Positions 1 through 64,000 of a stretch of 64,000 nt of DNA are shown piece by piece (within the stretch, counting starts at the first letter, position 1; each line of letters begins with the position of its first letter). The stretch is from contig NZ_ATUK01000014.1 of assembly GCF_000420165.1 (NCBI RefSeq), positions 82,001-146,000 of the forward strand, given 5' to 3'. Source of the stretch: Thioalkalivibrio sp. AKL19. GTDB taxonomy: Bacteria > Pseudomonadota > Gammaproteobacteria > Ectothiorhodospirales > Ectothiorhodospiraceae. The translations under genes were made by a program, and so were the position numbers. The notes below the pieces were generated by a model. The model was not told the origin of the DNA, made no database searches, and saw only the letters and a program-made list of their open reading frames with translations.

Positions 1-1
1 A

Positions 2-445
2 ATCCCCGCGCACCTGCTGATGGCAGGCGGCACCGATCCGCGCAAGCAGGCCTATCATCGCGAACTGGAAGGCCACCTCTCGCAACTCGGCCTTGAGCCC
101 CGCGTGACCTTCACGGGCCAGCGTTCCGATCTACGCGAAATCCTGGCGGTTTCGGATGCAGTGTTATCCCTGTCCACCCAACCCGAGTCTTTCGGACGCA
201 CCACCCTGGAGGCGCTCAGCCTCGGGCGTCCTGTGCTCGGTTACGATCACGGCGGCGTGGGCGAACAACTCGCCGAACTACTGCCCGAAGGGCGCGTACC
301 CCCTGGACAAACCTCGGCCGCTATTGAGCGTCTCGCCGACTGGGCGACAGGGAATGCCCCGGCACCTCGATGGCCCCACGCATGGGATCTGGACACCATG
401 CGCCGCCGGACGATCGATCTCTACGAGACGCTGACCGGCCGCTGA
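2..445 (+). CDS. glycosyltransferase, C-terminal part (cut by window edge)
   Basis: The reading frame is open from base 2, so the start lies outside the window; about 147 residues remain. The visible part looks like the donor-binding half of a GT-B glycosyltransferase of the GT4 type. A V-T-F-T-G-Q-R stretch is followed by S-T-Q-P-E-S-F-G-R-T-T-L-E-A, which matches the family's E-x(7)-E nucleotide-sugar site, and then by a G-R-P-V-L-G-Y-D-H-G-G-V loop. It probably adds a sugar to LPS or another surface glycan in the cytoplasm; substrate cannot be told. Its last 25 bp overlap the 3' end of the convergent O-antigen-ligase-like gene. Confidence 0.85.
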   Translation: MPAHLLMAGGTDPRKQAYHRELEGHLSQLGLEPRVTFTGQRSDLREILAVSDAVLSLSTQPESFGRTTLEALSLGRPVLGYDHGGVGEQLAELLPEGRVPPGQTSAAIERLADWATGNAPAPRWPHAWDLDTMRRRTIDLYETLTGR

Positions 446-1737
446 CCGGCTGGTCGGCCCTGGCGGGCCGCCGCCTCCCCTCGCACCAGAGGCGCCAGCG
501 CAAGCGCGACCACCAGCCACAACACCGCTGTCGTGTAGGAACTGTAGATCGTCCAGTGGACATTGACAGGATTCAGTGCCACGAAGATCGCCACCCCACC
601 AACGACATAGAGCGGAAGAAGGTCTCGCTCGCTTCTCCTCGCGCGTTGCCACAATGCCAGGAGGATCGCCAGCAACACCCCCAGGTAGGCCACCAGCCCG
701 ACAATCCCGGTCGAAACCAGCACATCGAGGAAATATAAATGGATGTGGGCAAAGGCCATATCCGTATAGCCGCGCGCTTCGGCCACAGGCTCGACACCGC
801 GCACCCCCACACCCAGGATCGGCTCGTCCATCGCCACGCGCCAGGAAGCAAGCCAGATCGTCCCGCGCTTCGCCGTCGCCTCATCGATGGCTTCGATGCT
901 GAGCTCAGAGGCCTTCGAGACGACCGCCAGACGATCCCGAGTCTCGGGCGACACCCACAGCGCCACGACAATGCCCAGTACGAAGATGCTCAGAAACGCG
1001 CTCACCGTACGCATGCGCAGGCGGTAATACCCGACAAGGAAAAGGCCGTAGGCAAACAGGACTATCAAGGTCGCCACCATGGCCGCCCGGGAACCCGAGA
1101 GGAGTATCGCGACGATCACGATCAGCGGCAACAGGACCGCCAGCCGATTGAAAGAGGCCAGGCGACGCGACGCCTCCAGGACGAACGGCAGGAAATGCGC
1201 CAGCACGATGCCTAGCCGCATGTTCGGATGAAACAGCCCATCAATGCGGCGTCCGTTGTACGGGTACCCCAATACGTTCGCGCCGGTGACAAACTGAAAG
1301 ATCCCGTCCAGCGACCAGAAAACGGCTAGCGCGAGCACTCCATAAAGCAACGGTGTCGCTACGTCACGATGCCGCGCGACCCAGAGCAGCGGGAGTATCG
1401 CCACAGCAAACAACGGGTAGGTCAGGGCGGTTCGCAATGCGCGATCAAAGTCCACAGCCACGGTCAACGCCAGTAGCTGCGGAAGCCATAGCGCCATCAA
1501 GAGCAACAGGGCCCAGCGGGTCCAGGACTCGCACCACAATTGACGCCAGCGAACGACCATCAGAGCAAGGCCGCCGAGAGAAAGCATTGCCAGGGGCAGG
1601 AAGACCCCCGTGCCAAATGGCAAGACAAACAAGGCCAGGGCCGCAAGCCCCACTACTAACCAATAGACGCGATCACCATCCGTTCGCCCGCTGATTTTCA
1701 GCAACCATCCTTCCGCAATCACACTCAAACCCGGCAA
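421..1737 (-). CDS. O-antigen ligase / Wzy-type polytopic membrane protein
   Basis: This 438-residue, very hydrophobic protein has about ten to twelve membrane segments. A large periplasmic loop between about residues 250 and 330 carries W-R-V-A-M-D-E-P-I-L-G-V-G and a following H-I-H-L-Y-F-L-D stretch, the usual layout of the Wzy_C / WaaL O-antigen ligase family. These proteins join undecaprenyl-linked glycans to lipid A core or polymerise O units at the periplasmic face. The flanking glycosyltransferases support an LPS role. Ligase and polymerase cannot be separated by reading. The start chosen is the first ATG after a 186-bp divergent gap, and the gene ends inside the neighbouring glycosyltransferase (25-bp convergent overlap). 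Confidence 0.8.
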   Translation of the reverse strand: MPGLSVIAEGWLLKISGRTDGDRVYWLVVGLAALALFVLPFGTGVFLPLAMLSLGGLALMVVRWRQLWCESWTRWALLLLMALWLPQLLALTVAVDFDRALRTALTYPLFAVAILPLLWVARHRDVATPLLYGVLALAVFWSLDGIFQFVTGANVLGYPYNGRRIDGLFHPNMRLGIVLAHFLPFVLEASRRLASFNRLAVLLPLIVIVAILLSGSRAAMVATLIVLFAYGLFLVGYYRLRMRTVSAFLSIFVLGIVVALWVSPETRDRLAVVSKASELSIEAIDEATAKRGTIWLASWRVAMDEPILGVGVRGVEPVAEARGYTDMAFAHIHLYFLDVLVSTGIVGLVAYLGVLLAILLALWQRARRSERDLLPLYVVGGVAIFVALNPVNVHWTIYSSYTTAVLWLVVALALAPLVRGEAAARQGRPAGQRPVSVS

Positions 1738-1845
1738 CTGTCGAATCCAGCGCGGGATAGTACCTTACAGACAAGGCCCTGCGCGCAACGCGACTGATAG
1801 TCGACCTGACAGTTGCCGGACTTTGGGCGACAATCGGAAATGCGG

Positions 1846-1886
1846 AAAAGGCCCCTCTTCCCGAAGACCCACGGCAAGAAGGGGCC
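1846..1886 (-). terminator. terminator-like hairpin in the leader of the O-antigen-ligase gene
   Basis: GGCCCC at 1850-1855 pairs with GGGGCC at 1881-1886, and TTC/GAA extends the stem across a 2-nt bulge. Read on the minus strand the stem is followed by TTTT (1846-1849). No minus-strand gene lies directly upstream, because the next gene is divergent, so it may be a leader attenuator or a chance structure. Confidence 0.3.
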
Positions 1887-1923
1887 ACAACCCTTTAGCG
1901 TAACTGACTAGGAAAAATCGCGA

Positions 1924-2748
1924 ATGGAACAGAGCGAGCAAAGATCAGCCCACGACGGCGGCAGCAAACAAGTGATCTGCATGAAATGGGGCTCGCTCTA
2001 CGGCCCGGAGTATGTCAACCGGCTATACGCCGCCGTACAACGCCAAACGACAGGACCTCTTCGATTCGTATGCCTTACGGACGACACGACCGGCCTGCGA
2101 CCGGAAGTCGAGACGCACCCATGCCCGGAGATCAACATTCCGGAACCCTGGTGCAACACCGGCTGGCGGAAAATGGCTCTTTACCTTGATCCAGCCGCGC
2201 TCTCCGGTCTCGAGGGCGATTGGCTCTTCCTGGATCTAGACGTGGTCGTCACGGGCTCTCTGGACCCCTTCTTCGACTTTGAACCCAAGCATCCATTCGT
2301 CGTCATGCAGAACTGGACCCAACCCGGAAAAGGGATCGGTAACACGTCGGTGTTCCGGTTCCGCATGGGGGTTCATGGCTATCTGCTCGAACGGCTACTG
2401 GGGGACTTCGACCGCTTCCGCAGGCAGTATCGCAACGAACAAACCTACATCAGCCGCGAGATCGATTCCCTGCTGTTCTGGCCGGACGCGTGGTGCGCTT
2501 TGTTCAAGGTGCATTGTGTCCCGGCCTGGCCCGCTCGTTTCTGGCGCACGCCGGCGATACCCGACGGAGCCCGTGTGGTCGCATTCCCGGGATCGCCCAA
2601 CCCTCCGGACGCCTTGGAGGGAAAGTGGCCGGAAAAACGCTGGCGGAAAAGGCTCTACAAGAAGATCCGCCCAACTCCCTGGATCGATACCTATTGGGCG
2701 CGAGCCGAAGAGGCCTTGGCAGCGGAAATAGCGAACTCCCGGGACTGA
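1924..2748 (+). CDS. putative glycosyltransferase (DXD type)
   Basis: A 274-residue soluble protein. Near residue 100 it has W-L-F-L-D-L-D-V-V-V-T-G, an acidic DxD-like motif on a strand as in GT-A fold glycosyltransferases that bind a nucleotide sugar and a metal ion. The N-terminal C-M-K-W-G-S-L-Y-G-P-E-Y-V-N-R-L-Y stretch is seen in proteins usually annotated as putative LPS glycosyltransferases; this is recalled similarity, not a search. Position beside the O-antigen-ligase-like gene fits a glycan role. Acceptor and sugar are unknown. ATG 1924 starts the longest frame; an internal ATG at 1981 is a possible alternative. Confidence 0.65.
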   Translation: MEQSEQRSAHDGGSKQVICMKWGSLYGPEYVNRLYAAVQRQTTGPLRFVCLTDDTTGLRPEVETHPCPEINIPEPWCNTGWRKMALYLDPAALSGLEGDWLFLDLDVVVTGSLDPFFDFEPKHPFVVMQNWTQPGKGIGNTSVFRFRMGVHGYLLERLLGDFDRFRRQYRNEQTYISREIDSLLFWPDAWCALFKVHCVPAWPARFWRTPAIPDGARVVAFPGSPNPPDALEGKWPEKRWRKRLYKKIRPTPWIDTYWARAEEALAAEIANSRD

Positions 2749-2804
2749 CCGAGGCAACTGACAGGGACCTGATCTGGCCCGCGCACCCCCCGGTCAGGCG
2801 GAAA

Positions 2805-3029
2805 TCAGTCGTCGTCCTTGAGGATGAACTGGGTGCCGCAGTAGGGGCACTGGAAACGGCCGTCGGGGGTCTCGTCGATCGGCAGGAAGACGCGCGGGTG
2901 CGAGGCCCACAGGGCCATCTTCGGGGTGGGGCAGTGCAGCGGCAGATCCTTGCGCGTGACCGTGACCTCGGTCTGGGCATTCGCGGTCTGGTACTGGTCC
3001 TGATGGTGGGCGGTATCGGGGTTCACCAT
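2805..3029 (-). CDS. CHCC-type zinc-finger protein
   Basis: This 74-residue protein carries one C-x(9)-H-x(13)-C-x2-C arrangement (C-P-T-P-K-M ... S-H-P-R-V ... C-P-Y-C-G), the pattern of the zf-CHCC family. That family includes the mitochondrial complex I subunit NDUFS6, but bacterial members are uncharacterised. It lies 39 bp downstream of ilvE on the same strand and is probably cotranscribed with it. A small protein of this kind next to ilvE and glnE recurs in gammaproteobacteria, so the linkage looks ancestral. A role beyond zinc binding cannot be given. Confidence 0.8.
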   Translation of the reverse strand: MVNPDTAHHQDQYQTANAQTEVTVTRKDLPLHCPTPKMALWASHPRVFLPIDETPDGRFQCPYCGTQFILKDDD

Positions 3030-3068
3030 GGTTTTTCTCGCATCCGGTTGACGGAAAGTTCGGGGACC

Positions 3069-3989
3069 TCAGATGAAGGTCAGCCAGCCTTCGTGGCGAC
3101 TGTCACGCCCCTGCACCACGTCAAAGTAGCGTGACTGCAGGCGCTCGGTGATCGGGCCACGGGTACCGGCGCCGATCGGACGGTCGTCGACCTCGCGGAT
3201 CGGGGTCACCTCGGCGGCGGTACCGGTAAAGAAGGCCTCGTCGGCGATGTACACCTCGTCGCGGGTGATGCGCTTCTCGATGACCTCCAGCCCTTCCTCG
3301 CGTGCCAGCTCGATGACCGTGCGGCGGGTGATGCCGTCGAGCGCGGAGGTCAGATCCGGGGTGAACAGCACGCCGTCGTGCACGATGAAAATGTTCTCGC
3401 CGCTGCCCTCGGCCACGAAACCCTCGGTATCCAGCAGCATGGCCTCGTCGTAGCCACAGCGGGTGGCCTCCTGCAGGGCCATCATCGAGTTCATGTAGTT
3501 GCCGTTGGCCTTGGCCTTGCACATGGTCACGTTCACGTGATGGCGGCTGTAGGAGGAGGTGCGGATGCGGATCCCCTTCTCGATCCCCTCGTCCCCCAGG
3601 TAGCTGCCCCAGTGCCAGGCCGCGACCATCGCGTGCACCAGGAGATTGTCGGCGCGCAGGCCCATGCCCTCGGACCCGAGGAAGCACATCGGCCTCAGGT
3701 AGGCACTCTCCAGACCGTTGTCGCGAACAGACGCGATCTGGGCCTCGTTCAGCACGTCGGCGGTATACGGGATGGTCATCCCGACGATCTTGGCCGAGTT
3801 GAACAGGCGCCGGGTGTGATCCTGCAGGCGGAAAATCGCCGGGCCGCGCTCGGTCTTGTAGGCGCGCACGCCCTCGAACACGCCCATGCCGTAATGCAGG
3901 GTGTGGGTGAGCACGTGGGTCTTCGCCTCGCGCCAGGGCACCATCTGCCCGTCCAGCCAGATCACCCCGTCGCGGTCGGCCATCGACAT
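3069..3989 (-). CDS. ilvE: branched-chain amino acid aminotransferase
   Basis: A 306-residue fold-type IV PLP enzyme that performs the last transamination of leucine, isoleucine and valine synthesis in the cytoplasm, with glutamate as usual donor. Length matches the family (about 305-310). The pattern K-A-N-G-N-Y-M-N-S contains the expected Schiff-base lysine. It is followed by A-M-L-L-D-T-E-G-F-V-A-E-G-S-G-E-N-I-F and L-D-G-I-T-R-R-T-V, which form the phosphate-binding and substrate regions. It lies 12 bp after glnE, so the order glnE-ilvE-zinc-finger looks like one operon. ilvD, elsewhere in the window, serves the same pathway. Confidence 0.96.
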   Translation of the reverse strand: MSMADRDGVIWLDGQMVPWREAKTHVLTHTLHYGMGVFEGVRAYKTERGPAIFRLQDHTRRLFNSAKIVGMTIPYTADVLNEAQIASVRDNGLESAYLRPMCFLGSEGMGLRADNLLVHAMVAAWHWGSYLGDEGIEKGIRIRTSSYSRHHVNVTMCKAKANGNYMNSMMALQEATRCGYDEAMLLDTEGFVAEGSGENIFIVHDGVLFTPDLTSALDGITRRTVIELAREEGLEVIEKRITRDEVYIADEAFFTGTAAEVTPIREVDDRPIGAGTRGPITERLQSRYFDVVQGRDSRHEGWLTFI

Positions 3990-4001
3990 CGTCTTGTTCC
4001 T

Positions 4002-6929
4002 CTATCCGTTCTGGTTCGCGGCCGCTTGCGGCTCGCCGAACAGGTCATTCCAGGCTTCGATCACGCGGTCACGCACGGCGCGGAGCTCGTCGTCGGGCGT
4101 CTCGACCCGGGCGTCCAGGCCCGCCAGCGTCAGGCGGTGGATGCGGTTGCGCAGATCCCGGTAGGCATCCGCCAGCGCCTCGCTCAGGCCCGCGTCGATC
4201 ACGCCCTCGCGGCCGAGCGTTTCCAGCGTGCGGATCTTGTCCGGCCAGTCGCAGACGGCGGGATGATCGTGCGCGGATACCAAAACCCAGTATTGAACCA
4301 TGAATTCGATATCAGTGATACCGCCCCGGTCGCGCTTGAGATGGAAGCCCTGGCCCTTCTTCGAGGCGTGTTCCGCCAGCATGCGATCGCGCATCTCGAC
4401 GACTTCGGCGCGCAGGGCCTCGGCATCGCGCTCGCGGGTCAGCACCTCGCGGCGCAGGGCATGAAACTGCTCGCCCAGCTCGGCGTCACCACTCACGAAG
4501 CGTGCCCGCACCAGTGCCTGATGCTCCCAGGTCCAGGCGGATTCGTCCTGGTAGCGCCGGAACGCCTGCAGGCCGCTGACCAGCAACCCCGCCGTGCCAC
4601 TGGGCCGCAGCCGCGTATCCACCTCGTACAGGCGGCCCGCCGGAGTGAAGGCCCCCAGCAGGTGCACCACCCGCTGGGCCACCCGCGCGAAGAACTCGGT
4701 GTTGTCGATCACCTTCGGGCCCGCGGTCTGGGCCTCATCGCCCTCGCTGTCGTGCAGGAACACCACATCCAGGTCCGAGCCGTAGCCCAGTTCGAAGCCG
4801 CCGAGCTTGCCGTAGCCGATCACCGCGAAGCGCGCCACGCGCCGCGCATCCGCCGCCCCGCACTGCGGCTCGCCATGGCGCTCGACCATCTTCTCCCAGG
4901 CCAGCTGCAGCACCTGCTCCAGCAGCACCTCGGCCAGCCAGGTCAGGTGATCCGAGACCTTCATCAGCGGCAGGAACCCCATGATGTCGGCGGCCGCCAC
5001 CCGCAGGGTCTGCACCTGCTTGAACTGGCGCAGGCGGTCCAGCATCTGTTCGTGGTCCTGCCCGGGGAACTGGGCCAGCTCGGCCTCCAGCTCCTCGCGC
5101 AGTCCGTCGCGGTCTGGCGGTGCATACAGCGCGCGCGGGTCCAGCAGCTCGTCCAGCAGTACCGGGTGCCGGGTCAACTGCTCGTTGATCCAGGGGCTGG
5201 CGGCCACCAGCTTCACCAGCTGTGACAGCGCCAGCGGATTCTCCACCAAGAGCGACAGATACACCGAGCGCCGGGCGATGGTCCGCACCATTTGCAGGGC
5301 CCGCGGCAACACCGCGTCGGGAGCCTCCATCTCCGCGATCGCACCGATCAGCAACGGCATCAGGCGATCCAGCCGCTGACGTCCGGTCACACTCATCGCC
5401 CGCACGCCCGGGCTCTCGCGCAGATCGGCGATGCCGCGCAGCGCCTCGTCCGCGTCCTGGAACTCCATCGCCTCCAGCACCGCGCGGGCATCTGCCTCCG
5501 GCAGCGAGCCCTGCCACAGGCGATTGAGCTGCTGTTCGCGGTCGGCCTCCGGCGAGGCCTCCATCGCCGCCCCGTCGGCCCGTTGCGGCGCACTGAAGAC
5601 CTGTTCGAAGTGGGCATGCACCCGCCGCTGCTCGCGCAACAACGCCATCTCGAAGGAGGCCTCGTCGTCGAATCCCAGCGACAGGGCCAGGCGGTGGCGA
5701 TCGTCGCCACTCGAGGGCAGGCGGTGCGTCTGCTGGTCATTAAGCATCTGCAAGCGGTTCTCCACCCGACGCAGGAAGCGATAGGAACGCTCCAGCTGCT
5801 CGACGGCATAGCCGGGCAGGAGTTCGCGATCCCGCAACACGCCCATCACGCCCAGCAGGTCACGCCGCTGCAACGCCTGGTCGCGCCCGCCCCGGATCAG
5901 CTGGAAGGATTGCGCGATGAACTCGATCTCGCGGATGCCGCCCTCGCCATGTTTTACGTCCTCGAACCGGCCGCGCCGCGCCGACTCGTCGTTGATCATC
6001 TGCTTCAGCTCGCGCAGGTTGGCCAGCGTGCCGTAGTCCAGGTAGCGCCGGTAGATGAACGGCCGCAACCGGCGCATCAGGCGCGCGCCGGCCTCCGGGT
6101 CCCCCGCCAGCGGGCTCGCCTTGATCAGGGCATAGCGCTCCCACTCGCGTCCGTGTGCCTGGTAGTAGTCCTCCATGGCATCGAAGTGCATGACCAGCGG
6201 CCCGGAATCGCCGAAGGGCCGCAAGCGCATGTCCACGCGATAACAGAAGCCGTCCGCGGTCACGTCCGACAGCACCGCAATCAGCTGGCGCCCCAGGCGC
6301 CGAAAGTACTCCTGATTCTCGATCACGCGCTGGCCATCGGTCTCACCCGCCTCCTCGAAGGCAAAGATCAGATCGATGTCGGAGGAAAAGTTGAGCTCGC
6401 CTCCTCCCAGCTTGCCCAGCCCCAGGACCACCATGGACTGGGCCTCGCCCTCAGGCCCGCGCGGCTGGCCGTAGCGCTCCTGCAGGTGGCGGTCCAGCCA
6501 CTGCAGCCCGCCTTCGATGAGGGAGCGGGCCAGGCGGCTCAAGTCGTGCATCACCTCGTCGAGATCGGCCTGACCGGACAGGTCCCGCCAGGCAACGCGG
6601 ATCATCTCGCGATGCCGCATCTCGCGCAGGGCATGACGCAGCTCCGCATCGTCGGTCACACCCTCCAGACGCGCCTGCAACGTGCGTTCAAAGGCCGCAT
6701 CGTCGCATGCCGCCACCCAGCCCTCCGGGTCCAGCGCCTCCAGCAGGTATTCCGGGTGCTGACGCACGGTCTGGACCAGATAGTGACTGAAGGCGAACGG
6801 CGCGGGGGTAGACGCCAGGAACGTGTCCGGCCAGGCGAGCTGTTCGTCCAGGTCGGCCAGCAGGTCGCGGACCTCCTGTTGCAGCTGCGACGGCAGGGGA
6901 GCGGGGAATTCGGGCAGGGGCTTGTCCAT
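4002..6929 (-). CDS. glnE: bifunctional glutamine synthetase adenylyltransferase/deadenylylase
   Basis: This 975-residue enzyme adds AMP to, and removes it from, glutamine synthetase, tuning ammonia assimilation in response to PII. Two nucleotidyltransferase domains are visible. The N-terminal deadenylylase has G-G-G-E-L-N-F-S-S-D-I-D-L-I near residue 180. The C-terminal adenylylase has G-G-F-E-L-G-Y-G-S-D-L-D-V-V-F near residue 715. Both show the G-S/S-D-x-D metal-binding signature, and length agrees with the usual 940-990. The gene is intact, and divergent from the iron-transport operon; its 5' flank is shared with that operon's promoter. Confidence 0.97.
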   Translation of the reverse strand: MDKPLPEFPAPLPSQLQQEVRDLLADLDEQLAWPDTFLASTPAPFAFSHYLVQTVRQHPEYLLEALDPEGWVAACDDAAFERTLQARLEGVTDDAELRHALREMRHREMIRVAWRDLSGQADLDEVMHDLSRLARSLIEGGLQWLDRHLQERYGQPRGPEGEAQSMVVLGLGKLGGGELNFSSDIDLIFAFEEAGETDGQRVIENQEYFRRLGRQLIAVLSDVTADGFCYRVDMRLRPFGDSGPLVMHFDAMEDYYQAHGREWERYALIKASPLAGDPEAGARLMRRLRPFIYRRYLDYGTLANLRELKQMINDESARRGRFEDVKHGEGGIREIEFIAQSFQLIRGGRDQALQRRDLLGVMGVLRDRELLPGYAVEQLERSYRFLRRVENRLQMLNDQQTHRLPSSGDDRHRLALSLGFDDEASFEMALLREQRRVHAHFEQVFSAPQRADGAAMEASPEADREQQLNRLWQGSLPEADARAVLEAMEFQDADEALRGIADLRESPGVRAMSVTGRQRLDRLMPLLIGAIAEMEAPDAVLPRALQMVRTIARRSVYLSLLVENPLALSQLVKLVAASPWINEQLTRHPVLLDELLDPRALYAPPDRDGLREELEAELAQFPGQDHEQMLDRLRQFKQVQTLRVAAADIMGFLPLMKVSDHLTWLAEVLLEQVLQLAWEKMVERHGEPQCGAADARRVARFAVIGYGKLGGFELGYGSDLDVVFLHDSEGDEAQTAGPKVIDNTEFFARVAQRVVHLLGAFTPAGRLYEVDTRLRPSGTAGLLVSGLQAFRRYQDESAWTWEHQALVRARFVSGDAELGEQFHALRREVLTRERDAEALRAEVVEMRDRMLAEHASKKGQGFHLKRDRGGITDIEFMVQYWVLVSAHDHPAVCDWPDKIRTLETLGREGVIDAGLSEALADAYRDLRNRIHRLTLAGLDARVETPDDELRAVRDRVIEAWNDLFGEPQAAANQNG

Positions 6930-6994
6930 ATGCCAAGCGTATCAGCGTTGCGCCTGGATGAGGTCCGCCTGTACCAGCCCTGGGGCAGCGGGTA

Positions 6995-7033
6995 TTGACT
7001 TGGATGAGAACACAAATAACAATCGTTCTCGTC
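6995..7033 (+). promoter_or_regulatory. promoter with candidate Fur operator before the iron transporter
   Basis: TTGACT at 6995-7000 resembles a sigma-70 -35 box, with a weak -10 (TAACAA/AACAAT) at about 7017-7023. Overlapping it are GAGAAC (7006-7011) and its exact complement GTTCTC (7025-7030), plus AATAACAATCG (7015-7025), all rich in Fur-box half-site words. A site covering the -10 region of an iron(III) importer gene suggests repression by Fur with iron. The match to the 19-bp consensus is only partial. Confidence 0.5.
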
Positions 7034-7081
7034 TACTGGACGAACAACAGCCTGATCCGTTCATCAAGAGGAATCCACATC

Positions 7082-8119
7082 ATGACGTTGCGCCCCCTTT
7101 CCTGGTTGATCGGCGCCATCGCCGCCATCGCCATCAGCATGCCCCTTGTCGGTTGCAGTCCCGCCGATCAGGACGAGATCAACCTCTACTCGGCGCGCCA
7201 GGAGAACCTGATCAAGCCGCTGCTGGATGACTTCACCGATCAGACCGGCATCCAGGTCAACCTGGTCACCGGCGGCGCCGACAGCCTGCTGCAACGCCTG
7301 CGCCACGAAGGGCGCAATTCGCCCGCCGATCTCTTCATCACCGTGGACGCGGCGCGCCTGCACCAGGCCCGCGAGGCCGGCGTCCTGCAAGCGGTGGAAT
7401 CCGACGTGCTGCGCGAGAACATCCCCGAGCGCTACCGCGACCCCGAAGGCCTGTGGTTCGGCCTTTCTTCGCGGGCCCGCCCGATCCTCTATCACAAGGA
7501 CCGGGTCGACCCGGCCGAACTGTCGACCTACGAGGCCCTGACCGACGCGCAATGGCAAGGCCGCATCTGCATCCGCTCTTCCAGCAACGTGTACAATCAG
7601 TCGCTGGTCGCCGCAATGATCGCCACCGCGGGCGCCGAAGCCGCCCAGGACTGGGCCGCCGGGATCGTCGCCAACATGGCGCGCCAGCCACAGGGCGGGG
7701 ACCGTGACCAGATCCGCGCCGTGGCCGACGGGGTCTGCGACGTCGCGATCGCCAACACCTACTACCTGGGCCTAATGCTGGATGGCGAGGGCCGTGACCG
7801 CGAGGTCGCCGAACAGATCGGCGTCTTCTGGCCCAACCAGGACGGCCGCGGTACCCACGTGAACATCAGCGGTGCCGGCGTCACCGCGCATGCCCCGAAC
7901 CGGGACAATGCGGTTCGCCTGCTGGAGTTCCTGTCCTCGACCGAGGCACAACAGTGGTACGCCGAAGTTAACCAGGAATACCCAATCCGCGACGACGTAC
8001 CGGCCAGCGAGATCCTCCAGGGCTTCGGTGACTTCCAGGCGGACGACATCGAGCTGTACCGGCTCGGCAACAACAACGCGGAGGCCGTGCGCATCATGGA
8101 CCGTGTCCGCTGGCGCTGA
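7082..8119 (+). CDS. iron(III) ABC transporter substrate-binding protein
   Basis: A 345-residue protein with an N-terminal hydrophobic stretch ending L-V-G-C-S, a probable lipobox (Cys at about residue 23). It is therefore likely a membrane-anchored periplasmic binding lipoprotein. The body begins I-N-L-Y-S-A-R-Q-E and contains L-F-I-T-V-D-A-A-R, R-I-C-I-R-S-S-S-N-V-Y-N and I-A-N-T-Y-Y-L-G-L-M, matching FutA/FbpA/IdiA-type ferric-binding proteins whose tyrosines ligate iron. ATG 7082 is preceded by AAGAGGA (7065-7071); an in-frame extension upstream has no ribosome site and would bury the signal. First gene of a binding protein-permease-ATPase set. Confidence 0.9.
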   Translation: MTLRPLSWLIGAIAAIAISMPLVGCSPADQDEINLYSARQENLIKPLLDDFTDQTGIQVNLVTGGADSLLQRLRHEGRNSPADLFITVDAARLHQAREAGVLQAVESDVLRENIPERYRDPEGLWFGLSSRARPILYHKDRVDPAELSTYEALTDAQWQGRICIRSSSNVYNQSLVAAMIATAGAEAAQDWAAGIVANMARQPQGGDRDQIRAVADGVCDVAIANTYYLGLMLDGEGRDREVAEQIGVFWPNQDGRGTHVNISGAGVTAHAPNRDNAVRLLEFLSSTEAQQWYAEVNQEYPIRDDVPASEILQGFGDFQADDIELYRLGNNNAEAVRIMDRVRWR

Positions 8120-8175
8120 GCCTCACGCAAGATGCTTCACTCACGCGCCCTCGGTTTTCCGGGGGCGTTCTGTTT

Positions 8176-8336
8176 TGCACCACAGAGGGCACGGAGAAAA
8201 CCGCGAATTCAGGGACTACGCAGGATGTGTTGAGCGCGGCGAAACGCATCATCGTGGCGGCGGGGGGGGGGGCAGGCCCGATGCGTTTCGCTGCGCTCAA
8301 CACATCCTACATCCGTGCCCTCCGTGCCCTCCGTAG
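8176..8336. repeat. nested palindromic intergenic repeat with a poly-G loop
   Basis: The 328-bp gap between binding-protein and permease genes is mostly this element. Inner arms 8220-8251 and 8279-8310 are complementary at about 29 of 32 positions (core GTTGAGCGC / GCGCTCAAC). Outer arms near 8184-8195 and 8313-8333 carry GAGGGCACGGA and its complement, the latter repeated as CCGTGCCCTCCGTGCCCTCCG. The loop holds eleven Gs (8262-8272). GATGTGTTGAGCG-type and CACAGAGGGCACGGAG-type sequences resemble intergenic repeats common in proteobacterial genomes. It could end transcription or lower expression of the downstream genes. Confidence 0.8.
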
Positions 8337-8447
8337 TTCAACCGAAACAACCCGGCCACAGCCACGTCACGCAGCACCACGGCAATCCGCCAGTCGCAAG
8401 GCGGCCATAGTGGTATTCGAAACAAGAACCTTTACTATTCGCACTCC

Positions 8448-10211
8448 ATGACCGCTCAGACGACAAGCCCCGCCATGACCGCGAGCCTCTCGGCGCGCCG
8501 GCGCCCGCCGTTCAGCCCGTGGTCGGCGGTCGCGATCGTCGTGGCACTGACCCTCGCCCTGCCGATCCTGGTCATCTTCGGACACGTCTTTATCCCCGCC
8601 GGCGAGGTCTGGACCCATCTGCGCGAGACGGTCCTCGCCGACTACGTGCTGAACTCCCTGGCGCTGCTGATCGGTGTCGGGATCGGCGTGCTGCTGATCG
8701 GGGTGCCGGTGGCCTGGCTGGTAAGTGTCTGCGACTTCCCCGGCCGCGGAGTCTTCCAGTGGGCGCTGATGCTGCCACTGGCCATGCCGGCCTACATCAT
8801 CGCCTACACCTACACCGGCATGCTGGATTTCAGCGGCCCGGTGCAGGGCCTGATCCGCGACCTCACCGGCCTGGGCTACGGCGAGTACTGGTTTCCCGAG
8901 ATCCGCTCGCTTGGCGGCGCCATGGTCATGCTGACACTGGTGCTGTACCCGTATGTCTACCTGCTCAGCCGGGCGGCCTTCCTGGAGCAGTCGGTCTGCG
9001 TGCTGGAGGTCTCCCGCACCCTGGGCGCCGGCCCGTTCGGCGGCTTTCGCCGGGTCGCCCTGCCCCTCGCCCGCCCGGCTATCATCGCCGGGCTGACCCT
9101 GGCGCTGATGGAGGTACTGGCGGACTACGGCACAGTCGCCTACTTCGGCGTGAGCACGTTCACCACTGGCATCTTCCGCACCTGGTACGCCCTGGGCGAC
9201 CCTGCGGCCGCCGCCCAGCTCTCGGCGGTGCTGCTGACCTTCGTGTTCGTGCTGATCGTGCTGGAACGCTGGTCACGCGCCAGGGCGCGGTTTCATCACA
9301 CCAGCCGGCGCTACTCCACCCTGCCGCGCTATCAGCTGCGGGGCTGGAAGGCCGCCGCAGCCTTTGTCGGCTGCCTGCTGCCGGTCCTGCTGGGTTTTCT
9401 CCTGCCGGCGTTCCAGCTTGGTCTGTGGACCGTGCAGACCACCGAACAGTGGATGAATCCGGCCTTTGGACGGCTGGTCTTCAACAGCTTCTGGCTGGCC
9501 ATCGCCGCGGCCGTGATCGCGGTCGCCCTGGCGCTGGTCCTTGCCTATGCCCGGCGCATGGAGGGCGGGCGCTTTACTGGGGTGGCAGTGCGCGTGGCCG
9601 GCATGGGCTACGCGGTGCCGGGTATCGTAATCGCGATCGGCGTGATGATCCCGTTTGCCGCCTTCGACAACGCCCTGGACGGCTTCATGCGCGACGCCTT
9701 CGGGCTGTCCACCGGCTTGCTGCTGTCCGGCACGGTGTTCGCCCTGCTGTTCGCCTATACCGTGCGCTTCCTCGCGGTCTCGCTGCAGACGGTCGAGGCA
9801 GGGCTGGGCAAGATCCAGCCGAGCATGGACGACGCCGCCCGTTCGCTCGGCATGCGCCCGCTGCAGACCCTCACGCGGGTGCACCTGCCGATCATGCGCG
9901 GCACCCTGCTGACCGCTCTGCTGCTGGTGTTCGTCGACGTACTCAAGGAGCTGCCGGCCACGCTGATCCTGCGCCCGTTCGACTTCAACACCCTCGCGGT
10001 GCGCGCCTTCGAGCTGGCCAGCGACGAACGCCTGGCCGAATCCTCCAGCGCCGCCCTGGCGATCGTGCTGGTCGGCCTGGTTCCCGTTATCCTGCTGTCC
10101 GTGACCATCGGCCGCTCACGCCCCGGCCAGCAGGGCCCGACCCGCGCGGCGGACGAAGAACCGCCGCAGAAACCCCTCGCCATGCCCGCAGGCACGACGA
10201 ATACGCCATGA
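8448..10211 (+). CDS. iron(III) ABC transporter permease (double-length)
   Basis: A 587-residue inner-membrane protein with about twelve membrane segments arranged as two homologous halves, as in FbpB/SfuB permeases where one chain supplies both transmembrane domains. EAA-type loops facing the ATPase are visible: E-V-S-R-T-L-G-A-G-P-F-G-G-F near residue 186, and D-D-A-A-R-S-L-G-M-R-P-L near 462. It moves iron delivered by the binding protein. The 328-bp gap upstream holds a palindromic repeat, so readthrough or a separate promoter is needed. It overlaps the ATPase gene by 4 bp. ATG at 8475 is an alternative start. Confidence 0.93.
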   Translation: MTAQTTSPAMTASLSARRRPPFSPWSAVAIVVALTLALPILVIFGHVFIPAGEVWTHLRETVLADYVLNSLALLIGVGIGVLLIGVPVAWLVSVCDFPGRGVFQWALMLPLAMPAYIIAYTYTGMLDFSGPVQGLIRDLTGLGYGEYWFPEIRSLGGAMVMLTLVLYPYVYLLSRAAFLEQSVCVLEVSRTLGAGPFGGFRRVALPLARPAIIAGLTLALMEVLADYGTVAYFGVSTFTTGIFRTWYALGDPAAAAQLSAVLLTFVFVLIVLERWSRARARFHHTSRRYSTLPRYQLRGWKAAAAFVGCLLPVLLGFLLPAFQLGLWTVQTTEQWMNPAFGRLVFNSFWLAIAAAVIAVALALVLAYARRMEGGRFTGVAVRVAGMGYAVPGIVIAIGVMIPFAAFDNALDGFMRDAFGLSTGLLLSGTVFALLFAYTVRFLAVSLQTVEAGLGKIQPSMDDAARSLGMRPLQTLTRVHLPIMRGTLLTALLLVFVDVLKELPATLILRPFDFNTLAVRAFELASDERLAESSSAALAIVLVGLVPVILLSVTIGRSRPGQQGPTRAADEEPPQKPLAMPAGTTNTP

Positions 10212-11317
10212 CCCAGCCCATCGACACCACCCTGCAGGTGCCCCACACGCCGCTTGTCGCCCTCGACCACGTGGATATCGGCTATGACGGCACCGCCGTG
10301 GTCCATCAGGTATCACTGGCCCTGTCCAAGGGTCAGATCGGCTGCCTGCTGGGACCCTCCGGGTGTGGCAAGACCACCTTGTTGCGCGCGATCGCCGGCT
10401 TCGAACCGCTGATGGCCGGGAGTATCCAGCTCGACGGGCGCAGCGTCAGCGATGCCCGCGGAACGGTACCGCCGGAGAAGCGCGGGGTCGGCATGGTGTT
10501 CCAGGATTTCGCCCTGTTCCCGCATCTCAGTGTGGCCGCCAACATCGCCTTCGGCATCCGCCACAGGGGTCACAAGGAGCGCGACGAGCGCATCCGCTCG
10601 CTGCTCAAGCTGGTGGGCCTGTCCGGCTACGGCGAATCCTTTCCGCATGCCCTTTCCGGCGGCCAGCAGCAGCGCATCGCGCTGGCCCGGGCGCTGGCGC
10701 CGCGGCCCAAGCTGCTGCTTCTCGACGAACCCTTCTCCAGCATGGACGTCGAGCTGCGGGGCGAGCTCGCCCGCGAGGTGCGGCGCATCCTGCGCGCGGA
10801 GAACACCACCGCTATCCTGGTCACCCACGATCAGCACGAGGCCTTCGCCTTCGCCGATCGCATCGCGGTGATCCACCAGGGCCGCGTGGCCCAGTGGGAT
10901 ACCGCCTACAACCTCTACCACCGTCCGGCGGATCGTTTCGTCGCGGACTTCGTCGGCGAGGGCACGCTGATCCCCGGCATGGTCTGCGCCGAGCACGTGG
11001 TGGATACCGCCTTCGGTCAGATCGAGGGCACGCTGTCGGAACAGCTGCCACCCGGCACGGCGGTGGACGTCCTCGTACGCCCGGATGACATCGCCATCGA
11101 CAACGAGGCCGGCACGATCCGCACCGAGGTCCTGGACAAGGCCTTCCGCGGCGCGGATTTCCTCTACACCCTGCGCCTGCCCGACGGGCTGAGTGTGTTG
11201 TGCATGGCCCCCAGCCACGACAACTTCGTGATCGGCGAACACGTGCGCCTGCGCCTCGATTTCACCCACCTGGTGGTGTTCTCGCGCGGCAGCGGGGTCG
11301 ACTGCCCGGCCTCCTGA
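10208..11317 (+). CDS. iron(III) ABC transporter ATP-binding protein
   Basis: A 369-residue ABC ATPase that powers iron import from the cytoplasmic side. Walker A is G-P-S-G-C-G-K-T-T, the signature is L-S-G-G-Q-Q-Q-R, and Walker B is L-L-L-L-D-E-P-F-S followed by V-T-H-D-Q-H-E. The C-terminal part after about residue 240 is a TOBE-like regulatory domain, as in FbpC/PotA-type subunits; T-E-V-L-D-K-A-F-R-G-A-D-F-L-Y is typical of it. Start ATG 10208 overlaps the permease stop (ATGA), giving translational coupling. Sugar and polyamine ATPases look alike; the iron call rests on the operon. Confidence 0.93.
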   Translation: MTQPIDTTLQVPHTPLVALDHVDIGYDGTAVVHQVSLALSKGQIGCLLGPSGCGKTTLLRAIAGFEPLMAGSIQLDGRSVSDARGTVPPEKRGVGMVFQDFALFPHLSVAANIAFGIRHRGHKERDERIRSLLKLVGLSGYGESFPHALSGGQQQRIALARALAPRPKLLLLDEPFSSMDVELRGELAREVRRILRAENTTAILVTHDQHEAFAFADRIAVIHQGRVAQWDTAYNLYHRPADRFVADFVGEGTLIPGMVCAEHVVDTAFGQIEGTLSEQLPPGTAVDVLVRPDDIAIDNEAGTIRTEVLDKAFRGADFLYTLRLPDGLSVLCMAPSHDNFVIGEHVRLRLDFTHLVVFSRGSGVDCPAS

Positions 11318-11434
11318 ACCGCGCGCGCTCCGCAGCCCGCCAGGGTCGTTGGTGCAGGCCCAGCGGGAACTCGCGTGATTTCGCGCGCTCCGATGTCAAC
11401 ATGCACCCCTTTCCGCAACCGCTATCATCGCTTC

Positions 11435-13216
11435 ATGACCCACGCCCGCGCCCCTGTTGTCCGCCGCCCAACCCGCACCGGGCTGGGCTTGGCTGCGATG
11501 CTGCTCGTCGCACTGGCAGGCATCCCGGGTGCGGCCGGTGCGGAGGATAGCCCGACCCCGGGCCTGCAAATCGAGGGGGGTACCGACGCTCAGCGCAGTA
11601 ATATCCGCAACAGCATCAACCTGGCTCGCCACCCCTGCGACCTGCCGGGATTTCGTGAACGCCGCATGCTGCGCGACACCGAGGAACGCGCCCGCAACGC
11701 CCTGCGCGCGATCGGTTTCTACGACGCCGAACTGGAGCTGGACGTCGAACGCCGCGAGGACTGCTGGGACGCCCGCATCACCCTGGACCCCGGCCCGCCG
11801 ACCACCATCGAGCAGGTGGATATCCAGATCACCGGCGAGGGGGCCGATGACCTGGGTTTCGAGGCGGTGCGCAGCCAGACCGAGATCGGCGAGGGCGACA
11901 CCCTGCGCCATGACCGGTACGAGGCGCTGCGCAACCGCATGACGCGGATCGCCTCTGATCGCGGCTACTTCGACGCCGATCTCCACACCCGGCGGCTGGA
12001 AGTGGATCGCGACAACCGCACCGCCACCATCCGCCTGCACATGGATACCGGTGACCGCTACCGCGTGGGGCCGGTCCGCATTGACCAGGACATCCTGTCC
12101 GACGGCTTCGTACAGCGCATGGTGCCGTTCGAGGCGGGCGACCCGTACAGCTCGGCGCAGATCATCGCGCTGCAGCGCAACCTGAACGACAGCGGCTACT
12201 TTGGCGGCGTGCGTGTACGCCCGCAACGCGACGCGGCGGAGGACCGGCGAGTCCCGATCCTGGTCGAACTGGAGCCGCGCAAGCGCCATAGCTACGAGGC
12301 CGGCATCGGCTACTCCACCGATATCGGCCCGCGTATCCGGCTGCGCTACGAGCATCGCTACGCCAACCGGATCGGCCATCGCTACCAGGCCGAGATCGAG
12401 GCGTCACCCGTGCGTTCCGGGATCGGCTACAACTACGAGATCCCGCTGCGCGACCCGCTGCGTGAACGCCTGAACTTGTTCACCACCTATCGCACGGAAG
12501 AGACCGACACCCAGGAATCCGACCGCTTCCAGGTCGGGGCCAACCGTATCCTGCAGCGCCGCAGCGGCTGGCAGTCCACCGAGGGGCTGCGCTACGAATA
12601 CGAGGACTACACCGCCGGCGAGGACGACAGCGGCCGCAGCCGGTTGCTGATTCCGTCCTACCGCATCAGCCGCATGGACGCGGACGACCCGATGACCCCG
12701 CGCCGGGGCTACCGCTTCGAGGCCACCGTGCAGGGCGCACGCGAAGAGATCCTGTCCAGTGCTTCGTTCGCCCAGATTCTGGCCAGCGGCAAGCTGGTTC
12801 GCGGCATCGGCCCCGGCCGGGTACTGGCCCGCGCCGATGCCGGCTTCACCGATGTTGACGCGGTGCAGGACCTGCCCAGCTCCCTGCGCTTCTACGCTGG
12901 CGGCGATGCCAGCATTCGCGGCTACGGCTACCAGCGGGTCGGGCCGCGCAACGAGGACGGCGACGTGATCGGCGGGCGCCACAAGGTAGTGGGCAGCCTC
13001 GAATACGACTACCCGGTCGTCGGGAACTGGAGTGCCGCCGCCTTCGTCGACGCCGGCAACGTGGTCAACGAGTGGGACGAGTTCGACCCGGTCTACGGCG
13101 TCGGCGTCGGCGTACGCTGGCGCTCCCCGGTCGGCCCGATCCGGGTGGACCTGGCCCACGGCCCGGATTCGGACGACGACTTCCGCATCCACTTCTCCAT
13201 GGGGCCGGACCTTTGA
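11435..13216 (+). CDS. tamA: translocation and assembly module protein TamA
   Basis: A 593-residue outer-membrane protein of the Omp85 family. After a signal peptide (cleavage near A-G-A-E-D, about residue 35) come POTRA domains to about residue 240, then a beta-barrel with R-G-Y-R-F near residue 430 and G-G-D-A-S-I-R-G-Y-G-Y, the Omp85 signature, near residue 490. With TamB it helps insert autotransporters and other barrels. Length agrees with E. coli TamA (577). No clear ribosome site precedes ATG 11435; upstream in-frame ATGs at 11375 and 11393 would only extend the signal peptide. The stop overlaps the TTG start of tamB. Confidence 0.93.
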   Translation: MTHARAPVVRRPTRTGLGLAAMLLVALAGIPGAAGAEDSPTPGLQIEGGTDAQRSNIRNSINLARHPCDLPGFRERRMLRDTEERARNALRAIGFYDAELELDVERREDCWDARITLDPGPPTTIEQVDIQITGEGADDLGFEAVRSQTEIGEGDTLRHDRYEALRNRMTRIASDRGYFDADLHTRRLEVDRDNRTATIRLHMDTGDRYRVGPVRIDQDILSDGFVQRMVPFEAGDPYSSAQIIALQRNLNDSGYFGGVRVRPQRDAAEDRRVPILVELEPRKRHSYEAGIGYSTDIGPRIRLRYEHRYANRIGHRYQAEIEASPVRSGIGYNYEIPLRDPLRERLNLFTTYRTEETDTQESDRFQVGANRILQRRSGWQSTEGLRYEYEDYTAGEDDSGRSRLLIPSYRISRMDADDPMTPRRGYRFEATVQGAREEILSSASFAQILASGKLVRGIGPGRVLARADAGFTDVDAVQDLPSSLRFYAGGDASIRGYGYQRVGPRNEDGDVIGGRHKVVGSLEYDYPVVGNWSAAAFVDAGNVVNEWDEFDPVYGVGVGVRWRSPVGPIRVDLAHGPDSDDDFRIHFSMGPDL

Positions 13217-16200
13217 AGCCACTGGTGCGCGCGACACTGTGGGGACTGTCCACCGTCCTCACCCTGGTGATCATCCTGCTGGGCACCCTGGCGGGGCTGC
13301 TGGCCACCGAATCCGGTACTCGCTGGCTGGCCGGGCAGGCCGAGCGCCTGGCCCCGGTCGAGCTGCAGATCGACCGCGTCGAGGGGACGCTGTTCACCGA
13401 GTTGCGACTGCACGGGCTGCATCTGGCGCTGCCCGACGGCCCGGTCATCGACCTGCCGGCCGGCCGCATCGGGGTCAGCGCCCGGAGCCTGCTGCGCGGG
13501 GAGCTGAATGTTCGGTTGCTGACCGCCAAGGGGATGCATGTCGACCTCCCCGCGCCCGACGCGGATGCGCCTCCTGCCGAGGAACCCTTCAGCCTGCCCG
13601 AATCGGTTCGTCTGCCGCTGGCAGTCCGCCTCGGCCAACTGCGGGTCGAAGACCTGGAGATCCGGCAGGCCGGCGAGCCGCTGGCCTCGATCAGCCACCT
13701 GACGGCCAGCGCCCGGGCCCGCGGTTCCCGGATCGAGTTGCAGGCGCTGGAGCTGGACATGCCGGAGATCCAGGCCCGCCTGACCGGCGAGATCGAGACC
13801 CACGGTGACTATGCGCTTCGGCTGCGCGGACAATGGCAGGCGCCCCTGCCCGCGGCCGCTGCCGAGGGTCTGGGCACCGACCTGGCGCACGGCGAGCTGT
13901 CGGTGACCGGGGCGCTGCGAGATCGCGTACAGGTGGAGCATGACCTGAACGCCGGGATCCAGCTGAACCTGCAGGCCAGCGCCCGCGAGTTGTTCGCCAC
14001 GCCGGAGCTGGAACTGACGGCGCAGTGGCAACCCTTCACCTACCACCTCGACCCGGGACAGGACATCGACCTGGAAGCCGGCCGCCTCGACCTGCAGGGG
14101 ACTCCGGAGGACTGGGCGCTGAATCTGCAGACCGCGGCCACCCTGACGCCCTGGCCCCGCCTGGCGCTGAACACCCGGGCGCACGGGGACCTCGAATCGC
14201 TGGAGATCGAAGCCCTGGAGATCGATTCCGAGGCCGGGCGGGTCACGCTCGCCGGGCCCATTCGCTTTGTCGACACCCTGGACTGGGACCTCACCCTGGA
14301 GGCCGAGGACCTGACCCCCGCCGGAATGGGTGTGGAGTTCGATGCCGGGGTCGAACGCCTGAAGGGACGGTTGCAGGGCACCCTGCCGCTGGGAACCGAC
14401 ACCCCGCCTCTGGCGGCCCTGGACGCGAGCGTCACCCTTGACGAGCTGACCGGGCACTACGAGGGGGAACCCATCACCGGCAGCCTGAACGCCTGGCTGG
14501 TCGACGGTCAGGCGCGGATCGAGGACACGCACCTGACAATCCGCGATACCGCGCAGCTGGACCTGAACGCTTCGGCCACCGGCCTCGCGGGCGACCTGAG
14601 CGACCCCGATCACCGCCTCGTCTTCGACCTCGGGCTGGATCTGAAGGCCCCGGATTTGGCGCGCCTGCACTCGGAGCTGGACGGGCAGATCGAGCAACTG
14701 CGACTCGTGCTGGACGGCAACTACGCCCCCGCCAGCGGCGCCCTGAGCGCGCAGCTTGGCCTGGACCCAGTGCGCGCCCGACTGCGCGGGATCGACCTCA
14801 CCGGCGATGCACTGATCGCGCTGACCGAGACGGGTGGCGAGATCGAGCGGCTGCAACTCGCCACCGACACAGGTGCCCGGCTCGCCCTGAATGGGGATCT
14901 CGACTGGTCCGAGGGCCTGCGCTGGGACCTCGCACTGGAAGGCGACGGGCTGGATCCGTCGCTGGTGGTCGCCGAGGCCCCCGGCCAGCTCGCGCTGGCC
15001 CTGACCAGCGCGGGACACCTGGACGAAGACGGCACGCCCCGCCTTCAGGCCCGGCTGCAACGCCTGGAGGGCACCCTGCGCGACCAGCCGGTCTCCGGCC
15101 AGGCAGAAATCGCGCTGGAGGGTCAGCACCTGCGGCTGGATCGCCTGGACCTTGCGCTGGGCCGCAACACCTTGACCGCCCGCGGCGAGTGGACCGACAG
15201 CCTCGACTTCGAGCTGCAGCTGGACGCCCCGGAACTGGACCGGGCCTGGCCCGACCTGGGAGGCCGACTGGAGCTGGGGGCCCACATCACGGGCGACCCC
15301 GAACGTCCGCGCGTGGTGGCGCGCGGAAGCGGTTCCGGTCTGCACCTTGCGGAGATCGCCCTGGACCGGCTGGAACTGGATGCCGACGCCGGCCTCGAGG
15401 TTGCCGCGCCCGCCGAGATCGACCTGCGTCTGAGCGGCCTCGAACTGGGCGACGGCACCCGGGTGGAATCGCTGAGGCTGGACGCCTCCGGTCGCGTCGA
15501 CGAGCACCGCGTGAGCCTGTCGGCGGATGCGGCCAACCTGGGTTCAGTGGAGCTGACCCTGCAGGGTGCCCTGGACGCCGAGACCCTGCACTGGCGGGGG
15601 CAACTCGCACGCCTGGAACTGGATCAGCCTGCGGCCGGGCCCTGGCGCCTGGCCCAGCCGGTCGATCTGGAGGGCGGGCCCGAACAGGCGCGGCTGGAGC
15701 GACTGTGCCTGGCACGCGAGGACGGCAGGGTGTGTGCCGAGGCACGCTGGAGCGCGGCCGCGGGGGCCGAATTCGACGCCTCGATCCGGGCCTTCGACCT
15801 GGCCTGGGTGGGACCCTTCCTGCCACCGGAACTGGCCATCGCCGGCGACCTGAATGCCGAGGCCAGCGGCCGCGTGGACGCGGACGGCATCCTGGAAGCC
15901 GACCTGGCCGTGACGCCGACGGACGGCCATCTGGTCGTCCGCGACGAGGACGGGGACCTGGAGGAGATACCCTACCGCGACGCGCGCCTGACCGCGCAGA
16001 TCCGCGATCGCGAGATCGATGCGGCCCTGCGCCTCGACTTCCTGGACGGCGGGACGGCCCGCAGCGATATCCGCCTGCGCCCGGACGGAGACGACCTGCG
16101 GATCGACGGCGACCTTGTCGCCCGCCTCGATGACCTGGCCTGGCTGGCCGCCCTGACCCCGGAGGTCCAGCGCCTGCGAGGCTCGCTCGATGCCCGCCTG

Positions 16201-17364
16201 GATTTCGGCGGGCGCCTTGACGCACCGCTGGTGGAGGGCGAGGTGGCCTTTCGCGAGGGCGGCGTCCTGATCCCGGAGGCGGGCATCGATGTCGCCATTC
16301 CGGAGATCACGGCCCGCGTGGTCTCGGCCGAGCAGCTTGCCCTGGCCGGGCGCCTGGAATCCGGAGCCGGCGGCATCGACCTCGATGGCCGTGTGGATCT
16401 TGGCGAGGACGGCCTTCGTGCCGAACTGAACCTGGTCGGCGAGGATTTCCTGGTGGTCAACCGGGTGGATGCCGAGGCCCGTATTACCCCGGACCTGCAA
16501 CTGGACTTCACCCCCGACGACGGTATCCGGGTGCGCGGCGAGGTCTTTCTGCCCTGGGCGCGTATCCGGCCCCCGGAGCTACCGCCGGGCGCCATCCGGG
16601 TCTCCGGCGACGAGATCATTCTCGGCGAGGAGATTCAGGAGGCACAGGGGCTCAAGACCGACATCCGCATCCGGATCCGGCTTGGCGATGACGTACGCTT
16701 CGACGGCTTCGGCCTGACCGCGCGCTTTGCCGGCGAGGTGGATGTCGAGGAAATCACCGGGCAACCGACCCAGCTGTTCGGCGAGATCACCATTCCCGAG
16801 GGTCAGTACAGCGACTACGGCCAGGACCTGCGGGTAGAGCGCGGCAGCCTGGTCTTCCAGGGGCCGGCGGAGAATCCGGAGCTGGACCTGCGTGCGGTGC
16901 GCACGGTGCGCGAGTACAACGTGACGGTTGGCCTGGAGATCCGCGGTACGCCAGACAACCTGCGTTCGCGGGTGATTTCGGACCCGGCGATGGACGAGAC
17001 CGAGGCGATGTCCTACCTGCTGACCGGACGCCCGCTGTCCGGCGCCTCGCAGTCCGACGGCAACATGATCGCCGCCGCGGCCGCGGCCTACGGCCTGGAA
17101 CAGGGCGCGGTGATCACGGAACGCATCGGCCGTGAACTGGGGCTGGACGAGGTGGAACTGGATACCGAGGGCGGGCTGGACGAGAGCGCGCTGACGCTGG
17201 GCCTGTACCTCTCGCCAAGACTCCTGCTGCGCTACTCCATCGGGCTGTTCGACAACACCTCGAAGGTCCTGCTGCGCTACGAACTGACGCGCAACCTGAG
17301 CGTGGAGACCGCCTCCGGCACCACGGAACAGTCGGTCGACCTGATCTACCGCATCGAGCGCTAG
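13213..17364 (+). CDS. tamB: translocation and assembly module inner-membrane protein TamB
   Basis: A 1383-residue protein with one N-terminal membrane anchor (about residues 9-31), a long beta-rich body of repeated L-D-L / L-x-G strands, and a C-terminal DUF490/TamB domain (about the last 350 residues, including L-F-G-E-I-T-I-P-E-G-Q-Y-S-D-Y-G and A-M-S-Y-L-L-T-G-R-P-L). Such proteins span the periplasm as a hydrophobic groove and partner TamA or carry lipids to the outer membrane. The start is TTG 13213, overlapping the tamA stop by 4 bp; GTG 13225 is an alternative. The frame is open further upstream inside tamA, but that part reads as antisense-free shadow sequence. Confidence 0.92.
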   Translation: MKPLVRATLWGLSTVLTLVIILLGTLAGLLATESGTRWLAGQAERLAPVELQIDRVEGTLFTELRLHGLHLALPDGPVIDLPAGRIGVSARSLLRGELNVRLLTAKGMHVDLPAPDADAPPAEEPFSLPESVRLPLAVRLGQLRVEDLEIRQAGEPLASISHLTASARARGSRIELQALELDMPEIQARLTGEIETHGDYALRLRGQWQAPLPAAAAEGLGTDLAHGELSVTGALRDRVQVEHDLNAGIQLNLQASARELFATPELELTAQWQPFTYHLDPGQDIDLEAGRLDLQGTPEDWALNLQTAATLTPWPRLALNTRAHGDLESLEIEALEIDSEAGRVTLAGPIRFVDTLDWDLTLEAEDLTPAGMGVEFDAGVERLKGRLQGTLPLGTDTPPLAALDASVTLDELTGHYEGEPITGSLNAWLVDGQARIEDTHLTIRDTAQLDLNASATGLAGDLSDPDHRLVFDLGLDLKAPDLARLHSELDGQIEQLRLVLDGNYAPASGALSAQLGLDPVRARLRGIDLTGDALIALTETGGEIERLQLATDTGARLALNGDLDWSEGLRWDLALEGDGLDPSLVVAEAPGQLALALTSAGHLDEDGTPRLQARLQRLEGTLRDQPVSGQAEIALEGQHLRLDRLDLALGRNTLTARGEWTDSLDFELQLDAPELDRAWPDLGGRLELGAHITGDPERPRVVARGSGSGLHLAEIALDRLELDADAGLEVAAPAEIDLRLSGLELGDGTRVESLRLDASGRVDEHRVSLSADAANLGSVELTLQGALDAETLHWRGQLARLELDQPAAGPWRLAQPVDLEGGPEQARLERLCLAREDGRVCAEARWSAAAGAEFDASIRAFDLAWVGPFLPPELAIAGDLNAEASGRVDADGILEADLAVTPTDGHLVVRDEDGDLEEIPYRDARLTAQIRDREIDAALRLDFLDGGTARSDIRLRPDGDDLRIDGDLVARLDDLAWLAALTPEVQRLRGSLDARLDFGGRLDAPLVEGEVAFREGGVLIPEAGIDVAIPEITARVVSAEQLALAGRLESGAGGIDLDGRVDLGEDGLRAELNLVGEDFLVVNRVDAEARITPDLQLDFTPDDGIRVRGEVFLPWARIRPPELPPGAIRVSGDEIILGEEIQEAQGLKTDIRIRIRLGDDVRFDGFGLTARFAGEVDVEEITGQPTQLFGEITIPEGQYSDYGQDLRVERGSLVFQGPAENPELDLRAVRTVREYNVTVGLEIRGTPDNLRSRVISDPAMDETEAMSYLLTGRPLSGASQSDGNMIAAAAAAYGLEQGAVITERIGRELGLDEVELDTEGGLDESALTLGLYLSPRLLLRYSIGLFDNTSKVLLRYELTRNLSVETASGTTEQSVDLIYRIER

Positions 17365-17714
17365 AGCGCTCGGTGCGAAGGCAAGAGGGCTTCGGATTGA
17401 GGATCGAAGGTTTTTTTCACCGCGAAGCGCACGAAGGCACGAAGAAAAACGCGGTTCGGTTGCAACAGGGAAGGCACGGCGCTCACGGAGGCGCCGGGAC
17501 CTCGCGCCGAGAGTGATTGACGCCCGAATAACGCCAGCTTGAAGCGGATCGCCCGGGGACGGGAGCGCGGCCCACAGGCCGTCAACACGAGGAGCCAAGC
17601 AACGTGGCGGTAGCGATTGGGCCGGCCTTCACTACCCGCGTGGCTCAACGTTGCCCCGCCCAACCGAACGTCAGGTGCCGCCGTGTTCCTGGCGGCCGCC
17701 GGAGCCTGGCCCGA
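17365..17714. other. intergenic stretch with degenerate repeat, no gene seen
   Basis: About 350 bp between convergent tamB and a thioredoxin-fold gene. A T7 run (17411-17417) is followed by CACCGCGAAGCGCACGAAGG, a direct-repeat type (CGAAGnnCACGAAGGCACGAAG) common between genes in many bacteria. The rest, to 17714, has scattered short inverted repeats (TTGGGC at about 17617 with GCCCAA at about 17657) but no convincing gene, promoter or terminator. Open frames here lack ribosome sites and family features. Confidence 0.5.
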
Positions 17715-18215
17715 CTAGCTTGAAGGATCCCGGGCGCCGTTGCGCGCCGCCTCGATGCGGACGCGAATCTGGCTGCGGTAGAGCTCTTCGTTAGGGATGC
17801 CGACCAGCGGACGGCCTACCGGCTCGCCATCGGCGTCGAAGGCCATGATGGTCGGCACCACCCGCACGCCGTAGTTCCGGCCCAGGATGCTGCCCGGCAT
17901 GGTGTCGCCATCAAAATCGCGCACATCTTCCCGGTCCAGCATCACCTTGCGGATGTTCACGCCCGCGAACGCCGGATCCCCGGCCATCGGCCCCAGATGG
18001 CGCTGTTCCGCCCGGTCGCAGTATGGGCAGCTGCTGGATGCGAACATGATCACGGTCGGCTGGCCATCGCCATTGCCGGCCAGGGCCCGCAGGTCCGTGG
18101 CGCGCTCCAAGCCGCCGGCCGCCGCGCTGGTCGTCAACAACAGCCCGGCCAGAACGATGGCGCTCCCCAGCAGTGCCGTGACCGGATTGCGTTTCGGGAT
18201 TTGATGGATCGTCAT
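17715..18215 (-). CDS. exported thioredoxin-fold protein (CPYC)
   Basis: A 166-residue protein. An N-terminal hydrophobic signal (about residues 12-34, ending T-T-S-A-A-A-G-G) is followed by a thioredoxin-like fold with F-A-S-S-S-C-P-Y-C-D-R-A-E near residue 58, and the cis-proline element R-V-V-P-T-I-M-A-F-D later. CPYC active sites occur in glutaredoxin- and SoxW-like periplasmic thiol proteins. It probably reduces or exchanges disulfides in the periplasm, perhaps in cytochrome or sulfur metabolism, but the partner is unknown. ATG 18215 is chosen because it places the signal at the N-terminus; the longer frame adds 57 residues without a ribosome site. Confidence 0.75.
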   Translation of the reverse strand: MTIHQIPKRNPVTALLGSAIVLAGLLLTTSAAAGGLERATDLRALAGNGDGQPTVIMFASSSCPYCDRAEQRHLGPMAGDPAFAGVNIRKVMLDREDVRDFDGDTMPGSILGRNYGVRVVPTIMAFDADGEPVGRPLVGIPNEELYRSQIRVRIEAARNGARDPSS

Positions 18216-18352
18216 GATGTCGGCCTTTCCAAAGGTTTGGAACCAGTCTAGGTGCGCAAGATTAACGCAGGCTGAAGGGCATCCTGCCTCGCCCCTGCCC
18301 CCCCCCGCCGCGTGCCCAAGAGGGTCGTCGCTGGCCTGGCGGGAGAATGTCC

Positions 18353-18380
18353 AAAAAAAGGCCCCGCCAAAGCGGGGCCC
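18353..18380 (-). terminator. rho-independent terminator of the OmpA-like gene
   Basis: GGCCCCGC (18360-18367) and GCGGGGCC (18372-18379) form an 8-bp stem around CAAA. Read on the minus strand it is followed by seven Ts (18359-18353). It lies 50 bp after the OmpA-like stop codon, so it closes that single-gene unit. Confidence 0.9.
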
Positions 18381-18429
18381 TTGCACCGAGCCGCCGGCGA
18401 ACCGGCGCCCGGCGTATTGCGAGCGACTC

Positions 18430-19071
18430 TTAGTCGACGCGCTTGCGCACGTCGGAGGTCACTTCCACGCGACGGTTGGCCTCGCGACCTTCCTGGGTGG
18501 AGTTGTCGGCGGTCGGGCGATCTTCGCCGTAGCCGACGGTGCGGATGTCGCTCTCGCGCACGCCTTCGCTGGCGAGGAAGTCCGCAACAGCCTGGGCACG
18601 ACGCTCGGACAGGCCCTGGTTATAGTCGGCCGGGCCAATGGTGCAGGTGTGACCTTCGACCAGCACGGAGCTGTACTCGGCGTCGTCGGCGGTCAGGCTG
18701 CGGGCCAGGTCACGCAGGGCGGAACGACCCTCGGAGCGCAGGTCGGCGCTGTCGAAATCGAACAGGGCCTGGGCGCTCAGCGTGGTGGTGGTGAATTCCG
18801 GCTCCGGTTCCGGCTCCGGCGCAGCTGCGGGCTCGGGCGCGGGGGCCTCGGCGGTTTCCTGGATGTAGCCCGCGCAGTGTTCGAACTTCACGTTTTCCGG
18901 GGCCCAGGAGCGGGTGCGCACGCACTCGCCGGAGCGATCGACCACGACCTTGCCGCTGCGGTCGGTCACGTTCGCGGCCGGCGGTTCCTGCGCGACAACC
19001 TGACCGGCGGCGCCCAGCACCAGCGAGGCCACGGACGCGGCCAGAAGATTCTTAACCAGCTTATGATTCAT
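18430..19071 (-). CDS. OmpA-family peptidoglycan-associated protein, Cys variant
   Basis: A 213-residue exported protein. A signal peptide (about residues 1-27, V-V-A-Q-E) leads to a short region with two cysteines, then a Pro/Glu/Ala linker (about residues 85-105), then an OmpA C-terminal domain (A-L-F-D-F-D-S-A-D-L-R ... Y-N-Q-G-L-S-E-R-R-A-Q-A-V ... N-R-R-V-E-V). No transmembrane barrel is present. The usual peptidoglycan motif G-H-T-D-x-x-G reads G-H-T-C-T-I-G, so the diaminopimelate-binding Asp is a Cys. The start is firmly set by GGAGG seven bases before ATG 19071. Monocistronic, ended by the terminator at 18353. Confidence 0.88.
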   Translation of the reverse strand: MNHKLVKNLLAASVASLVLGAAGQVVAQEPPAANVTDRSGKVVVDRSGECVRTRSWAPENVKFEHCAGYIQETAEAPAPEPAAAPEPEPEPEFTTTTLSAQALFDFDSADLRSEGRSALRDLARSLTADDAEYSSVLVEGHTCTIGPADYNQGLSERRAQAVADFLASEGVRESDIRTVGYGEDRPTADNSTQEGREANRRVEVTSDVRKRVD

Positions 19072-19462
19072 TGCATAGCCTCCTTGTAAAAACAATCGAC
19101 GTCGGACCCGGGTACACCGTGCGCTTGGGACTGTTCGCGCGGTGACCGTCATCCAAAGCAGCGAGCTCCTTGCGCCAAGCCCTCTACAGTACCTTGATAG
19201 TGGCACACACGTTCGGGTTTTGCACGTGTCCGGGCGCAAAATTTGTGTCGACATCACAACGTCGTCACATTCCGAAATGTGTCCGTATTTCCAGTGACTT
19301 TCGGATGAGTTGTTTCAGTCTTGCAACAACCGGGCTGCGAATCGCACACGCGACTCGCGGCAAGTTGTACACCAAAGGACACACAGTCATTCCAAGGGTT
19401 CCGGAATCGGCACCTTCGGGCAATCGGGCGAGGTGGTCCTTCGGGCACCTTCCGGGTCAGAC
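19072..19462. other. intergenic region upstream of the OmpA-like gene
   Basis: About 390 bp between the groEL terminator and the OmpA-like start, lower in GC than its surroundings. It holds the OmpA-like ribosome site (TACAAGGAGG read on the minus strand) and presumably its promoter, which I cannot place with confidence. A short palindrome, CACATT-CCGA-AATGTG (19266-19281), and ACACGT/ACGTGT arms (about 19204-19226) could be operators. Open frames on the plus strand here show no family features. Confidence 0.45.
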
Positions 19463-19487
19463 AAAAAGACCCCGCCGAAGCGGGGTC
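19463..19487 (-). terminator. rho-independent terminator of groESL
   Basis: GACCCCGC (19468-19475) pairs with GCGGGGTC (19480-19487) around CGAA, and on the minus strand five Ts follow (19467-19463). It is 38 bp beyond the groEL stop codon. Confidence 0.9.
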
Positions 19488-19524
19488 CCGGGGTACATCG
19501 GCGATGTACGGGTGAACGAGCGGC

Positions 19525-21529
<2,005 letters not shown>

Positions 21530-21590
21530 GGTGCGAACTCCTTATAAAGTGTCTGCAACAGGAAAGTTGGGGTGTCGGACGGGGGCCCTG

Positions 21591-21644
21591 TTAGCACCCG
21601 CCCCTGACGAGTGCTAATAATAGGGGCAGACAAAGGCGAGTCAA
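21591..21644 (-). promoter_or_regulatory. groESL promoter with CIRCE (HrcA) operator
   Basis: On the minus strand TTGACT (21644-21639) and TATTAT (21622-21617) are 16 bp apart, a good sigma-70 promoter; CCCCTATTAT also resembles a sigma-32 -10 element. Immediately downstream, 21591-21617 reads TTAGCACCC-N9-GAGTGCTAA, the CIRCE operator with one mismatch (consensus TTAGCACTC). HrcA repression of groESL is implied; both HrcA and sigma-32 control is possible. Confidence 0.9.
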
Positions 21645-21683
21645 GGGCACGCGTTACAAATCCGGCGAGATGGGGGGGGGGGA

Positions 21684-22166
21684 TCAGCGACGGTCGTCGT
21701 GGTCGAGCCGCTCGTCGGGCGTCTCGCTGCCGTCGTCATGGCGGCGAAACTCGCCCTCGATGGTATCGCTGCCCTGCGCGCCGCCGGGGCCGGCGGTCCG
21801 CGCGCGGACCATGCCACGGCGCAGGATGCCGTCCGCTGCCCAGCGCCGCAGTGGCGGGATCAGCAGCACGAATCCGGCGGCATCGGTAAAGAACCCCGGC
21901 AGTAACAGCAAGACGGCGGCCGCCATCAACAGCCAGCCTTCGACCAGGCCCCGAGCCGGGACCTCGCCGCGCGCCAGGCTTTGCTGCAAACGGCGCCAGT
22001 GGTAAAACCCCTGCAGCCGGAACAGCAGCAGCCCGGCCGCCGCCGTGACGATCACCAGCACCACCGTCATCAGGGCGCCCACGGCATCGCCCACCCAGGC
22101 GAAGCCGAAGATCTCGAGCAGAATCAGGCCGAGAAAGACAAACAGGGGAAAGAAGGGGTTGCGCAT
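21684..22166 (-). CDS. fxsA: FxsA family membrane protein
   Basis: A 160-residue inner-membrane protein with about three to four hydrophobic segments in its first 115 residues (F-P-L-F-V-F-L-G-L-I-L-L-E-I and L-L-P-G-F-F-T-D-A-A-G-F are FxsA-like) and a charged cytoplasmic tail. E. coli FxsA is known for lessening phage T7 exclusion by F plasmids; its normal role is unclear. fxsA near groESL and cutA-dsbD is also seen in E. coli. ATG 22166 is chosen because the protein begins M-R-N-P-F-F; the longer frame adds 30 unrelated residues. An eleven-G run abuts the stop codon. Confidence 0.85.
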   Translation of the reverse strand: MRNPFFPLFVFLGLILLEIFGFAWVGDAVGALMTVVLVIVTAAAGLLLFRLQGFYHWRRLQQSLARGEVPARGLVEGWLLMAAAVLLLLPGFFTDAAGFVLLIPPLRRWAADGILRRGMVRARTAGPGGAQGSDTIEGEFRRHDDGSETPDERLDHDDRR

Positions 22167-22383
22167 CAGGTGGAGTTCCGGAAACCAAGCCCCTTCATTG
22201 GAACATGCCCCCCGGGTGCTGTCGATTGGAACCCGGATGCGCCACGGATACTCCATTCATCAGGGGTGGCGCACCCCGCCATGCCGCTCGCCCCTTTTCC
22301 TTGCATGGCCAAGGGAATTCAGCCAGTCTTCTGCACGTCATTGGTGCATACGGCTATCGAGATATTCCGGAGAGTGAACCACC

Positions 22384-22923
22384 ATGCTGCGTAATCCGAT
22401 CCTGATGCTGGCCCTGCTGGCCCTTCTCGTCCCGGCCCTGGCGACTGCCGCCGTGGAGGACCCGCGCGATCCGGAGCACCATTTCTTTGACCCGACCTTC
22501 GGGGAATTCCCCGAGGAACTGGAAGAGGCGCGCGCCGCCGGCAAGAAGGGCATCCTGATCTTCTTCGAGATGGCCGACTGCCCGTTCTGTCACCGCATGA
22601 AGAACCAGGTGCTGAACCAGCCCGAGGTCCAGGAGTACTTCAGCGAGCACTTCCTGGTGTTCAGCGTGGATGTCGAGGGTGCGATCGAGATCGTGACCTT
22701 CGAGGGCGAGGCCAAGACCCAGATGGACTGGGCCACCCGCGACTACCGGGTGCGCGCGACCCCGGTATTCCAGTTCTTCAACCTGGAAGGCGAGCCCATC
22801 GCGCGCTTCACCGGCGCCACCCGCGATGCCCGCGAATTCCTGCAGCTGGGCGAGTTCGTCGCCGAGGGACATTACAAGGATCAGAATTTCACGCGCTTCA
22901 AGCGCGAGCAAGACGGCCGCTGA
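22384..22923 (+). CDS. periplasmic thioredoxin-like protein (CPFC)
   Basis: A 179-residue protein with a signal peptide (about residues 1-23, ending A-T-A-A-V-E-D). The thioredoxin fold has F-F-E-M-A-D-C-P-F-C-H-R-M near residue 66 and a cis-proline V-R-A-T-P-V-F-Q-F-F. It resembles SoxW/DsbD-gamma-like "thioredoxin family" proteins that pass electrons to periplasmic substrates. GGAGAG precedes ATG 22384. It opens a plus-strand run TolC-adaptor-cutA-dsbD-tlpA, so its electrons may come from the DsbD encoded 2.6 kb downstream. Target unknown. Confidence 0.8.
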   Translation: MLRNPILMLALLALLVPALATAAVEDPRDPEHHFFDPTFGEFPEELEEARAAGKKGILIFFEMADCPFCHRMKNQVLNQPEVQEYFSEHFLVFSVDVEGAIEIVTFEGEAKTQMDWATRDYRVRATPVFQFFNLEGEPIARFTGATRDAREFLQLGEFVAEGHYKDQNFTRFKREQDGR

Positions 22924-22959
22924 CACCTTCATCTTCCACGCCCCGAGGATCGACGCCTG

Positions 22960-24336
22960 ATGTCGCCGATGCACCCCCGCTCGCCCGGCACCCGCCGTCG
23001 CAGCCCTGTAGCCCGCCTCCTGCTGGCCGGCCTGCTTGCCTGGCCCCTGGCCGGACCGGCCACCGCACAGGACGGCGGTGGCGCGGCCGATGCCGGGCCA
23101 CTACCCAACCCGATGCGGGTGGACGACGCGCTGGACCGGGTCGACGCCCTGCACCCGCGAGTGCGCCAGGCACGCGCCGAGCGTGAACAGGCCCGCGCCG
23201 CGCTTGAGGCGACCCGCGCCGAACGGGACGTCACCGTGAACGCCCGACTCGAGGCCCGCTGGATCGAGCCCAACGACCAGATCGAGGACCGCAGCCGCAA
23301 CGACTCCCGCGCCGCCATCGTCGCGCGCAAGCTCCTGAGCGACTTCGGCCAGTCGCATGCCCGCGAATCCGCCAGCGAGCAGCGCTTGGACGCCGCCCGG
23401 CAGCGGGAAGAACTGGCCCACGCCCGTCACCGCATCCATGTCCTCGAACGCTACTTCGACGTGCTGCTGGCCGACCTGGCCTTTGCCCGCGATACCGAGG
23501 CGATGGCCGCTGCCTACGTCTCCAAGGAACGCGCCGAGGAACGCAACCAGCGCGGCCAGGTATCGGACATCGAGGTCTTTCGCCTCGAATCCGAGTACCA
23601 GAACCTGCGCGTACAGCGCACCCGCGCCCTGCAGAACCAGGCACGGACCCGGGCCGCCCTCGCCGAGGCCCTGAACCGCCCGGATCGGCGCGTGCGCACC
23701 GTCCTCGCCCCCATGCTGCCGCTGGATCTGCCCGAACTGCCCGATCTCGACGCGCTGCTGGGCGAGCTGGACAACACCAGCCCGCGCCTGCTGGCCGAGC
23801 GCCGCCAGGTCGAGGCTGCCAGCCGCGAGGTGGCGGCCTCCCGTACCCAGCGCCGCCCGCGCCTGTACGCCGAGGCCGAGTCCGGCTGGTGGCACCGTGA
23901 CCTGGGCGGCGGCGATCGCAATCCGTTCGCCGCGGGCCTGGTCCTGGAGATCCCGCTGTACGAAGGCCGCCGCCACGACAGTCGGATCGGCCAGGCCGTG
24001 GCCGCCCGCCACCGCGCCGAGGCCGAACTGGGCCAGGCGCGCATTGAGGCACGCAACCGCCTGCGCGAGTTGCACGACGAGATCCGCGCCCTGCAAACCC
24101 AGCGCGACGAGGCTGCCTGGCGCATGGATTATCGCGAGCTCTACATCGACCGTGCGCGCTACCTCTACGACATCGAGGACCAGGCCGACCTGGGCGACTC
24201 GATGGTCCAGCAAAGCGCCGCGGCGCATTTCAATGCGAGTACCGAATTCCAACTGGCCCTGGCCTACGAGCGCCTGGCCCTGCTGAGCGGGCGTGACGAG
24301 CTGAGCCCGTTCCGCACCACCCACGAGAACCCTTGA
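22960..24336 (+). CDS. TolC family outer-membrane channel
   Basis: A 458-residue exported protein. After a signal peptide (about residues 1-36, ending A-T-A-Q-D) it is mostly long alpha-helical coiled coil, as in the TolC tunnel, with the internally repeated V-D-D-A-L-D-R-V/ R-V-R-Q-A-R-A-E layout of outer-membrane efflux proteins. Two homologous halves appear (about residues 45-240 and 250-440). It would form a trimeric exit duct. The HlyD-like adaptor follows 38 bp later, but no inner-membrane pump is encoded nearby. GAGGA lies 12 bp before ATG 22960. Confidence 0.85.
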   Translation: MSPMHPRSPGTRRRSPVARLLLAGLLAWPLAGPATAQDGGGAADAGPLPNPMRVDDALDRVDALHPRVRQARAEREQARAALEATRAERDVTVNARLEARWIEPNDQIEDRSRNDSRAAIVARKLLSDFGQSHARESASEQRLDAARQREELAHARHRIHVLERYFDVLLADLAFARDTEAMAAAYVSKERAEERNQRGQVSDIEVFRLESEYQNLRVQRTRALQNQARTRAALAEALNRPDRRVRTVLAPMLPLDLPELPDLDALLGELDNTSPRLLAERRQVEAASREVAASRTQRRPRLYAEAESGWWHRDLGGGDRNPFAAGLVLEIPLYEGRRHDSRIGQAVAARHRAEAELGQARIEARNRLRELHDEIRALQTQRDEAAWRMDYRELYIDRARYLYDIEDQADLGDSMVQQSAAAHFNASTEFQLALAYERLALLSGRDELSPFRTTHENP

Positions 24337-24374
24337 GCCGCCGGCCCACCGGCAACCGGACGGGAGACCTGCCC

Positions 24375-25172
24375 ATGCCCCGCGCATTCACAAGCCCATC
24401 CCTGCTGACCGCTGCCGGCCTGCTGGCCCTGCTGGCCGTTGCCCCGGCCCCCGCCCTGGCCGAGGACGGCTTCGCGGCCCAGCTCGACTGGGGCGAGCGC
24501 TACCGCATCACGGCCCCGATCGCCGGTCGGATCGAGGCGATCGAGGCACGTGCCGGGGAACAGGTCGAGGCCGATGCCGTCCTGTTCCGGCTGGACACCC
24601 GCCGTACCGATGCCGACCTGCGGGCCGCCCGTGCAACACTGGAACGCCTGCAGATGGAACTGGACGAGGCCGAGCGCGAGCGCAACAAGGCCGAGGACCT
24701 GTACGACCAGACCCTGATCGCCGCCCGCGAGCTGGAACTGGCCCGCATCGAATACGCCACGATTGCCGCGCGCCTGGCGGAAGCCCGCGCCCAGCGCGAC
24801 CGTATCCGCGCCGATCTCGAGGACGCCACCATCCGGGCCCCGGCCAGCGGACGCCTGGTACGCGTCGAGGCCAACACCGGCCAGTACGTGAATCCGGCCC
24901 TGGTGCCACCCGTGCTCGCGATCCTCGGTACCACCGACCCCATGCGCGCTACGGCCACCGTGCCGGCGGACACGGCCGCGACCCTGGAACCCGGGGAAGC
25001 GGTCACGGTCGTAGTCGGCGACCAGCGCCTGTCCGGCACCATCGCGAGCGTCGGCTGGGAGCCGACGGGCGAAGAACCCGATCGCGGCTACCGCGTCGAG
25101 GTCGAATTCTCTCCGGCGGACGACCTGCCATTGCGGCCGGGCCAGACTGCACGGATCGAACGGGACTCCTGA
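24375..25172 (+). CDS. HlyD/RND-type periplasmic adaptor, short form
   Basis: A 265-residue exported protein with a signal peptide (about residues 1-29, A-L-A-E-D). A lipoyl-like half (I-T-A-P-I-A-G-R-I-E-A-I-E-A-R-A-G-E) is split by an alpha-hairpin coiled coil (about residues 70-150). The second half, T-I-R-A-P-A-S-G-R-L-V-R-V, follows, then a beta-barrel domain. These are the hallmarks of membrane-fusion proteins. It is short for the family (usually 330-400), lacking much of the membrane-proximal domain. It should bridge the TolC-like channel to an inner-membrane transporter, none being present here. ATG 24375 places the signal first. Confidence 0.8.
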   Translation: MPRAFTSPSLLTAAGLLALLAVAPAPALAEDGFAAQLDWGERYRITAPIAGRIEAIEARAGEQVEADAVLFRLDTRRTDADLRAARATLERLQMELDEAERERNKAEDLYDQTLIAARELELARIEYATIAARLAEARAQRDRIRADLEDATIRAPASGRLVRVEANTGQYVNPALVPPVLAILGTTDPMRATATVPADTAATLEPGEAVTVVVGDQRLSGTIASVGWEPTGEEPDRGYRVEVEFSPADDLPLRPGQTARIERDS

Positions 25173-25175
25173 CCC

Positions 25176-25517
25176 ATGAACACCGCCAACACTCCAACCA
25201 GCGCCCGTGCCTGGCTGGTCATCACTACCCTGGATGACCCGTCCGCGGCCGATTCCCTTGCCGGCGCCCTGGTGGAACAGGGCCTGGCGGCCTGTGTGCA
25301 TATCCTGCCGCCCGGACGCTCGGTCTACATGTGGAAAGGGAATATCGAGACCGACGCGGAAGTCACTCTACTGATCAAGACCTCGCCGGCCCGACTGGAC
25401 GAACTCCAGGCGCGGCTGGCGGACCAACATCCCTACGAGACGCCCGAGATCATCGCCCTGCCGATCGAGCACGGGCTGCCCGACTACCTGGACTGGATAA
25501 CACAATGCACCTCCTGA
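25176..25517 (+). CDS. cutA: divalent-cation tolerance protein CutA
   Basis: A 113-residue trimeric ferredoxin-like protein. Motifs E-Q-G-L-A-A-C-V-H-I and Y-M-W-K-G-N-I-E-T-D-A-E-V-T-L-L-I-K-T are diagnostic, as is H-P-Y-E-T-P-E-I-I-A-L-P-I. The biochemical role is unsettled: it was first linked to copper tolerance in E. coli, but it is nearly universal. It follows the adaptor gene by 3 bp and overlaps dsbD by 13 bp, so cutA and dsbD are translationally coupled. cutA-dsbD linkage is conserved in E. coli as well. Confidence 0.95.
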   Translation: MNTANTPTSARAWLVITTLDDPSAADSLAGALVEQGLAACVHILPPGRSVYMWKGNIETDAEVTLLIKTSPARLDELQARLADQHPYETPEIIALPIEHGLPDYLDWITQCTS

Positions 25518-27838
25518 ACCCGCGCACCTGGCTGGCGAGTCTGCTCCTCGCCCTGATGCTGCTGCCTGCCCTGGCCCAGGCCGTCTTCGAGGACGACCTG
25601 CTGGACCCGGATGACGCCTTCAGCCTGAGCGCCGAGGCGATCGACGCCGATACCGTGCGGCTGACCTGGGACATCGCGGACGAGTACTACATGTACCGCG
25701 AGCAGTTCGAGTTCACCCCGGAGAGTGACGGGCTGGAGCTCGGCGAGGCCGAAATCCCGGATGGCGAGGTCAAGGAGGACGAGTTCTTCGGGCGCGTCGA
25801 GACCTATCGTGGTCAGGTTCAGGTCGAGTTGCCGATCGTGGCGGCCGAGAGCACCACCATCGAACTTACCGCTCGTTCGCAGGGCTGCGCGGACCTGGGT
25901 GTGTGCTACCCGCCGCACTTCCAGACCGTCTCCATCGAACTGCCCGGCCTGCCGGGCGGCAACGGCGAAGCCGCCGTGGACGAAGAGCCCCGAGACGAAC
26001 CCGAAGAGGAACGCAGTGCGCTGGGCGACCTGGGCCAGCTCTCCGGCGATCTCGGCGCCGTCGACGACCTGCTGGAGCCGGAAAAGGCCTTCGCCGCCTC
26101 GCTGGAGGCCATCAGCCAGAACGCGGTGATCCTGCGTTTCGACATCGCCGAGGGTTACTACCTCTACCGCGAACAACTGGATGTGCGCATCGCGGAAGGC
26201 GACGGCATCGAACTGGGCCCGGTCAACCCGCCGGACGGCGAGCTGCAGGAGGACGAGTTCTTCGGCGAGAGCCAGGTGTTCCGCGACGAGGTGGAAATCC
26301 TCGTCCCGGTGCTGCGCGACGCGGATGACGTCGCCGACATCACCCTGGCGATCGACTACCAGGGCTGCGCCGACGCCGGCGTGTGCTACCCGCCGCTCAC
26401 CCAGGAGGTCTCGGTCACCTTCGCCTCCGAACTGGCCGCCGAGGCCGACAGCGATGCGCTGCCGGACACCGGCGACGAGGCCCGCGAGGATGATGACGAC
26501 GCGGCGGCACCCGTCACCCAGCAGGACCGTATCGCGGCCCAGCTGGCGGACGGCCAGATCTGGCTGGTCGCCCTGGCGTTCTTCGGCTTCGGGCTGCTGC
26601 TGACCTTCACCCCCTGCGTGTTCCCGATGATCCCGATCCTGTCGAACATCATCATCGGGCAGAAGAACCTGACCACGCGCAAGGCGTTCCTGATCTCGCT
26701 GGTGTTCGTGCTGGCAATGGCGCTGACCTACACCATTGCCGGGGTGTTCGCGGGCCTGGCCGGCGCCAACCTGCAGGCGGCGTTCCAGAACCCCTGGATC
26801 ATCGGCACCTTCGTGGCCATCTTCATCGCACTGGCGATGTCGATGTTCGGCTTCTACGAGCTGCAGATGCCGGCCGGCGTTCAGAGCAAGCTGTCGCAGA
26901 TCAGCAACCGTCAGGAAGGCGGCACCTACGTCGGCGCCGGGATCATGGGCTTCCTCTCCGCCCTGATCGTCGGCCCCTGCGTGACCGCGCCGCTGATCGG
27001 TGCCCTGCTCTACATCAGCCATACCGGCGACGCGGTGCTGGGCGGCATTGCCCTGTTCGCGCTGAGCATGGGCATGGGCGCACCGCTGCTGGCCATCGGC
27101 ACCTCGGCCGGGCGCCTCCTGCCGAAGGCCGGCCCGTGGATGGACACCATCAAGGCGGCCTTCGGGGTCGGCCTGCTGGCCATCGGCATCTGGCTGCTCG
27201 AACGGGTGATCCCGGGCGAGATCGCGATGTTCCTGTGGGCCATCCTGCTGATCGTCACCGCCGTCTACATGGGGGCGCTGAAGACCCTTCCGGAGGGCAC
27301 CTCCGGCTGGCACACCCTGTGGAAGGGCCTGGGTGTGGTGCTCCTGATCTACGGCGTGCTGCTGATGCTGGGCGCGGCCACCGGTGGCAAGGACATCTTC
27401 CGCCCACTGGCCACGCTGAACCAGCCGGCCGTCACCACGACCGGCGAGCAGGCCGGACCGACGGAGATGCAGTTCACCTACATCGACAGCCTCGACGACC
27501 TGGAACGCGAGCTCGAACAGGCCCAGAACAACAACCAGACGGTATTCCTGGACTTCTACGCCGACTGGTGCGTGGACTGCGTGCGCCTGGACCGGACCAC
27601 CTTCCAGGATCGGCGCGTGATCCAGGCGATGGCCGATGTCCACCTGCTGAAGGCCGACGTCACCGACAACACCTCCGAGCATCGTGACCTGATGCGCGAG
27701 TTCAACCTCTTCGGGCCGCCAGCCATGATCTTCTGGGACTCCGACGGCAACGAACTGCGCAACTACCGCAACGTCGGCTACCTGAATGCCGACCGTTTCC
27801 TGGCGCATGTGGAAAGCGCCATCGGGGTGACACCATGA
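25505..27838 (+). CDS. dsbD: thiol:disulfide interchange protein DsbD with duplicated alpha domain
   Basis: A 777-residue inner-membrane protein passing electrons from cytoplasmic thioredoxin to periplasmic thiol proteins. After a signal peptide come two successive DsbD-alpha domains. The first (about residues 35-160) has G-C-A-D-L-G-V-C-Y-P-P and the second (about 190-320) G-C-A-D-A-G-V-C-Y-P-P; both keep the redox Cys pair. Then follow about eight membrane segments (about 350-640) with T-P-C-V-F-P-M and G-P-C-V-T-A-P, and a C-terminal thioredoxin domain with D-W-C-V-D-C near 688. Usual length is 570-620; the excess is the extra alpha domain. Overlaps cutA by 13 bp and tlpA by 4. Confidence 0.95.
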   Translation: MHLLNPRTWLASLLLALMLLPALAQAVFEDDLLDPDDAFSLSAEAIDADTVRLTWDIADEYYMYREQFEFTPESDGLELGEAEIPDGEVKEDEFFGRVETYRGQVQVELPIVAAESTTIELTARSQGCADLGVCYPPHFQTVSIELPGLPGGNGEAAVDEEPRDEPEEERSALGDLGQLSGDLGAVDDLLEPEKAFAASLEAISQNAVILRFDIAEGYYLYREQLDVRIAEGDGIELGPVNPPDGELQEDEFFGESQVFRDEVEILVPVLRDADDVADITLAIDYQGCADAGVCYPPLTQEVSVTFASELAAEADSDALPDTGDEAREDDDDAAAPVTQQDRIAAQLADGQIWLVALAFFGFGLLLTFTPCVFPMIPILSNIIIGQKNLTTRKAFLISLVFVLAMALTYTIAGVFAGLAGANLQAAFQNPWIIGTFVAIFIALAMSMFGFYELQMPAGVQSKLSQISNRQEGGTYVGAGIMGFLSALIVGPCVTAPLIGALLYISHTGDAVLGGIALFALSMGMGAPLLAIGTSAGRLLPKAGPWMDTIKAAFGVGLLAIGIWLLERVIPGEIAMFLWAILLIVTAVYMGALKTLPEGTSGWHTLWKGLGVVLLIYGVLLMLGAATGGKDIFRPLATLNQPAVTTTGEQAGPTEMQFTYIDSLDDLERELEQAQNNNQTVFLDFYADWCVDCVRLDRTTFQDRRVIQAMADVHLLKADVTDNTSEHRDLMREFNLFGPPAMIFWDSDGNELRNYRNVGYLNADRFLAHVESAIGVTP

Positions 27839-28401
27839 AGCATCGTACGCACGTACTCGCAGGGCTGGCGCTCGCCACCGCCGGCGCCTTCCTGCTGGCC
27901 GCCTGTGGCGACCCGGAGCCGGAGATGGACACGGATGGCGCCTCGGCCAACGCGGCGCCCGAGGTCGCGAGCGAAGAGGCCTCGGGGAGTCAGCGCATCG
28001 ACTTCGCCCTGCCCGATCTCGCGGGGGACGAACGCCAGCTCAGCGAGTGGGACGGCGACCTGATCGTGCTGAACTTCTGGGCCACCTGGTGCCCGCCCTG
28101 CAAGAAGGAGATGCCGCTGTTCCAGGACACGTACGAGGCCCACCGGGACGGCGGCTTCACCATCGTGGCGGTGGCCGTGGACGAACAGACGGCAACCCAG
28201 CATTTCGTGGACGACTTCGGCATCGAATTCCCGGTCCTGATCGGGCAGGACGAGGCCGTTGCCGTGGGCCGCGAATACGGCAACCGCATCGGCGCCCTGC
28301 CCTACACCGTACTGATCAGCCGCGACGGCACCATCCTCGATACCCATCGTGGCGAGGTGGAACCCGCCGACCTGGACGGATGGCTGGAGGCGCACCTGTA
28401 G
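27835..28401 (+). CDS. TlpA/ResA-like thioredoxin-fold lipoprotein
   Basis: A 188-residue protein. Residues 1-22 form a lipoprotein signal with the lipobox L-L-A-A-C, followed by a 30-residue acidic linker. The AhpC/TSA-type thioredoxin domain has F-W-A-T-W-C-P-P-C-K-K-E-M-P (active site near residue 86) and a cis-proline A-L-P-Y-T-V-L-I. It is likely anchored to the inner membrane and reduces periplasmic disulfides, for instance in cytochrome c maturation, with DsbD as donor. Its ATG overlaps the dsbD stop (ATGA), strong evidence of joint expression. Confidence 0.88.
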   Translation: MKHRTHVLAGLALATAGAFLLAACGDPEPEMDTDGASANAAPEVASEEASGSQRIDFALPDLAGDERQLSEWDGDLIVLNFWATWCPPCKKEMPLFQDTYEAHRDGGFTIVAVAVDEQTATQHFVDDFGIEFPVLIGQDEAVAVGREYGNRIGALPYTVLISRDGTILDTHRGEVEPADLDGWLEAHL

Positions 28402-28443
28402 CGCGGGACACCCCCGGGCCCTACCGTCCACAAGGCCGGTAAG

Positions 28444-28761
28444 TTAGGGAGACACTGATTGGATTGCACGCTCGCGTTGGTACCCCCCCTGTTCCTGATG
28501 TGCAAGGCGCGAGACAAGGCGCGGTGCGCAGCCGGTAGTGGTTCTACCGGCAAGGGCCGCAACGCCGGATCGGGGAACAGGGGGCAGCAACCCCACAAGC
28601 CATTCAAAGCAGGGGCTCGGCCGCCCGTTTTTGATAACAACGGGCGCGCGCGCAGCGTTGCGGCTCCCTTGTGCAGAGTGACTGCACGGCAGTCGCCGCG
28701 CCTTGTTCGCACACAAAAGCGACTCGAGCGCGAGCGTGCAATCCAATCAGTGTCTCCCTAA
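28444..28761. mobile_element. 318-bp structured element with 33-bp perfect terminal inverted repeats
   Basis: The ends 28444-28476 and 28729-28761 are perfect inverted repeats (starting TTAGGGAGACACTGATTGGA). Inside, further complementary pairs nest: 28511-28524 with 28696-28709 (one bulge) and 28552-28565 with 28655-28670. Hairpins are 28532-28550 (CCGGTAG stem), 28622-28646 (8-bp CGCCCGTT stem) and 28680-28694 (GACTGC stem). The whole could fold as one long branched rod in RNA or single-stranded DNA. TAAG stands just outside the left end and again at 28759-28762, a possible 4-bp target duplication. Both strands hold an approximately 100-codon open frame. It resembles a MITE with no transposase. 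It ends 6 bp before the ubiA start. Confidence 0.75.
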
Positions 28762-28767
28762 GCCGCC

Positions 28768-29637
28768 ATGACCGAGCACGAACGCCTGTGGGAACTCGCC
28801 CGCCTGATCCGGCTGGATCGCCCGGTGGGCATCTACCTGCTGCTGTGGCCCACCTTCTGGGCCCTGTGGGTGGCGGCCGAAGGCTGGCCGCCAGCCTACC
28901 TGATCTTCATCTTTGCCGCCGGCGTGGTCCTGATGCGCTCGGCCGGCTGCGCAATCAACGACTACGCCGATCGCGACTTCGACGCCCACGTGGCGCGCAC
29001 GCGCGACCGTCCCCTGGCGCTGGGCACCATCACCCCGCGCGAGGCGCTGGGTACCTTCGTGGCACTCAGCGTGGTCGCCTTTGTCCTGGTGCTGTTCACC
29101 AATGTCCTGACCATCCTGTATTCCCTGGTGGCCGTGGCGCTGGCCGCCACCTATCCGTTTTCCAAGCGCTTCCACCACTTTCCGCAGGTACACCTGGGGG
29201 CCGCCTTTGCCTGGGCCGTACCCATGGCGTTCACCGCGGTCACCGGCGAGCACCCGCCCGAGGTGGCCTGGCTGCTGTTCGTAACCGTGCTGGCGTGGAC
29301 GGTGGTCTACGACACCTTCTACGGCATGGTGGATCGCGAGGACGACCTGAAGATCGGCGTGAAATCCACGGCCATCGCCTTCGGCGAACTGGACCGCCTG
29401 ATCACCGGGGGCCTGCAGGTACTGGTCTGGTTCGGGCTCTATCTTGTCGGCCAGCACGCCGGGTTCGGGGGGTATTACACCGCTGGTCTGGTGCTCGTCG
29501 CGATGCTGATGTTCTACCAGCAGTTCCTGATCTTCGAGCGCGAACCGGCCGATTGCCTGCGCGCCTTCAAGAACAACCACTACCTGGGCGCCGTCGTCCT
29601 GCTGGCGATGATCGCGGACCACCATCTGGGGGCATGA
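28768..29637 (+). CDS. ubiA: 4-hydroxybenzoate polyprenyltransferase
   Basis: A 289-residue inner-membrane enzyme that prenylates 4-hydroxybenzoate, the second committed step of ubiquinone synthesis. It shows both Mg-diphosphate motifs: N-D-Y-A-D-R-D-F-D (about residues 67-75) and D-T-F-Y-G-M-V-D-R-E-D-D (about 186-197). The start region L-R-P/ I-R-L-D-R-P-V-G-I-Y-L-L-L-W-P-T is typical UbiA, with eight to nine membrane segments and standard length. There is no visible ribosome site: the bases before ATG 28768 belong to the inverted repeat element. Transcription must start inside or beyond that element. Confidence 0.95.
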   Translation: MTEHERLWELARLIRLDRPVGIYLLLWPTFWALWVAAEGWPPAYLIFIFAAGVVLMRSAGCAINDYADRDFDAHVARTRDRPLALGTITPREALGTFVALSVVAFVLVLFTNVLTILYSLVAVALAATYPFSKRFHHFPQVHLGAAFAWAVPMAFTAVTGEHPPEVAWLLFVTVLAWTVVYDTFYGMVDREDDLKIGVKSTAIAFGELDRLITGGLQVLVWFGLYLVGQHAGFGGYYTAGLVLVAMLMFYQQFLIFEREPADCLRAFKNNHYLGAVVLLAMIADHHLGA

Positions 29638-29651
29638 CCCCGGCTCGCCGC

Positions 29652-30416
29652 TCACGCTCGCGCCAGGACCAGCCCCTCCACTCGCGCGGCACCCGCCTGC
29701 CGCAGCACCCCGGCCAGCGCCGACAACGTGGCTCCGGTCGTCGCCACATCGTCCACCACCAGGACATGCCGTCCGTCGAGGTCCGGCCCGTGCCACGCGA
29801 AGGCGCCCTTCACGTTGCGGCGACGCGCCTTGCGCCCCAGCGCCTGCTGCGAGTCCGTCGCACGCTCGCGGCGCAAACCCCGGTTGTCCAGCGCCACACC
29901 CCGCACCGCCGCCACACGCCGGGCCAGGACATCCGCCTGATTGAAGCCGCGCTCGCGCAGGCGCCCGCCGTGCAACGGCACCGGGATCACGAGATCGGCG
30001 CGGTGCCTGTCCGGGCCCGGGTTCAACCGACGTTCCGCCACCTCCTGCGCCAGCACCGCCAGAACGCGTTCCGCCCGCGTACTGGCGCCATGCTTGTAGG
30101 CCAGGATCAACTGGTCCAGGGGCCAGGCATAGGCCCACCCGGCATGCAGCGCATCCAGGGCCGGGGGCTGGCGGATACAGGTCGGGCAGACCCCGGCCTC
30201 CGGCAGGGGCAGCGCACAGGTCGGACACGGGTGATCCAGTGGCGGGAGATCCCCTTGGCAACCCGCGCAGACGGCTGGCCCGGGCGCCAGACACAGGCCG
30301 CATTGCGACGGATAGAGGGCCTCCCCAAGCCACTCGGCGCAGGCGGCGGCCCGGTCCCGCCAGCGGGTGGCCCCTGCGGGTGCGGGGCCCGGTTGCGGTG
30401 AAGGGGTCAGGGGCAT
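29652..30416 (-). CDS. ComF family phosphoribosyltransferase-like protein
   Basis: A 254-residue protein. The N-terminal part carries paired zinc-ribbon cysteines (C-G-L-C-L, C-A-G-C-Q, C-P-T-C-A, C-P-T-C-I). The C-terminal type I phosphoribosyltransferase domain has the PRPP loop V-L-V-V-D-D-V-A-T-T-G-A-T near residue 220 and R-E-R-G-F-N-Q. ComF proteins aid DNA uptake in naturally competent bacteria; elsewhere the role is uncertain. ATG 30416 is preferred for its AGAG upstream; ATG 30440 would add eight residues. It is convergent with ubiA and divergent from the biotin cluster, an arrangement shared with other gammaproteobacteria. Confidence 0.85.
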   Translation of the reverse strand: MPLTPSPQPGPAPAGATRWRDRAAACAEWLGEALYPSQCGLCLAPGPAVCAGCQGDLPPLDHPCPTCALPLPEAGVCPTCIRQPPALDALHAGWAYAWPLDQLILAYKHGASTRAERVLAVLAQEVAERRLNPGPDRHRADLVIPVPLHGGRLRERGFNQADVLARRVAAVRGVALDNRGLRRERATDSQQALGRKARRRNVKGAFAWHGPDLDGRHVLVVDDVATTGATLSALAGVLRQAGAARVEGLVLARA

Positions 30417-30452
30417 AATGGTATGCTCTGCTTTTTGCATGCAGGGTAGACC

Positions 30453-30911
30453 ATGGCCACCAGGACCGTCTCCGGGCGCAGCTCGCGGCGCGCCGCGTCG
30501 ATGTTCGATATCGGCAACCTGATCAGCGTGTCGATTGCCGGCATCCCGCTGTTCCTGGTGAGCAGCGAAGGCGTCGGAGTCGGTTTCATCATCGCCGCGA
30601 TCATGGGCATCGTTCCGCTGGTGCTGTGGTTCGGCGGCTCCATGCTGGTCTACGCCCTGAACAAGCACCATCCCGATCCGCGCGTCGGCCACTTCACGCA
30701 GTGGGCCGCCTATCGCTACTACGCCCTGATGGGCCTGCTGATCGGGGTCGCCACCTTCTTTCCGCCGGATCTGAACTACTACCGCGCCTACTGGGCGATC
30801 GCCGCGGCCATCCTGCTGCCGTGGACGATCTACGCCCTGTTCAATATCTATCGCGAGCCCTGGACGGACGTCGAGATCCCCGCCGAAGCCGACAAGGAAC
30901 ATCATCTATGA
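30453..30911 (+). CDS. uncharacterised membrane protein upstream of bioB
   Basis: A 152-residue protein I do not recognise. After a basic N-terminus (T-V-S-G-R-S-S-R-R) there are four likely membrane segments: about residues 22-40, 45-68, 88-105 and 110-130, with a soluble stretch between the second and third ([14 protein letters not shown]) and an acidic tail. ATG 30453 follows AGGG by 6 bp. Its stop overlaps the bioB start (ATGA), so it is translated together with biotin synthase. A transport or membrane-remodelling role in biotin metabolism is possible but unsupported. Confidence 0.7.
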
Positions 30912-31903
30912 GCACGCCCCGCCACGACTGGAACACCGACGAGGTCGAGGCCCTGCTCGACCTGCCACTGAATGACCTGATCTTCCGCGCGCAGACCGTC
31001 CACCGCGAGCACTTCGACCCGAACGCGGTCCAGGTGAGCACGCTGCTGTCGATCAAGACCGGGGCCTGCCCCGAAGACTGCGCCTACTGCCCGCAAAGCG
31101 CGCACCACGAGGTCGAGATCGAGCGCGAACGCCTGCTGCCACTGGACGAGGTGCTGGAGGCGGCCCGCAACGCCCGCGCCCAGGGCGCGACCCGCTTCTG
31201 CATGGGGGCGGCCTGGCGCAACCCCACCGACAAGAACCTGGAGCGCGTGATCGAGATGGTCCGCGCGGTCAAGGACGAGGGCCTCGAGACCTGCATGACC
31301 CTCGGCATGCTGAAGGCCGAGCAGGCCAAGCGCCTGTCCGAGGCGGGGCTGGACTACTACAACCACAACCTCGACACCTCGCCGGAGTTCTACGGCCACA
31401 TCATCTCCACCCGCACCTACCAGGACCGGCTGGAGACCCTGGAGCACGTGCGCGACGCCGGGATGAACGTCTGCTGCGGCGGCATCCTCGGCATGGGCGA
31501 GTCGCGCCGCGATCGCGCGCGCCTTCTGCAGCAAATGGCGAACCTGCCAAAACACCCGGAGTCGGTGCCGATCAACCAGCTGATCCAGGTCGAGGGCACA
31601 CCGCTGCACGGCATCGAACATCTGGACCCGCTGGAGTTCGTGCGCACCATCGCGGTCGCCCGCATCCTGATGCCGGCCTCCTACGTGCGCCTGTCCGCCG
31701 GACGCACCGAGATGTCCGACGAGATGCAGGCCCTTTGCTTCCTGGCCGGCGCCAACTCGCTGTTCTACGGCGACACCCTGCTGACCACGCCGAACCCCGG
31801 CGAGAACCACGACCTGGCGCTGTTCGAGCGTTTGGGCCTGCACCCGGAGACCGGTCCGGAAGCCCCCGCGGAACCGGGTCAACCGGCCTCCGCGTCGGCC
31901 TGA
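30908..31903 (+). CDS. bioB: biotin synthase
   Basis: A 331-residue radical-SAM enzyme that inserts sulfur into dethiobiotin. The radical cluster motif C-P-E-D-C-A-Y-C (Cys 54, 58, 61) is present. So are the Cys of R-F-C-M-G-A-A-W and the Y-N-H-N-L-D-T-S and [12 protein letters not shown] elements that hold the [2Fe-2S] sulfur donor and SAM. Length is normal, apart from a 15-residue Pro/Ala/Glu tail. Second gene of the membrane protein-bioB-methyltransferase-bioF set, with a 4-bp overlap upstream and 12 bp to the next gene. Confidence 0.98.
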
Positions 31904-31915
31904 GCCGACCGGCCA

Positions 31916-32668
31916 GTGGCGGGCGCCTTCCCCGATCATTTCTCGGCGGTGGCGACCGACTACGCCCGCCACCGCCCCGACTACCCCGCCGAGCTGTTTG
32001 ACTGGCTGGCCGCACATACGCCGCGACATGCGTGCGCCTGGGACTGTGCCAGCGGCAACGGCCAGGCCTCACGGGGCCTGTTGCCGTACTTCCCGCAGGT
32101 CGTTGCCACGGACGCCGCCCCGGCCCTTCTGGCCGCGCTGGAGCCGACACCCGGAATCCAGCTCGTCGCTTGCGCCGCCGAGGCGTGTGCGCTGGCCGAT
32201 GGCTCTGTCGACCTCGCCTGCGTGGCCCAGGCCGCGCACTGGTTCCGCCACCCCGAGTTTCACGACGAGGTCGCCCGCGTACTGCGCCCGGGAGGATTGC
32301 TGGCGATCTGGGGTTACGGCGTACTGCGCGCCGAGGACCCGGCGCTGGACCGCTTGCTGACCGACTTCCACGACACCACCCTGGCGCCCTGGTGGCCGGA
32401 AGAACGCAGCCACATCCGCAGCCACTACCGCGACCTGCCATTTCCGTGGCCCGAGATCGAGACCCCGACGTTTCGCATCGAGCGCCAGTGGGACCGCGAC
32501 ACCCTGCTCGGCTACCTCGGCACCTGGTCGGCGATCCGCCGTGCCCGTGCCGCCGGCCAGGACCCCCTGGCGGCGCTGGCCCCCGCCCTGCAGGCGCTGT
32601 GGCCCACCGCGACCGCACCGGCCCGAGTGCACTGGCCGCTCTTTCTGCGCGCGGGGCTGCGGCCATGA
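31916..32668 (+). CDS. SAM-dependent methyltransferase in the biotin cluster
   Basis: A 250-residue class I methyltransferase. Motif I reads A-W-D-C-A-S-G-N-G-Q-A-S (about residues 41-52), followed by V-V-A-T-D-A-A-P and V-A-Q-A-A-H-W-F, then R-P-G-G-L-L-A-I-W. The H-F/D-Y-A-x-x-R-P-x-Y-P start and A-x-H-W-F are typical of the trans-aconitate-methyltransferase-like group rather than classical BioC. Start is GTG 31916 and the stop overlaps bioF (ATGA). Because it sits between bioB and bioF it may supply the malonyl-ACP methylation normally done by BioC; this is inference from position only. Confidence 0.8.
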   Translation: MAGAFPDHFSAVATDYARHRPDYPAELFDWLAAHTPRHACAWDCASGNGQASRGLLPYFPQVVATDAAPALLAALEPTPGIQLVACAAEACALADGSVDLACVAQAAHWFRHPEFHDEVARVLRPGGLLAIWGYGVLRAEDPALDRLLTDFHDTTLAPWWPEERSHIRSHYRDLPFPWPEIETPTFRIERQWDRDTLLGYLGTWSAIRRARAAGQDPLAALAPALQALWPTATAPARVHWPLFLRAGLRP

Positions 32669-33846
32669 GCGACTCGCTGGAGCACGCCCTGGGACAGCGG
32701 CTGAGCGCCGCGCGCGAGACCGGGCGCTGGCGCCATCCCCGCGTGCTTGACGGTCCGCAACGCCCGGAACAGGTCATCGACGGCCGCCTCGTAGTGGCCT
32801 TCTGCTCCAACGACTACCTGGGCCTCGCCGCGGACCCGGCGGTGGCAACCGCCGCCCGCGAGGCGCTGGACCACTACGGCGTCGGCGCCGGCGCCGCCCA
32901 CCTGATCAACGGCCATACCCGCGCCCACGAGGAACTGGAACAGGCGCTGGCGCGCTTCACCGGGCGCGAACGCGCGCTGGTCTTCTCCACCGGTTACATG
33001 GCCAATCTGGCCCTGGTGCAGGCCCTCGTGGGTCGCCACGACACCGTGTTCGAGGACCGCCTGAACCACGCCTCCTTGATCGACGCCGTGCGCCTGTCCG
33101 GTGCGCGCAGCCAGCGCTACCGCCACGCCGACCCCGAACACCTGCGCGAACGCCTGGAGAAGGCACCCGCGACCGGGCAGCGCATGATCGTCACCGATGG
33201 CGTTTTCTCCATGGACGGCGACATCGCCCCGCTACCGGAACTCGCCGCCCTCGCCCGCGAGTTCGATGCCTGGCTGATGGTCGACGACGCCCACGGCCTG
33301 TCGGTGCTGGGCGACACCGGCGGCGGCAGTTGCCAGTACTTCGGTCTCGGCGGCGACGACGTACCGGTCCTGATGGGCACCCTGGGCAAGGGCTTCGGCA
33401 CCGCCGGGGCCTTCGTCGCCGGCTCCGAACGGCTGATCGAGACCCTGATCCAGACCGCGCGCCCCTACATCTACACCACCGCGATGCCGGCGGCCCTGGC
33501 CGCCGGCACGCTGGTGTCGGTACAAATCGTCGAGTCCGCACACGACCGGCGCGAGCACCTGCAGCACCTACTCCGGCGTCTGGGCGAGGGCCTGGACCAC
33601 CTCGGTCTGCCACACCCGCCACCGGTCACGCCTATCCAGCCGGTCACCCTGGGCACGGCGGAGCGCGCCAGCACCGTCGCCGAGCGACTGCTCAAGGCCG
33701 GTTTCCTGGTCCCCGCGATCCGTCCTCCGACCGTCCCGGAAGGCGAGTCCCGCCTGCGCATCACCCTGTCCGCCGCTCACACCGAGGCACAGGTCGACGC
33801 ATTGTTGCAGGCGCTGGAACAGGCTCTCAAGGACACGCCGTCGTAA
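32665..33846 (+). CDS. bioF: 8-amino-7-oxononanoate synthase
   Basis: A 393-residue PLP enzyme of the alpha-oxoamine synthase family that condenses pimeloyl-ACP (or CoA) with alanine in biotin synthesis. Visible: F-C-S-N-D-Y-L-G-L-A, the T-D-G-V-F-S-M-D-G-D and D-D-A-H-G-L-S cofactor motifs, and G-T-L-G-K-G-F-G-T with the Schiff-base lysine at 242. Length is standard. It ends the biotin run. bioH, bioD and bioA are not in the window, so the pathway is completed elsewhere. A palindromic repeat follows 24 bp after the stop. Confidence 0.97.
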   Translation: MSDSLEHALGQRLSAARETGRWRHPRVLDGPQRPEQVIDGRLVVAFCSNDYLGLAADPAVATAAREALDHYGVGAGAAHLINGHTRAHEELEQALARFTGRERALVFSTGYMANLALVQALVGRHDTVFEDRLNHASLIDAVRLSGARSQRYRHADPEHLRERLEKAPATGQRMIVTDGVFSMDGDIAPLPELAALAREFDAWLMVDDAHGLSVLGDTGGGSCQYFGLGGDDVPVLMGTLGKGFGTAGAFVAGSERLIETLIQTARPYIYTTAMPAALAAGTLVSVQIVESAHDRREHLQHLLRRLGEGLDHLGLPHPPPVTPIQPVTLGTAERASTVAERLLKAGFLVPAIRPPTVPEGESRLRITLSAAHTEAQVDALLQALEQALKDTPS

Positions 33847-33870
33847 CGCCGCGCGCCAGCTTCTAAGCTC

Positions 33871-33965
33871 CATTGCGAGGAGCAAAGCGACGAAGCAATC
33901 GCCATCCGGATGCCCCCGGAGAAATGATCGGCAGATTGCTTCGTCGCCTGCGGCTCCTCGCGATG
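33871..33965. repeat. palindromic intergenic repeat after bioF
   Basis: Arms CATTGCGAGGAGC... (33871-33900) and ...GGCTCCTCGCGATG (33934-33965) are near-complementary over about 30 bp around a 33-bp loop. The pair GAGGAGC-AAAGCGACGAAGCAATC / GATTGCTTCGTCGC is a palindrome type recalled from intergenic spaces of many bacteria. Between convergent bioF and radC it may act as a bidirectional terminator or mRNA 3'-end stabiliser. Confidence 0.8.
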
Positions 33966-34051
33966 ACCACTCGGTGCCGGACCAGTGGCCGGCAGCTCAC
34001 GGCGTTGCAACGCAGACGCGCGAATGAATCAGCTTCCCCCTAAAGCTCGCC

Positions 34052-34723
34052 CTAAAGCTCGCCGCGTTCGGCCAGGGAGACGGCCTCGTCGGCGACGATC
34101 ACGTGATCCAGGACGCGGATGTCCACCAGCCCCAGGGCGTCAGCCAGCCGGCGGGTGATGGCGACGTCGGAACGCGACGGCTCGGCCACGCCCGAGGGGT
34201 GGTTATGAGCCAGGATCACAGCCGCCGCGTTGTGGTGCAGCGCGCGCCGCACAACCTCGCGCGGGTGCACGGAGGCACCGTCGATGGTGCCGCGAAAGAG
34301 TTCCTCGAAGGCGATCACGCGGTGGCGGTTATCGAGGAACAGCACGCCGAAAACCTCGAAGGGATAGTCGCGCAGACGCGCCACCAGGAACTGCCGGGTG
34401 GTCCCGGGCGAGGTCAGGGCATCGCCGCGCGCGAGGTCCGCGGCCAGGTGCCGCCGTCCCATCTCCAGCACGGCCTGGAGCTGGGCGTACTTGGCCGCGC
34501 CCAGGCCCGGGGCCGAACAGAACCCTGCCTGATCGGCCTGCAATAAAGGCCGCAGACCGCCGAAACGGCTGAGCAGGTCGCGGGCGACATCCACCGCGCT
34601 CTTGCCGGCCACGCCGGTGCGCAGGAAGATCGCCAGCAGCTCCGCATCCGACAATGCGGCCGGGCCGCGCTCGATCAGCTTCTCCCGCGGGCGCTCGGCC
34701 GCGGGCCAGTCAGTAATCGCCAT
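34052..34723 (-). CDS. radC: RadC family JAB1/MPN-domain protein
   Basis: A 223-residue protein with an N-terminal helix-hairpin-helix region ([20 protein letters not shown]) and a C-terminal JAB1/MPN metalloprotease-like fold. The metal site is [14 protein letters not shown] near residue 173. Despite the name, a role in DNA repair is not established; family members are found in genomic islands and near DNA-processing genes. GGAGGTGGCA directly before ATG 34723 sets the start; a longer frame adds 25 residues without support. It appears monocistronic. Confidence 0.9.
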
Positions 34724-35180
34724 TGCCACCTCCGTGTGGCCAACATACGGCTCAAGGCCGCTCCCTGGATACGTTCTTAGGACAGTGGCATCGTCCACAC
34801 CGGCAACCTGCGAGACAAGCCTCTGAACCTCAACCGGTCAGGTGTCCAGTATGACAAAGGATCCGACGAGTCGCCTGCAGGCCCCAAATTGAGATGCCCC
34901 TTCTCTGCCAAGTAGCAACGCCTAATTTTGAGTTCAAGCCCGCACGCTCACGGCGGGCCGGGCACCGGCAGGATCTCGCCCTGACCGCTCCCGAGACCCG
35001 TGGCCGAGATTCCACGCAACACCCTGACGCCGGACCCATGTGCCTGGAATCACGGACTTGCGACTCAAGAACCGTTCCGTCCAGCCGCTACAGTCCAGAG
35101 CAAGAGAAGGATTACTGGCCTCTTGTGCGTCAAGACACGCGCAAGAATGGGCGCAAAAAAACAGAAACGAGGGGACATCC
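34724..35180. other. intergenic region upstream of the chemoreceptor gene
   Basis: About 457 bp between radC and the chemoreceptor, both reading outward. It must hold both promoters, but I could not place a convincing sigma-70 or flagellar sigma-28 promoter. GC is lower near 34,910-34,935. Small open frames (for example 34894-35214) have no family features and no ribosome site and are not called. The ribosome site ACGAGGGG for the chemoreceptor is at about 35167-35174. Confidence 0.4.
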
Positions 35181-37217
35181 ATGGACGGCTTCTTCCATCC
35201 AGCCACCTGGCTAATGAATCGGTTCCGGTATCCGGTCAAGTTCGGGCTGATTTTTGTCGTGGTCCTGCTACCACTGCTGCTGCTCAGCGGTATCACCCTG
35301 GTCAATCTGAACGAAAGCATCCGCTTCGTGGCCAACGAACGTCAGGGGCTGGCCTATATCGAGGCCGCGCGCGAGCCAGTGGAATACATCCAGCAACATC
35401 GCGGGATGATGGCAGCCCTGCTTGGCGGCGACGAAGGTGCACGCGCCCGACTGCGCGAAATCGCACACGACGTTGACCAGGCGCTGGAAGCACTGGCGGA
35501 GGTGGACCGGGAAAACGGCGATGCACTGGGGACACGCCGCCAGCTGGACCGGATCCAAGAGACCTGGAAAGGGATCCAGTCGGACGGAGACACGATGGCA
35601 CCCGCGGAAAGCCTGCAACGCCACACCGCGCTGGTAGCCGACCTGCTCGACCTGATCGGCCATGTCGCCGATGCCTCCGAGATCACCCTGGACCCCCACC
35701 TCGACAGCTACTATCTCGGCGATGCCCTGACGAATCGTCTGCTGAACCTGACTGAAACCATGGGACAGGCCCGGGCGGTCGGCTCCGGCACGGCAGCGGC
35801 GGGCGAATTCACCGGGGATAGTCACATCCGTCTGGCGGTGCTCTCCGCCAACATGGAGGCCATCGCAGGAGATCTCGCGGCCGGCCTCGAAGCCGCATTC
35901 TCCACCAACCCTGCACTCGGCGAACGCCTGGGGGAACTGGTCGAGCGCAACGAAACCGCCGTAGGCGAATTCTCCGAAATCTTGCAGACGGAATTGCTGG
36001 ACGCCGACATGATCGACATCAACGCCCGCGAGGTATTCGACGCTGCCACCCGCTCGATCGATGCCACCTTTGCGCTGTACGACGCCACCGCCCCCGAGCT
36101 GCACGCTATTTTCGCCGACCGGATCCGCAGCGACACGCTCGTTCGCAACCTGGCAATCGCCGTGGTGGTGGGCGTCCTTCTCCTGCTCGCCTATCTGTTC
36201 ACCGGGCTGTATCGGTCGATCAAGAACAGCGTCGAACAGTTCAATGACGCAACCGAGCACATGGCGGGCGGGGATCTCACGACCCGGGTCACCATCCCCA
36301 CCCAGGACGAGATGCACGAGGTTGGGGAACGCTTCAACAGTATGGCCACACAGTTCGAAGCCCTGATCCAGCAGATCATCGGAGCCACCGAACAGCTCGC
36401 ATCAGCCTCCGAAGAACTGGCCACCGTCTCGCGCGAAAGCGCGTCCAACGTCGAGCGTCAACGCCAGGAGACCGACCAGGTGGCCACCGCGATGAACGAG
36501 ATGACGGCTACCGTTCAGGATGTCGCCGGCAATGCCGCCAGCGCCGCTGACACCACCCGCAATACCGACCGCGAGGCGAACAGCGGACTGGATGTGGTGA
36601 CTTCAAATTCCAAATCCATCGCCCAACTGGCCAGCGAGATCGAAAACGCCGCCGAGGTAATCAAGAGGGTGTCGTCGGATAGCGAGGCGATCGGCACTGT
36701 ACTCGACGTAATCAAGGGCATCGCGGAACAGACCAACCTGCTGGCCCTCAATGCCGCGATCGAAGCCGCTCGAGCCGGAGAGAGCGGACGCGGCTTCGCG
36801 GTGGTCGCGGACGAGGTTCGCACCCTCGCCTCGCGCACCCAGGATTCCACCCAGGAGATCGAGGAGATGATCGAGCGCCTGCAAAGCGGTGCCCGCGAGG
36901 CGGTCAAGGTGATGGATCACAGCCGCGAGCAGGCCCAGACGGGCGTCAACCAGGCCGACCAGGCCGCGAAGGCGTTGCAAGCGATCACGCAAGCGGTGAG
37001 CAACATCAGCGAAATGAACACACAGATCGCTTCGGCAGCCGAACAGCAAAGCGCCACCACCGAGGAAATGAACCGCAGCATCGTCAGCATCCGCGAGATC
37101 GCGGAGCAGACAGCCAGCGGTTCCGAACAGACCACCTCGGCCAGCGACGAACTGGCCCGCCTGGCCGCGGAGCTTCAGGCCCAGACCAGCTCGTTCACCG
37201 TCTCACAACGGCACTAG
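35181..37217 (+). CDS. methyl-accepting chemotaxis protein
   Basis: A 678-residue transmembrane chemoreceptor. Membrane segment 1 (about residues 17-39) and segment 2 (about 322-345) enclose a large periplasmic sensor of mostly helical character (H-R-G-M-M near residue 75, N-R-L-L-N-L-T-E-T). A HAMP domain (about 346-400) and coiled-coil signalling domain follow, with the conserved tip [15 protein letters not shown] near residue 514. It would signal to CheA/CheW, which are not in the window. There is no C-terminal N-W-E-T-F-type CheR tether. Ligand unknown. The start is set by GAGGGG 8 bp before ATG 35181. Confidence 0.93.
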
Positions 37218-37337
37218 GACGTCGGCACGGTCGCCGCGAAGCGTGGCACCGGGATCGCCAAAAGGAGATCTGCACCGGCCTGGGCGACCCAGGATCACCG
37301 CTCGGTGGTGGCCAGGATCACTCCGTGCGGCGAGTGG

Positions 37338-39194
37338 CTACGCTTCGTCAAAGCGGGAGATGTCGCGCACCGCGCCGTAGGCGGCGGAGGTCGTCATCAG
37401 GGCATAGGCGCGCAGGGCCTGGGACACCTGGCGGTTTCGCGACTCGGGCTTCCAGGCCTTCGGGCCGCGGGCCTCCATGGCCTCGCGCCGGGCCGCTAGC
37501 GTGGCGTCGTCCACGTCGATGCGGATCTCGCGCCCGGGGATGTCGATCACGATGGTGTCGCCCTCCTCGATCAGGCCGATCGCGCCACCCTGTGCGGCCT
37601 CTGGCGAGACGTGGCCGATGGACAGCCCGGAGGTGCCACCGGAGAAGCGCCCGTCGGTGATCAGCGCGCATTCCTTGCCCAGCCCCTTGGATTTCAGGTA
37701 CGAGGTCGGATACAGCATCTCCTGCATGCCGGGGCCGCCCTTCGGGCCCTCGTAGCGGATGATCACCACGTTGCCGGCCTGCACCTGATCGCCGAGGATG
37801 GCCTCGACGGCCGCATCCTGGCTCTCGAATACCCGCGCGGGGCCGGAGAACTTAAGGATGCTCTCGTCGACGCCGGCGGTCTTCACGATGCAGCCGTCCG
37901 GGGCCATGTTGCCGTACAGCACGGCCAGGCCACCGTCCTGCGAGTAGGCGTGCTCGATGTCGCGGATGCAGCCGTTCTCGCGGTCGATGTCCAGGCTGTC
38001 CCAGCTCTTGTCCTGGCTGAACGCGACCTGGGTGGGCACGCCACCCGGCGCGGCCTTGTACAGCGTCTCGGAGGCGGCGGCGTGGCGCATCACGTCCCAC
38101 TGCTCCAGCGCCTGGCCCATGGTGTCGGCATGCACGGTGGGGATATCGCGGTGAATCAGCCCGCCGCGATCCAGCTCGGCGAGGATGCCGACCACGCCAC
38201 CGGCGCGGTGCACGTCTTCCATGTGGTAGAGCTGGGTGGCCGGGGCGACCTTGCACAGGTTCGGCACCTTGCGCGACAGGCGGTCGATGTCGGCCATGGT
38301 GAAGTCCACCTCGCCCTCGCGCGCGGCGGCCAGCAGGTGCAGCACGGTGTTGGTGGAACCCCCCATCGCGATATCCAGACTCATCGCGTTCTCGAAGGCC
38401 TCGAAGGTCGCGATGGAGCGCGGCAGTACCGAGGCATCATCCTGCTCGTAGTAACACCTGGCCAGCTCGACCACGCGCCGGCCGGCCTGCTCGAACAGCG
38501 ACTTGCGCCCGGCGTGGGTGGCCAGCAGCGAGCCGTTGCCCGGCAGCGACAGGCCCAGCGCCTCGGTCAGGCAGTTCATTGAGTTGGCGGTGAACATGCC
38601 GGAGCAGGAGCCGCAGGTCGGGCAGGCGGAGCGCTCGATGGATTCCACTTCTTCATCCGAGGCGCTGGAGTCGGCGGCCTTGACCATCGCGTCCACCAGG
38701 TCCAGGTGGATGACCTTGTCGCTGCCCGGTGCCTGCACCTTGCCGGCCTCCATCGGCCCGCCGGAGACGAACACCACCGGGATGTTCAGGCGCATGGCGG
38801 CCATCAGCATACCGGGGGTGATCTTGTCGCAGTTGGAGATGCAGACCAGGGCATCGGCGCAGTGCGCGTTGACCATGTACTCCACCGAGTCGGCGATGAT
38901 CTCGCGCGAGGGCAGGGAATAGAGCATCCCGCTGTGGCCCATCGCGATCCCGTCGTCCACCGCGATGGTGTTGAATTCCTTGGCCACGCCACCGGCCTTC
39001 TCCACCTCGCCGGCCACCAGCTGACCCAGATCCTTCAGGTGCACATGCCCCGGCACGAACTGGGTGAAGGAATTGGCGATGGCGATGATCGGCTTGCCGA
39101 AGTCGCCATCCTTCATGCCGGTGGCACGCCACAGGGCACGGGCGCCGGCCATGTTGCGGCCATGGGTGGTGGTGCGGGAACGATAGGCGGGCAT
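37338..39194 (-). CDS. ilvD: dihydroxy-acid dehydratase
   Basis: A 618-residue Fe-S enzyme of the IlvD/Edd family, making the 2-oxo acids of valine and isoleucine. Cluster ligands appear in [12 protein letters not shown] and [30 protein letters not shown] and [10 protein letters not shown] are also diagnostic. Length matches the long E. coli-type enzyme (616). ATG 39194 gives the usual N-terminus M-P-A-Y-R-S-R-T-T; the frame runs 86 codons further upstream without support. It is divergent from the metal-binding gene with an 85-bp gap. Confidence 0.97.
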
Positions 39195-39279
39195 GGGTTC
39201 GGGCTCTCGTGAACGTTTACGCGGAAGCGGAATCGTACATAATGAGTCGTACAAACCCCAGTACCCCGAGGTCCGTGGA

Positions 39280-39552
39280 ATGAAAATCGAAGTCGAGAAC
39301 ATCAAGTGCGGCGGCTGCGCCAGCTCCATCCGCAAGGGCCTGCTGCAGGTGGAGGGCGTCACCGGCGCCGAGGTGGACGTGGAAGGCGGTGCGGTCGAGG
39401 TCGAGGCCCCGGACAGCGCCCGCGAGGCGGTGGCCGCGAAACTCGCCAACATGGGCTACCCGGAAGTCGGGTCGGTCTCCGGCCTGCGTTCCGCCAGCGC
39501 CAAGGCCAAGTCCTTCGCCAGCTGCGCCGTGGGGCGCATGAGCGGCGAATAG
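39280..39552 (+). CDS. heavy-metal-associated domain protein (CopZ-like)
   Basis: A 90-residue protein whose first 66 residues form a ferredoxin-like HMA domain: [17 protein letters not shown] with the metal-binding C-x-x-C, as in copper chaperones. The tail of about 25 residues ([19 protein letters not shown]) is unusual and has a third cysteine. It may carry copper or another soft metal in the cytoplasm. No P-type ATPase is adjacent. The DUF192 gene follows 3 bp later, suggesting joint translation. Confidence 0.85.
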
Positions 39553-39555
39553 GCC

Positions 39556-40029
39556 GTGACGCCCGCCTTGTGGGGCCGGGCGTGGCACGGCCTTGCCTGG
39601 CTGGCGCTCATCGTCGTCCTCGGCGCGGGCCAGGCGCACGCGGACGACGGGCTGCCAACCGCCGATCTGACAGTCGGCGAACAGACCCTCACGATCGAGA
39701 TCGCCGCGACAGAGCGCAGTCGCCGTGTGGGGCTGATGCACCGTGACCACCTGCCCGGAGACCACGGCATGCTGTTCGTCTGGGCGCGCCCGGCGCAGTA
39801 CGGCATGTGGATGCAGAACACCCGCATCCCGCTGGACGTGGCCTTCATCAATGCGGATTTCACCATCACCAACATCGCCACCATGACACCCCATTCCACC
39901 CGCATCCACGAGGCGAAACGCCCCGTGCGCTACGCCCTGGAGGTCAATGCCGGGTGGTTCGAGGCACACGGCATCGGGGCCGGCGACCGCGTGCAGGATC
40001 TTGAGCGCGTGCTGGGCCGGAGCGACTGA
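39556..40029 (+). CDS. exported DUF192 family protein
   Basis: A 157-residue protein with a signal peptide (about residues 1-29, A-H-A-D-D) and a DUF192 domain: R-S-R-R-V-G-L-M-H-R-D-H-L, G-M-L-F-V-W-A-R-P, M-W-M-Q-N-T-R-I-P-L-D-V-A-F-I and V-L-E/ A-L-E-V-N-A-G-W-F. The family is widespread and its function is unknown. Start is GTG 39556, 3 bp after the HMA gene, with which it is probably coexpressed; a metal link is possible but unproved. Confidence 0.85.
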   Translation: MTPALWGRAWHGLAWLALIVVLGAGQAHADDGLPTADLTVGEQTLTIEIAATERSRRVGLMHRDHLPGDHGMLFVWARPAQYGMWMQNTRIPLDVAFINADFTITNIATMTPHSTRIHEAKRPVRYALEVNAGWFEAHGIGAGDRVQDLERVLGRSD

Positions 40030-40130
40030 GCCACCCCTGAAGCCCCACCGCACTGCGGTCCGGACGTGCGAATTGGGCCGCGTCTCCCTAGACTGTGCGG
40101 TCAGGACACCCACAGGAAACGGACGCGCAC

Positions 40131-41501
40131 GTGACCACCATGCCCACCACTCCATCCGCTCGCCCCGGCGCGCCCTTGCGCCGGACCCCGCAGCCCGGGG
40201 AGCTGGCATGGTTCCGTGATGCCGTGCCGTACATTGCCGCCCACCGCGGGCGCACCATGGTGATCGCACTGGCGGGCGAAGCCGCCCAGGGACCGGAATT
40301 CCCGGCACTGATGCGCGACATCGCCAAGCTCAATGCCCTCGGCATCCGGGTCGTGCTGGTCTACGGCGCCCGCCCGCAGATCGAGACGCGGATGGCGGAA
40401 CGCGGACTGACCCCGGCCTACGCGAACGGGCTGCGCGTAACCGACGCCCCGGCACTGGAAGCGGTACTGGACGCGGTGGGCCGGCTGCGCCTTCAGATCG
40501 AGGGTCTGCTGTCGCGCAGCCTGGGCCAGCCGGGCACCGGCAACGCCCGGCTGCGCGTGGCCAGTGGCAACTTCGTCACCGCCCGTCCGCTGGGCGTCCG
40601 CGACGGCGTGGATTTCCATTACACCGGCGAGGTGCGCGGGGTAGATACCACCGCACTGGGAGCCTTGCTGGACCGCGAGCAGGTGGCCCTGGTCTCCCCG
40701 CTCGGCTACTCCCCCACCGGCGAGGTGTTCAATCTCTCCGGCGAGGATGTCGCCACCCAGGTGGCGATCGCGCTGAACGCCGACAAGCTGATCTTTCTCA
40801 CCGAAGCCGGGGTGCTGCGCGACCCCGAACACGGCGTGCTCGACCAGCTTACCGTGCCCGCTGCCCAGGAACTGCTGGAGACCGCCACCGATCTTCCGGA
40901 GGAACTGGCCAACCACTTGCGAAGCGCCATCGACGCCTGCCACCGCCGCGAGATGCGCGTGCACCTGGTGGACCGACACGACGACGGCGGGCTGCTGACC
41001 GAACTGTTCACCCGCCAGGGGATCGGGACACTGGTTTCGCGCGAGCCGCTGGAGCAACTGCGTCCGGCGACGCTCGACGATGTTGGTGGCATCCATGCCC
41101 TGCTGGAACCGCTGGAGGCCGAAGGCATCCTGGTGCATCGCGCCCGGGAACACCTGGAACTGGAAATCGACCGCTTCCAGGTACTGGAGGCCGATGGCCT
41201 GATTATCGGCACTGCAGCGCTGTACCCCTTCGAGACGGATGCGGCGGAGATCGCCTGCCTGGCCCTGCACGCGGAGTACCGCGGGAGTGGCCGCGGCGAC
41301 CGCCTGCTGCAGGCCATGGAGCAACTGGCGCGGGAGCAGGGTATCCGGCGGGTGTTCGTGCTCACCACCCGCACGGCCCAGTGGTTTCAGGAGCGCGGCT
41401 ACACGCCGGGCCAGGTGGACGACCTGCCCGCCAGCCGCCAGACCCGCTACAACCAGGCGCGCAACTCGCGGGTCTTTACCCGCATCCTGGACACCGCGTA
41501 G
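40131..41501 (+). CDS. argA: amino-acid N-acetyltransferase (N-acetylglutamate synthase)
   Basis: A protein of about 456 residues. The N-terminal amino-acid-kinase-fold domain (about 1-290) includes V-L-V-Y-G-A-R-P-Q-I-E and N-A-D-K-L-I-F-L-T-E, and the C-terminal GNAT domain (about 300-440) has the acetyl-CoA loop Y-R-G-S-G-R-G-D. It catalyses the first, arginine-inhibited step of arginine synthesis. E. coli ArgA is 443 long. GTG 40131 is preferred (GGA 8 bp upstream); ATG 40140 is nearly as good. A longer frame to GTG 40095 is less likely. Confidence 0.94.
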   Translation: MTTMPTTPSARPGAPLRRTPQPGELAWFRDAVPYIAAHRGRTMVIALAGEAAQGPEFPALMRDIAKLNALGIRVVLVYGARPQIETRMAERGLTPAYANGLRVTDAPALEAVLDAVGRLRLQIEGLLSRSLGQPGTGNARLRVASGNFVTARPLGVRDGVDFHYTGEVRGVDTTALGALLDREQVALVSPLGYSPTGEVFNLSGEDVATQVAIALNADKLIFLTEAGVLRDPEHGVLDQLTVPAAQELLETATDLPEELANHLRSAIDACHRREMRVHLVDRHDDGGLLTELFTRQGIGTLVSREPLEQLRPATLDDVGGIHALLEPLEAEGILVHRAREHLELEIDRFQVLEADGLIIGTAALYPFETDAAEIACLALHAEYRGSGRGDRLLQAMEQLAREQGIRRVFVLTTRTAQWFQERGYTPGQVDDLPASRQTRYNQARNSRVFTRILDTA

Positions 41502-41513
41502 CGGCGCGACAGG

Positions 41514-41939
41514 CTACTGGGCGTAGCGCGCCTCGTCGCGCTCGTGGGCCTCCTGGGCGGCCACGCTCAGGGTGGCGATCGGACGGGCCTCCAGCCGGGC
41601 GATGCCGATCGGCTCCCCGGTCTCCTCGCAGTACCCGTATTCGCCCCGGTCGATGCGCGCCAGCGCCTCGTCGATCTTGTTCAGGAGCTTGCGGTAACGA
41701 TCCCGGGTGCGCAGCTCCAGGCCGGCATCGGTCTCGTGGCTGGCGCGGTCATTGGGATCCGGCTCCTGCCAGCTCTCGCTGCGCAGGTGTTCCAGGGTCT
41801 GCTCCGATTCCTCGATCAGCTCGGCACGCCAGGCCTCGAGCCTGGCGCGAAAGTAGTCCAGTTGACGCGGATTCATGTAGGGTTCGTCCTCGGACGGACG
41901 GTACCCGGAATCCGGGCGGGTCTTGGTTTCCTGGCTCAT
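41514..41939 (-). CDS. dksA: RNA polymerase-binding transcription factor DksA
   Basis: A 141-residue coiled-coil protein that enters the RNA polymerase secondary channel and works with ppGpp. The coiled coil (about 25-100) contains D-P-N-D-R-A-S-H-E-T-D near its tip, with the acidic residues needed for activity. The zinc-finger end is degenerate: Y-G-Y-C-E-E-T-G-E-P-I-G keeps one cysteine where classical DksA has C-x2-C-x17-C-x2-C, so this is a Cys-poor, probably zinc-independent DksA. Length is close to E. coli (151). Convergent with argA (12 bp) and divergent from cpdA. Confidence 0.92.
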   Translation of the reverse strand: MSQETKTRPDSGYRPSEDEPYMNPRQLDYFRARLEAWRAELIEESEQTLEHLRSESWQEPDPNDRASHETDAGLELRTRDRYRKLLNKIDEALARIDRGEYGYCEETGEPIGIARLEARPIATLSVAAQEAHERDEARYAQ

Positions 41940-42099
41940 CTCGGGCCCCTCGCCAGGCCCCTTCCCGCCCCATGCGGGAAGGTCCCGGCGCGTTACGCGG
42001 TACACCCGATCGAGTATAGGGCAATAACCCGGCCGGGCGGCAAATACGAAAGCGCGCCCCAACGCACAACCCCGACCAACGGACAGCAACACGCCCCGC

Positions 42100-42882
42100 A
42101 TGCAGCGCATCCTCCAGATCAGCGACACCCATCTGGGCCGGGAGCCCGGACCGATCCGCCCCGGCTACCCCGACAGCGACCACCAGCTCGCGCGGGTCCT
42201 CGAGGCGCTCGTCCGGAACGAGCCGCGCCCGGACCTGCTCTGGCTGACCGGCGACTTGGCGGAAGACCCCGCGCCGGAGGCCTATACGCGCCTGCTGGAC
42301 CTGCTGGACCGGCATGTGCCTGGCTGGCCGCTCGCCGGCCTGGCGGGCAATCACGACGAGTGGTGCGACTTGGACCGGGCCTTCACGTCGGCCGGACACG
42401 CACTGGACGGACACCGCGTACGGGGCGAGTGGCTCCTGGTCGGAGTCAACTCGGCAGTCCCGGGACAGGCGGCCGGGCGCATCGAGCCCGCCGAACTGGA
42501 ACGGCTGGAGCAGGTGCTGACCCGTCATCCGGCGCACTGGGTGATGATCGCCATCCACCACCCGGTCGTGCCGATCGGAAGCGGCTGGATGGACCGCATC
42601 GGCCTGACCAACCCGGACGACCTGTTCGCGGTGCTGGACCGCCATCCGCGCGTACGTGCCTGCCTGTTTGGCCATATCCACCAGGACTTTCGCAGCGAGC
42701 GTCGGAGCGTCGAGCTGCTGGGCTGTCCCTCTACCTGCATCCAGTTCGCCCCCGGTTCCGAACGGTTTGCGCTGGACACCGAGCACGCCGGCTATCGCGT
42801 GCTGGAACTGCACCCGGACGGCCGGATCGACACCCGCGTCGAACGGGTTCCTGGCGCCGGCCCCGAGGAGGCCCAAGCATGA
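42100..42882 (+). CDS. cpdA: 3',5'-cyclic-AMP phosphodiesterase
   Basis: A 260-residue calcineurin-like metallophosphoesterase. The binuclear metal site is visible as D-T-H (residues 9-11), G-D-L-A-E-D, G-N-H-D-E, I-H-H-P and G-H-I-H-Q-D. This pattern and length fit CpdA, which hydrolyses cAMP; other family phosphodiesterases cannot be excluded. The Crp-like regulator is encoded 13 kb downstream, so the cell probably uses cAMP signalling. Its stop overlaps the amgK start by 4 bp. Confidence 0.82.
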   Translation: MQRILQISDTHLGREPGPIRPGYPDSDHQLARVLEALVRNEPRPDLLWLTGDLAEDPAPEAYTRLLDLLDRHVPGWPLAGLAGNHDEWCDLDRAFTSAGHALDGHRVRGEWLLVGVNSAVPGQAAGRIEPAELERLEQVLTRHPAHWVMIAIHHPVVPIGSGWMDRIGLTNPDDLFAVLDRHPRVRACLFGHIHQDFRSERRSVELLGCPSTCIQFAPGSERFALDTEHAGYRVLELHPDGRIDTRVERVPGAGPEEAQA

Positions 42883-43874
42883 TCCCGGACGACACCCGCA
42901 GCAAGCAGCTCGCGGCCTGGCTGGAGCAGCAGCCGGGCACCTTCACCGACCTGGCCCTGCTGCGGGCGGATGCCAGTTTCCGGCGCTATTTCCGCCTGCG
43001 CCGCGATGGCGAATCGGTGGTACTGATGGACGCCCCGCCGGAGCGCGAGGCCACCGGACCGTTCGTGCAGGTGGCGCGGCTGCTGGAGTCGCTGGGGCTG
43101 CGGCCACCCCGCGTGCTGGTGCACGACCCGACGGCCGGGTTCGTCCTGCTCGAGGATCTGGGCGACCGGACCTTTACCCGGGCCCTTGCCGAAGGGGCCG
43201 GAGAAGGCGCGCTGTACGACCGCGCGATCGACACCCTGGTCCAGCTCCACCGTGCCTGGCCGGACCAGGCCGCGAAGGCGCCGGCCCTGCCCACCTATGA
43301 CACCCCGCGCCTGCTCGACGAGGCCGCCCTGTTCGCCGACTGGTACTGGCCGGAACATCGGGGTACCGCGATGGAGCCGACGCGGCGCGAGGCGTTCATG
43401 GAAGCGTGGCGCGAGACCCTTGAAGGGCTCCCCGCCCTGGACAACACACTGGTGCTGCGCGACTTCCACGTCGACAACCTGATGCTGCCACCCGGCGAGG
43501 ACCGCGGCTGTGCCGTGCTGGATTTTCAGGACGCGGTGATCGGAAGCCCGGCCTACGATGTCGTCTCCCTGCTGGAGGATGCCCGCCGCGACGTGTCGCC
43601 GGCCACGGTGGAACGCGGCCTGGACCGCTACTTCGCGGGAACCCCCCGCGACCGCGAGGCCTTCATGCGCCATTACCGGGTCCTCGGTGCCCAGCGCACC
43701 ACCAAGATCCTCGGCATCTTCGTGCGCCTGGCCCGGCGCGACGCCAAGCCCCGTTACCTGGAGCACCTGCCCCGCCTGCACCGCCTGCTGGCGCAGGGGC
43801 TGCCCCATGCGGGCCTGGAACCGGTCGCCGCCTGGTTTGAAAATCACATGCCCGAACGGCTGCAGGAGGACTAG
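42879..43874 (+). CDS. amgK: N-acetylmuramate/N-acetylglucosamine kinase
   Basis: A 331-residue kinase of the aminoglycoside-phosphotransferase fold. Features: A-D-A-S-F-R-R-Y-F-R, L-L-E-D-L-G-D-R-T-F, the catalytic loop L-R-D-F-H-V-D-N-L and the metal motif L-D-F-Q-D-A. With MurU it forms the cell-wall recycling route that converts MurNAc to UDP-MurNAc, bypassing early fosfomycin-sensitive synthesis; this is known from Pseudomonas. The murU gene follows 3 bp later. The gene call as AmgK rests on this pairing, since the fold alone is broad. Confidence 0.9.
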   Translation: MIPDDTRSKQLAAWLEQQPGTFTDLALLRADASFRRYFRLRRDGESVVLMDAPPEREATGPFVQVARLLESLGLRPPRVLVHDPTAGFVLLEDLGDRTFTRALAEGAGEGALYDRAIDTLVQLHRAWPDQAAKAPALPTYDTPRLLDEAALFADWYWPEHRGTAMEPTRREAFMEAWRETLEGLPALDNTLVLRDFHVDNLMLPPGEDRGCAVLDFQDAVIGSPAYDVVSLLEDARRDVSPATVERGLDRYFAGTPRDREAFMRHYRVLGAQRTTKILGIFVRLARRDAKPRYLEHLPRLHRLLAQGLPHAGLEPVAAWFENHMPERLQED

Positions 43875-44552
<678 letters not shown>

Positions 44553-44590
44553 CCCGCCGGCAACCCGCAGCACCCTTGCGGACGCATTGT

Positions 44591-45079
44591 TCAGGGCTTG
44601 ATGTAGGTATACCCGGCGCGTTGCAGACGGGTCAGCTCGACGAGACCACTGGAAACGACGTCCTTCTCCGCGACCTCGTGCAGATCCGCACGCTCGAGCC
44701 CGCGCGACTCCATCGTGTTGCCGCACACCAGGAACCGCACATCCTGCAGTTTCAGGGTATTCACGGTGCTGCGCAGGTCCGGGTCCGTGCGGGCGTGCTG
44801 CAGCAGGCTGATGCCACTGCCGTGGGTGAGCACCTTGATCTCCAGCGCGGCATCCGCCGGGGTCCCGTCGATGTGATTCTGCAGGTTGCGCAGGGCGTTC
44901 AGGTGCAACTCCGGGTCATCGGTATTGATGTGATAGACCACCCGCAGCGGCTCGTCGGCCGCCGGGGCCTCGGCGATGGTGCCGAACAACAGCGCCGTCG
45001 CACCGCCCGCCACCAGCATCAACAAGAACGCCCCGGCCAGGAACCAGCCGGGGCGCAACACTCGTTTATCGCGGTTCAT
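44591..45079 (-). CDS. membrane-anchored DsrE-like protein
   Basis: A 162-residue protein with an N-terminal membrane segment (about residues 11-33) and a DsrE/DsrF-like domain from about 45. This domain has R-V-V-Y-H-I-N-T-D-D, V-L-T-H-G-S-G-I and F-L-V-C-G-N-T-M, with a single Cys 119 in the position of the family's candidate persulfide-carrying residue. It ends R-A-G-Y-T-Y-I-K-P. Orientation suggests the domain is periplasmic. It is 21 bp downstream of the anti-sigma gene, whose C-terminal half is homologous, so the two may share a sulfur ligand or interact. Confidence 0.8.
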   Translation of the reverse strand: MNRDKRVLRPGWFLAGAFLLMLVAGGATALLFGTIAEAPAADEPLRVVYHINTDDPELHLNALRNLQNHIDGTPADAALEIKVLTHGSGISLLQHARTDPDLRSTVNTLKLQDVRFLVCGNTMESRGLERADLHEVAEKDVVSSGLVELTRLQRAGYTYIKP

Positions 45080-45100
45080 CGGGACTCCGGCCGCACCGGA

Positions 45101-45919
45101 TCAGACCTTGATGTAGATCCAACCTTCGGCCTGACGGCGGGCCGCCTCGGCCACGCCGGAGTCGATCAGCTCGGCCTGCGGCAGGATATCCACGGTCCGT
45201 CCCTCCTCGCGTGCCAGCCGGTTCAGGGTCTGGGCGCAGGCGGTAAAACGCAGCGTCGGATAGTCCTGCGCCATGCTGGCGACACGCTCCGGATACGGGG
45301 CACTGTCCGCCCGTAGCAGGTCCATCGCGTTGTTGTGCACCACCACCTGCACGTTCAGGTCGCGTCCCACCGAGGCCGCCTCGCGGTACATGCTCTCGAT
45401 GTCGTCCAGCAGCTCGGCCATGGCGCGGGTATCGCCCTCGTTGATATGCAGCAGGATCTGGTCGGTCTCGGTCGCCGAAAACACTTGCTGCGGGGCCGCC
45501 GCGCCACCAGGAGTCTCGTCACTGGCCGCCACTTGCGCCAGGGCTTCGGCGTCCTGCCCGGTTGCGGCCGACGGGTTGCCCCCGAAGAACCCGGCATCAC
45601 GGGTAATCTCGTACCCGCCCAGCGAACCCACGACCAGCGCGAGCACCCCGGCCGCCACCGACGGGAACCAGGCCGAACGGCCGCCGCGCGACAGGCGACA
45701 ACGCCCACCGGAGGCGCGCTTGGCCGGCACGTCCTCGTAGGCCATGTTGACCAGTTCCTTGAGCTGGTGCATGTCGCAGACTTCGCGGCTCAGGTGCTCA
45801 CTGGAGGCGATCGTCTTGAGCGTGTACAGACGGTCCTCCGGCGAAAATTCACCATCCACGAAGGCGTTGAGAATCTCCTCGCTGGGCCGGTTCTTCGCAC
45901 TCAGTCGTTCATTCGACAT
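45101..45919 (-). CDS. anti-sigma factor fused to a periplasmic DsrE-like domain
   Basis: A 272-residue protein. Residues 10-60 look like an anti-sigma domain (I-L-N-A-F-V-D-G-E-F-S-P-E-D) with H-x5-C-x2-H (42, 48, 51), a variant of the zinc anti-sigma motif. A membrane segment spans about 84-103. After a linker, residues 150-272 form a DsrE-like domain: I-L-L-H-I-N-E-G-D, V-V-V-H-N-N-A-M-D and F-T-A-C-A-Q-T-L with Cys 228, ending G-W-I-Y-I-K-V. It overlaps the sigma gene by 11 bp, so it most likely holds that sigma factor at the membrane and senses a periplasmic signal. The fold assignments are by reading only. Confidence 0.8.
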   Translation of the reverse strand: MSNERLSAKNRPSEEILNAFVDGEFSPEDRLYTLKTIASSEHLSREVCDMHQLKELVNMAYEDVPAKRASGGRCRLSRGGRSAWFPSVAAGVLALVVGSLGGYEITRDAGFFGGNPSAATGQDAEALAQVAASDETPGGAAAPQQVFSATETDQILLHINEGDTRAMAELLDDIESMYREAASVGRDLNVQVVVHNNAMDLLRADSAPYPERVASMAQDYPTLRFTACAQTLNRLAREEGRTVDILPQAELIDSGVAEAARRQAEGWIYIKV

Positions 45920-46472
45920 GCCGATTCCTCACTACCTTGAGATAGGGTGTATCGGCCGCATTCCCCGTGTCGGCCTGCTGCTCCAGCAGCACCTTCTTCA
46001 GCTGCGCCCGAGCCCGGCTCAGGCGACTCATCACGGTGCCGATCGGTACGTCCAGCACCTCCGAGACCTCGGAGTAGGCAAAGCCCTCCAGGTCCACCAG
46101 CGCGACCACCTGGCGGTGATCGGTACTCAGCTCGGCCATCGCCCGGTGGACATCCGCGACCATGCGATTGCGCTCGGTCTGCTGTTCCGGGCAGTCCTCG
46201 CAGGGCAGCTCCATGCTGTCCACGTCCACCGTATCCTTCTGCCGCCGCCCCCAGTCGCGGTAGCAGTTGGTCATGATGCGGAACACCCAGGCCTTCAGGG
46301 CGTCCTCGTCCTGCAGCGACTTCAGCCGCGTCAGGGCCTTCATCATCGCCTCCTGCACCAGGTCGTCCGCCAGCGCGGCATCGTGACACCACGCGAATGC
46401 CATGCGGTACATCTGGGGCCGCAGGTCGCACACCTTCTGGCGCAGCCTGCGCTGCGCGAACCAGGTTGCCAT
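45909..46472 (-). CDS. ECF-type RNA polymerase sigma factor
   Basis: A 187-residue sigma-70 family protein of the extracytoplasmic-function type. Region 2 is at about residues 15-85 (A-D-D-L-V-Q-E-A-M-M-K-A-L, A-W-V-F-R-I-M-T-N). Region 4 is at about 120-170 (D-H-R-Q-V-V-A-L-V-D-L-E-G, G-T-V-M-S-R-L-S-R-A-R). The linker has C-E-D-C, of unknown meaning. GGAGGAAA before ATG 46472 fixes the start. The downstream gene is its likely anti-sigma factor. A GGAAT-N17-CGTC pair upstream could be its own promoter. Confidence 0.93.
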   Translation of the reverse strand: MATWFAQRRLRQKVCDLRPQMYRMAFAWCHDAALADDLVQEAMMKALTRLKSLQDEDALKAWVFRIMTNCYRDWGRRQKDTVDVDSMELPCEDCPEQQTERNRMVADVHRAMAELSTDHRQVVALVDLEGFAYSEVSEVLDVPIGTVMSRLSRARAQLKKVLLEQQADTGNAADTPYLKVVRNRHVE

Positions 46473-46532
46473 GTTGTGTTTCCTCCATCCGCAGGCCGTA
46501 CGTGCGGCCTTGCTTGTTCTTGTACCCTGTAG

Positions 46533-46558
46533 GACGCTACCGGGCGCGAGGCTATTCC
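46533..46558 (-). promoter_or_regulatory. candidate ECF-type promoter of the sigma operon
   Basis: On the minus strand GGAAT (46558-46554) and CGTC (46536-46533) are separated by 17 bp, the spacing and base choice of many ECF sigma promoters. The sigma start codon lies about 60 bp downstream. If real, the operon is autoregulated. One example in a GC-rich genome is weak evidence. Confidence 0.4.
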
Positions 46559-46618
46559 GGTGTCCCGGCCTTGCGACCGCACAAACCGCGCACCCCGATC
46601 CGCTGATCAGGATACCCA

Positions 46619-47080
46619 ATGCCATTTGATCCGCAACAACTGGAGCGCTCGTTTGCGTTCGATCCCGACACCGTACGGGACCTGCGCGAACGCTGGGCCC
46701 GCCTGATCACCGATGCCGTCTGGGGCGAGCTCAAGACCGGCACCATCGGGGCGGTTCCCCGCCTGCGCAAGCGCCTGCTGGAACTGGGCGAAAACCTGCG
46801 CTCCATGTTGTCCGACCGTGCCTGGATTCCACACGAGCGCGAGCGCGTGAAGGGTGCGATGGCTGCCAGCCTCAACCTGCGCGACAGCCTTCAGCAGACC
46901 GACCGCGCCGCCAAGCTGCTGAACGGGGGCGCCGACTTCGAGGCCTTCGAGGCCGACTACCTCGCCTTCCGCAAAGTCCTGCTCGCCTTCATCGAGCACC
47001 ACGAGCAAATCTGGGGCGACCTCCTGGAGAGCCTGTACGACGAGGCACCGGACGCCGACGAACAGGACGAGGACTCGTGA
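46619..47080 (+). CDS. uncharacterised helical protein divergent from the ECF sigma gene
   Basis: A 153-residue protein I do not recognise. It appears soluble, mostly alpha-helical and highly charged (for example D-L-R-E-R-W-A-R-L-I-T-D-A-V and R-L-R-K-R-L-L-E-L-G-E-N-L-R), with an acidic C-terminus. There is no signal peptide, cysteine or membrane segment. Codon use fits the neighbours and the frame is clearly coding. It starts about 60 bp from the ECF promoter candidate on the other strand, so it may or may not belong to that module. Confidence 0.7.
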   Translation: MPFDPQQLERSFAFDPDTVRDLRERWARLITDAVWGELKTGTIGAVPRLRKRLLELGENLRSMLSDRAWIPHERERVKGAMAASLNLRDSLQQTDRAAKLLNGGADFEAFEADYLAFRKVLLAFIEHHEQIWGDLLESLYDEAPDADEQDEDS

Positions 47081-47345
47081 CCCCGCAAGGTGATCATTGC
47101 GGGTTCGGCAGGTCGGCCAACGTTCCGGAAAGGGCGCGAATTGCGGGTAATGGCGCGGCCCTTTACAAGGATCGGAACGCGGTCATGGACACTGGAAGAC
47201 CAAGTCGTCGGGTTCTTTCGTGGCACCCCGCGGCGGCGTCGCGGTACTTGACGAGGGCTGCGGCCATTGTCGCCGCGCCGCGCCGGGCAGCGGAACACCA
47301 CAGGAACGCCGCACCGGCAACGATCAAGCTGAAGGACCACTAGCC

Positions 47346-48785
47346 TTGGGCCGCGAAATCCGCGAGGAGCACTTTGGCGCGGCGGATTTCGACCGCTTCC
47401 ACCAGAAGCTCGCCGACGAGACGGCTCGCCTGCTGGAATGGCTGCGTACGGGACCAGCCGAGGACCCCACGCCACCCCCGCGGCTCGGCTTCGAGATCGA
47501 GGCCTGGTTGTGCGACACCCACGGCCGCCCGCTTCCGGTCAACGACGCCTTCCTCGCGGCCATGGACAGCCCGCTGGCCACCCTGGAACTGGCGCAATTC
47601 AATATCGAGCTGAACAGCAGCGTCTTCCGCGCCGGGCCCGGCTGCTTCGGCGCCATCCTCGACGAGTTGCGCGAGACCCTGCGCCAGGCGCGCCGGGCCG
47701 CGCGCCACGCCGGCGCCGAACTGCTAATGGCCGGCAGCCTGCCGACCCTGGACCCGGCCGATCTCGGGCTGCACCACATGTCACGCCAGGCCCGCTACCG
47801 GGCGCTGAACAGCGCGATCCTGGAACAGCGCGCCCAGCGCCCGCTGGAGGTGGACATTGTCGGCCACGAACACCTGCATCACCGCCACGCGGATGTAATG
47901 CTGGAAGCCGCGGCGACCTCCTTCCAGGTTCATATCGAGACCCGGCCCGACGTCGCCCACCGGGCCTACAACGCCTCGCTGGTCGCGGCTGCACCGGTCC
48001 TGGCCGCTGCCGGCAACACGCCCTACATCTTCGGTCACGACCTGTGGGCCGAGAGCCGCATCCCGCTGTTCGAACAGTCCGTGGAGGTGGGCGGGTTCGC
48101 CGACTCGGCGCGGGGGCCGATCCGCCGCGTGACCTTCGGCACCGGATATCTGCACACCTCCATCGGCGAGCTGTTCACCGAGAACCTCGAACACTTCCCG
48201 GTACTGCTGCCGGTGGCGCTGGACGAGCCAGCCGACCAGCTGGCCCACCTCGCCTTCCACAACGGCACCATCTGGCGCTGGACCCGACCGATCGTCGGCT
48301 GCGATGCCGATGGCCACCGCAGCCTGCGCCTGGAATTTCGCTGCCTGCCGGCAGGCCCCTCGCTGATCGACATGCTGGCCAACACGGCCTTTGCACTGGG
48401 ACTGATCGAACACCTGGTGGCCGAGTCGCCGGACGGGGCCCTCGAGACCCCGTTTTCCGAGGCACGCGACAACTTCTACAATGCAGCCCGGAAAGGCTTG
48501 GACGCCCGCCTGCGCTGGGGCCATCGCGACCCCGTCCCGGCACCACGCCTGATCACGCGCGACCTGCTGCCCCGCGCGGCCGAGGGCCTGGAACACCTGG
48601 GCATTGATTCCGGCGAACGCGACGCCCTGCTCGGCATCATCGCCGCACGCGTGGCCAGCGGCCAGACCGGCGCGCGCTGGCAACGCGACTGGGTCGCACG
48701 TCATGGTCGCGACTGGCCCGGGCTGGTCCGGGCCTATCGCGGCTGGCAGAACACCGGCGCACCGGTCCACACCTGGGGCCTTTGA
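47346..48785 (+). CDS. GCS2-type carboxylate-amine ligase (glutamate-cysteine ligase family)
   Basis: A 479-residue protein resembling the glutamine-synthetase-fold ligases called GCS2. L-G-F-E-I-E-A-W-L-C-D begins the ATP/metal site, A-Q-F-N-I-E-L-N and H-I-E-T/ Q-V-H-I-E-T-R-P-D follow, and L-R-L-E-F-R-C-L-P-A-G-P gives the late acidic-arginine motif. It would join an amino acid to a carboxylate using ATP; the substrate could be glutamate-cysteine or another pair. Start TTG 47346 follows GAAGGA by 9 bp; no ATG suits. The hydrolase gene next door starts 8 bp after its stop, so they form an operon. Confidence 0.75.
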   Translation: MGREIREEHFGAADFDRFHQKLADETARLLEWLRTGPAEDPTPPPRLGFEIEAWLCDTHGRPLPVNDAFLAAMDSPLATLELAQFNIELNSSVFRAGPGCFGAILDELRETLRQARRAARHAGAELLMAGSLPTLDPADLGLHHMSRQARYRALNSAILEQRAQRPLEVDIVGHEHLHHRHADVMLEAAATSFQVHIETRPDVAHRAYNASLVAAAPVLAAAGNTPYIFGHDLWAESRIPLFEQSVEVGGFADSARGPIRRVTFGTGYLHTSIGELFTENLEHFPVLLPVALDEPADQLAHLAFHNGTIWRWTRPIVGCDADGHRSLRLEFRCLPAGPSLIDMLANTAFALGLIEHLVAESPDGALETPFSEARDNFYNAARKGLDARLRWGHRDPVPAPRLITRDLLPRAAEGLEHLGIDSGERDALLGIIAARVASGQTGARWQRDWVARHGRDWPGLVRAYRGWQNTGAPVHTWGL

Positions 48786-48793
48786 GGAAACCC

Positions 48794-49804
48794 GTGACGC
48801 AAATGATCAACGAACACTTCGAACTGCCCGACGGCTTCCTCGAGGCCACGCCCGAGACCCTGCACCAGTGCGTCCCCGGCCCGGCCCTGATCCACCTGGA
48901 GGGCCAGCGCGAGCCCGCGGTGGCCGTGGTCCTGCTGCTACACGGCAACGAGCCGGTGGGCCTGCACGCGGTGCAGCAGCTCCTGCGCCACTACACCGGG
49001 CGCCCGCTGCCGCGTTCGCTGACCCTGGTCGTGGGCAACCCGCAGGCGGCGGCCCTGAACCAGCGCCACCTGGACGACCAGCCCGACTTCAACCGCATCT
49101 GGCCCGGAACCGAACAAGGCGGTTCGCGCGAAGCCGATGTCTTTGCCGAGCTGTGCCGGCGCCTGGAGAGCCGCGGCCTGTTCGCCGCGATCGATCTGCA
49201 CAACAATACCGGGCGCAACCCCCACTACGCCTGCATCAACCGCCTGGATGCGCCGTTTCTAAACCTGGCGGCGCTGTTCGGGCGCACGGTGGTCTACTTC
49301 ACCCGGCCACGCGGCGTCGCCTCCATGGCGCTGGCACGGATCGCACCGGCCGTCACACTGGAATGCGGCCACCCCGAGGACACGGCCGGCGTGGACCACG
49401 CGCGCGAGATGATCGACGCGGTTCTGCACCTGGACCATTTCGCCCAGCAGCCGCCACGCGAAGGGGCCATCGAGATCTTCCATACCGTGGCCCAGGTCCG
49501 GGTCCGGCCGGGGCTGCAAGTCGGGCTGGAGGCACAGCACGACATCCGCCTGGAACCCGACCTGGACGGCCTGAACTTCCAGCTTTTACCCGCCGGATCG
49601 CGCCTGGTAAACGTGCACGAGGATGCCGACGAGCCGCTCGTCGCGATCGCCGAGGACGGTTCGGAGGTGACCGGGGAATATCTGGAGCGGGCCGGTCAGG
49701 AGATCCGCCTGAAGCGCCAGGCGATGCCGTCCATGCTCACGCTGGACACCCGCGTGATCGCCCAGGACTGCCTGTGCTACCTGATGGAGCCGCTGACACT
49801 CTGA
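48794..49804 (+). CDS. succinylglutamate desuccinylase/aspartoacylase-like protein
   Basis: A 336-residue zinc carboxypeptidase-fold protein. H-G-N-E-P-V-G (metal His and Glu), D-F-N-R-I-W-P-G, D-L-H-N-N-T-G-R-N-P-H and the catalytic T-L-E-C-G-H match the ASTE/AspA family. It probably hydrolyses an amide bond in an acylated amino acid or small peptide. The upstream partner makes amide bonds, so the pair may build and trim one metabolite. Start GTG 48794 follows GAGGA by 5 bp; TTG 48782 and ATG 48803 are alternatives. Confidence 0.8.
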   Translation: MTQMINEHFELPDGFLEATPETLHQCVPGPALIHLEGQREPAVAVVLLLHGNEPVGLHAVQQLLRHYTGRPLPRSLTLVVGNPQAAALNQRHLDDQPDFNRIWPGTEQGGSREADVFAELCRRLESRGLFAAIDLHNNTGRNPHYACINRLDAPFLNLAALFGRTVVYFTRPRGVASMALARIAPAVTLECGHPEDTAGVDHAREMIDAVLHLDHFAQQPPREGAIEIFHTVAQVRVRPGLQVGLEAQHDIRLEPDLDGLNFQLLPAGSRLVNVHEDADEPLVAIAEDGSEVTGEYLERAGQEIRLKRQAMPSMLTLDTRVIAQDCLCYLMEPLTL

Positions 49805-49838
49805 TCCCGCCGCTGTTCGCGACGGATTCGAATCCGGC

Positions 49839-50048
49839 TCAGGCGTCGCGTTCGACGCGCTCGAGGACCTGGGCGACGTGATCGCCCTTGCGGTAATTCG
49901 GGAGGTCGCGCTGCATGTCGGCCAGCGCCTCTTCGCGGGCCTGTTCGCTGTCGTACCAGCGATAGGATTCCCAGTCCGGCCCCAGCAGGTGCGGCATGGC
50001 CATGGTGCTGCCTTCCGGCAGGCGGATGCGGATTCCGTAGCGTTTCAT
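49839..50048 (-). CDS. small protein of unknown function
   Basis: A 69-residue protein I do not recognise: soluble, charged, with no cysteine, beginning M-K-R-Y-G-I-R-I-R-L-P-E-G and containing W-E-S-Y-R-W-Y-D-S-E-Q-A-R-E-E-A. The first part reads as beta strands and the rest as an amphipathic helix. The preceding bases hold no strong ribosome site. Its stop codon is 35 bp from the end of the aspartoacylase-like gene, convergent. Coding is supported only by composition and length. Confidence 0.5.
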   Translation of the reverse strand: MKRYGIRIRLPEGSTMAMPHLLGPDWESYRWYDSEQAREEALADMQRDLPNYRKGDHVAQVLERVERDA

Positions 50049-50172
50049 GGATTCGTCCGAGGTTGCTTCCTTGAGGGGTCGCCCGCGTGCACGCACACGA
50101 CCCGGCGCGCAGTCTATCCGAGCCCCTGAAGACCGGCAATACAGGCACCGGCCCACCAGCGCCCCAAACGAA

Positions 50173-50204
50173 ACAGGGGCTGTCATCGGCATGACAGCCC
50201 CTGT
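50173..50204 (-). terminator. hairpin after the tRNA-Met gene
   Basis: A perfect 14-bp stem (50173-50186 with 50191-50204) around a CGGC loop, followed on the minus strand by only TTT (50172 and onward). It lies 11 bp past the CCA end of tRNA-Met. A terminator or processing signal is likely; a short T tract weakens the call. Confidence 0.65.
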
Positions 50205-50215
50205 CCGGGATTCGG

Positions 50216-50292
50216 TGGTGGCTACGCCCTGATTCGAACAGGGGACCCCATCATTATGAGTGATGTGCTCTAACCAGCTGAGCTACGTAGCC
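50216..50292 (-). tRNA. tRNA-Met (anticodon CAT, elongator type)
   Basis: A 77-nt gene with CCA encoded. On the minus strand GGCTACG (acceptor) begins at 50292 and pairs with CGTAGCC at the 3' end, the discriminator is A, and 50218-50216 encode CCA. The D arm is GCTC...GAGC; the anticodon stem CATCA/TGATG carries loop CTCATAA with anticodon CAT; the T arm is CCCTG-TTCGAAT-CAGGG. The G-C first pair and sequence match the elongator tRNA-Met pattern of E. coli metT, not the initiator. Confidence 0.95.
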
Positions 50293-50357
50293 ACGCGGGC
50301 TGCGAATTCTCCGGAGGCCGGCGCATAAAGTCAAGCCAGCGCGGCGGCCGGCGGGGC

Positions 50358-50663
50358 TCAGATCTGCAGGCGCTCGACCACGCGGCCGTTCTTGAGGTGT
50401 TCTTCCAGGATCTCGTCGATGTCGCGTTCGTCCTGGTAGGTGTACCAGACGCCCTCCGGGTAGACGACCGCGACCGGGCCCTCGTTGCAGCGGTCCAGGC
50501 AGCCGGCGGTGTTCACCCTCACCAGGCCCTTGCCGTGGATGCCCATAGCCTTGGCCTGGTTCTTGGCATAGGCGCGCATCTCGGTCGCCCCGTGGTCCTC
50601 GCAACAGTTGCCGTCCTCGCGGCAGTTGGTGCAGAAAAAGATATGGCGCTGGTAGTAGCCCAT
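50358..50663 (-). CDS. thioredoxin-like [2Fe-2S] ferredoxin
   Basis: A 101-residue protein with thioredoxin-like fold features and cysteines in F-F-C-T-N-C, N-C-C-E-D-H-G and A-G-C-L-D-R-C-N-E-G-P, the ligand set of the ferredoxin_like_2Fe2S / NuoE-like group. It starts M-G-Y-Y-Q-R-H-I-F-F-C-T-N. It likely carries electrons in the cytoplasm; partner unknown. No operon partner in the same orientation is close. TTTTC-GGAGAC reading suggests GGAGAC 5 bp before ATG 50663. Confidence 0.85.
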   Translation of the reverse strand: MGYYQRHIFFCTNCREDGNCCEDHGATEMRAYAKNQAKAMGIHGKGLVRVNTAGCLDRCNEGPVAVVYPEGVWYTYQDERDIDEILEEHLKNGRVVERLQI

Positions 50664-50745
50664 GGAAGTCTCCGGTGATCCCTGCGACTCATGATAACGC
50701 TGCCACCGGCAAAACGGCGGGTGGCAGCGTGCGCTGTCCGTACAT

Positions 50746-51483
50746 TCAGCGGAAGCGGTAGACCAGGCTCACGTCCGTGATGGTGTCGGTATTCTCCACG
50801 CCCGGCTCGACGTCGGTATTGTGCTTCACAGTGAAGCTGGTACGCAGGGACATCCGGCTGGTGACGTCCGCGGTCAGGGCGAGGATGTTCTCGATCTCGG
50901 TATTGTCGCCGCCGGTCAGGATCAGCAGCTCGTCGGTGAGGCGGGCGTTGTCGCTGATGTCCCAGCGCAAGTTGCCGGCCAGGCGTCCGACCGGTTCGCT
51001 GTCGGTTTCCCCGGTCGTGCGGATGCGCACCTGGCGCATACCGGCGCCGACCTCGCCGTCCAGCCGCACCCGTTCGCCGTCGATCAGGCGACGACCGTAA
51101 CCGGCCGTGGCCGAACCCTGGTAGTCATAGTTGCTAAAGCGGTCACGCTCGTAGCGCAGCGCCCCGAACAGGTAGTCGTGCTCGCCGAGCTTGCGGTCCG
51201 CCTGATAACCGGCGATGTAGCGCTGGCCGGTGGTCTCGTCGTCCTCTTCGTGGAAGTACGCGTCCAGGCGGATGCGATTGCGCCAGTCGATGGTCGTGTG
51301 TTCCGCGCGGAAACGGCCCGTGGCCGTGGTGGACTCGGTGTTCCCGGTGGTCTTGGAGGCCCCCAGCTCGATCGTCGACTGCCAGCCTTCCGCCTCCCAG
51401 GCCAGCCCTTGCGAGACTGGTATGCTCAACAGGATGAGCGAGGCAAACGCAGACCCGACGGGCCGGAACGAACGCACGAGCAT
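50746..51483 (-). CDS. DUF481 family outer-membrane protein
   Basis: A 245-residue exported protein. A signal peptide (about residues 1-29, G-L-A-W-E) is followed by repeated amphipathic beta strands such as S-T-I-E-L-G-A-S-K-T-T-G-N-T-E, ending with S-L-V-Y-R-F-R, the terminal aromatic typical of outer-membrane barrels. DUF481 includes salt-induced outer-membrane proteins; a role in salt stress would suit a halophile but is inference. GGGAGG before ATG 51483 fixes the start. That start codon overlaps the opposing glcF ATG. Confidence 0.85.
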   Translation of the reverse strand: MLVRSFRPVGSAFASLILLSIPVSQGLAWEAEGWQSTIELGASKTTGNTESTTATGRFRAEHTTIDWRNRIRLDAYFHEEDDETTGQRYIAGYQADRKLGEHDYLFGALRYERDRFSNYDYQGSATAGYGRRLIDGERVRLDGEVGAGMRQVRIRTTGETDSEPVGRLAGNLRWDISDNARLTDELLILTGGDNTEIENILALTADVTSRMSLRTSFTVKHNTDVEPGVENTDTITDVSLVYRFR

Positions 51484-52780
51484 GGGAAACCTCCCGGAAT
51501 CGAATGAGGGCAAGACCCTAGCAAAGCCGCTCGGCGCATCGGACCAGCCCCTGAGATTCCGGGGGCTTTCCGCCGCCGACCAGTGTGTGCACTGCGGCCT
51601 GTGCCTTCCGCATTGCCCCACCTATGGCTGGCACGGCGTCGAGGGGGACTCGCCACGCGGGCGGCTGACCCTGATGCAGGGGCTGGCCCAGGGCCGACTG
51701 GAGCCGGAATCCGAACGCCTGCGCAGCCACCTGGAGGGCTGCCTGGGCTGCCGTTCCTGCGAGGTGGTGTGCCCGGCCCGCGTGCCCTTCGGGGCACTGA
51801 TGGACCGCGCTCGCGAGATCCTGACCGAACACCCCGCCACGCCCTCGCGCGCGAAGGGCTGGCGCCAGACGCTCCAACATCAGGCCCTGCTGCACCCAAG
51901 CCTGCGCAGCCTCGGGGGACTGGCGGCGCGCACCGGCGCCCGCCTCGGTGTGGACCGACTGCTGCCACGCGGCGGCTGGGAACGCAGTCTCGCCCACACC
52001 CGCGACTCCCTGGTACCCGCCCCCCGACTGCACGCGACCGCGAGCCCGGATACGGCCGATGCCTTGCTGTTCACCGGCTGCATGGACCGCTTCTTTACCG
52101 GCCCCGATCTCGAAGCCGCTCTGGCGGTCCTCGACGCCCTCGGCGTGCGCGTGGCCATCCCCCAGGACCAAGTCTGCTGCGGGGCGCTGGACCAGCACAC
52201 CGGCCACCGCGCGGCGGCGCAGGCGCTGCGGGCGCGGAATGGCGAGGTCTTCGGCACCCGCGAGGTACCGGTGATCGCGCTGGACAGCGGGTGCGAGGCC
52301 ACGCTGCGCGAATACCCCGAGGGCACACTGGGCGCGCGCAGCCAGAGTCTCACGCGGTTCCTGGCACAGCGGCTGGATGCGGACCCCCAGGGGGACATCT
52401 GGGAGGACACCCCGATCCGGATCGCGCTGCATCGGCCCTGCACCCAGCGCAACGTCACCCGCGAGGCCCGGGAGCCGGCCGCGATGCTGGAGCGCCTTCC
52501 CGGGGTCTCGCTCGCGCCGGTCAGCGGCGCGCCCAACTGCTGCGGCGCGGGCGGCACCGCGATGCTGACCCAGCCGGCGATGGCGGACGGTCTGGGCAGC
52601 GAAACCCTGAAGGCCCTGACCGGTGCCGCGCCCGACGTGATCGTCAGCCCCAATGTCGGTTGCAGCGTGCACCTGCGGGCGCTCGCAAGCCAGCATGCGG
52701 GCCAGCCGGAGATCCTGTCACCCGCCCGTTTCCTGGCCCGGCGCCTGAAAAACGGCCCGCGCGGCGACGCCGGGCGCTGA
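51482..52780 (+). CDS. glcF: glycolate oxidase iron-sulfur subunit
   Basis: A protein of about 432 residues with two ferredoxin-like clusters, C-V-H-C-G-L-C-L-P-H-C-P and C-L-G-C-R-S-C-E-V-V-C-P, then two CCG domains (F-T-G-C-M-D, H-R-P-C-T-Q, C-C-G-A-L-D, C-C-G-A-G-G, N-V-G-C). This matches GlcF, which with GlcD/GlcE oxidises glycolate at the membrane; those partners are not in the window. Phosphoglycolate phosphatase is encoded 10 kb away. The start at 51482 is uncertain: no ribosome site is visible, and it overlaps a divergent start codon. Confidence 0.88.
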   Translation: MGNLPESNEGKTLAKPLGASDQPLRFRGLSAADQCVHCGLCLPHCPTYGWHGVEGDSPRGRLTLMQGLAQGRLEPESERLRSHLEGCLGCRSCEVVCPARVPFGALMDRAREILTEHPATPSRAKGWRQTLQHQALLHPSLRSLGGLAARTGARLGVDRLLPRGGWERSLAHTRDSLVPAPRLHATASPDTADALLFTGCMDRFFTGPDLEAALAVLDALGVRVAIPQDQVCCGALDQHTGHRAAAQALRARNGEVFGTREVPVIALDSGCEATLREYPEGTLGARSQSLTRFLAQRLDADPQGDIWEDTPIRIALHRPCTQRNVTREAREPAAMLERLPGVSLAPVSGAPNCCGAGGTAMLTQPAMADGLGSETLKALTGAAPDVIVSPNVGCSVHLRALASQHAGQPEILSPARFLARRLKNGPRGDAGR

Positions 52781-52842
52781 TCCGCGCGACTCCTTGCGGT
52801 ACTCTTGAAGCCTCACCCCGACCCCTCGACCGGAGCGGAACC

Positions 52843-53484
52843 ATGCGCCGACTTTCCCCGCTGGATCATCTGATCAACCAGGCCGACGCCTTCGTCAAGG
52901 TTGTCGCCGGACAGGCCCGCTCCACCGGCCGGCCATCTCCGGGCGGGGATGACATCGGGCCGCATCTGGAGGACCACGAACGCGACCTGTCCGTCCGCCT
53001 GATGCGGGTCAACCACGCCGGCGAGGTCGCGGCACAGGGGCTGTACCAGGGCCAGATGCTGACCGCCCGCAACCCGGAGATCCGCGGCCACCTGGACCAG
53101 GCCTCCCGCGAGGAGGGCGACCACCTGCACTGGTGCGCCCGCCGGGTGCACGACCTGGGCGGTCGCACCAGCCTGCTGGGGCCGTTCTGGTACGTGGGTT
53201 CGTTCGGGATGGGCGCGCTCGCCGGGCTGACCGGCGATGCCTACAGCCTCGGCTTTGTCGACGAGACCGAACGCCAGGTGGAACGCCACCTGGACCGCCA
53301 CCTGGAGCGGTTGCCGGCACAGGACGAGGTCTCCGCGCGCATCCTGGCGCAGATGAAGCAGGACGAGGTGGAACACGGTGCGCATGCGATGGCACTGGGC
53401 GGCAAGGCACCCCCGTGGCCGGTGCGCAATATCCTGATGCCGCTGACGTCCAGCATGATGACGCGCACCGCCTACTGGATCTGA
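52843..53484 (+). CDS. coq7: 2-polyprenyl-3-methyl-6-methoxy-1,4-benzoquinone monooxygenase
   Basis: A 213-residue di-iron oxygenase that adds the C6 hydroxyl in ubiquinone synthesis. The iron ligands are in L-M-R-V-N-H-A-G-E-V-A-A-Q-G-L-Y, S-R-E-E-G-D-H-L-H-W and K-Q-D-E-V-E-H-G. It is the Coq7 type rather than the flavin UbiF type. The order crp, OsmC, speD, coq7 matches the Pseudomonas arrangement. GCGGAACC precedes ATG 52843. It serves the same pathway as ubiA at 28.8 kb. Confidence 0.95.
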   Translation: MRRLSPLDHLINQADAFVKVVAGQARSTGRPSPGGDDIGPHLEDHERDLSVRLMRVNHAGEVAAQGLYQGQMLTARNPEIRGHLDQASREEGDHLHWCARRVHDLGGRTSLLGPFWYVGSFGMGALAGLTGDAYSLGFVDETERQVERHLDRHLERLPAQDEVSARILAQMKQDEVEHGAHAMALGGKAPPWPVRNILMPLTSSMMTRTAYWI

Positions 53485-53542
53485 CCCGCGACGCGGGGAG
53501 CCAGATGATCACCGCCGCGTGCCACGCGCGGCGCGCACCGCC

Positions 53543-54352
53543 TCAGCTCGGGCGGCTCATATTCTTGCCGTAGAAGATCTCCATCATCTCGTGCTTGAGC
53601 AGCTTGGAGATGCGTTTGGCCTCCTTGGCCGAGTAGTCGTCCTTGCCCAGCCCGAACAGGTAGCTGTCCAGATCGAAGTCCTTCAGCACCATCTTGGTGT
53701 GGAACAGGTACTCCTGGTACACGTTCACATCCACCATCTGGTACTTCTCCTTGGTGTCGCGGGACAGGAAGTCCTGGATCGAGTTGATCTTGTGATCGAT
53801 GAAGTGCTTCTTGCCGCGCACGTCACGGGTAAAGCCGCGCACGCGGTAATCCATGATCACGATGTCGGACTCGAAGCTGTGGATCAGGTAGTTCAGGGCC
53901 CGCAGCGGCGAGATGCGCCCGCAAGTGGACACGTCGATATCCGCGCGAAACGTCGCGATGCCGCCCTCCGGGTGCGCCTCCGGGTAGGTGTGCACCGTGA
54001 TGTGGCTCTTGTCCAGGTGGCCGACCACGGTCTCCGGCAGCGGGCCGGGGCCCTCGGTGTAGCCGATCTTCTCGGTGGCCACCGGTTCCTCCGAGATCAG
54101 CATGGTCACCGACGCGCCCTGCGGATCGTAGTCCTGGCGCGAGATGTCGAGGATATTGGCCCCGATCAGGTGGGCCACGTCGGACAGGATCTGCGTCAGA
54201 CGCTGGGCGTTGTACGCCTCGTCGATGTACGCGATGTATTCGTCGCGATGCCGGTCACCCGATGCATAGCAGATATCGTAAATGTTGAAGCTCAGGCTCT
54301 TGGTCAGGTTATTGAAACCGTGGAGCTTGATCTGCTTCTTGTGACGAGGCAT
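53543..54352 (-). CDS. speD: S-adenosylmethionine decarboxylase proenzyme
   Basis: A 269-residue pyruvoyl enzyme that provides the propylamine group for spermidine. The self-cleavage site is in [13 protein letters not shown] with Ser 116 becoming the pyruvoyl group. The length is that of the long E. coli type (264). It ends beside coq7 in convergent layout. ATG 54352 begins M-P-R-H-K-K; a longer frame is unsupported. Aminopropyltransferase speE is not in the window. Confidence 0.96.
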
Positions 54353-54444
54353 GGCGTGTCCTCTTGGCCCGGGCCGCAGCGAGCGGCGAATTGTAGACGC
54401 CCCGGCCCGCCAGTCCAAGGACAGGGCATCCGGTCGGCGCGGGT

Positions 54445-54873
54445 TCAGCGTCGCGCCGGCCCCTCGATGATCTCGAAGTCGTGGGTCACCTTCGCCGAGG
54501 CACCCAGCATCAGCGAGGCGGAACAGTACTTCTCGGCCGAGAGACCGACCGCGCGCCCGACCTGCTTCTCCGAGAGCTCATGGCCGTACACGCGAAAGTG
54601 CACGTGGATATCGGTAAAGACCTTGGGCACGGTCTCCGCCCGCGTGCCCTCCACGGTCACCTCGCAGTCCAGCACCTGCTGGCGCGCCTTCTTCAGCATC
54701 GCAATCACGTCGAAGCTGGTACAACCACCCATCCCCAGCAGCAGCATCTCCATCGGACGCGCACCCAGGTTGCGCCCGCCGGCATCCGGCGCCCCGTCCA
54801 TCACCACCGCGTGGCCACTGTCGGTCTCGCCGACAAACGCCACCTGGTCCAGCCATTTCACTTTCACCTGCAT
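54445..54873 (-). CDS. OsmC family protein
   Basis: A 142-residue alpha/beta protein of the OsmC/YhfA type. [13 protein letters not shown] has the first redox Cys (near residue 57) and K-Y-C-S-A-S-L-M-L the second (near 121), as in thiol-dependent peroxidases of the family. It likely reduces organic hydroperoxides or acts on another thiol substrate. AAGGA 8-12 bp before ATG 54873 supports the start. It sits 92 bp before speD on the same strand and divergent from crp. Confidence 0.88.
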
Positions 54874-55066
54874 CGGGCTCGTCCTTTTGGGAAACACGAA
54901 TCAATGCCTATACTTCAGAGAGGACTCTACGCAGGGCGGACCTGCCGCACAAAATCGGAGGTCGCCGGGCGGATTTTGTGAACGGGTCCAGCCACCCCCG
55001 CGTGCGGGGCACGGGCGCTGCATTAGACTGGCGCACATCCTCAGGAAGCTGATATCGGACGTGACC

Positions 55067-55714
55067 ATGGAAGCCTTGAACAACCCGTTCGTCTACCGCC
55101 CGGCGCAGCCGTCGCCCGCGCTGGAGCGTTTTCTCGGCTACTGCCACCGCCGTCAGTACCGCAAGCGCACCACGATCATCCACTCGGGCACGGTACCCGA
55201 CACGCTGTACTACGTGGTCAGTGGATCGGTCTCGGTACTGGGTGAAAACAACGGACACGAACTGGTGCTCGCCTACCTTAACAAGGGCGAGTTCTTCGGC
55301 GAGCTGGGCATGTTCGAGGACGACCCGCGCAGCGCGACCGTCACCACCCGCGAGGACACCGAGACCGCGGAGATCCCCTACACCCAGTTCCGCGAGATCG
55401 CCCAGCGCGACCCCGAGATCCTGATGCTGCTGACCAGCCAGATCGCGACCCGTCTGCGCCAGACCTCGCGCAAGGTGATGGACCTGGCCTTTGTGGATGT
55501 CACCGGGCGCATCGCCCACACCCTGCTGGATCTGGCCCGCCAGCCGGACGCCATGACCCACCCCGACGGCATGCAGCTGCGCATCACCCGTCAGGAGATC
55601 GCACGCATCGTCGGCTGCTCGCGCGAGATGGCCGGACGCGTGCTGAAGGATCTGGAGGAGCGCGGCCTGATCACCGCCCACGGCAAGACCATCGTGGTGT
55701 TCGGCACGCGCTGA
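55067..55714 (+). CDS. crp: cAMP receptor protein (Crp/Vfr)
   Basis: A 215-residue global transcription regulator. The cyclic-nucleotide domain (about 25-120) has F-F-G-E-L-G-M-F-E-D-D-P-R-S-A-T, the cAMP phosphate pocket with Glu and Arg-Ser. The helix-turn-helix is I-T-R-Q-E-I-A-R-I-V-G-C-S-R-E-M-A-G-R-V, close to Vfr and Crp. Length is standard. The neighbours trpC and speD match Pseudomonas vfr. ATG 55067 is chosen; GTG 55061 is two codons earlier. Confidence 0.93.
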   Translation: MEALNNPFVYRPAQPSPALERFLGYCHRRQYRKRTTIIHSGTVPDTLYYVVSGSVSVLGENNGHELVLAYLNKGEFFGELGMFEDDPRSATVTTREDTETAEIPYTQFREIAQRDPEILMLLTSQIATRLRQTSRKVMDLAFVDVTGRIAHTLLDLARQPDAMTHPDGMQLRITRQEIARIVGCSREMAGRVLKDLEERGLITAHGKTIVVFGTR

Positions 55715-55748
55715 CGCGGCCCCGGCCGGACCAGGCCCGTGGGGGCCT

Positions 55749-56561
55749 TTATTCGCCGCGGAACAGCTGACCCAGGGCCACGCCCGGATCCTCGGTGCGC
55801 ATGAAGGCCTCGCCGACCAGGAAGGCATTCACCCCGGCCGCCTGCATGCGTTCGACATCCTCGCGGCTGTGGATGCCGCTCTCGGTGACCAGCAGGGCGT
55901 CCTCTGGTGCCTGGTCCTTCAGCTCCAGCGTGGTCTCCAGCCGGGTCTCGAAGCTGTGCAGGTCGCGGTTGTTGATCCCGATCAGGTCGGCGCCAATCTT
56001 CTTCGCCCGCTCCAGTTCCTCGGCGTCGTGCACCTCCACCAGCGCATCCATGCCCAGCTCGCGGGTCAGGAAGTACAGCTCGTGCAGCGCCGTGTCGTCC
56101 AGCACCGCGGCGATCAGCAGCACGCAGTCCGCACCCAGCACCCGCGCCTCGTAGACCTGGTAGAGATCGATCACGAAGTCCTTGCGCAGGATCGGCAGCT
56201 TGCAGGCCACACGCGCGTCGCGCAGATCGCCGTCGCGCCCCTTGAAGAAGTCCACGTCGGTCAGCACGGACAGGCAGGTGGCGCCATGTTCCTCGTAACT
56301 CCGCGCGAAGGCCTCGGGATTGAAGTTCGGGCTGATCTGGCCCTGGCTCGGGCTCGCCTTCTTGATCTCCGCGATCACGGCAGGCCGTCCGGCATCGATG
56401 TCACGCTGCAACGCCGCGCGAAAACCGCGCGGCGCCGGAGCCGAGCCCATCCAGCCGCGCAGTTCGCGCAATGGCCAGAATGCCTCGCGCTCCTTCAGTT
56501 CCTCGCGCTTGCGCTCCAGGATGCGCTGCAGGATATCGGGTACTGCGTTGGCTTCGGTCAT
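55749..56561 (-). CDS. trpC: indole-3-glycerol phosphate synthase
   Basis: A 270-residue TIM-barrel enzyme that closes the indole ring. Signatures are [13 protein letters not shown] (phosphate and catalytic Lys), F-F-K-G and L-I-G-I-N-N-R-D-L. It is the monofunctional form, not fused to TrpF. It overlaps trpD by 4 bp and ends the trp operon, 34 bp from the convergent crp stop. Confidence 0.97.
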
Positions 56562-57592
56562 TGTGCTTCCTTGTTTGCCAGTCGTGCGCTGGTCGCCTGC
56601 AGGCGTTCCAGCCGTTCGCGTGCCGCACCGGTATCGATGGCCCGGGCGGCGGCCTCGATGCCCGCCGCCAGCGTGTCCGCGCCGCCCCCGGCATAGATCG
56701 CCGCGCCGGCGTTCAGCAGCACGATGTCGCGGGCCGCGCCCGCCTGCCCGTCCAGTACGTGGCGCAGCATCGCCGCCGAGGCCTCCACACTGTCGACGCG
56801 GACGGCATCCAGCGCCGTGGTGGTCAGGCCAAAGTCCTCCGGGCGGATGGTGTACTCACGGATCGCGCCGTCCTTGAGCTCGGCCACCCGGGTGGGCGAT
56901 CCGATGCTGATCTCGTCCAGGCCGTCCTCGGCGTGGACCACCAGTACGTGTTCGCTGCCCAGTCCCTTCAGTGCCTCGGCCAGCGGGTGCACCCAGTCCT
57001 GGGAGAACACGCCCAGGACCTGATTGGGCGCGCCGGCCGGATTGGTCAGCGGCCCCAGCACATTGAACAGCGTGCGCACACCGAGTTCCTTGCGCGGACC
57101 GATCGCGTGCTTCATCGCGCCATGGTGGGCGGGGGCGAACAAAAACCCGACCCCCACCTCGTCGATGCAGGCGCCGACCGCCTCCGGCGTCAGGTCGAGG
57201 CGAATCCCCAGGTGCTCCAGGACATCGGCGGAACCGGATTTCGACGACACCGACCGGTTGCCGTGCTTGGCCACCCGCACCCCGCCGGCCGCCGCCACCA
57301 GGGCGGAGGCGGTGGAGATGTTGAAGGTTCCGGAGGCGTCGCCGCCGGTCCCGCAGGTATCCACCAGCCCAGTGCGCGGTACGTCCACGCGGGTGGCCAG
57401 CGAACGCATCACCCCGGCCGCCGCACGGATCTCCTCGATGGTCTCGCCCTTCATGCGCAGGGCCACCAGGAATCCGCCGATCTGGGCATCGGTAGCCTCG
57501 CCGGTCATCACCGCCTGCATCACGGCGGTCATGGTCGCTTCGTCCAGGTCGCGGCGCTCGATAAGGGCCGCTATCGCTTGCTGCACGGTCAC
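56558..57592 (-). CDS. trpD: anthranilate phosphoribosyltransferase
   Basis: A 344-residue enzyme transferring phosphoribose to anthranilate. The PRPP site D-T-C-G-T-G-G-D is near residue 80 and [18 protein letters not shown] near residue 108. G-P-L-T-N-P-A follows in the usual place. It is 31 bp downstream of the MFS gene that interrupts the trp set and overlaps trpC by 4 bp. Confidence 0.98.
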
Positions 57593-57622
57593 GGGATCGC
57601 TCCTGCGGGAAAATCGAAGCGG

Positions 57623-58837
57623 CTAGTGTAACGCCCGCGCCGGGGTCCGACGACCGCGCGCCTCCGGCCCGGTCCACCACAACAGGGCCGCGGCCGCCCA
57701 GATCACCAGCGAACCGCCGATCAACCACGGCAGATGGTCATCGAGGCGATCCACCAGAAACAGCGCCAGCAACGCGCTGAAGCCCAACTGCAGGAAGGCC
57801 TGCATGGCCGAAGCCATGCCCCGTGCGCCCGGATAGCAATCCAGCGCGAGCAGGTTCAGCGAGGGCACGGCCGTCGCCAGGGAGAAGCTGTACAGCGCGA
57901 AGGGCAGGGTCACCGCGACCACCGGACCCCCGGTCACGATCCCCAGCGCCACCAGCGCCAGCGAGACCCCGGCCAGCCCCACGCCGATACTGATCGCCAG
58001 CGGTGGACTCAGCAGGCTGGCGGTGCGCCCCGCGATGAAGCCGCCTACCACCAGGCCACCCACCAGCGGCAGGAACAGCCACCAGAAGTCCTGTTCCTGC
58101 CCGCCCAGGTGGACATAGATCACCGTCGGCGAGGCCGCGACAAACAGAAACATCGCCCCGAACAGTCCGGTATGTACGAGCGCCGGACGCAGGAACGTCG
58201 GGTTGCGCAGGGTGCCGAGGTAGCCCCGCAGGATCACGGCCGGACGCCCGGAGGCGCGCCCGACCGGCGGCAGGGTCTCCGGGAGCCAGGCCCGGATCGC
58301 GAGCAACAGGAATACCCCATACAGGGTCAGAAACAGGAACACCGAGCGCCAGCCGAATCCGGCCTGCAGGTAGCCCCCGACGATCGGGGCCGCCGCCGGG
58401 CCGATCGCGAACATCATGGTAATCAGCGCCAGTACCCGGCGCGCATCGGTGGCCTCGAAGCGGTCGCGCACCACCGCACGCCCGACCACGATCCCGGCCG
58501 CCGCGGACAGCCCCTGACCGACCCGCAGCCCGATCACCTGCCAGTACTCGACCGCGAACACCAGCAGCAGCGAGGTGAGTACGTAGCCGGCCAGCGCCCA
58601 CAGCACCACCGGGCGGCGGCCAAAGGTATCCGACAGCGGCCCCGCAATCAGGGTCGCCAGCGCGAATGCGACCAGGTAGGCCGAGAGGGTCGCCTGCATC
58701 GCGCCGGAGTCCACCCGCAGGGCCTCGGCCATCGCCGGAAACGAGGGTAGATAGGTATCCAGCGAGAACGGCGCCAGCATCGACAGCGGCGCCACCAGCA
58801 ATGCAAAGCGCAGGCGGGTGCGGCGGGCCTGGGTCAC
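57623..58837 (-). CDS. Bcr/CflA-type multidrug MFS transporter within the trp operon
   Basis: A 404-residue inner-membrane exporter with twelve membrane segments. The loop [12 protein letters not shown] near residue 63 is the MFS motif A, and the early [10 protein letters not shown] segment and G-R-A-V-V-R-D near residue 120 fit the Bcr/CflA family. Substrate is unknown. It starts by overlapping the trpG stop (ATGA) and ends 31 bp before trpD, so it is translated within the tryptophan operon; export of an aromatic intermediate or product is a possible reason. Confidence 0.9.
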
Positions 58838-59427
58838 GCCGGCTGGGGCAGGCGGCTCAGGAAGTTGTCGAGCAGTTCGTGGCCCTGTCGGGTCAGGATG
58901 GATTCCGGGTGAAACTGCACGCCCTCGACATCCAGTTCGCGATGACGCAGGCCCATGATCTCGTCACGCGCGCCGTCCTCGCGTTCGGTCCAGGCGGTGA
59001 CCTCCAGGCACTCCGGCAGAGTCGCGGCCTCGACCACCAGCGAGTGGTAGCGCGTGGCCTCCAGCGGGTTCTCGAGCCCGGCGAACACCCCGACCCCGGT
59101 GTGATGCACCGGCGAGGTCTTCCCGTGCATGATCTCGCGGGCCCGCACCACGCGGCCACCGAAGACCTGGCCGATCGCCTGATGCCCGAGGCAGACCCCG
59201 AGGATCGGGATCTGTCCGGCAAAGCGCCGGATCACGTCCAGCGACACCCCGGCCTCGTTCGGCGTGCAGGGCCCGGGCGAGATCACGATCCCCTCGGGCG
59301 CCAGATCCGCGATTTGCTCCGGGGTGATGCAGTCATTGCGGTGCACCACCACCTCCGCCCCCAGCTCGCCCAGATACTGGACCAGGTTGAAGGTGAACGA
59401 GTCGTAGTTGTCGAGCATCAGGATCAT
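58834..59427 (-). CDS. trpG: anthranilate synthase glutamine amidotransferase subunit
   Basis: A 197-residue class I amidotransferase. The nucleophile is Cys 79 in G-V-C-L-G-H-Q, and the His-Glu pair is in F-H-P-E-S-I-L near residue 170. It releases ammonia from glutamine for TrpE and may also serve folate synthesis as PabA. The start [12 protein letters not shown] at 59427 is the normal N-terminus; the frame extends upstream without support. It is 142 bp after the hydrolase gene. Confidence 0.96.
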
Positions 59428-59569
59428 GACGAACGTCCCTGGAGAACGGAATAAACGGGTCCGCCGCGTGAATCCGTGTTCACGCGCGCGCACCGGACAG
59501 GCTTCAGCATAACCCGACCCCGGGCCCGCTGCCCCGCAACCGCATCGGCACGGGCGAAACCGGGCGGAC

Positions 59570-60370
59570 TCATCGTGGCAGCAGCAGCGCGGCCAGCAAG
59601 GTGCCGTCCGCGGCTTCCAGACGGTGCCCGCCGGGGCTGGGCAGGGTATGCGCCCGGCCACGCAGGGCCGGGAGGCGGTTCATGTCCTGGCTGGCGACAT
59701 CCACCCAGGGGTCGGCCAGGCGCACCACCGACACGTAGCGGATGGGCGGGTGTTCCCGCGTGTTCAGCCACTCCAGGTGGGCCGCGTCCGGCGAGGCACC
59801 CTCCGGCCCCCACAGGCCCTCGCGCCGGTGCATGCCCTTGAGCCCGGCAAACGGGGCGTACAACCCCAGTGCGGAATCGGCCAGCGCGTCGGTCACCGAA
59901 CGCGCCAGGGCGGACCAGCCACCCCCGGCATGCGGTGCGGAAAAGGTTATCAGCGTGGAGACGGCCGGGTGTGGCTGGCGCACCAGCAGCTCGCGCGCCA
60001 CCACCCCGCCACTGGAGTGCCCGACCAGGACCAGTTCGCGACCGGGATGGCGCCGGGCCAGGCCCGCAACCACCTGCCCCAGCGCGCGCGCCCGTTCGGG
60101 CGGTATCACGCCCGCCGGAAGATCCACGGTGTAGAACTGGCGCGGCGCCGGATCCGGCGCGCGATCAAACCACGGGGCCTCCGGCCGGGCCCGGGCACGG
60201 CCGCCATCGGCGTAGCCGGCGGCATTCAGGGCCGCGGTGACCCCCGCCTGGCGAAAGCCGTCGCCCTGGTCCCAGCCCCCGGGCACCAGCACCACGATCT
60301 GCGCCGCGGCCAGGCCGGGCAGCAGGGCGAGCACCAGCGTCAGAAACAGGATGCGAAGACCGCCGCGCAT
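59570..60370 (-). CDS. exported alpha/beta-hydrolase (lipase-like)
   Basis: A 266-residue protein with a signal peptide (about residues 1-23, A-A-A-Q-I). The nucleophile elbow is G-H-S-S-G-G near residue 119, D-P-W-V-D and G-G-H-R-L near the C-terminus may supply the Asp and His of the triad, and [11 protein letters not shown] is the usual strand-oxyanion start. It is probably a periplasmic or secreted esterase; substrate unknown. It lies between trpE (10 bp) and trpG, same strand, apparently a passenger of the trp operon. Confidence 0.78.
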
Positions 60371-60380
60371 GGTCCGTCCC

Positions 60381-61868
60381 TCAGTGGCGGTGGCGGCGCG
60401 GCCCCAGGCCGCCGAGGGCCGTCTCGGCCGCGCGCACCACCGCCCGCCCCTTGTTCAGGGTCTCCTGCCACTCGCTTTCCGGCACCGAGTCATGCACCAC
60501 GCCGGCCCCGGCCTGGATGTGCAGTTCGCCGTCGTGCAGGACCGCCGTGCGGATCGCGATCGCGGTATCCATGTTCCCGGACCAGGACAGATAGCCCACC
60601 GCGCCGGAATACGGCCCGCGCTTGACCGGCTCGAGTTCGTCGATGATCTCCAGCGCGCGGATCTTCGGCGCGCCGGAAACGGTCCCGGCGGGGAAGGTCG
60701 CGCGCAGCACGTCCATCGGCGAGTGTCCCGGGGCCAGCCGGCCCTCCACATTGGAGACGATATGCATCACATGCGAGTAGCGCTCGATGCTCATCGTGTC
60801 AGTCACCTCCACCGAGCCGATCTCGCAGACCCGGCCGACATCGTTGCGCCCCAGGTCGATCAGCATCAGGTGCTCGGCGCGCTCCTTCGGGTCGGCCAGC
60901 AGCTCGGCCTCCAGCGCGCGATCCTCCTCCTCGGTGCGCCCGCGCGGGCGCGTGCCGGCGATCGGGCGCACGGTCACGCGGTCGTCCTCCAGGCGCACCA
61001 GGATCTCCGGGGAGGCCCCGACCACGTGGTGATCGTCGAGGTCGAGGTAGTACATGTACGGGGACGGGTTCAACGCGCGCAGGGCGCGGTAGAGATTCAG
61101 CGGCGGCGCGGAGAACGGCACGCTCATGCGCTGGGCCAGCACCACCTGCATCACGTCCCCGTCCATGATGTATTCCTGCGCCCGCGCGACTGCGGCCTGA
61201 TAGCCCTCGGCCGACCAGCCGGACACGTACTCCGGCACCGCGTGTGGATGCGGCGGATCCTCCGGCGGGACCAGCGGCTCGCCCAGGCGGGTCTCCAGCT
61301 CGTCCAGACGGGCGGCCGCCGCGATCTGGCCGTCAGCCTGCGTCGCATCGGCGTGCACCACCAGGTACAGGCGGCCGGAGAGGTTGTCGTAGACCACGAC
61401 CTCCTCCGAGACCATCAGCAGGATATCCGGAAGCCCCAGGGCATCCGGCTTCTCCGGCCCCTCCAGGCGCGGCTCGATCAGGCGCACCGTCTCGAAGCCG
61501 AAGTAGCCCACCAGGCCCCCGGTAAAACGCGGCAGGCCCGGCAGTTCGGCGGCCTTGAAGCGGGCCTGATAGGCCTCGATCCAGGCCAGCGGGTCGGCCT
61601 CGGTGGTCTGCTCGACCACCTCGCCGTCGGTCTCCACGGTGATCTCGTGGCCGTGCACGCGCAACCGGGTGCGCGCCGGCAGGCCGATGAAGGAATACCG
61701 CCCCCAGCGCTCCCCGCCCTGCACCGACTCGAACAGGTAGGAATACGGCCGGTTGGCCAGCTTGAGAAAGATGGACAGCGGCGTCTCGAGATCCGCCAGG
61801 ACCTCGCGCACCAGCGGGATGCGGTTATAGCCCTCGCGGGCCAGCTGATCGAACTGTTCGGGGGTCAT
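60381..61868 (-). CDS. trpE: anthranilate synthase component I
   Basis: A 495-residue chorismate-using enzyme, first step of tryptophan synthesis. [12 protein letters not shown] near residue 290, [26 protein letters not shown] and [11 protein letters not shown] define the chorismate-binding fold. The N-terminus has [15 protein letters not shown], where Trp feedback binds. ATG 61868 with AGGA upstream is chosen over a TTG at 61886. No attenuator is obvious in the 94-bp gap after gph. Confidence 0.97.
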
Positions 61869-61962
61869 CACAACGGTTCCTGACAAGGGGGACGAGTGGC
61901 GCGGCGGTTCATTCGCCGTCTCGCCATCGCCCCGTTGTCCGGTCCGTTGCCGACATCATGGA

Positions 61963-62646
61963 TCACGCTGCCCGCGCGGGCAGCAGGCCCGGCAGCTCAT
62001 CCAGCCGGTCGAGCACCGCATCGGGGTTCTCGTCACGGATATCCTTGCCGTGGTTGTAGCCGTAGGTCATGCAGACGATCTGGAAGCCGGCCGCGCGCGC
62101 GGCCTTCACGTCGCTCTTGGAGTCCCCGACCATCAGCGACTCCGATGGCTCCACGCCCAGCTTCTCCGCCGCGTGCAGCAGCGGCGCCGGATCCGGCTTC
62201 TTCTGCGGCAGGGCGTCACCGGCGACCACGATCTCGAAGTCGTCAAGGATGCCCTTCTCGCGCAGCAGCGGCACGGTGAAACGCTCGGCCTTGTTGGTCA
62301 CGCAGCCCAGGCGATACCCCGCGGCCTTGAGCTGGTCCAGCCCCTCGCGCACGCCCGGATAAAGCGGCGAACGCCCGGCCGTGTTCTGCTGGTAGATACG
62401 CATGAACACCGGCAGCGCACGCGCGAACTGCTCCGCGTCCGGCTCGCCGTCGAGATCGTTGACCAGCGCGCGCTGGACCAGCCGTTCCACACCGTTGCCG
62501 ACCCAGTTGCGCACGGCCGGCTCGCCGCGTTCGGGCAGACCCAGCTCGCGCATCATCGCATCCACGCTAAAGGCCAGGTCCGGCACGCTGTCGATCAGCG
62601 TGCCGTCCAGGTCGATCAGGATCATGCGGGGGCGGTTCAGGGACAT
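61963..62646 (-). CDS. gph: phosphoglycolate phosphatase
   Basis: A 227-residue HAD hydrolase. Motif I is I-L-I-D-L-D-G-T-L-I-D-S-V-P-D, with the later V-T-N-K and G-D-S-K-S-D motifs. It detoxifies 2-phosphoglycolate, from DNA repair or from Rubisco oxygenation in an autotroph. It sits between rpe and trpE, an order shared with other gammaproteobacteria. Glycolate made here could feed GlcF. The call within HAD proteins rests on length and context. Confidence 0.93.
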   Translation of the reverse strand: MSLNRPRMILIDLDGTLIDSVPDLAFSVDAMMRELGLPERGEPAVRNWVGNGVERLVQRALVNDLDGEPDAEQFARALPVFMRIYQQNTAGRSPLYPGVREGLDQLKAAGYRLGCVTNKAERFTVPLLREKGILDDFEIVVAGDALPQKKPDPAPLLHAAEKLGVEPSESLMVGDSKSDVKAARAAGFQIVCMTYGYNHGKDIRDENPDAVLDRLDELPGLLPARAA

Positions 62647-62669
62647 CCCGGTCTCCGATAGCCGTCGAT

Positions 62670-63359
62670 TCAGGCCTTGGCCAGCTCGTCGCGCATCTGC
62701 TGGATGATGCTGTCGTAGCGGTTCGGGTCGGCGTCGCTGCCGGCACCGAAGATCGCGGACCCGGCGACGAAGGTATCGGCACCGGCGGCCTTGATCTCGC
62801 GGATGTTGTCGGCCTTCACGCCACCGTCGATCTCGAGGCGGATGTCACGCCCGGAGTCGTCGATCATCTTGCGCGCGGCGCGCAGCTTGTCCAGCGTGTT
62901 CGGGATGAACTTCTGGCCGCCAAAGCCCGGGTTCACCGACATCAGCAGGATCATGTCGACCTTGTCCATCACGTATTCGAGATAGGACAGCGGGGTGGCC
63001 GGATTGAACACCAGCCCGGCCTTGCAGCCCTCGGAGTGGATCAACTGCAGGGTGCGATCGATGTGGTCCGACGCCTCCGGATGGAAAGTGATGTAGCTGG
63101 CACCGGCCTGGGCGAAGTCCGGGATAATGCGATCCACCGGCTTGACCATCAGGTGCACGTCGATCGGCGCGGTCACGCCGTGCTTGCGCAGGGCATCGCA
63201 GACCAGCGGGCCGATCGTCAGGTTCGGCACGTAGTGATTGTCCATCACGTCGAAGTGCACGGTATCGGCACCGGCCGCCAGGACGTTGTCGACTTCCTCG
63301 CCCAGGCGGGCAAAGTCGGCGGACAGGATGGACGGGGCAATGAAATCGGGTTGTGCCAT
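62670..63359 (-). CDS. rpe: ribulose-phosphate 3-epimerase
   Basis: A 229-residue TIM-barrel metalloenzyme interconverting ribulose- and xylulose-5-phosphate for the pentose phosphate and Calvin cycles. [10 protein letters not shown] at the start, the metal ligands in [12 protein letters not shown] and H-L-M-V, and L-E-I-D-G-G-V near residue 174 are diagnostic. Start ATG 63359. First gene of the rpe-gph-trp run. Confidence 0.97.
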
Positions 63360-63487
63360 GGGAAGCCTCGCAGGAATCTCGGGTGAAGCAGGACCGACCG
63401 TCGGTCGCGCTCTCGGAACCGCGAAACTTTACCGGATGCCGCCATGCCAGGCAAAAGCCGGCAGGCATGACCGGCCCTCCAACGCAA

Positions 63488-63513
63488 ACGGGCCGGGGTT
63501 TCCCCCGGCCCGT
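63488..63513 (-). terminator. terminator-like hairpin after the cytochrome c gene
   Basis: An 11-bp GC-rich stem (63488-63498 with 63503-63513, CGGGCCGGGG) around TTTC; on the minus strand it is followed by a short T run (TTTG). It lies 37 bp past the cytochrome stop. A plausible terminator, though the T tract is brief. Confidence 0.6.
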
Positions 63514-63549
63514 GGACGGCTTGCGCCGGCCTTCGACAAGGCGCCCGAA

Positions 63550-63873
63550 TCAGTTGAACTCGGCCGCGATGTAGCTGGACAGGTTGGCAATGTCATCGTC
63601 GCTCAGGCCCTGGGCCTGCGGGCGCATCAAGGCCGTGTGGTCACCCACTTCCTCGCCCGCGCGATAGCGTTGCAGCAGGTCTGCCAGGTAGTCCGCATCC
63701 TTGCCCACCAGCGCCGGAAATATCGCCTGACCCTGGCCCTGGGCACCGTGGCAGCTGGCGCAGGTGTTCTGGTACTTGGACTGACCGGCCTGGATATCAG
63801 TGGCCTGGGCGGCGCTGGACAGCATCAGGATGCTGCCGGCAATACCGGCCAGCACGAACAGCTTGGTTTTCAT
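63550..63873 (-). CDS. periplasmic class I cytochrome c
   Basis: A 107-residue monoheme cytochrome. A signal peptide (about residues 1-24, A-Q-A-T-D) is followed by the heme motif C-A-S-C-H (Cys 38, 41, His 42). Met 83 in A-L-M-R-P-Q is the likely sixth ligand. The small size suits a c5/c553-type electron carrier between quinol or sulfur dehydrogenases and oxidases. GGAGA lies upstream of ATG 63873 and the longer frame adds seven residues. It is a single-gene unit. Confidence 0.92.
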   Translation of the reverse strand: MKTKLFVLAGIAGSILMLSSAAQATDIQAGQSKYQNTCASCHGAQGQGQAIFPALVGKDADYLADLLQRYRAGEEVGDHTALMRPQAQGLSDDDIANLSSYIAAEFN

Positions 63874-64000
63874 TGTTGTGGTCTCCTCGTTCACGATCCT
63901 GGACAGGGTCCTCGCCCTGTCTTGAAGCGAACGTTAGCAGGGCTTTCCTGAATGGTGCATTAACATAGAACCAAACAGGGAAATAGCCACAGGCCGCTCC

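Follow-up and report, generated by a model that had tools for sequence, protein, structure and literature searches.

How do sulfur-oxidising bacteria perceive the sulfur compounds in their surroundings? The sensing of external thiosulfate and sulfur by these organisms is described as poorly understood or little known (PMC11582611, PMC10451225), and the regulators already described include ArsR-type repressors in an alphaproteobacterium (PMC11582611, PMC12423496) and two-component systems in Acidithiobacillia (PMC5093147). A three-gene locus of the soda-lake sulfur oxidizer Thioalkalivibrio sp. AKL19 raises the question of whether an ECF sigma factor, paired with a membrane anti-sigma factor that carries a DsrE domain, could fulfil such a function. 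The window, that is, the whole stretch of DNA analysed, comprises 64,000 nt (GCF_000420165.1, NZ_ATUK01000014.1, positions 82,001-146,000, forward strand). The features of the locus, in window coordinates, are the following:

45909..46472, minus strand: ECF sigma factor of 187 aa with regions 2 and 4 (Pfam Sigma70_r4_2, 2.1e-14, and Sigma70_r2, 4.6e-13; NCBIfam TIGR02937 above its cut-off)
45101..45919, minus strand: candidate membrane anti-sigma factor of 272 aa with a C-terminal DsrE domain (fold searches, model and position after the sigma gene)
45737..45886, minus strand: putative cytoplasmic anti-sigma domain, approximately residues 12-61 (conserved block PSEEILNAFVDGEF...SREVCD..QLKELV; four short helices in a low-confidence model)
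45617..45673, minus strand: predicted TM segment, approximately residues 83-101 (hydropathy maximum of 1.73 in the window protein)
45104..45469, minus strand: DsrE-fold domain, residues 151-272, predicted to be periplasmic (pLDDT about 85-96; Foldseek matches 1l1s, 2pd2 and 2hy5_A; profile match 1l1s)
45236..45238, minus strand: codon of Cys228 of the anti-sigma factor (invariant in 70/70; aligned to a Cys of MTH1491)
44591..45079, minus strand: DsrE-family partner of 162 aa, secreted or anchored (Pfam DsrE, PF02635, 5.8e-12; mean pLDDT of the model 83.9; Foldseek 1l1s, 2.6e-9)
44723..44725, minus strand: codon of Cys119 of the partner (Cys kept in 53/56 partner-type proteins)
46533..46558, minus strand: GGAATA-N16-CGTC, predicted to be an autoregulated ECF promoter and located 60 bp before the start codon of the sigma gene (sole match in the window, 0.03 expected)

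The anti-sigma factor and its DsrE domain

The three genes lie on the minus strand and were correctly placed in the first-pass annotation: the sigma and anti-sigma genes overlap by 11 bp (45909-45919), and 21 bp separate the latter from the partner gene. The second protein has the architecture of a membrane anti-sigma factor, as it adjoins a sigma gene and combines, according to hydropathy and the model, an N-terminal cytoplasmic domain, one TM segment and an extracytoplasmic domain. The hydropathy maximum reaches at least 1.6 in 64 of the 70 homologues, the lowest value being 1.34. None of the Pfam anti-sigma families matched the window protein with an E-value as good as 1. Since the sigma gene lies directly upstream in all 70 full-length loci examined and Cys228 is present in every one of them, the pairing is not due to chance. 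The protein, a candidate anti-sigma factor by its sequence features, appears to hold back its sigma factor.

The first-pass annotation had proposed a DsrE domain in the extramembrane part of this protein, an assignment borne out by PDB sequence, profile and Foldseek searches, and structure prediction together with HMM searches placed a DsrE fold both in its C-terminal half and in the third protein. Residues 154-271 of the anti-sigma factor match the solved DsrE-type protein MTH1491 (1l1s) with values of 4e-9 in the PDB sequence search and 1.3e-13 in the profile search, and with its DsrE model Foldseek returned 1l1s at 3.2e-9 and the Allochromatium vinosum DsrE 2hy5_A at 5.4e-4. The Pfam DsrE (PF02635) search of the C-terminal half stayed below the cut-off, with an E-value of 0.15. 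The two motifs noticed earlier are indeed found in both proteins: F-x-x-C-x-x-T reads FTACAQT (Cys228) in the anti-sigma factor and FLVCGNT (Cys119) in the partner, while the closing G-x-x-Y-I-K reads GWIYIK and GYTYIK, respectively. Cys228 occupies the DsrE active-site position, as judged from its alignment with the MTH1491 cysteine. The early emphasis on this cysteine as the key residue fits its invariance in the 70 aligned anti-sigma factors, which also conserve His158 (69/70), Gly266 and Trp267 (70/70 each). The DsrE fold is a known sulfur carrier. In Metallosphaera cuprina, the DsrE3A cysteines accept thiosulfonate from tetrathionate (PMC4175335), and we infer that Cys228 likely senses a sulfur adduct.

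Occurrence of the module and its partner

The same anti-sigma architecture was found in at least 63 of the 369 sampled gammaproteobacterial genomes, and these 63 represent 39 families among the matches listed. They are defined by a match that begins at position 45 or before and extends to position 246 or beyond; a further genome, G090, in which the match is divided between two contigs, was not counted. Three partial anti-sigma factors (L025, L026 and L098) were excluded from the counts, and L026, with its complete sigma factor, was retained in the set of 71 upstream regions. A second search recovered the fusion in 3 of 299 genomes, all of them Gammaproteobacteria. Alphaproteobacterial matches were rejected as instances of the same fusion, as the stretches fetched encode DsrE proteins that lack the anti-sigma domain, and no sigma gene match was obtained in them. 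The sigma/DsrE-anti-sigma switch is widespread in Gammaproteobacteria, and it is a variant without a match in the literature searched, in which we found no description of this layout and no experimental work on the family, in line with the initial impression that it lacked a described precedent.

The complete order of sigma, anti-sigma and DsrE genes, for which a search in other genomes had been suggested, recurs in part. The sigma/anti-sigma pair is present in 70/70 loci; the partner adjoins the module in only 50 of them, downstream in 33 and divergently in 17, and its cysteine is kept in 53 of the 56 partner-type proteins, so that the module does not always come with an adjoining partner. 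Some of the 20 modules without an adjoining partner lie at contig ends, and copies elsewhere in the genome are possible; the 56 proteins include such unlinked ones, for instance two at locus L028. The partner does seem to belong with the system, as first proposed, being tied to it by position and by a common promoter motif. Its description as an anchored protein is doubtful, given the ordinary-looking signal peptide (judged by eye) in other genera, and it may be secreted or anchored.

A shared promoter motif and the sox genes

In 58 of the 71 modules, the sigma gene is preceded by the sequence GGAATA-N16-CGTC, compared with 0.00014 matches per base-shuffled region. With spacings from N10 to N23 tested in these regions, only N15 (7 modules) and N16 (58 modules) were found. 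The N15-17 motif is missing in 6 of the 71, among them L047, which offers only 130 bp. A second copy, facing away from the sigma gene, occurs in 12 of the 71 regions, or in 18 with a looser pattern.

In the AKL19 genome, exact copies number four and stand before the sigma gene, soxA, soxYZ and a rhodanese gene; two copies with N15 spacing are found ahead of two dsrE genes in tandem. Of the 13 N15-17 matches in this genome, six (L104, L107, L108 and L110-L112) fall within coding regions and were treated as chance matches and not as promoters, and one (L109) is of uncertain status. The open reading frame after soxA (L100) resembles SoxX by eye, but the family search gave no match and it was left unnamed. 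In relatives, soxX, soxB and the Sulf_transp (YeeE-type transporter), TusA, DsrE, DsbD and thioredoxin families are found downstream of motif copies. Among 19 genomes with the system, which were GC-rich picks from the 63 positives, an exact copy is located 60-157 bp ahead of the SoxB match in 6; in 10, one lies on the same strand no more than 4 kb upstream; and in 9 none was found near soxB. For comparison, 20 SoxB-positive genomes without a detected full-length anti-sigma factor were picked by hand, without matching of GC content, and soxB distances were compared by eye; two of them (G366 and G064) have a motif copy 1.6-2.6 kb ahead of soxB, where another sigma factor may read it. As many of the other regions were chosen for their nearness to sox, the less biased count comes only from 30 automatically fetched motif loci (L113-L142), with families at L122 and L138 assigned via near-identical copies. 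In seventeen of these, the motif belongs to a self promoter (8 loci) or to a sulfur or thiol gene (9 loci), and the remaining 13 have no evident sulfur link.

With regard to co-occurrence, SoxB was detected in 62 of the 63 genomes with the full-length anti-sigma factor (the exception being G055) versus 88 of the 306 without it (Fisher p 2e-27), while the nifH control gave 9/63 versus 27/306 (p 0.24), in both cases among the matches listed. Furthermore, the sigma, anti-sigma and soxXYZAB genes form a single run in two genomes (loci L089 and L085). Because the motif precedes sox genes, the runs join the module to soxXYZAB and SoxB co-occurs with it, the system is read as a Sox regulator, and it very probably regulates the Sox thiosulfate-oxidation regulon. 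The link to inorganic sulfur put forward in the first-pass annotation is supported by the sox genes of the predicted regulon and by this co-occurrence.

A probable sulfur-responsive switch, its alternatives and known systems

We consider it probable that the locus encodes a switch, made up of an ECF sigma factor and its anti-sigma factor, that responds to sulfur and turns on the Sox thiosulfate-oxidation regulon, with computational support from architecture, fold, cysteine conservation, promoter motif, regulon content and co-occurrence. Cysteine loading, the identity of the ligand, the direction of the response (loaded meaning release) and the role of the partner are proposed as follows. The C-terminal DsrE domain would be located in the periplasm, where Cys228 would accept either sulfane sulfur or a thiosulfonate derived from thiosulfate or tetrathionate; this sulfur group could arrive directly or via the secreted DsrE partner. 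The first-pass annotation had proposed that a sulfur or persulfide ligand, shared between the two DsrE proteins, triggers the release; persulfide, thiosulfonate and sulfite are candidate species. Loading would alter the anti-sigma factor, by a change in conformation or by conversion into a protease substrate, and the sigma factor would be released from it. RNA polymerase with this sigma factor would transcribe from the GGAATA-N16-CGTC promoters of its own operon, the secreted dsrE genes and the sox genes; in relatives, the YeeE-type transporter, tusA and periplasmic thiol-redox genes would be further targets. More tentatively, the modules may constitute an undescribed, conserved gammaproteobacterial class, in which a transmembrane anti-sigma factor reads the sulfur that a secreted DsrE carrier, itself a regulon member, places on a periplasmic DsrE cysteine, coupling the periplasmic load of sulfur intermediates directly to transcription of the Sox regulon. 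If true, extracytoplasmic DsrE proteins would be sulfur messengers, a new role for the fold. For many sulfur oxidizers of the Gammaproteobacteria (39 families in the 369 sampled genomes, from the matches listed), the switch would supply a candidate sensor together with a predicted regulon. It would also extend the anti-sigma repertoire by a sensor domain and give a sulfur-carrier fold a periplasmic regulatory role, and with one cysteine and one promoter motif the idea is directly testable.

The DsrE domain could instead be a structural part, or a sensor of thiol oxidation generally. It is rather unlikely that sulfite or a general thiol oxidant, in place of DsrE-borne sulfane sulfur or thiosulfonate, is the signal, with Cys228 as a simple redox or electrophile switch and the sulfur genes still under control. 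The sensor has the fold of a known sulfur carrier, the predicted regulon contains thiosulfate-oxidation genes, and no sulfite oxidase stands among the downstream genes listed (by listing, not by family search). The matching promoter consensus GGAAT / CGTC does belong to the sulfite-responsive ECF26 systems of Sinorhizobium meliloti and Starkeya novella (PMC3511301, PMC6527743). Moreover, the genome of T. thiocyanoxidans ARh2 contains the module (L011), and arsenite, a thiol binder, raised sox genes and changed DsrE/F-like genes in this strain, but the consulted portion of that account names neither the DsrE gene of the module nor its sigma factor (PMC6620896).

Similarly, the secreted partner could be the true sulfur sensor, which would leave Cys228 a structural role. 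Proteins of the RseB type are messengers that bind an anti-sigma factor, and the partner would bind the DsrE domain in a comparable manner. Its position beside 50 of the 70 modules (33 downstream, 17 divergent), the outward-facing motif copies in 12 of the 71 regions (18 with the looser pattern) and the two additional dsrE copies with N15 motifs in the AKL19 genome favour such a messenger, which we nevertheless regard as improbable: 20 of the 70 modules have no adjoining partner, and the cysteine is missing in 3 of the 56 partners and kept in all 70 anti-sigma factors, the opposite of what a sensing partner predicts. Least probable is a passive structural or dimerisation module under an envelope or proteolytic signal, without sulfur chemistry and with a link to sox through regulon content only. 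A DsrE search gave no match for two ECF26-type anti-sigma factors whose genes are placed in the same way, one from an S. meliloti pSymA pair taken as RpoE6/EcfR6 from context (L199) and one from an A. tumefaciens pair (L200), so anti-sigma work as such does not require the domain. The conservation of one cysteine in 70/70 proteins, together with His158, Gly266 and Trp267, argues for chemistry rather than a scaffold.

Read as a sulfur-responsive switch, the locus resembles the ECF26 systems RpoE4/RpoE1 of S. meliloti and SigE of S. novella, which likewise combine an ECF sigma factor and an adjacent anti-sigma factor with a response to sulfur compounds. The ECF26 promoter, with GGAAT at -35 and CGTC at -10 (PMC6527743), matches the present motif, and the rpoE4 promoter is printed as GGAATA-N16-CGTC (PMC6180224). 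ECF26 targets are described as sulfite-oxidising enzymes in S. meliloti and S. novella, whereas the predicted targets here are sox genes, and the C-terminal domain of ECF26 anti-sigma factors is described as somewhat RsiW-like (PMC6180224), in contrast to DsrE in the present protein. The exact motif was found in neither L199 nor L200, the latter having a one-mismatch match at chance level. The C-terminal domain is not EcfR-like: the window anti-sigma factor aligns weakly with that of L199 in the TM region only and not in the DsrE part. In a small tree with few references, whose groups were named from gene context, the present sigma factors form their own clade (support 0.70) beside ECF26-type and ECF15-type references; their mean identity is 33% to the L199 sigma factor, 27% to one ECF15-type sigma factor and 30% to unrelated ECFs.

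The ECF pairs of PMC3445524 are likewise sigma/anti-sigma pairs that alter sox expression. They are set apart by description, not by sequence: their effects on sox are opposite, their regulons are wider, and the consulted part of that source describes no DsrE anti-sigma factor. In Hyphomicrobium denitrificans, SoxR/SoxT1B also exerts a sulfur-dependent control of sox, and a membrane protein of the YeeE type takes part in the signalling (PMC11582611); SoxR is an ArsR-type repressor (PMC12423496), with no sigma factor in the system as described. In the present system, YeeE-type genes look like targets instead. The DsrE proteins of the DsrE3A and DsrEFH systems are sulfur transferases, with, to our knowledge, neither an anti-sigma domain nor a membrane anchor. 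DsrE3A/TusA of M. cuprina (PMC4175335) and DsrEFH of A. vinosum (fold match 2hy5_A) have in common with the present system the DsrE fold and a reactive cysteine, which carries sulfur there and is predicted to do so here; unlike in either of them, the DsrE domain of the present system is fused to an anti-sigma factor.

Architecture, conservation and spread of the module

The layout of three minus-strand genes described in the first-pass annotation is borne out:

45909-46472, minus strand: ECF sigma factor with two domains, according to family profile searches
45101-45919, minus strand: anti-sigma factor, 272 aa
44591-45079, minus strand: DsrE partner protein, 162 aa

Downstream of the module and convergent with it, the plus strand encodes at 42792-44552 proteins that by eye resemble a sugar kinase of the phosphotransferase type and a nucleotidyltransferase, similar to AmgK/MurU. 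The anti-sigma factor comprises a conserved N-terminal block, a single hydrophobic segment at approximately residues 83-101 and a C-terminal domain with a DsrE fold. Its AlphaFold model has a mean pLDDT of 64.7 over the whole chain, with values of about 85-96 for residues 151-272 and low values for the anti-sigma domain and the linker. Foldseek matched this model to MTH1491 (1l1s, 3.2e-9), ST0148 (2pd2_A, 1.1e-7) and the DsrE of A. vinosum (2hy5_A, 5.4e-4), and the partner protein likewise to 1l1s and 2pd2_A, as well as to 2hy5_A (4.6e-3), so that the DsrE-type fold expected for both proteins was recovered. In a profile alignment, MTH1491 has a cysteine at the position of Cys228, the cysteine of the anti-sigma DsrE domain.

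Conservation was assessed in 70 full-length anti-sigma factors, from 25 Thioalkalivibrio-type loci (the window included, many of them mutually close) and 45 other gammaproteobacterial genomes. Cys228, Gly266 and Trp267 are kept in all 70, and His158 and Tyr269 in 69 of the 70; among partner-type DsrE proteins, 53 of 56 have their cysteine. The sigma gene lies directly upstream of the anti-sigma gene in 70/70 cases, and a DsrE gene adjoins 50/70 modules (downstream in 33, divergent in 17). In L065 (7562-11945) and L066 (9184-13633), two tandem sigma/anti-sigma(DsrE) pairs, both complete, accompany two dsrE genes; this is a duplicated module that may have two sulfur signals.

With regard to other neighbours, tblastn detects a porin-like gene in 18 loci, including L077, L090, L091, L083 and L069, often directly after the divergent dsrE, so that outer-membrane uptake may be part of the regulon. 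Four such proteins were scanned against Pfam, and those of L077 (6951-8381) and L091 match Porin_O_P while those of L065 and L069 have no match. A SoxB-like gene replaces the divergent dsrE in L086 and L088, and also in L045 at a contig edge:

L088, 4494-6626, divergent from sigma: SoxB-like protein, TIGR04486 match
L086, 6986-9160, divergent from sigma: SoxB-like protein, TIGR04486 match
L045, 3-677, divergent from sigma: SoxB-like protein, partial gene, TIGR04486 match

The proteins of L086 and L088 (710-724 aa) match TIGR04486 with E of about 1e-52 and 175-180 bits, below the cut-off of 550, and possibly represent an unnamed thiosulfohydrolase-like family. Promoter motifs face the SoxB-like gene, and in L088 its neighbours encode a diheme protein similar to MauG and a protein resembling sulfurtransferases.

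The 26 loci obtained by a protein search of the GTDB species contigs are all from Thioalkalivibrio. In a profile search, 95 of 369 gammaproteobacterial genomes had matches and, among the matches listed, a single match covers both the anti-sigma and the DsrE parts in 63 of these 95, from 39 families. A phylum-wide draw of 299 genomes gave 13 with matches, of which three, all Gammaproteobacteria, have the full-length fusion; the anti-sigma part is absent from the DsrE proteins in the fetched stretches of the other 10. The loci L183-L196, from other classes of the phylum, encode DsrE-like proteins with signal-peptide-like starts and without the fusion, many of which have an LHMLR.DTSPVK block and the same cysteine; in L185 and L192 they occur as tandem pairs.

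Promoter motif and predicted regulon

The predicted ECF promoter, GGAATA-N16-CGTC, precedes the sigma gene in 58 of 71 modules (32/45 outside Thioalkalivibrio), and the N15 form in a further 7. Among spacings of N10 to N23, these two were the only ones found upstream of the 71 sigma genes, and six modules have neither form there. Base-shuffled upstream regions gave 0.00014 motif per region. A second copy on the opposite strand is present in 12/71 regions, or in 18 with a looser pattern.

The reversed control pattern occurs once in the genome of the window, and the exact N16 motif four times:

window 46533-46558: before the sigma gene
L100: before soxA
L101: before soxYZ
L102: before the gene of a Rhodanese-domain protein

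When N15-17 spacings are allowed, 13 matches are obtained versus 2 for the control; six of the additions lie inside coding sequence and two precede tandem genes of the DsrE family with signal-peptide-like starts (L028 699-1145 and 1450-1896; G000:C10, approximately 349.6-350.8 kb), each with GGAATA-N15-CGTC about 125 bp upstream. The remaining addition, a candidate N15 copy (G000:C12:309189-309213, L109), lies roughly 200 bp upstream of a gene that by eye resembles one for a histidine kinase.

Motif copies number 122 in 19 GC-rich genomes that carry the system, versus 15 for the reversed pattern; the corresponding counts for 20 SoxB genomes lacking the system are 70 versus 42. In 6 of the 19 the SoxB match has an exact copy 60-157 bp upstream, and the number rises to 10 when same-strand copies up to 4 kb upstream are counted, whereas in the comparison genomes, with positions compared by eye, the motif is within 300 bp upstream of soxB in 0/20 and within 4 kb in 2/20. 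Exact motifs 2.6 kb (G064:C61:1867-1892) and 1.6 kb (G366:C324:12396-12421) upstream of soxB were observed in two genomes in which no full-length anti-sigma factor was found, which could reflect either a missed or a different sigma system. Genes downstream of motif copies include soxB, soxX, YeeE-type Sulf_transp, TusA, DsrE, DsbD-type and thioredoxin-type genes. Among 30 automatically fetched motif loci, 17 correspond to 8 self promoters and 9 sulfur/thiol genes, and 13 have no evident sulfur link.

Thiosulfate oxidation and proposed sulfur sensing

In L089 (G267), a divergent dsrE is followed by a one-strand run of seven genes, namely sigma, anti-sigma, soxX, soxY, soxZ, soxA and soxB, and all five Sox proteins exceed their NCBIfam cut-offs. 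The same five sox genes are detected by tblastn in L085 (G156), from the same genus. Furthermore, SoxB (TIGR04486 match, E <=1e-100) is present in 62 of the 63 genomes with a full-length anti-sigma factor versus 88 of 306 others (Fisher p 2e-27, with genome kinship ignored). In G099, one of the 62, the match is a fragment scoring below the curated cut-off, and G055 is the sole genome of the 63 without a SoxB match. The nifH control gave 9/63 versus 27/306 (p 0.24). Because of the gene order, the co-occurrence with SoxB and the promoter with its regulon, control of thiosulfate oxidation is the best-supported function of the module.

Since its DsrE fold lies outside the membrane, has one invariant cysteine and occurs in cells that make periplasmic protein-bound sulfur intermediates, the anti-sigma DsrE domain is best read as a sulfur detector. 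This extracytoplasmic domain would detect those intermediates, and the secreted DsrE partner, a predicted regulon member, could load sulfur onto the sensor. The initial proposal is supported in its architecture and its sulfur theme, while the periplasmic sulfur or persulfide ligand and the release of the sigma factor by it are putative, with tetrathionate or carrier-bound thiosulfonate proposed as candidate ligands beside persulfide. The regulon predicted for the DsrE anti-sigma system is large.

In the available text of an arsenite study (PMC6620896), sox genes are upregulated and several DsrE/F-like genes changed in T. thiocyanoxidans ARh2, whose genome holds the module (L011), and sox genes are stable or slightly down in a second strain. 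The ARh2 response is consistent with thiol-based sensing that controls sox genes in this strain, the operon not being named in that text. The accessible part of an ARh2 transcriptome paper comparing thiocyanate with thiosulfate (PMC5744179) discusses sigma-54 regulators and not the sigma factor of the module.

Comparison with ECF26 systems

No description of a DsrE-domain anti-sigma factor or of such a sox regulator was found in the titles, abstract openings and passages of the full-text literature covered, which consisted mostly of non-subscription papers, the main ECF reclassification paper aside. According to the excerpts available, sulfite-responsive ECF26 promoters have the consensus -35 GGAAT and -10 CGTC (PMC6527743), and the spacing is N16 in the printed sequence of the S. 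meliloti rpoE4 promoter (PMC6180224). The present sigma factors share a mean identity of about 33% with that of L199, and a small tree, in which reference groups are named from gene context, places them in a clade of their own. L199 is a fetched locus taken to be RpoE6/EcfR6 because it is located on pSymA and has a divergent S8 serine peptidase, matching the description in the accessible text of PMC6180224. The anti-sigma factors of L199 and of L200 have no DsrE match, and the exact promoter motif is absent from both loci. The present sigma factors therefore have a promoter language in common with the sulfite-linked ECF26 promoters, as far as these are described in the excerpts, whereas the sensor and the regulon of the present modules differ from those of the ECF26 systems compared.
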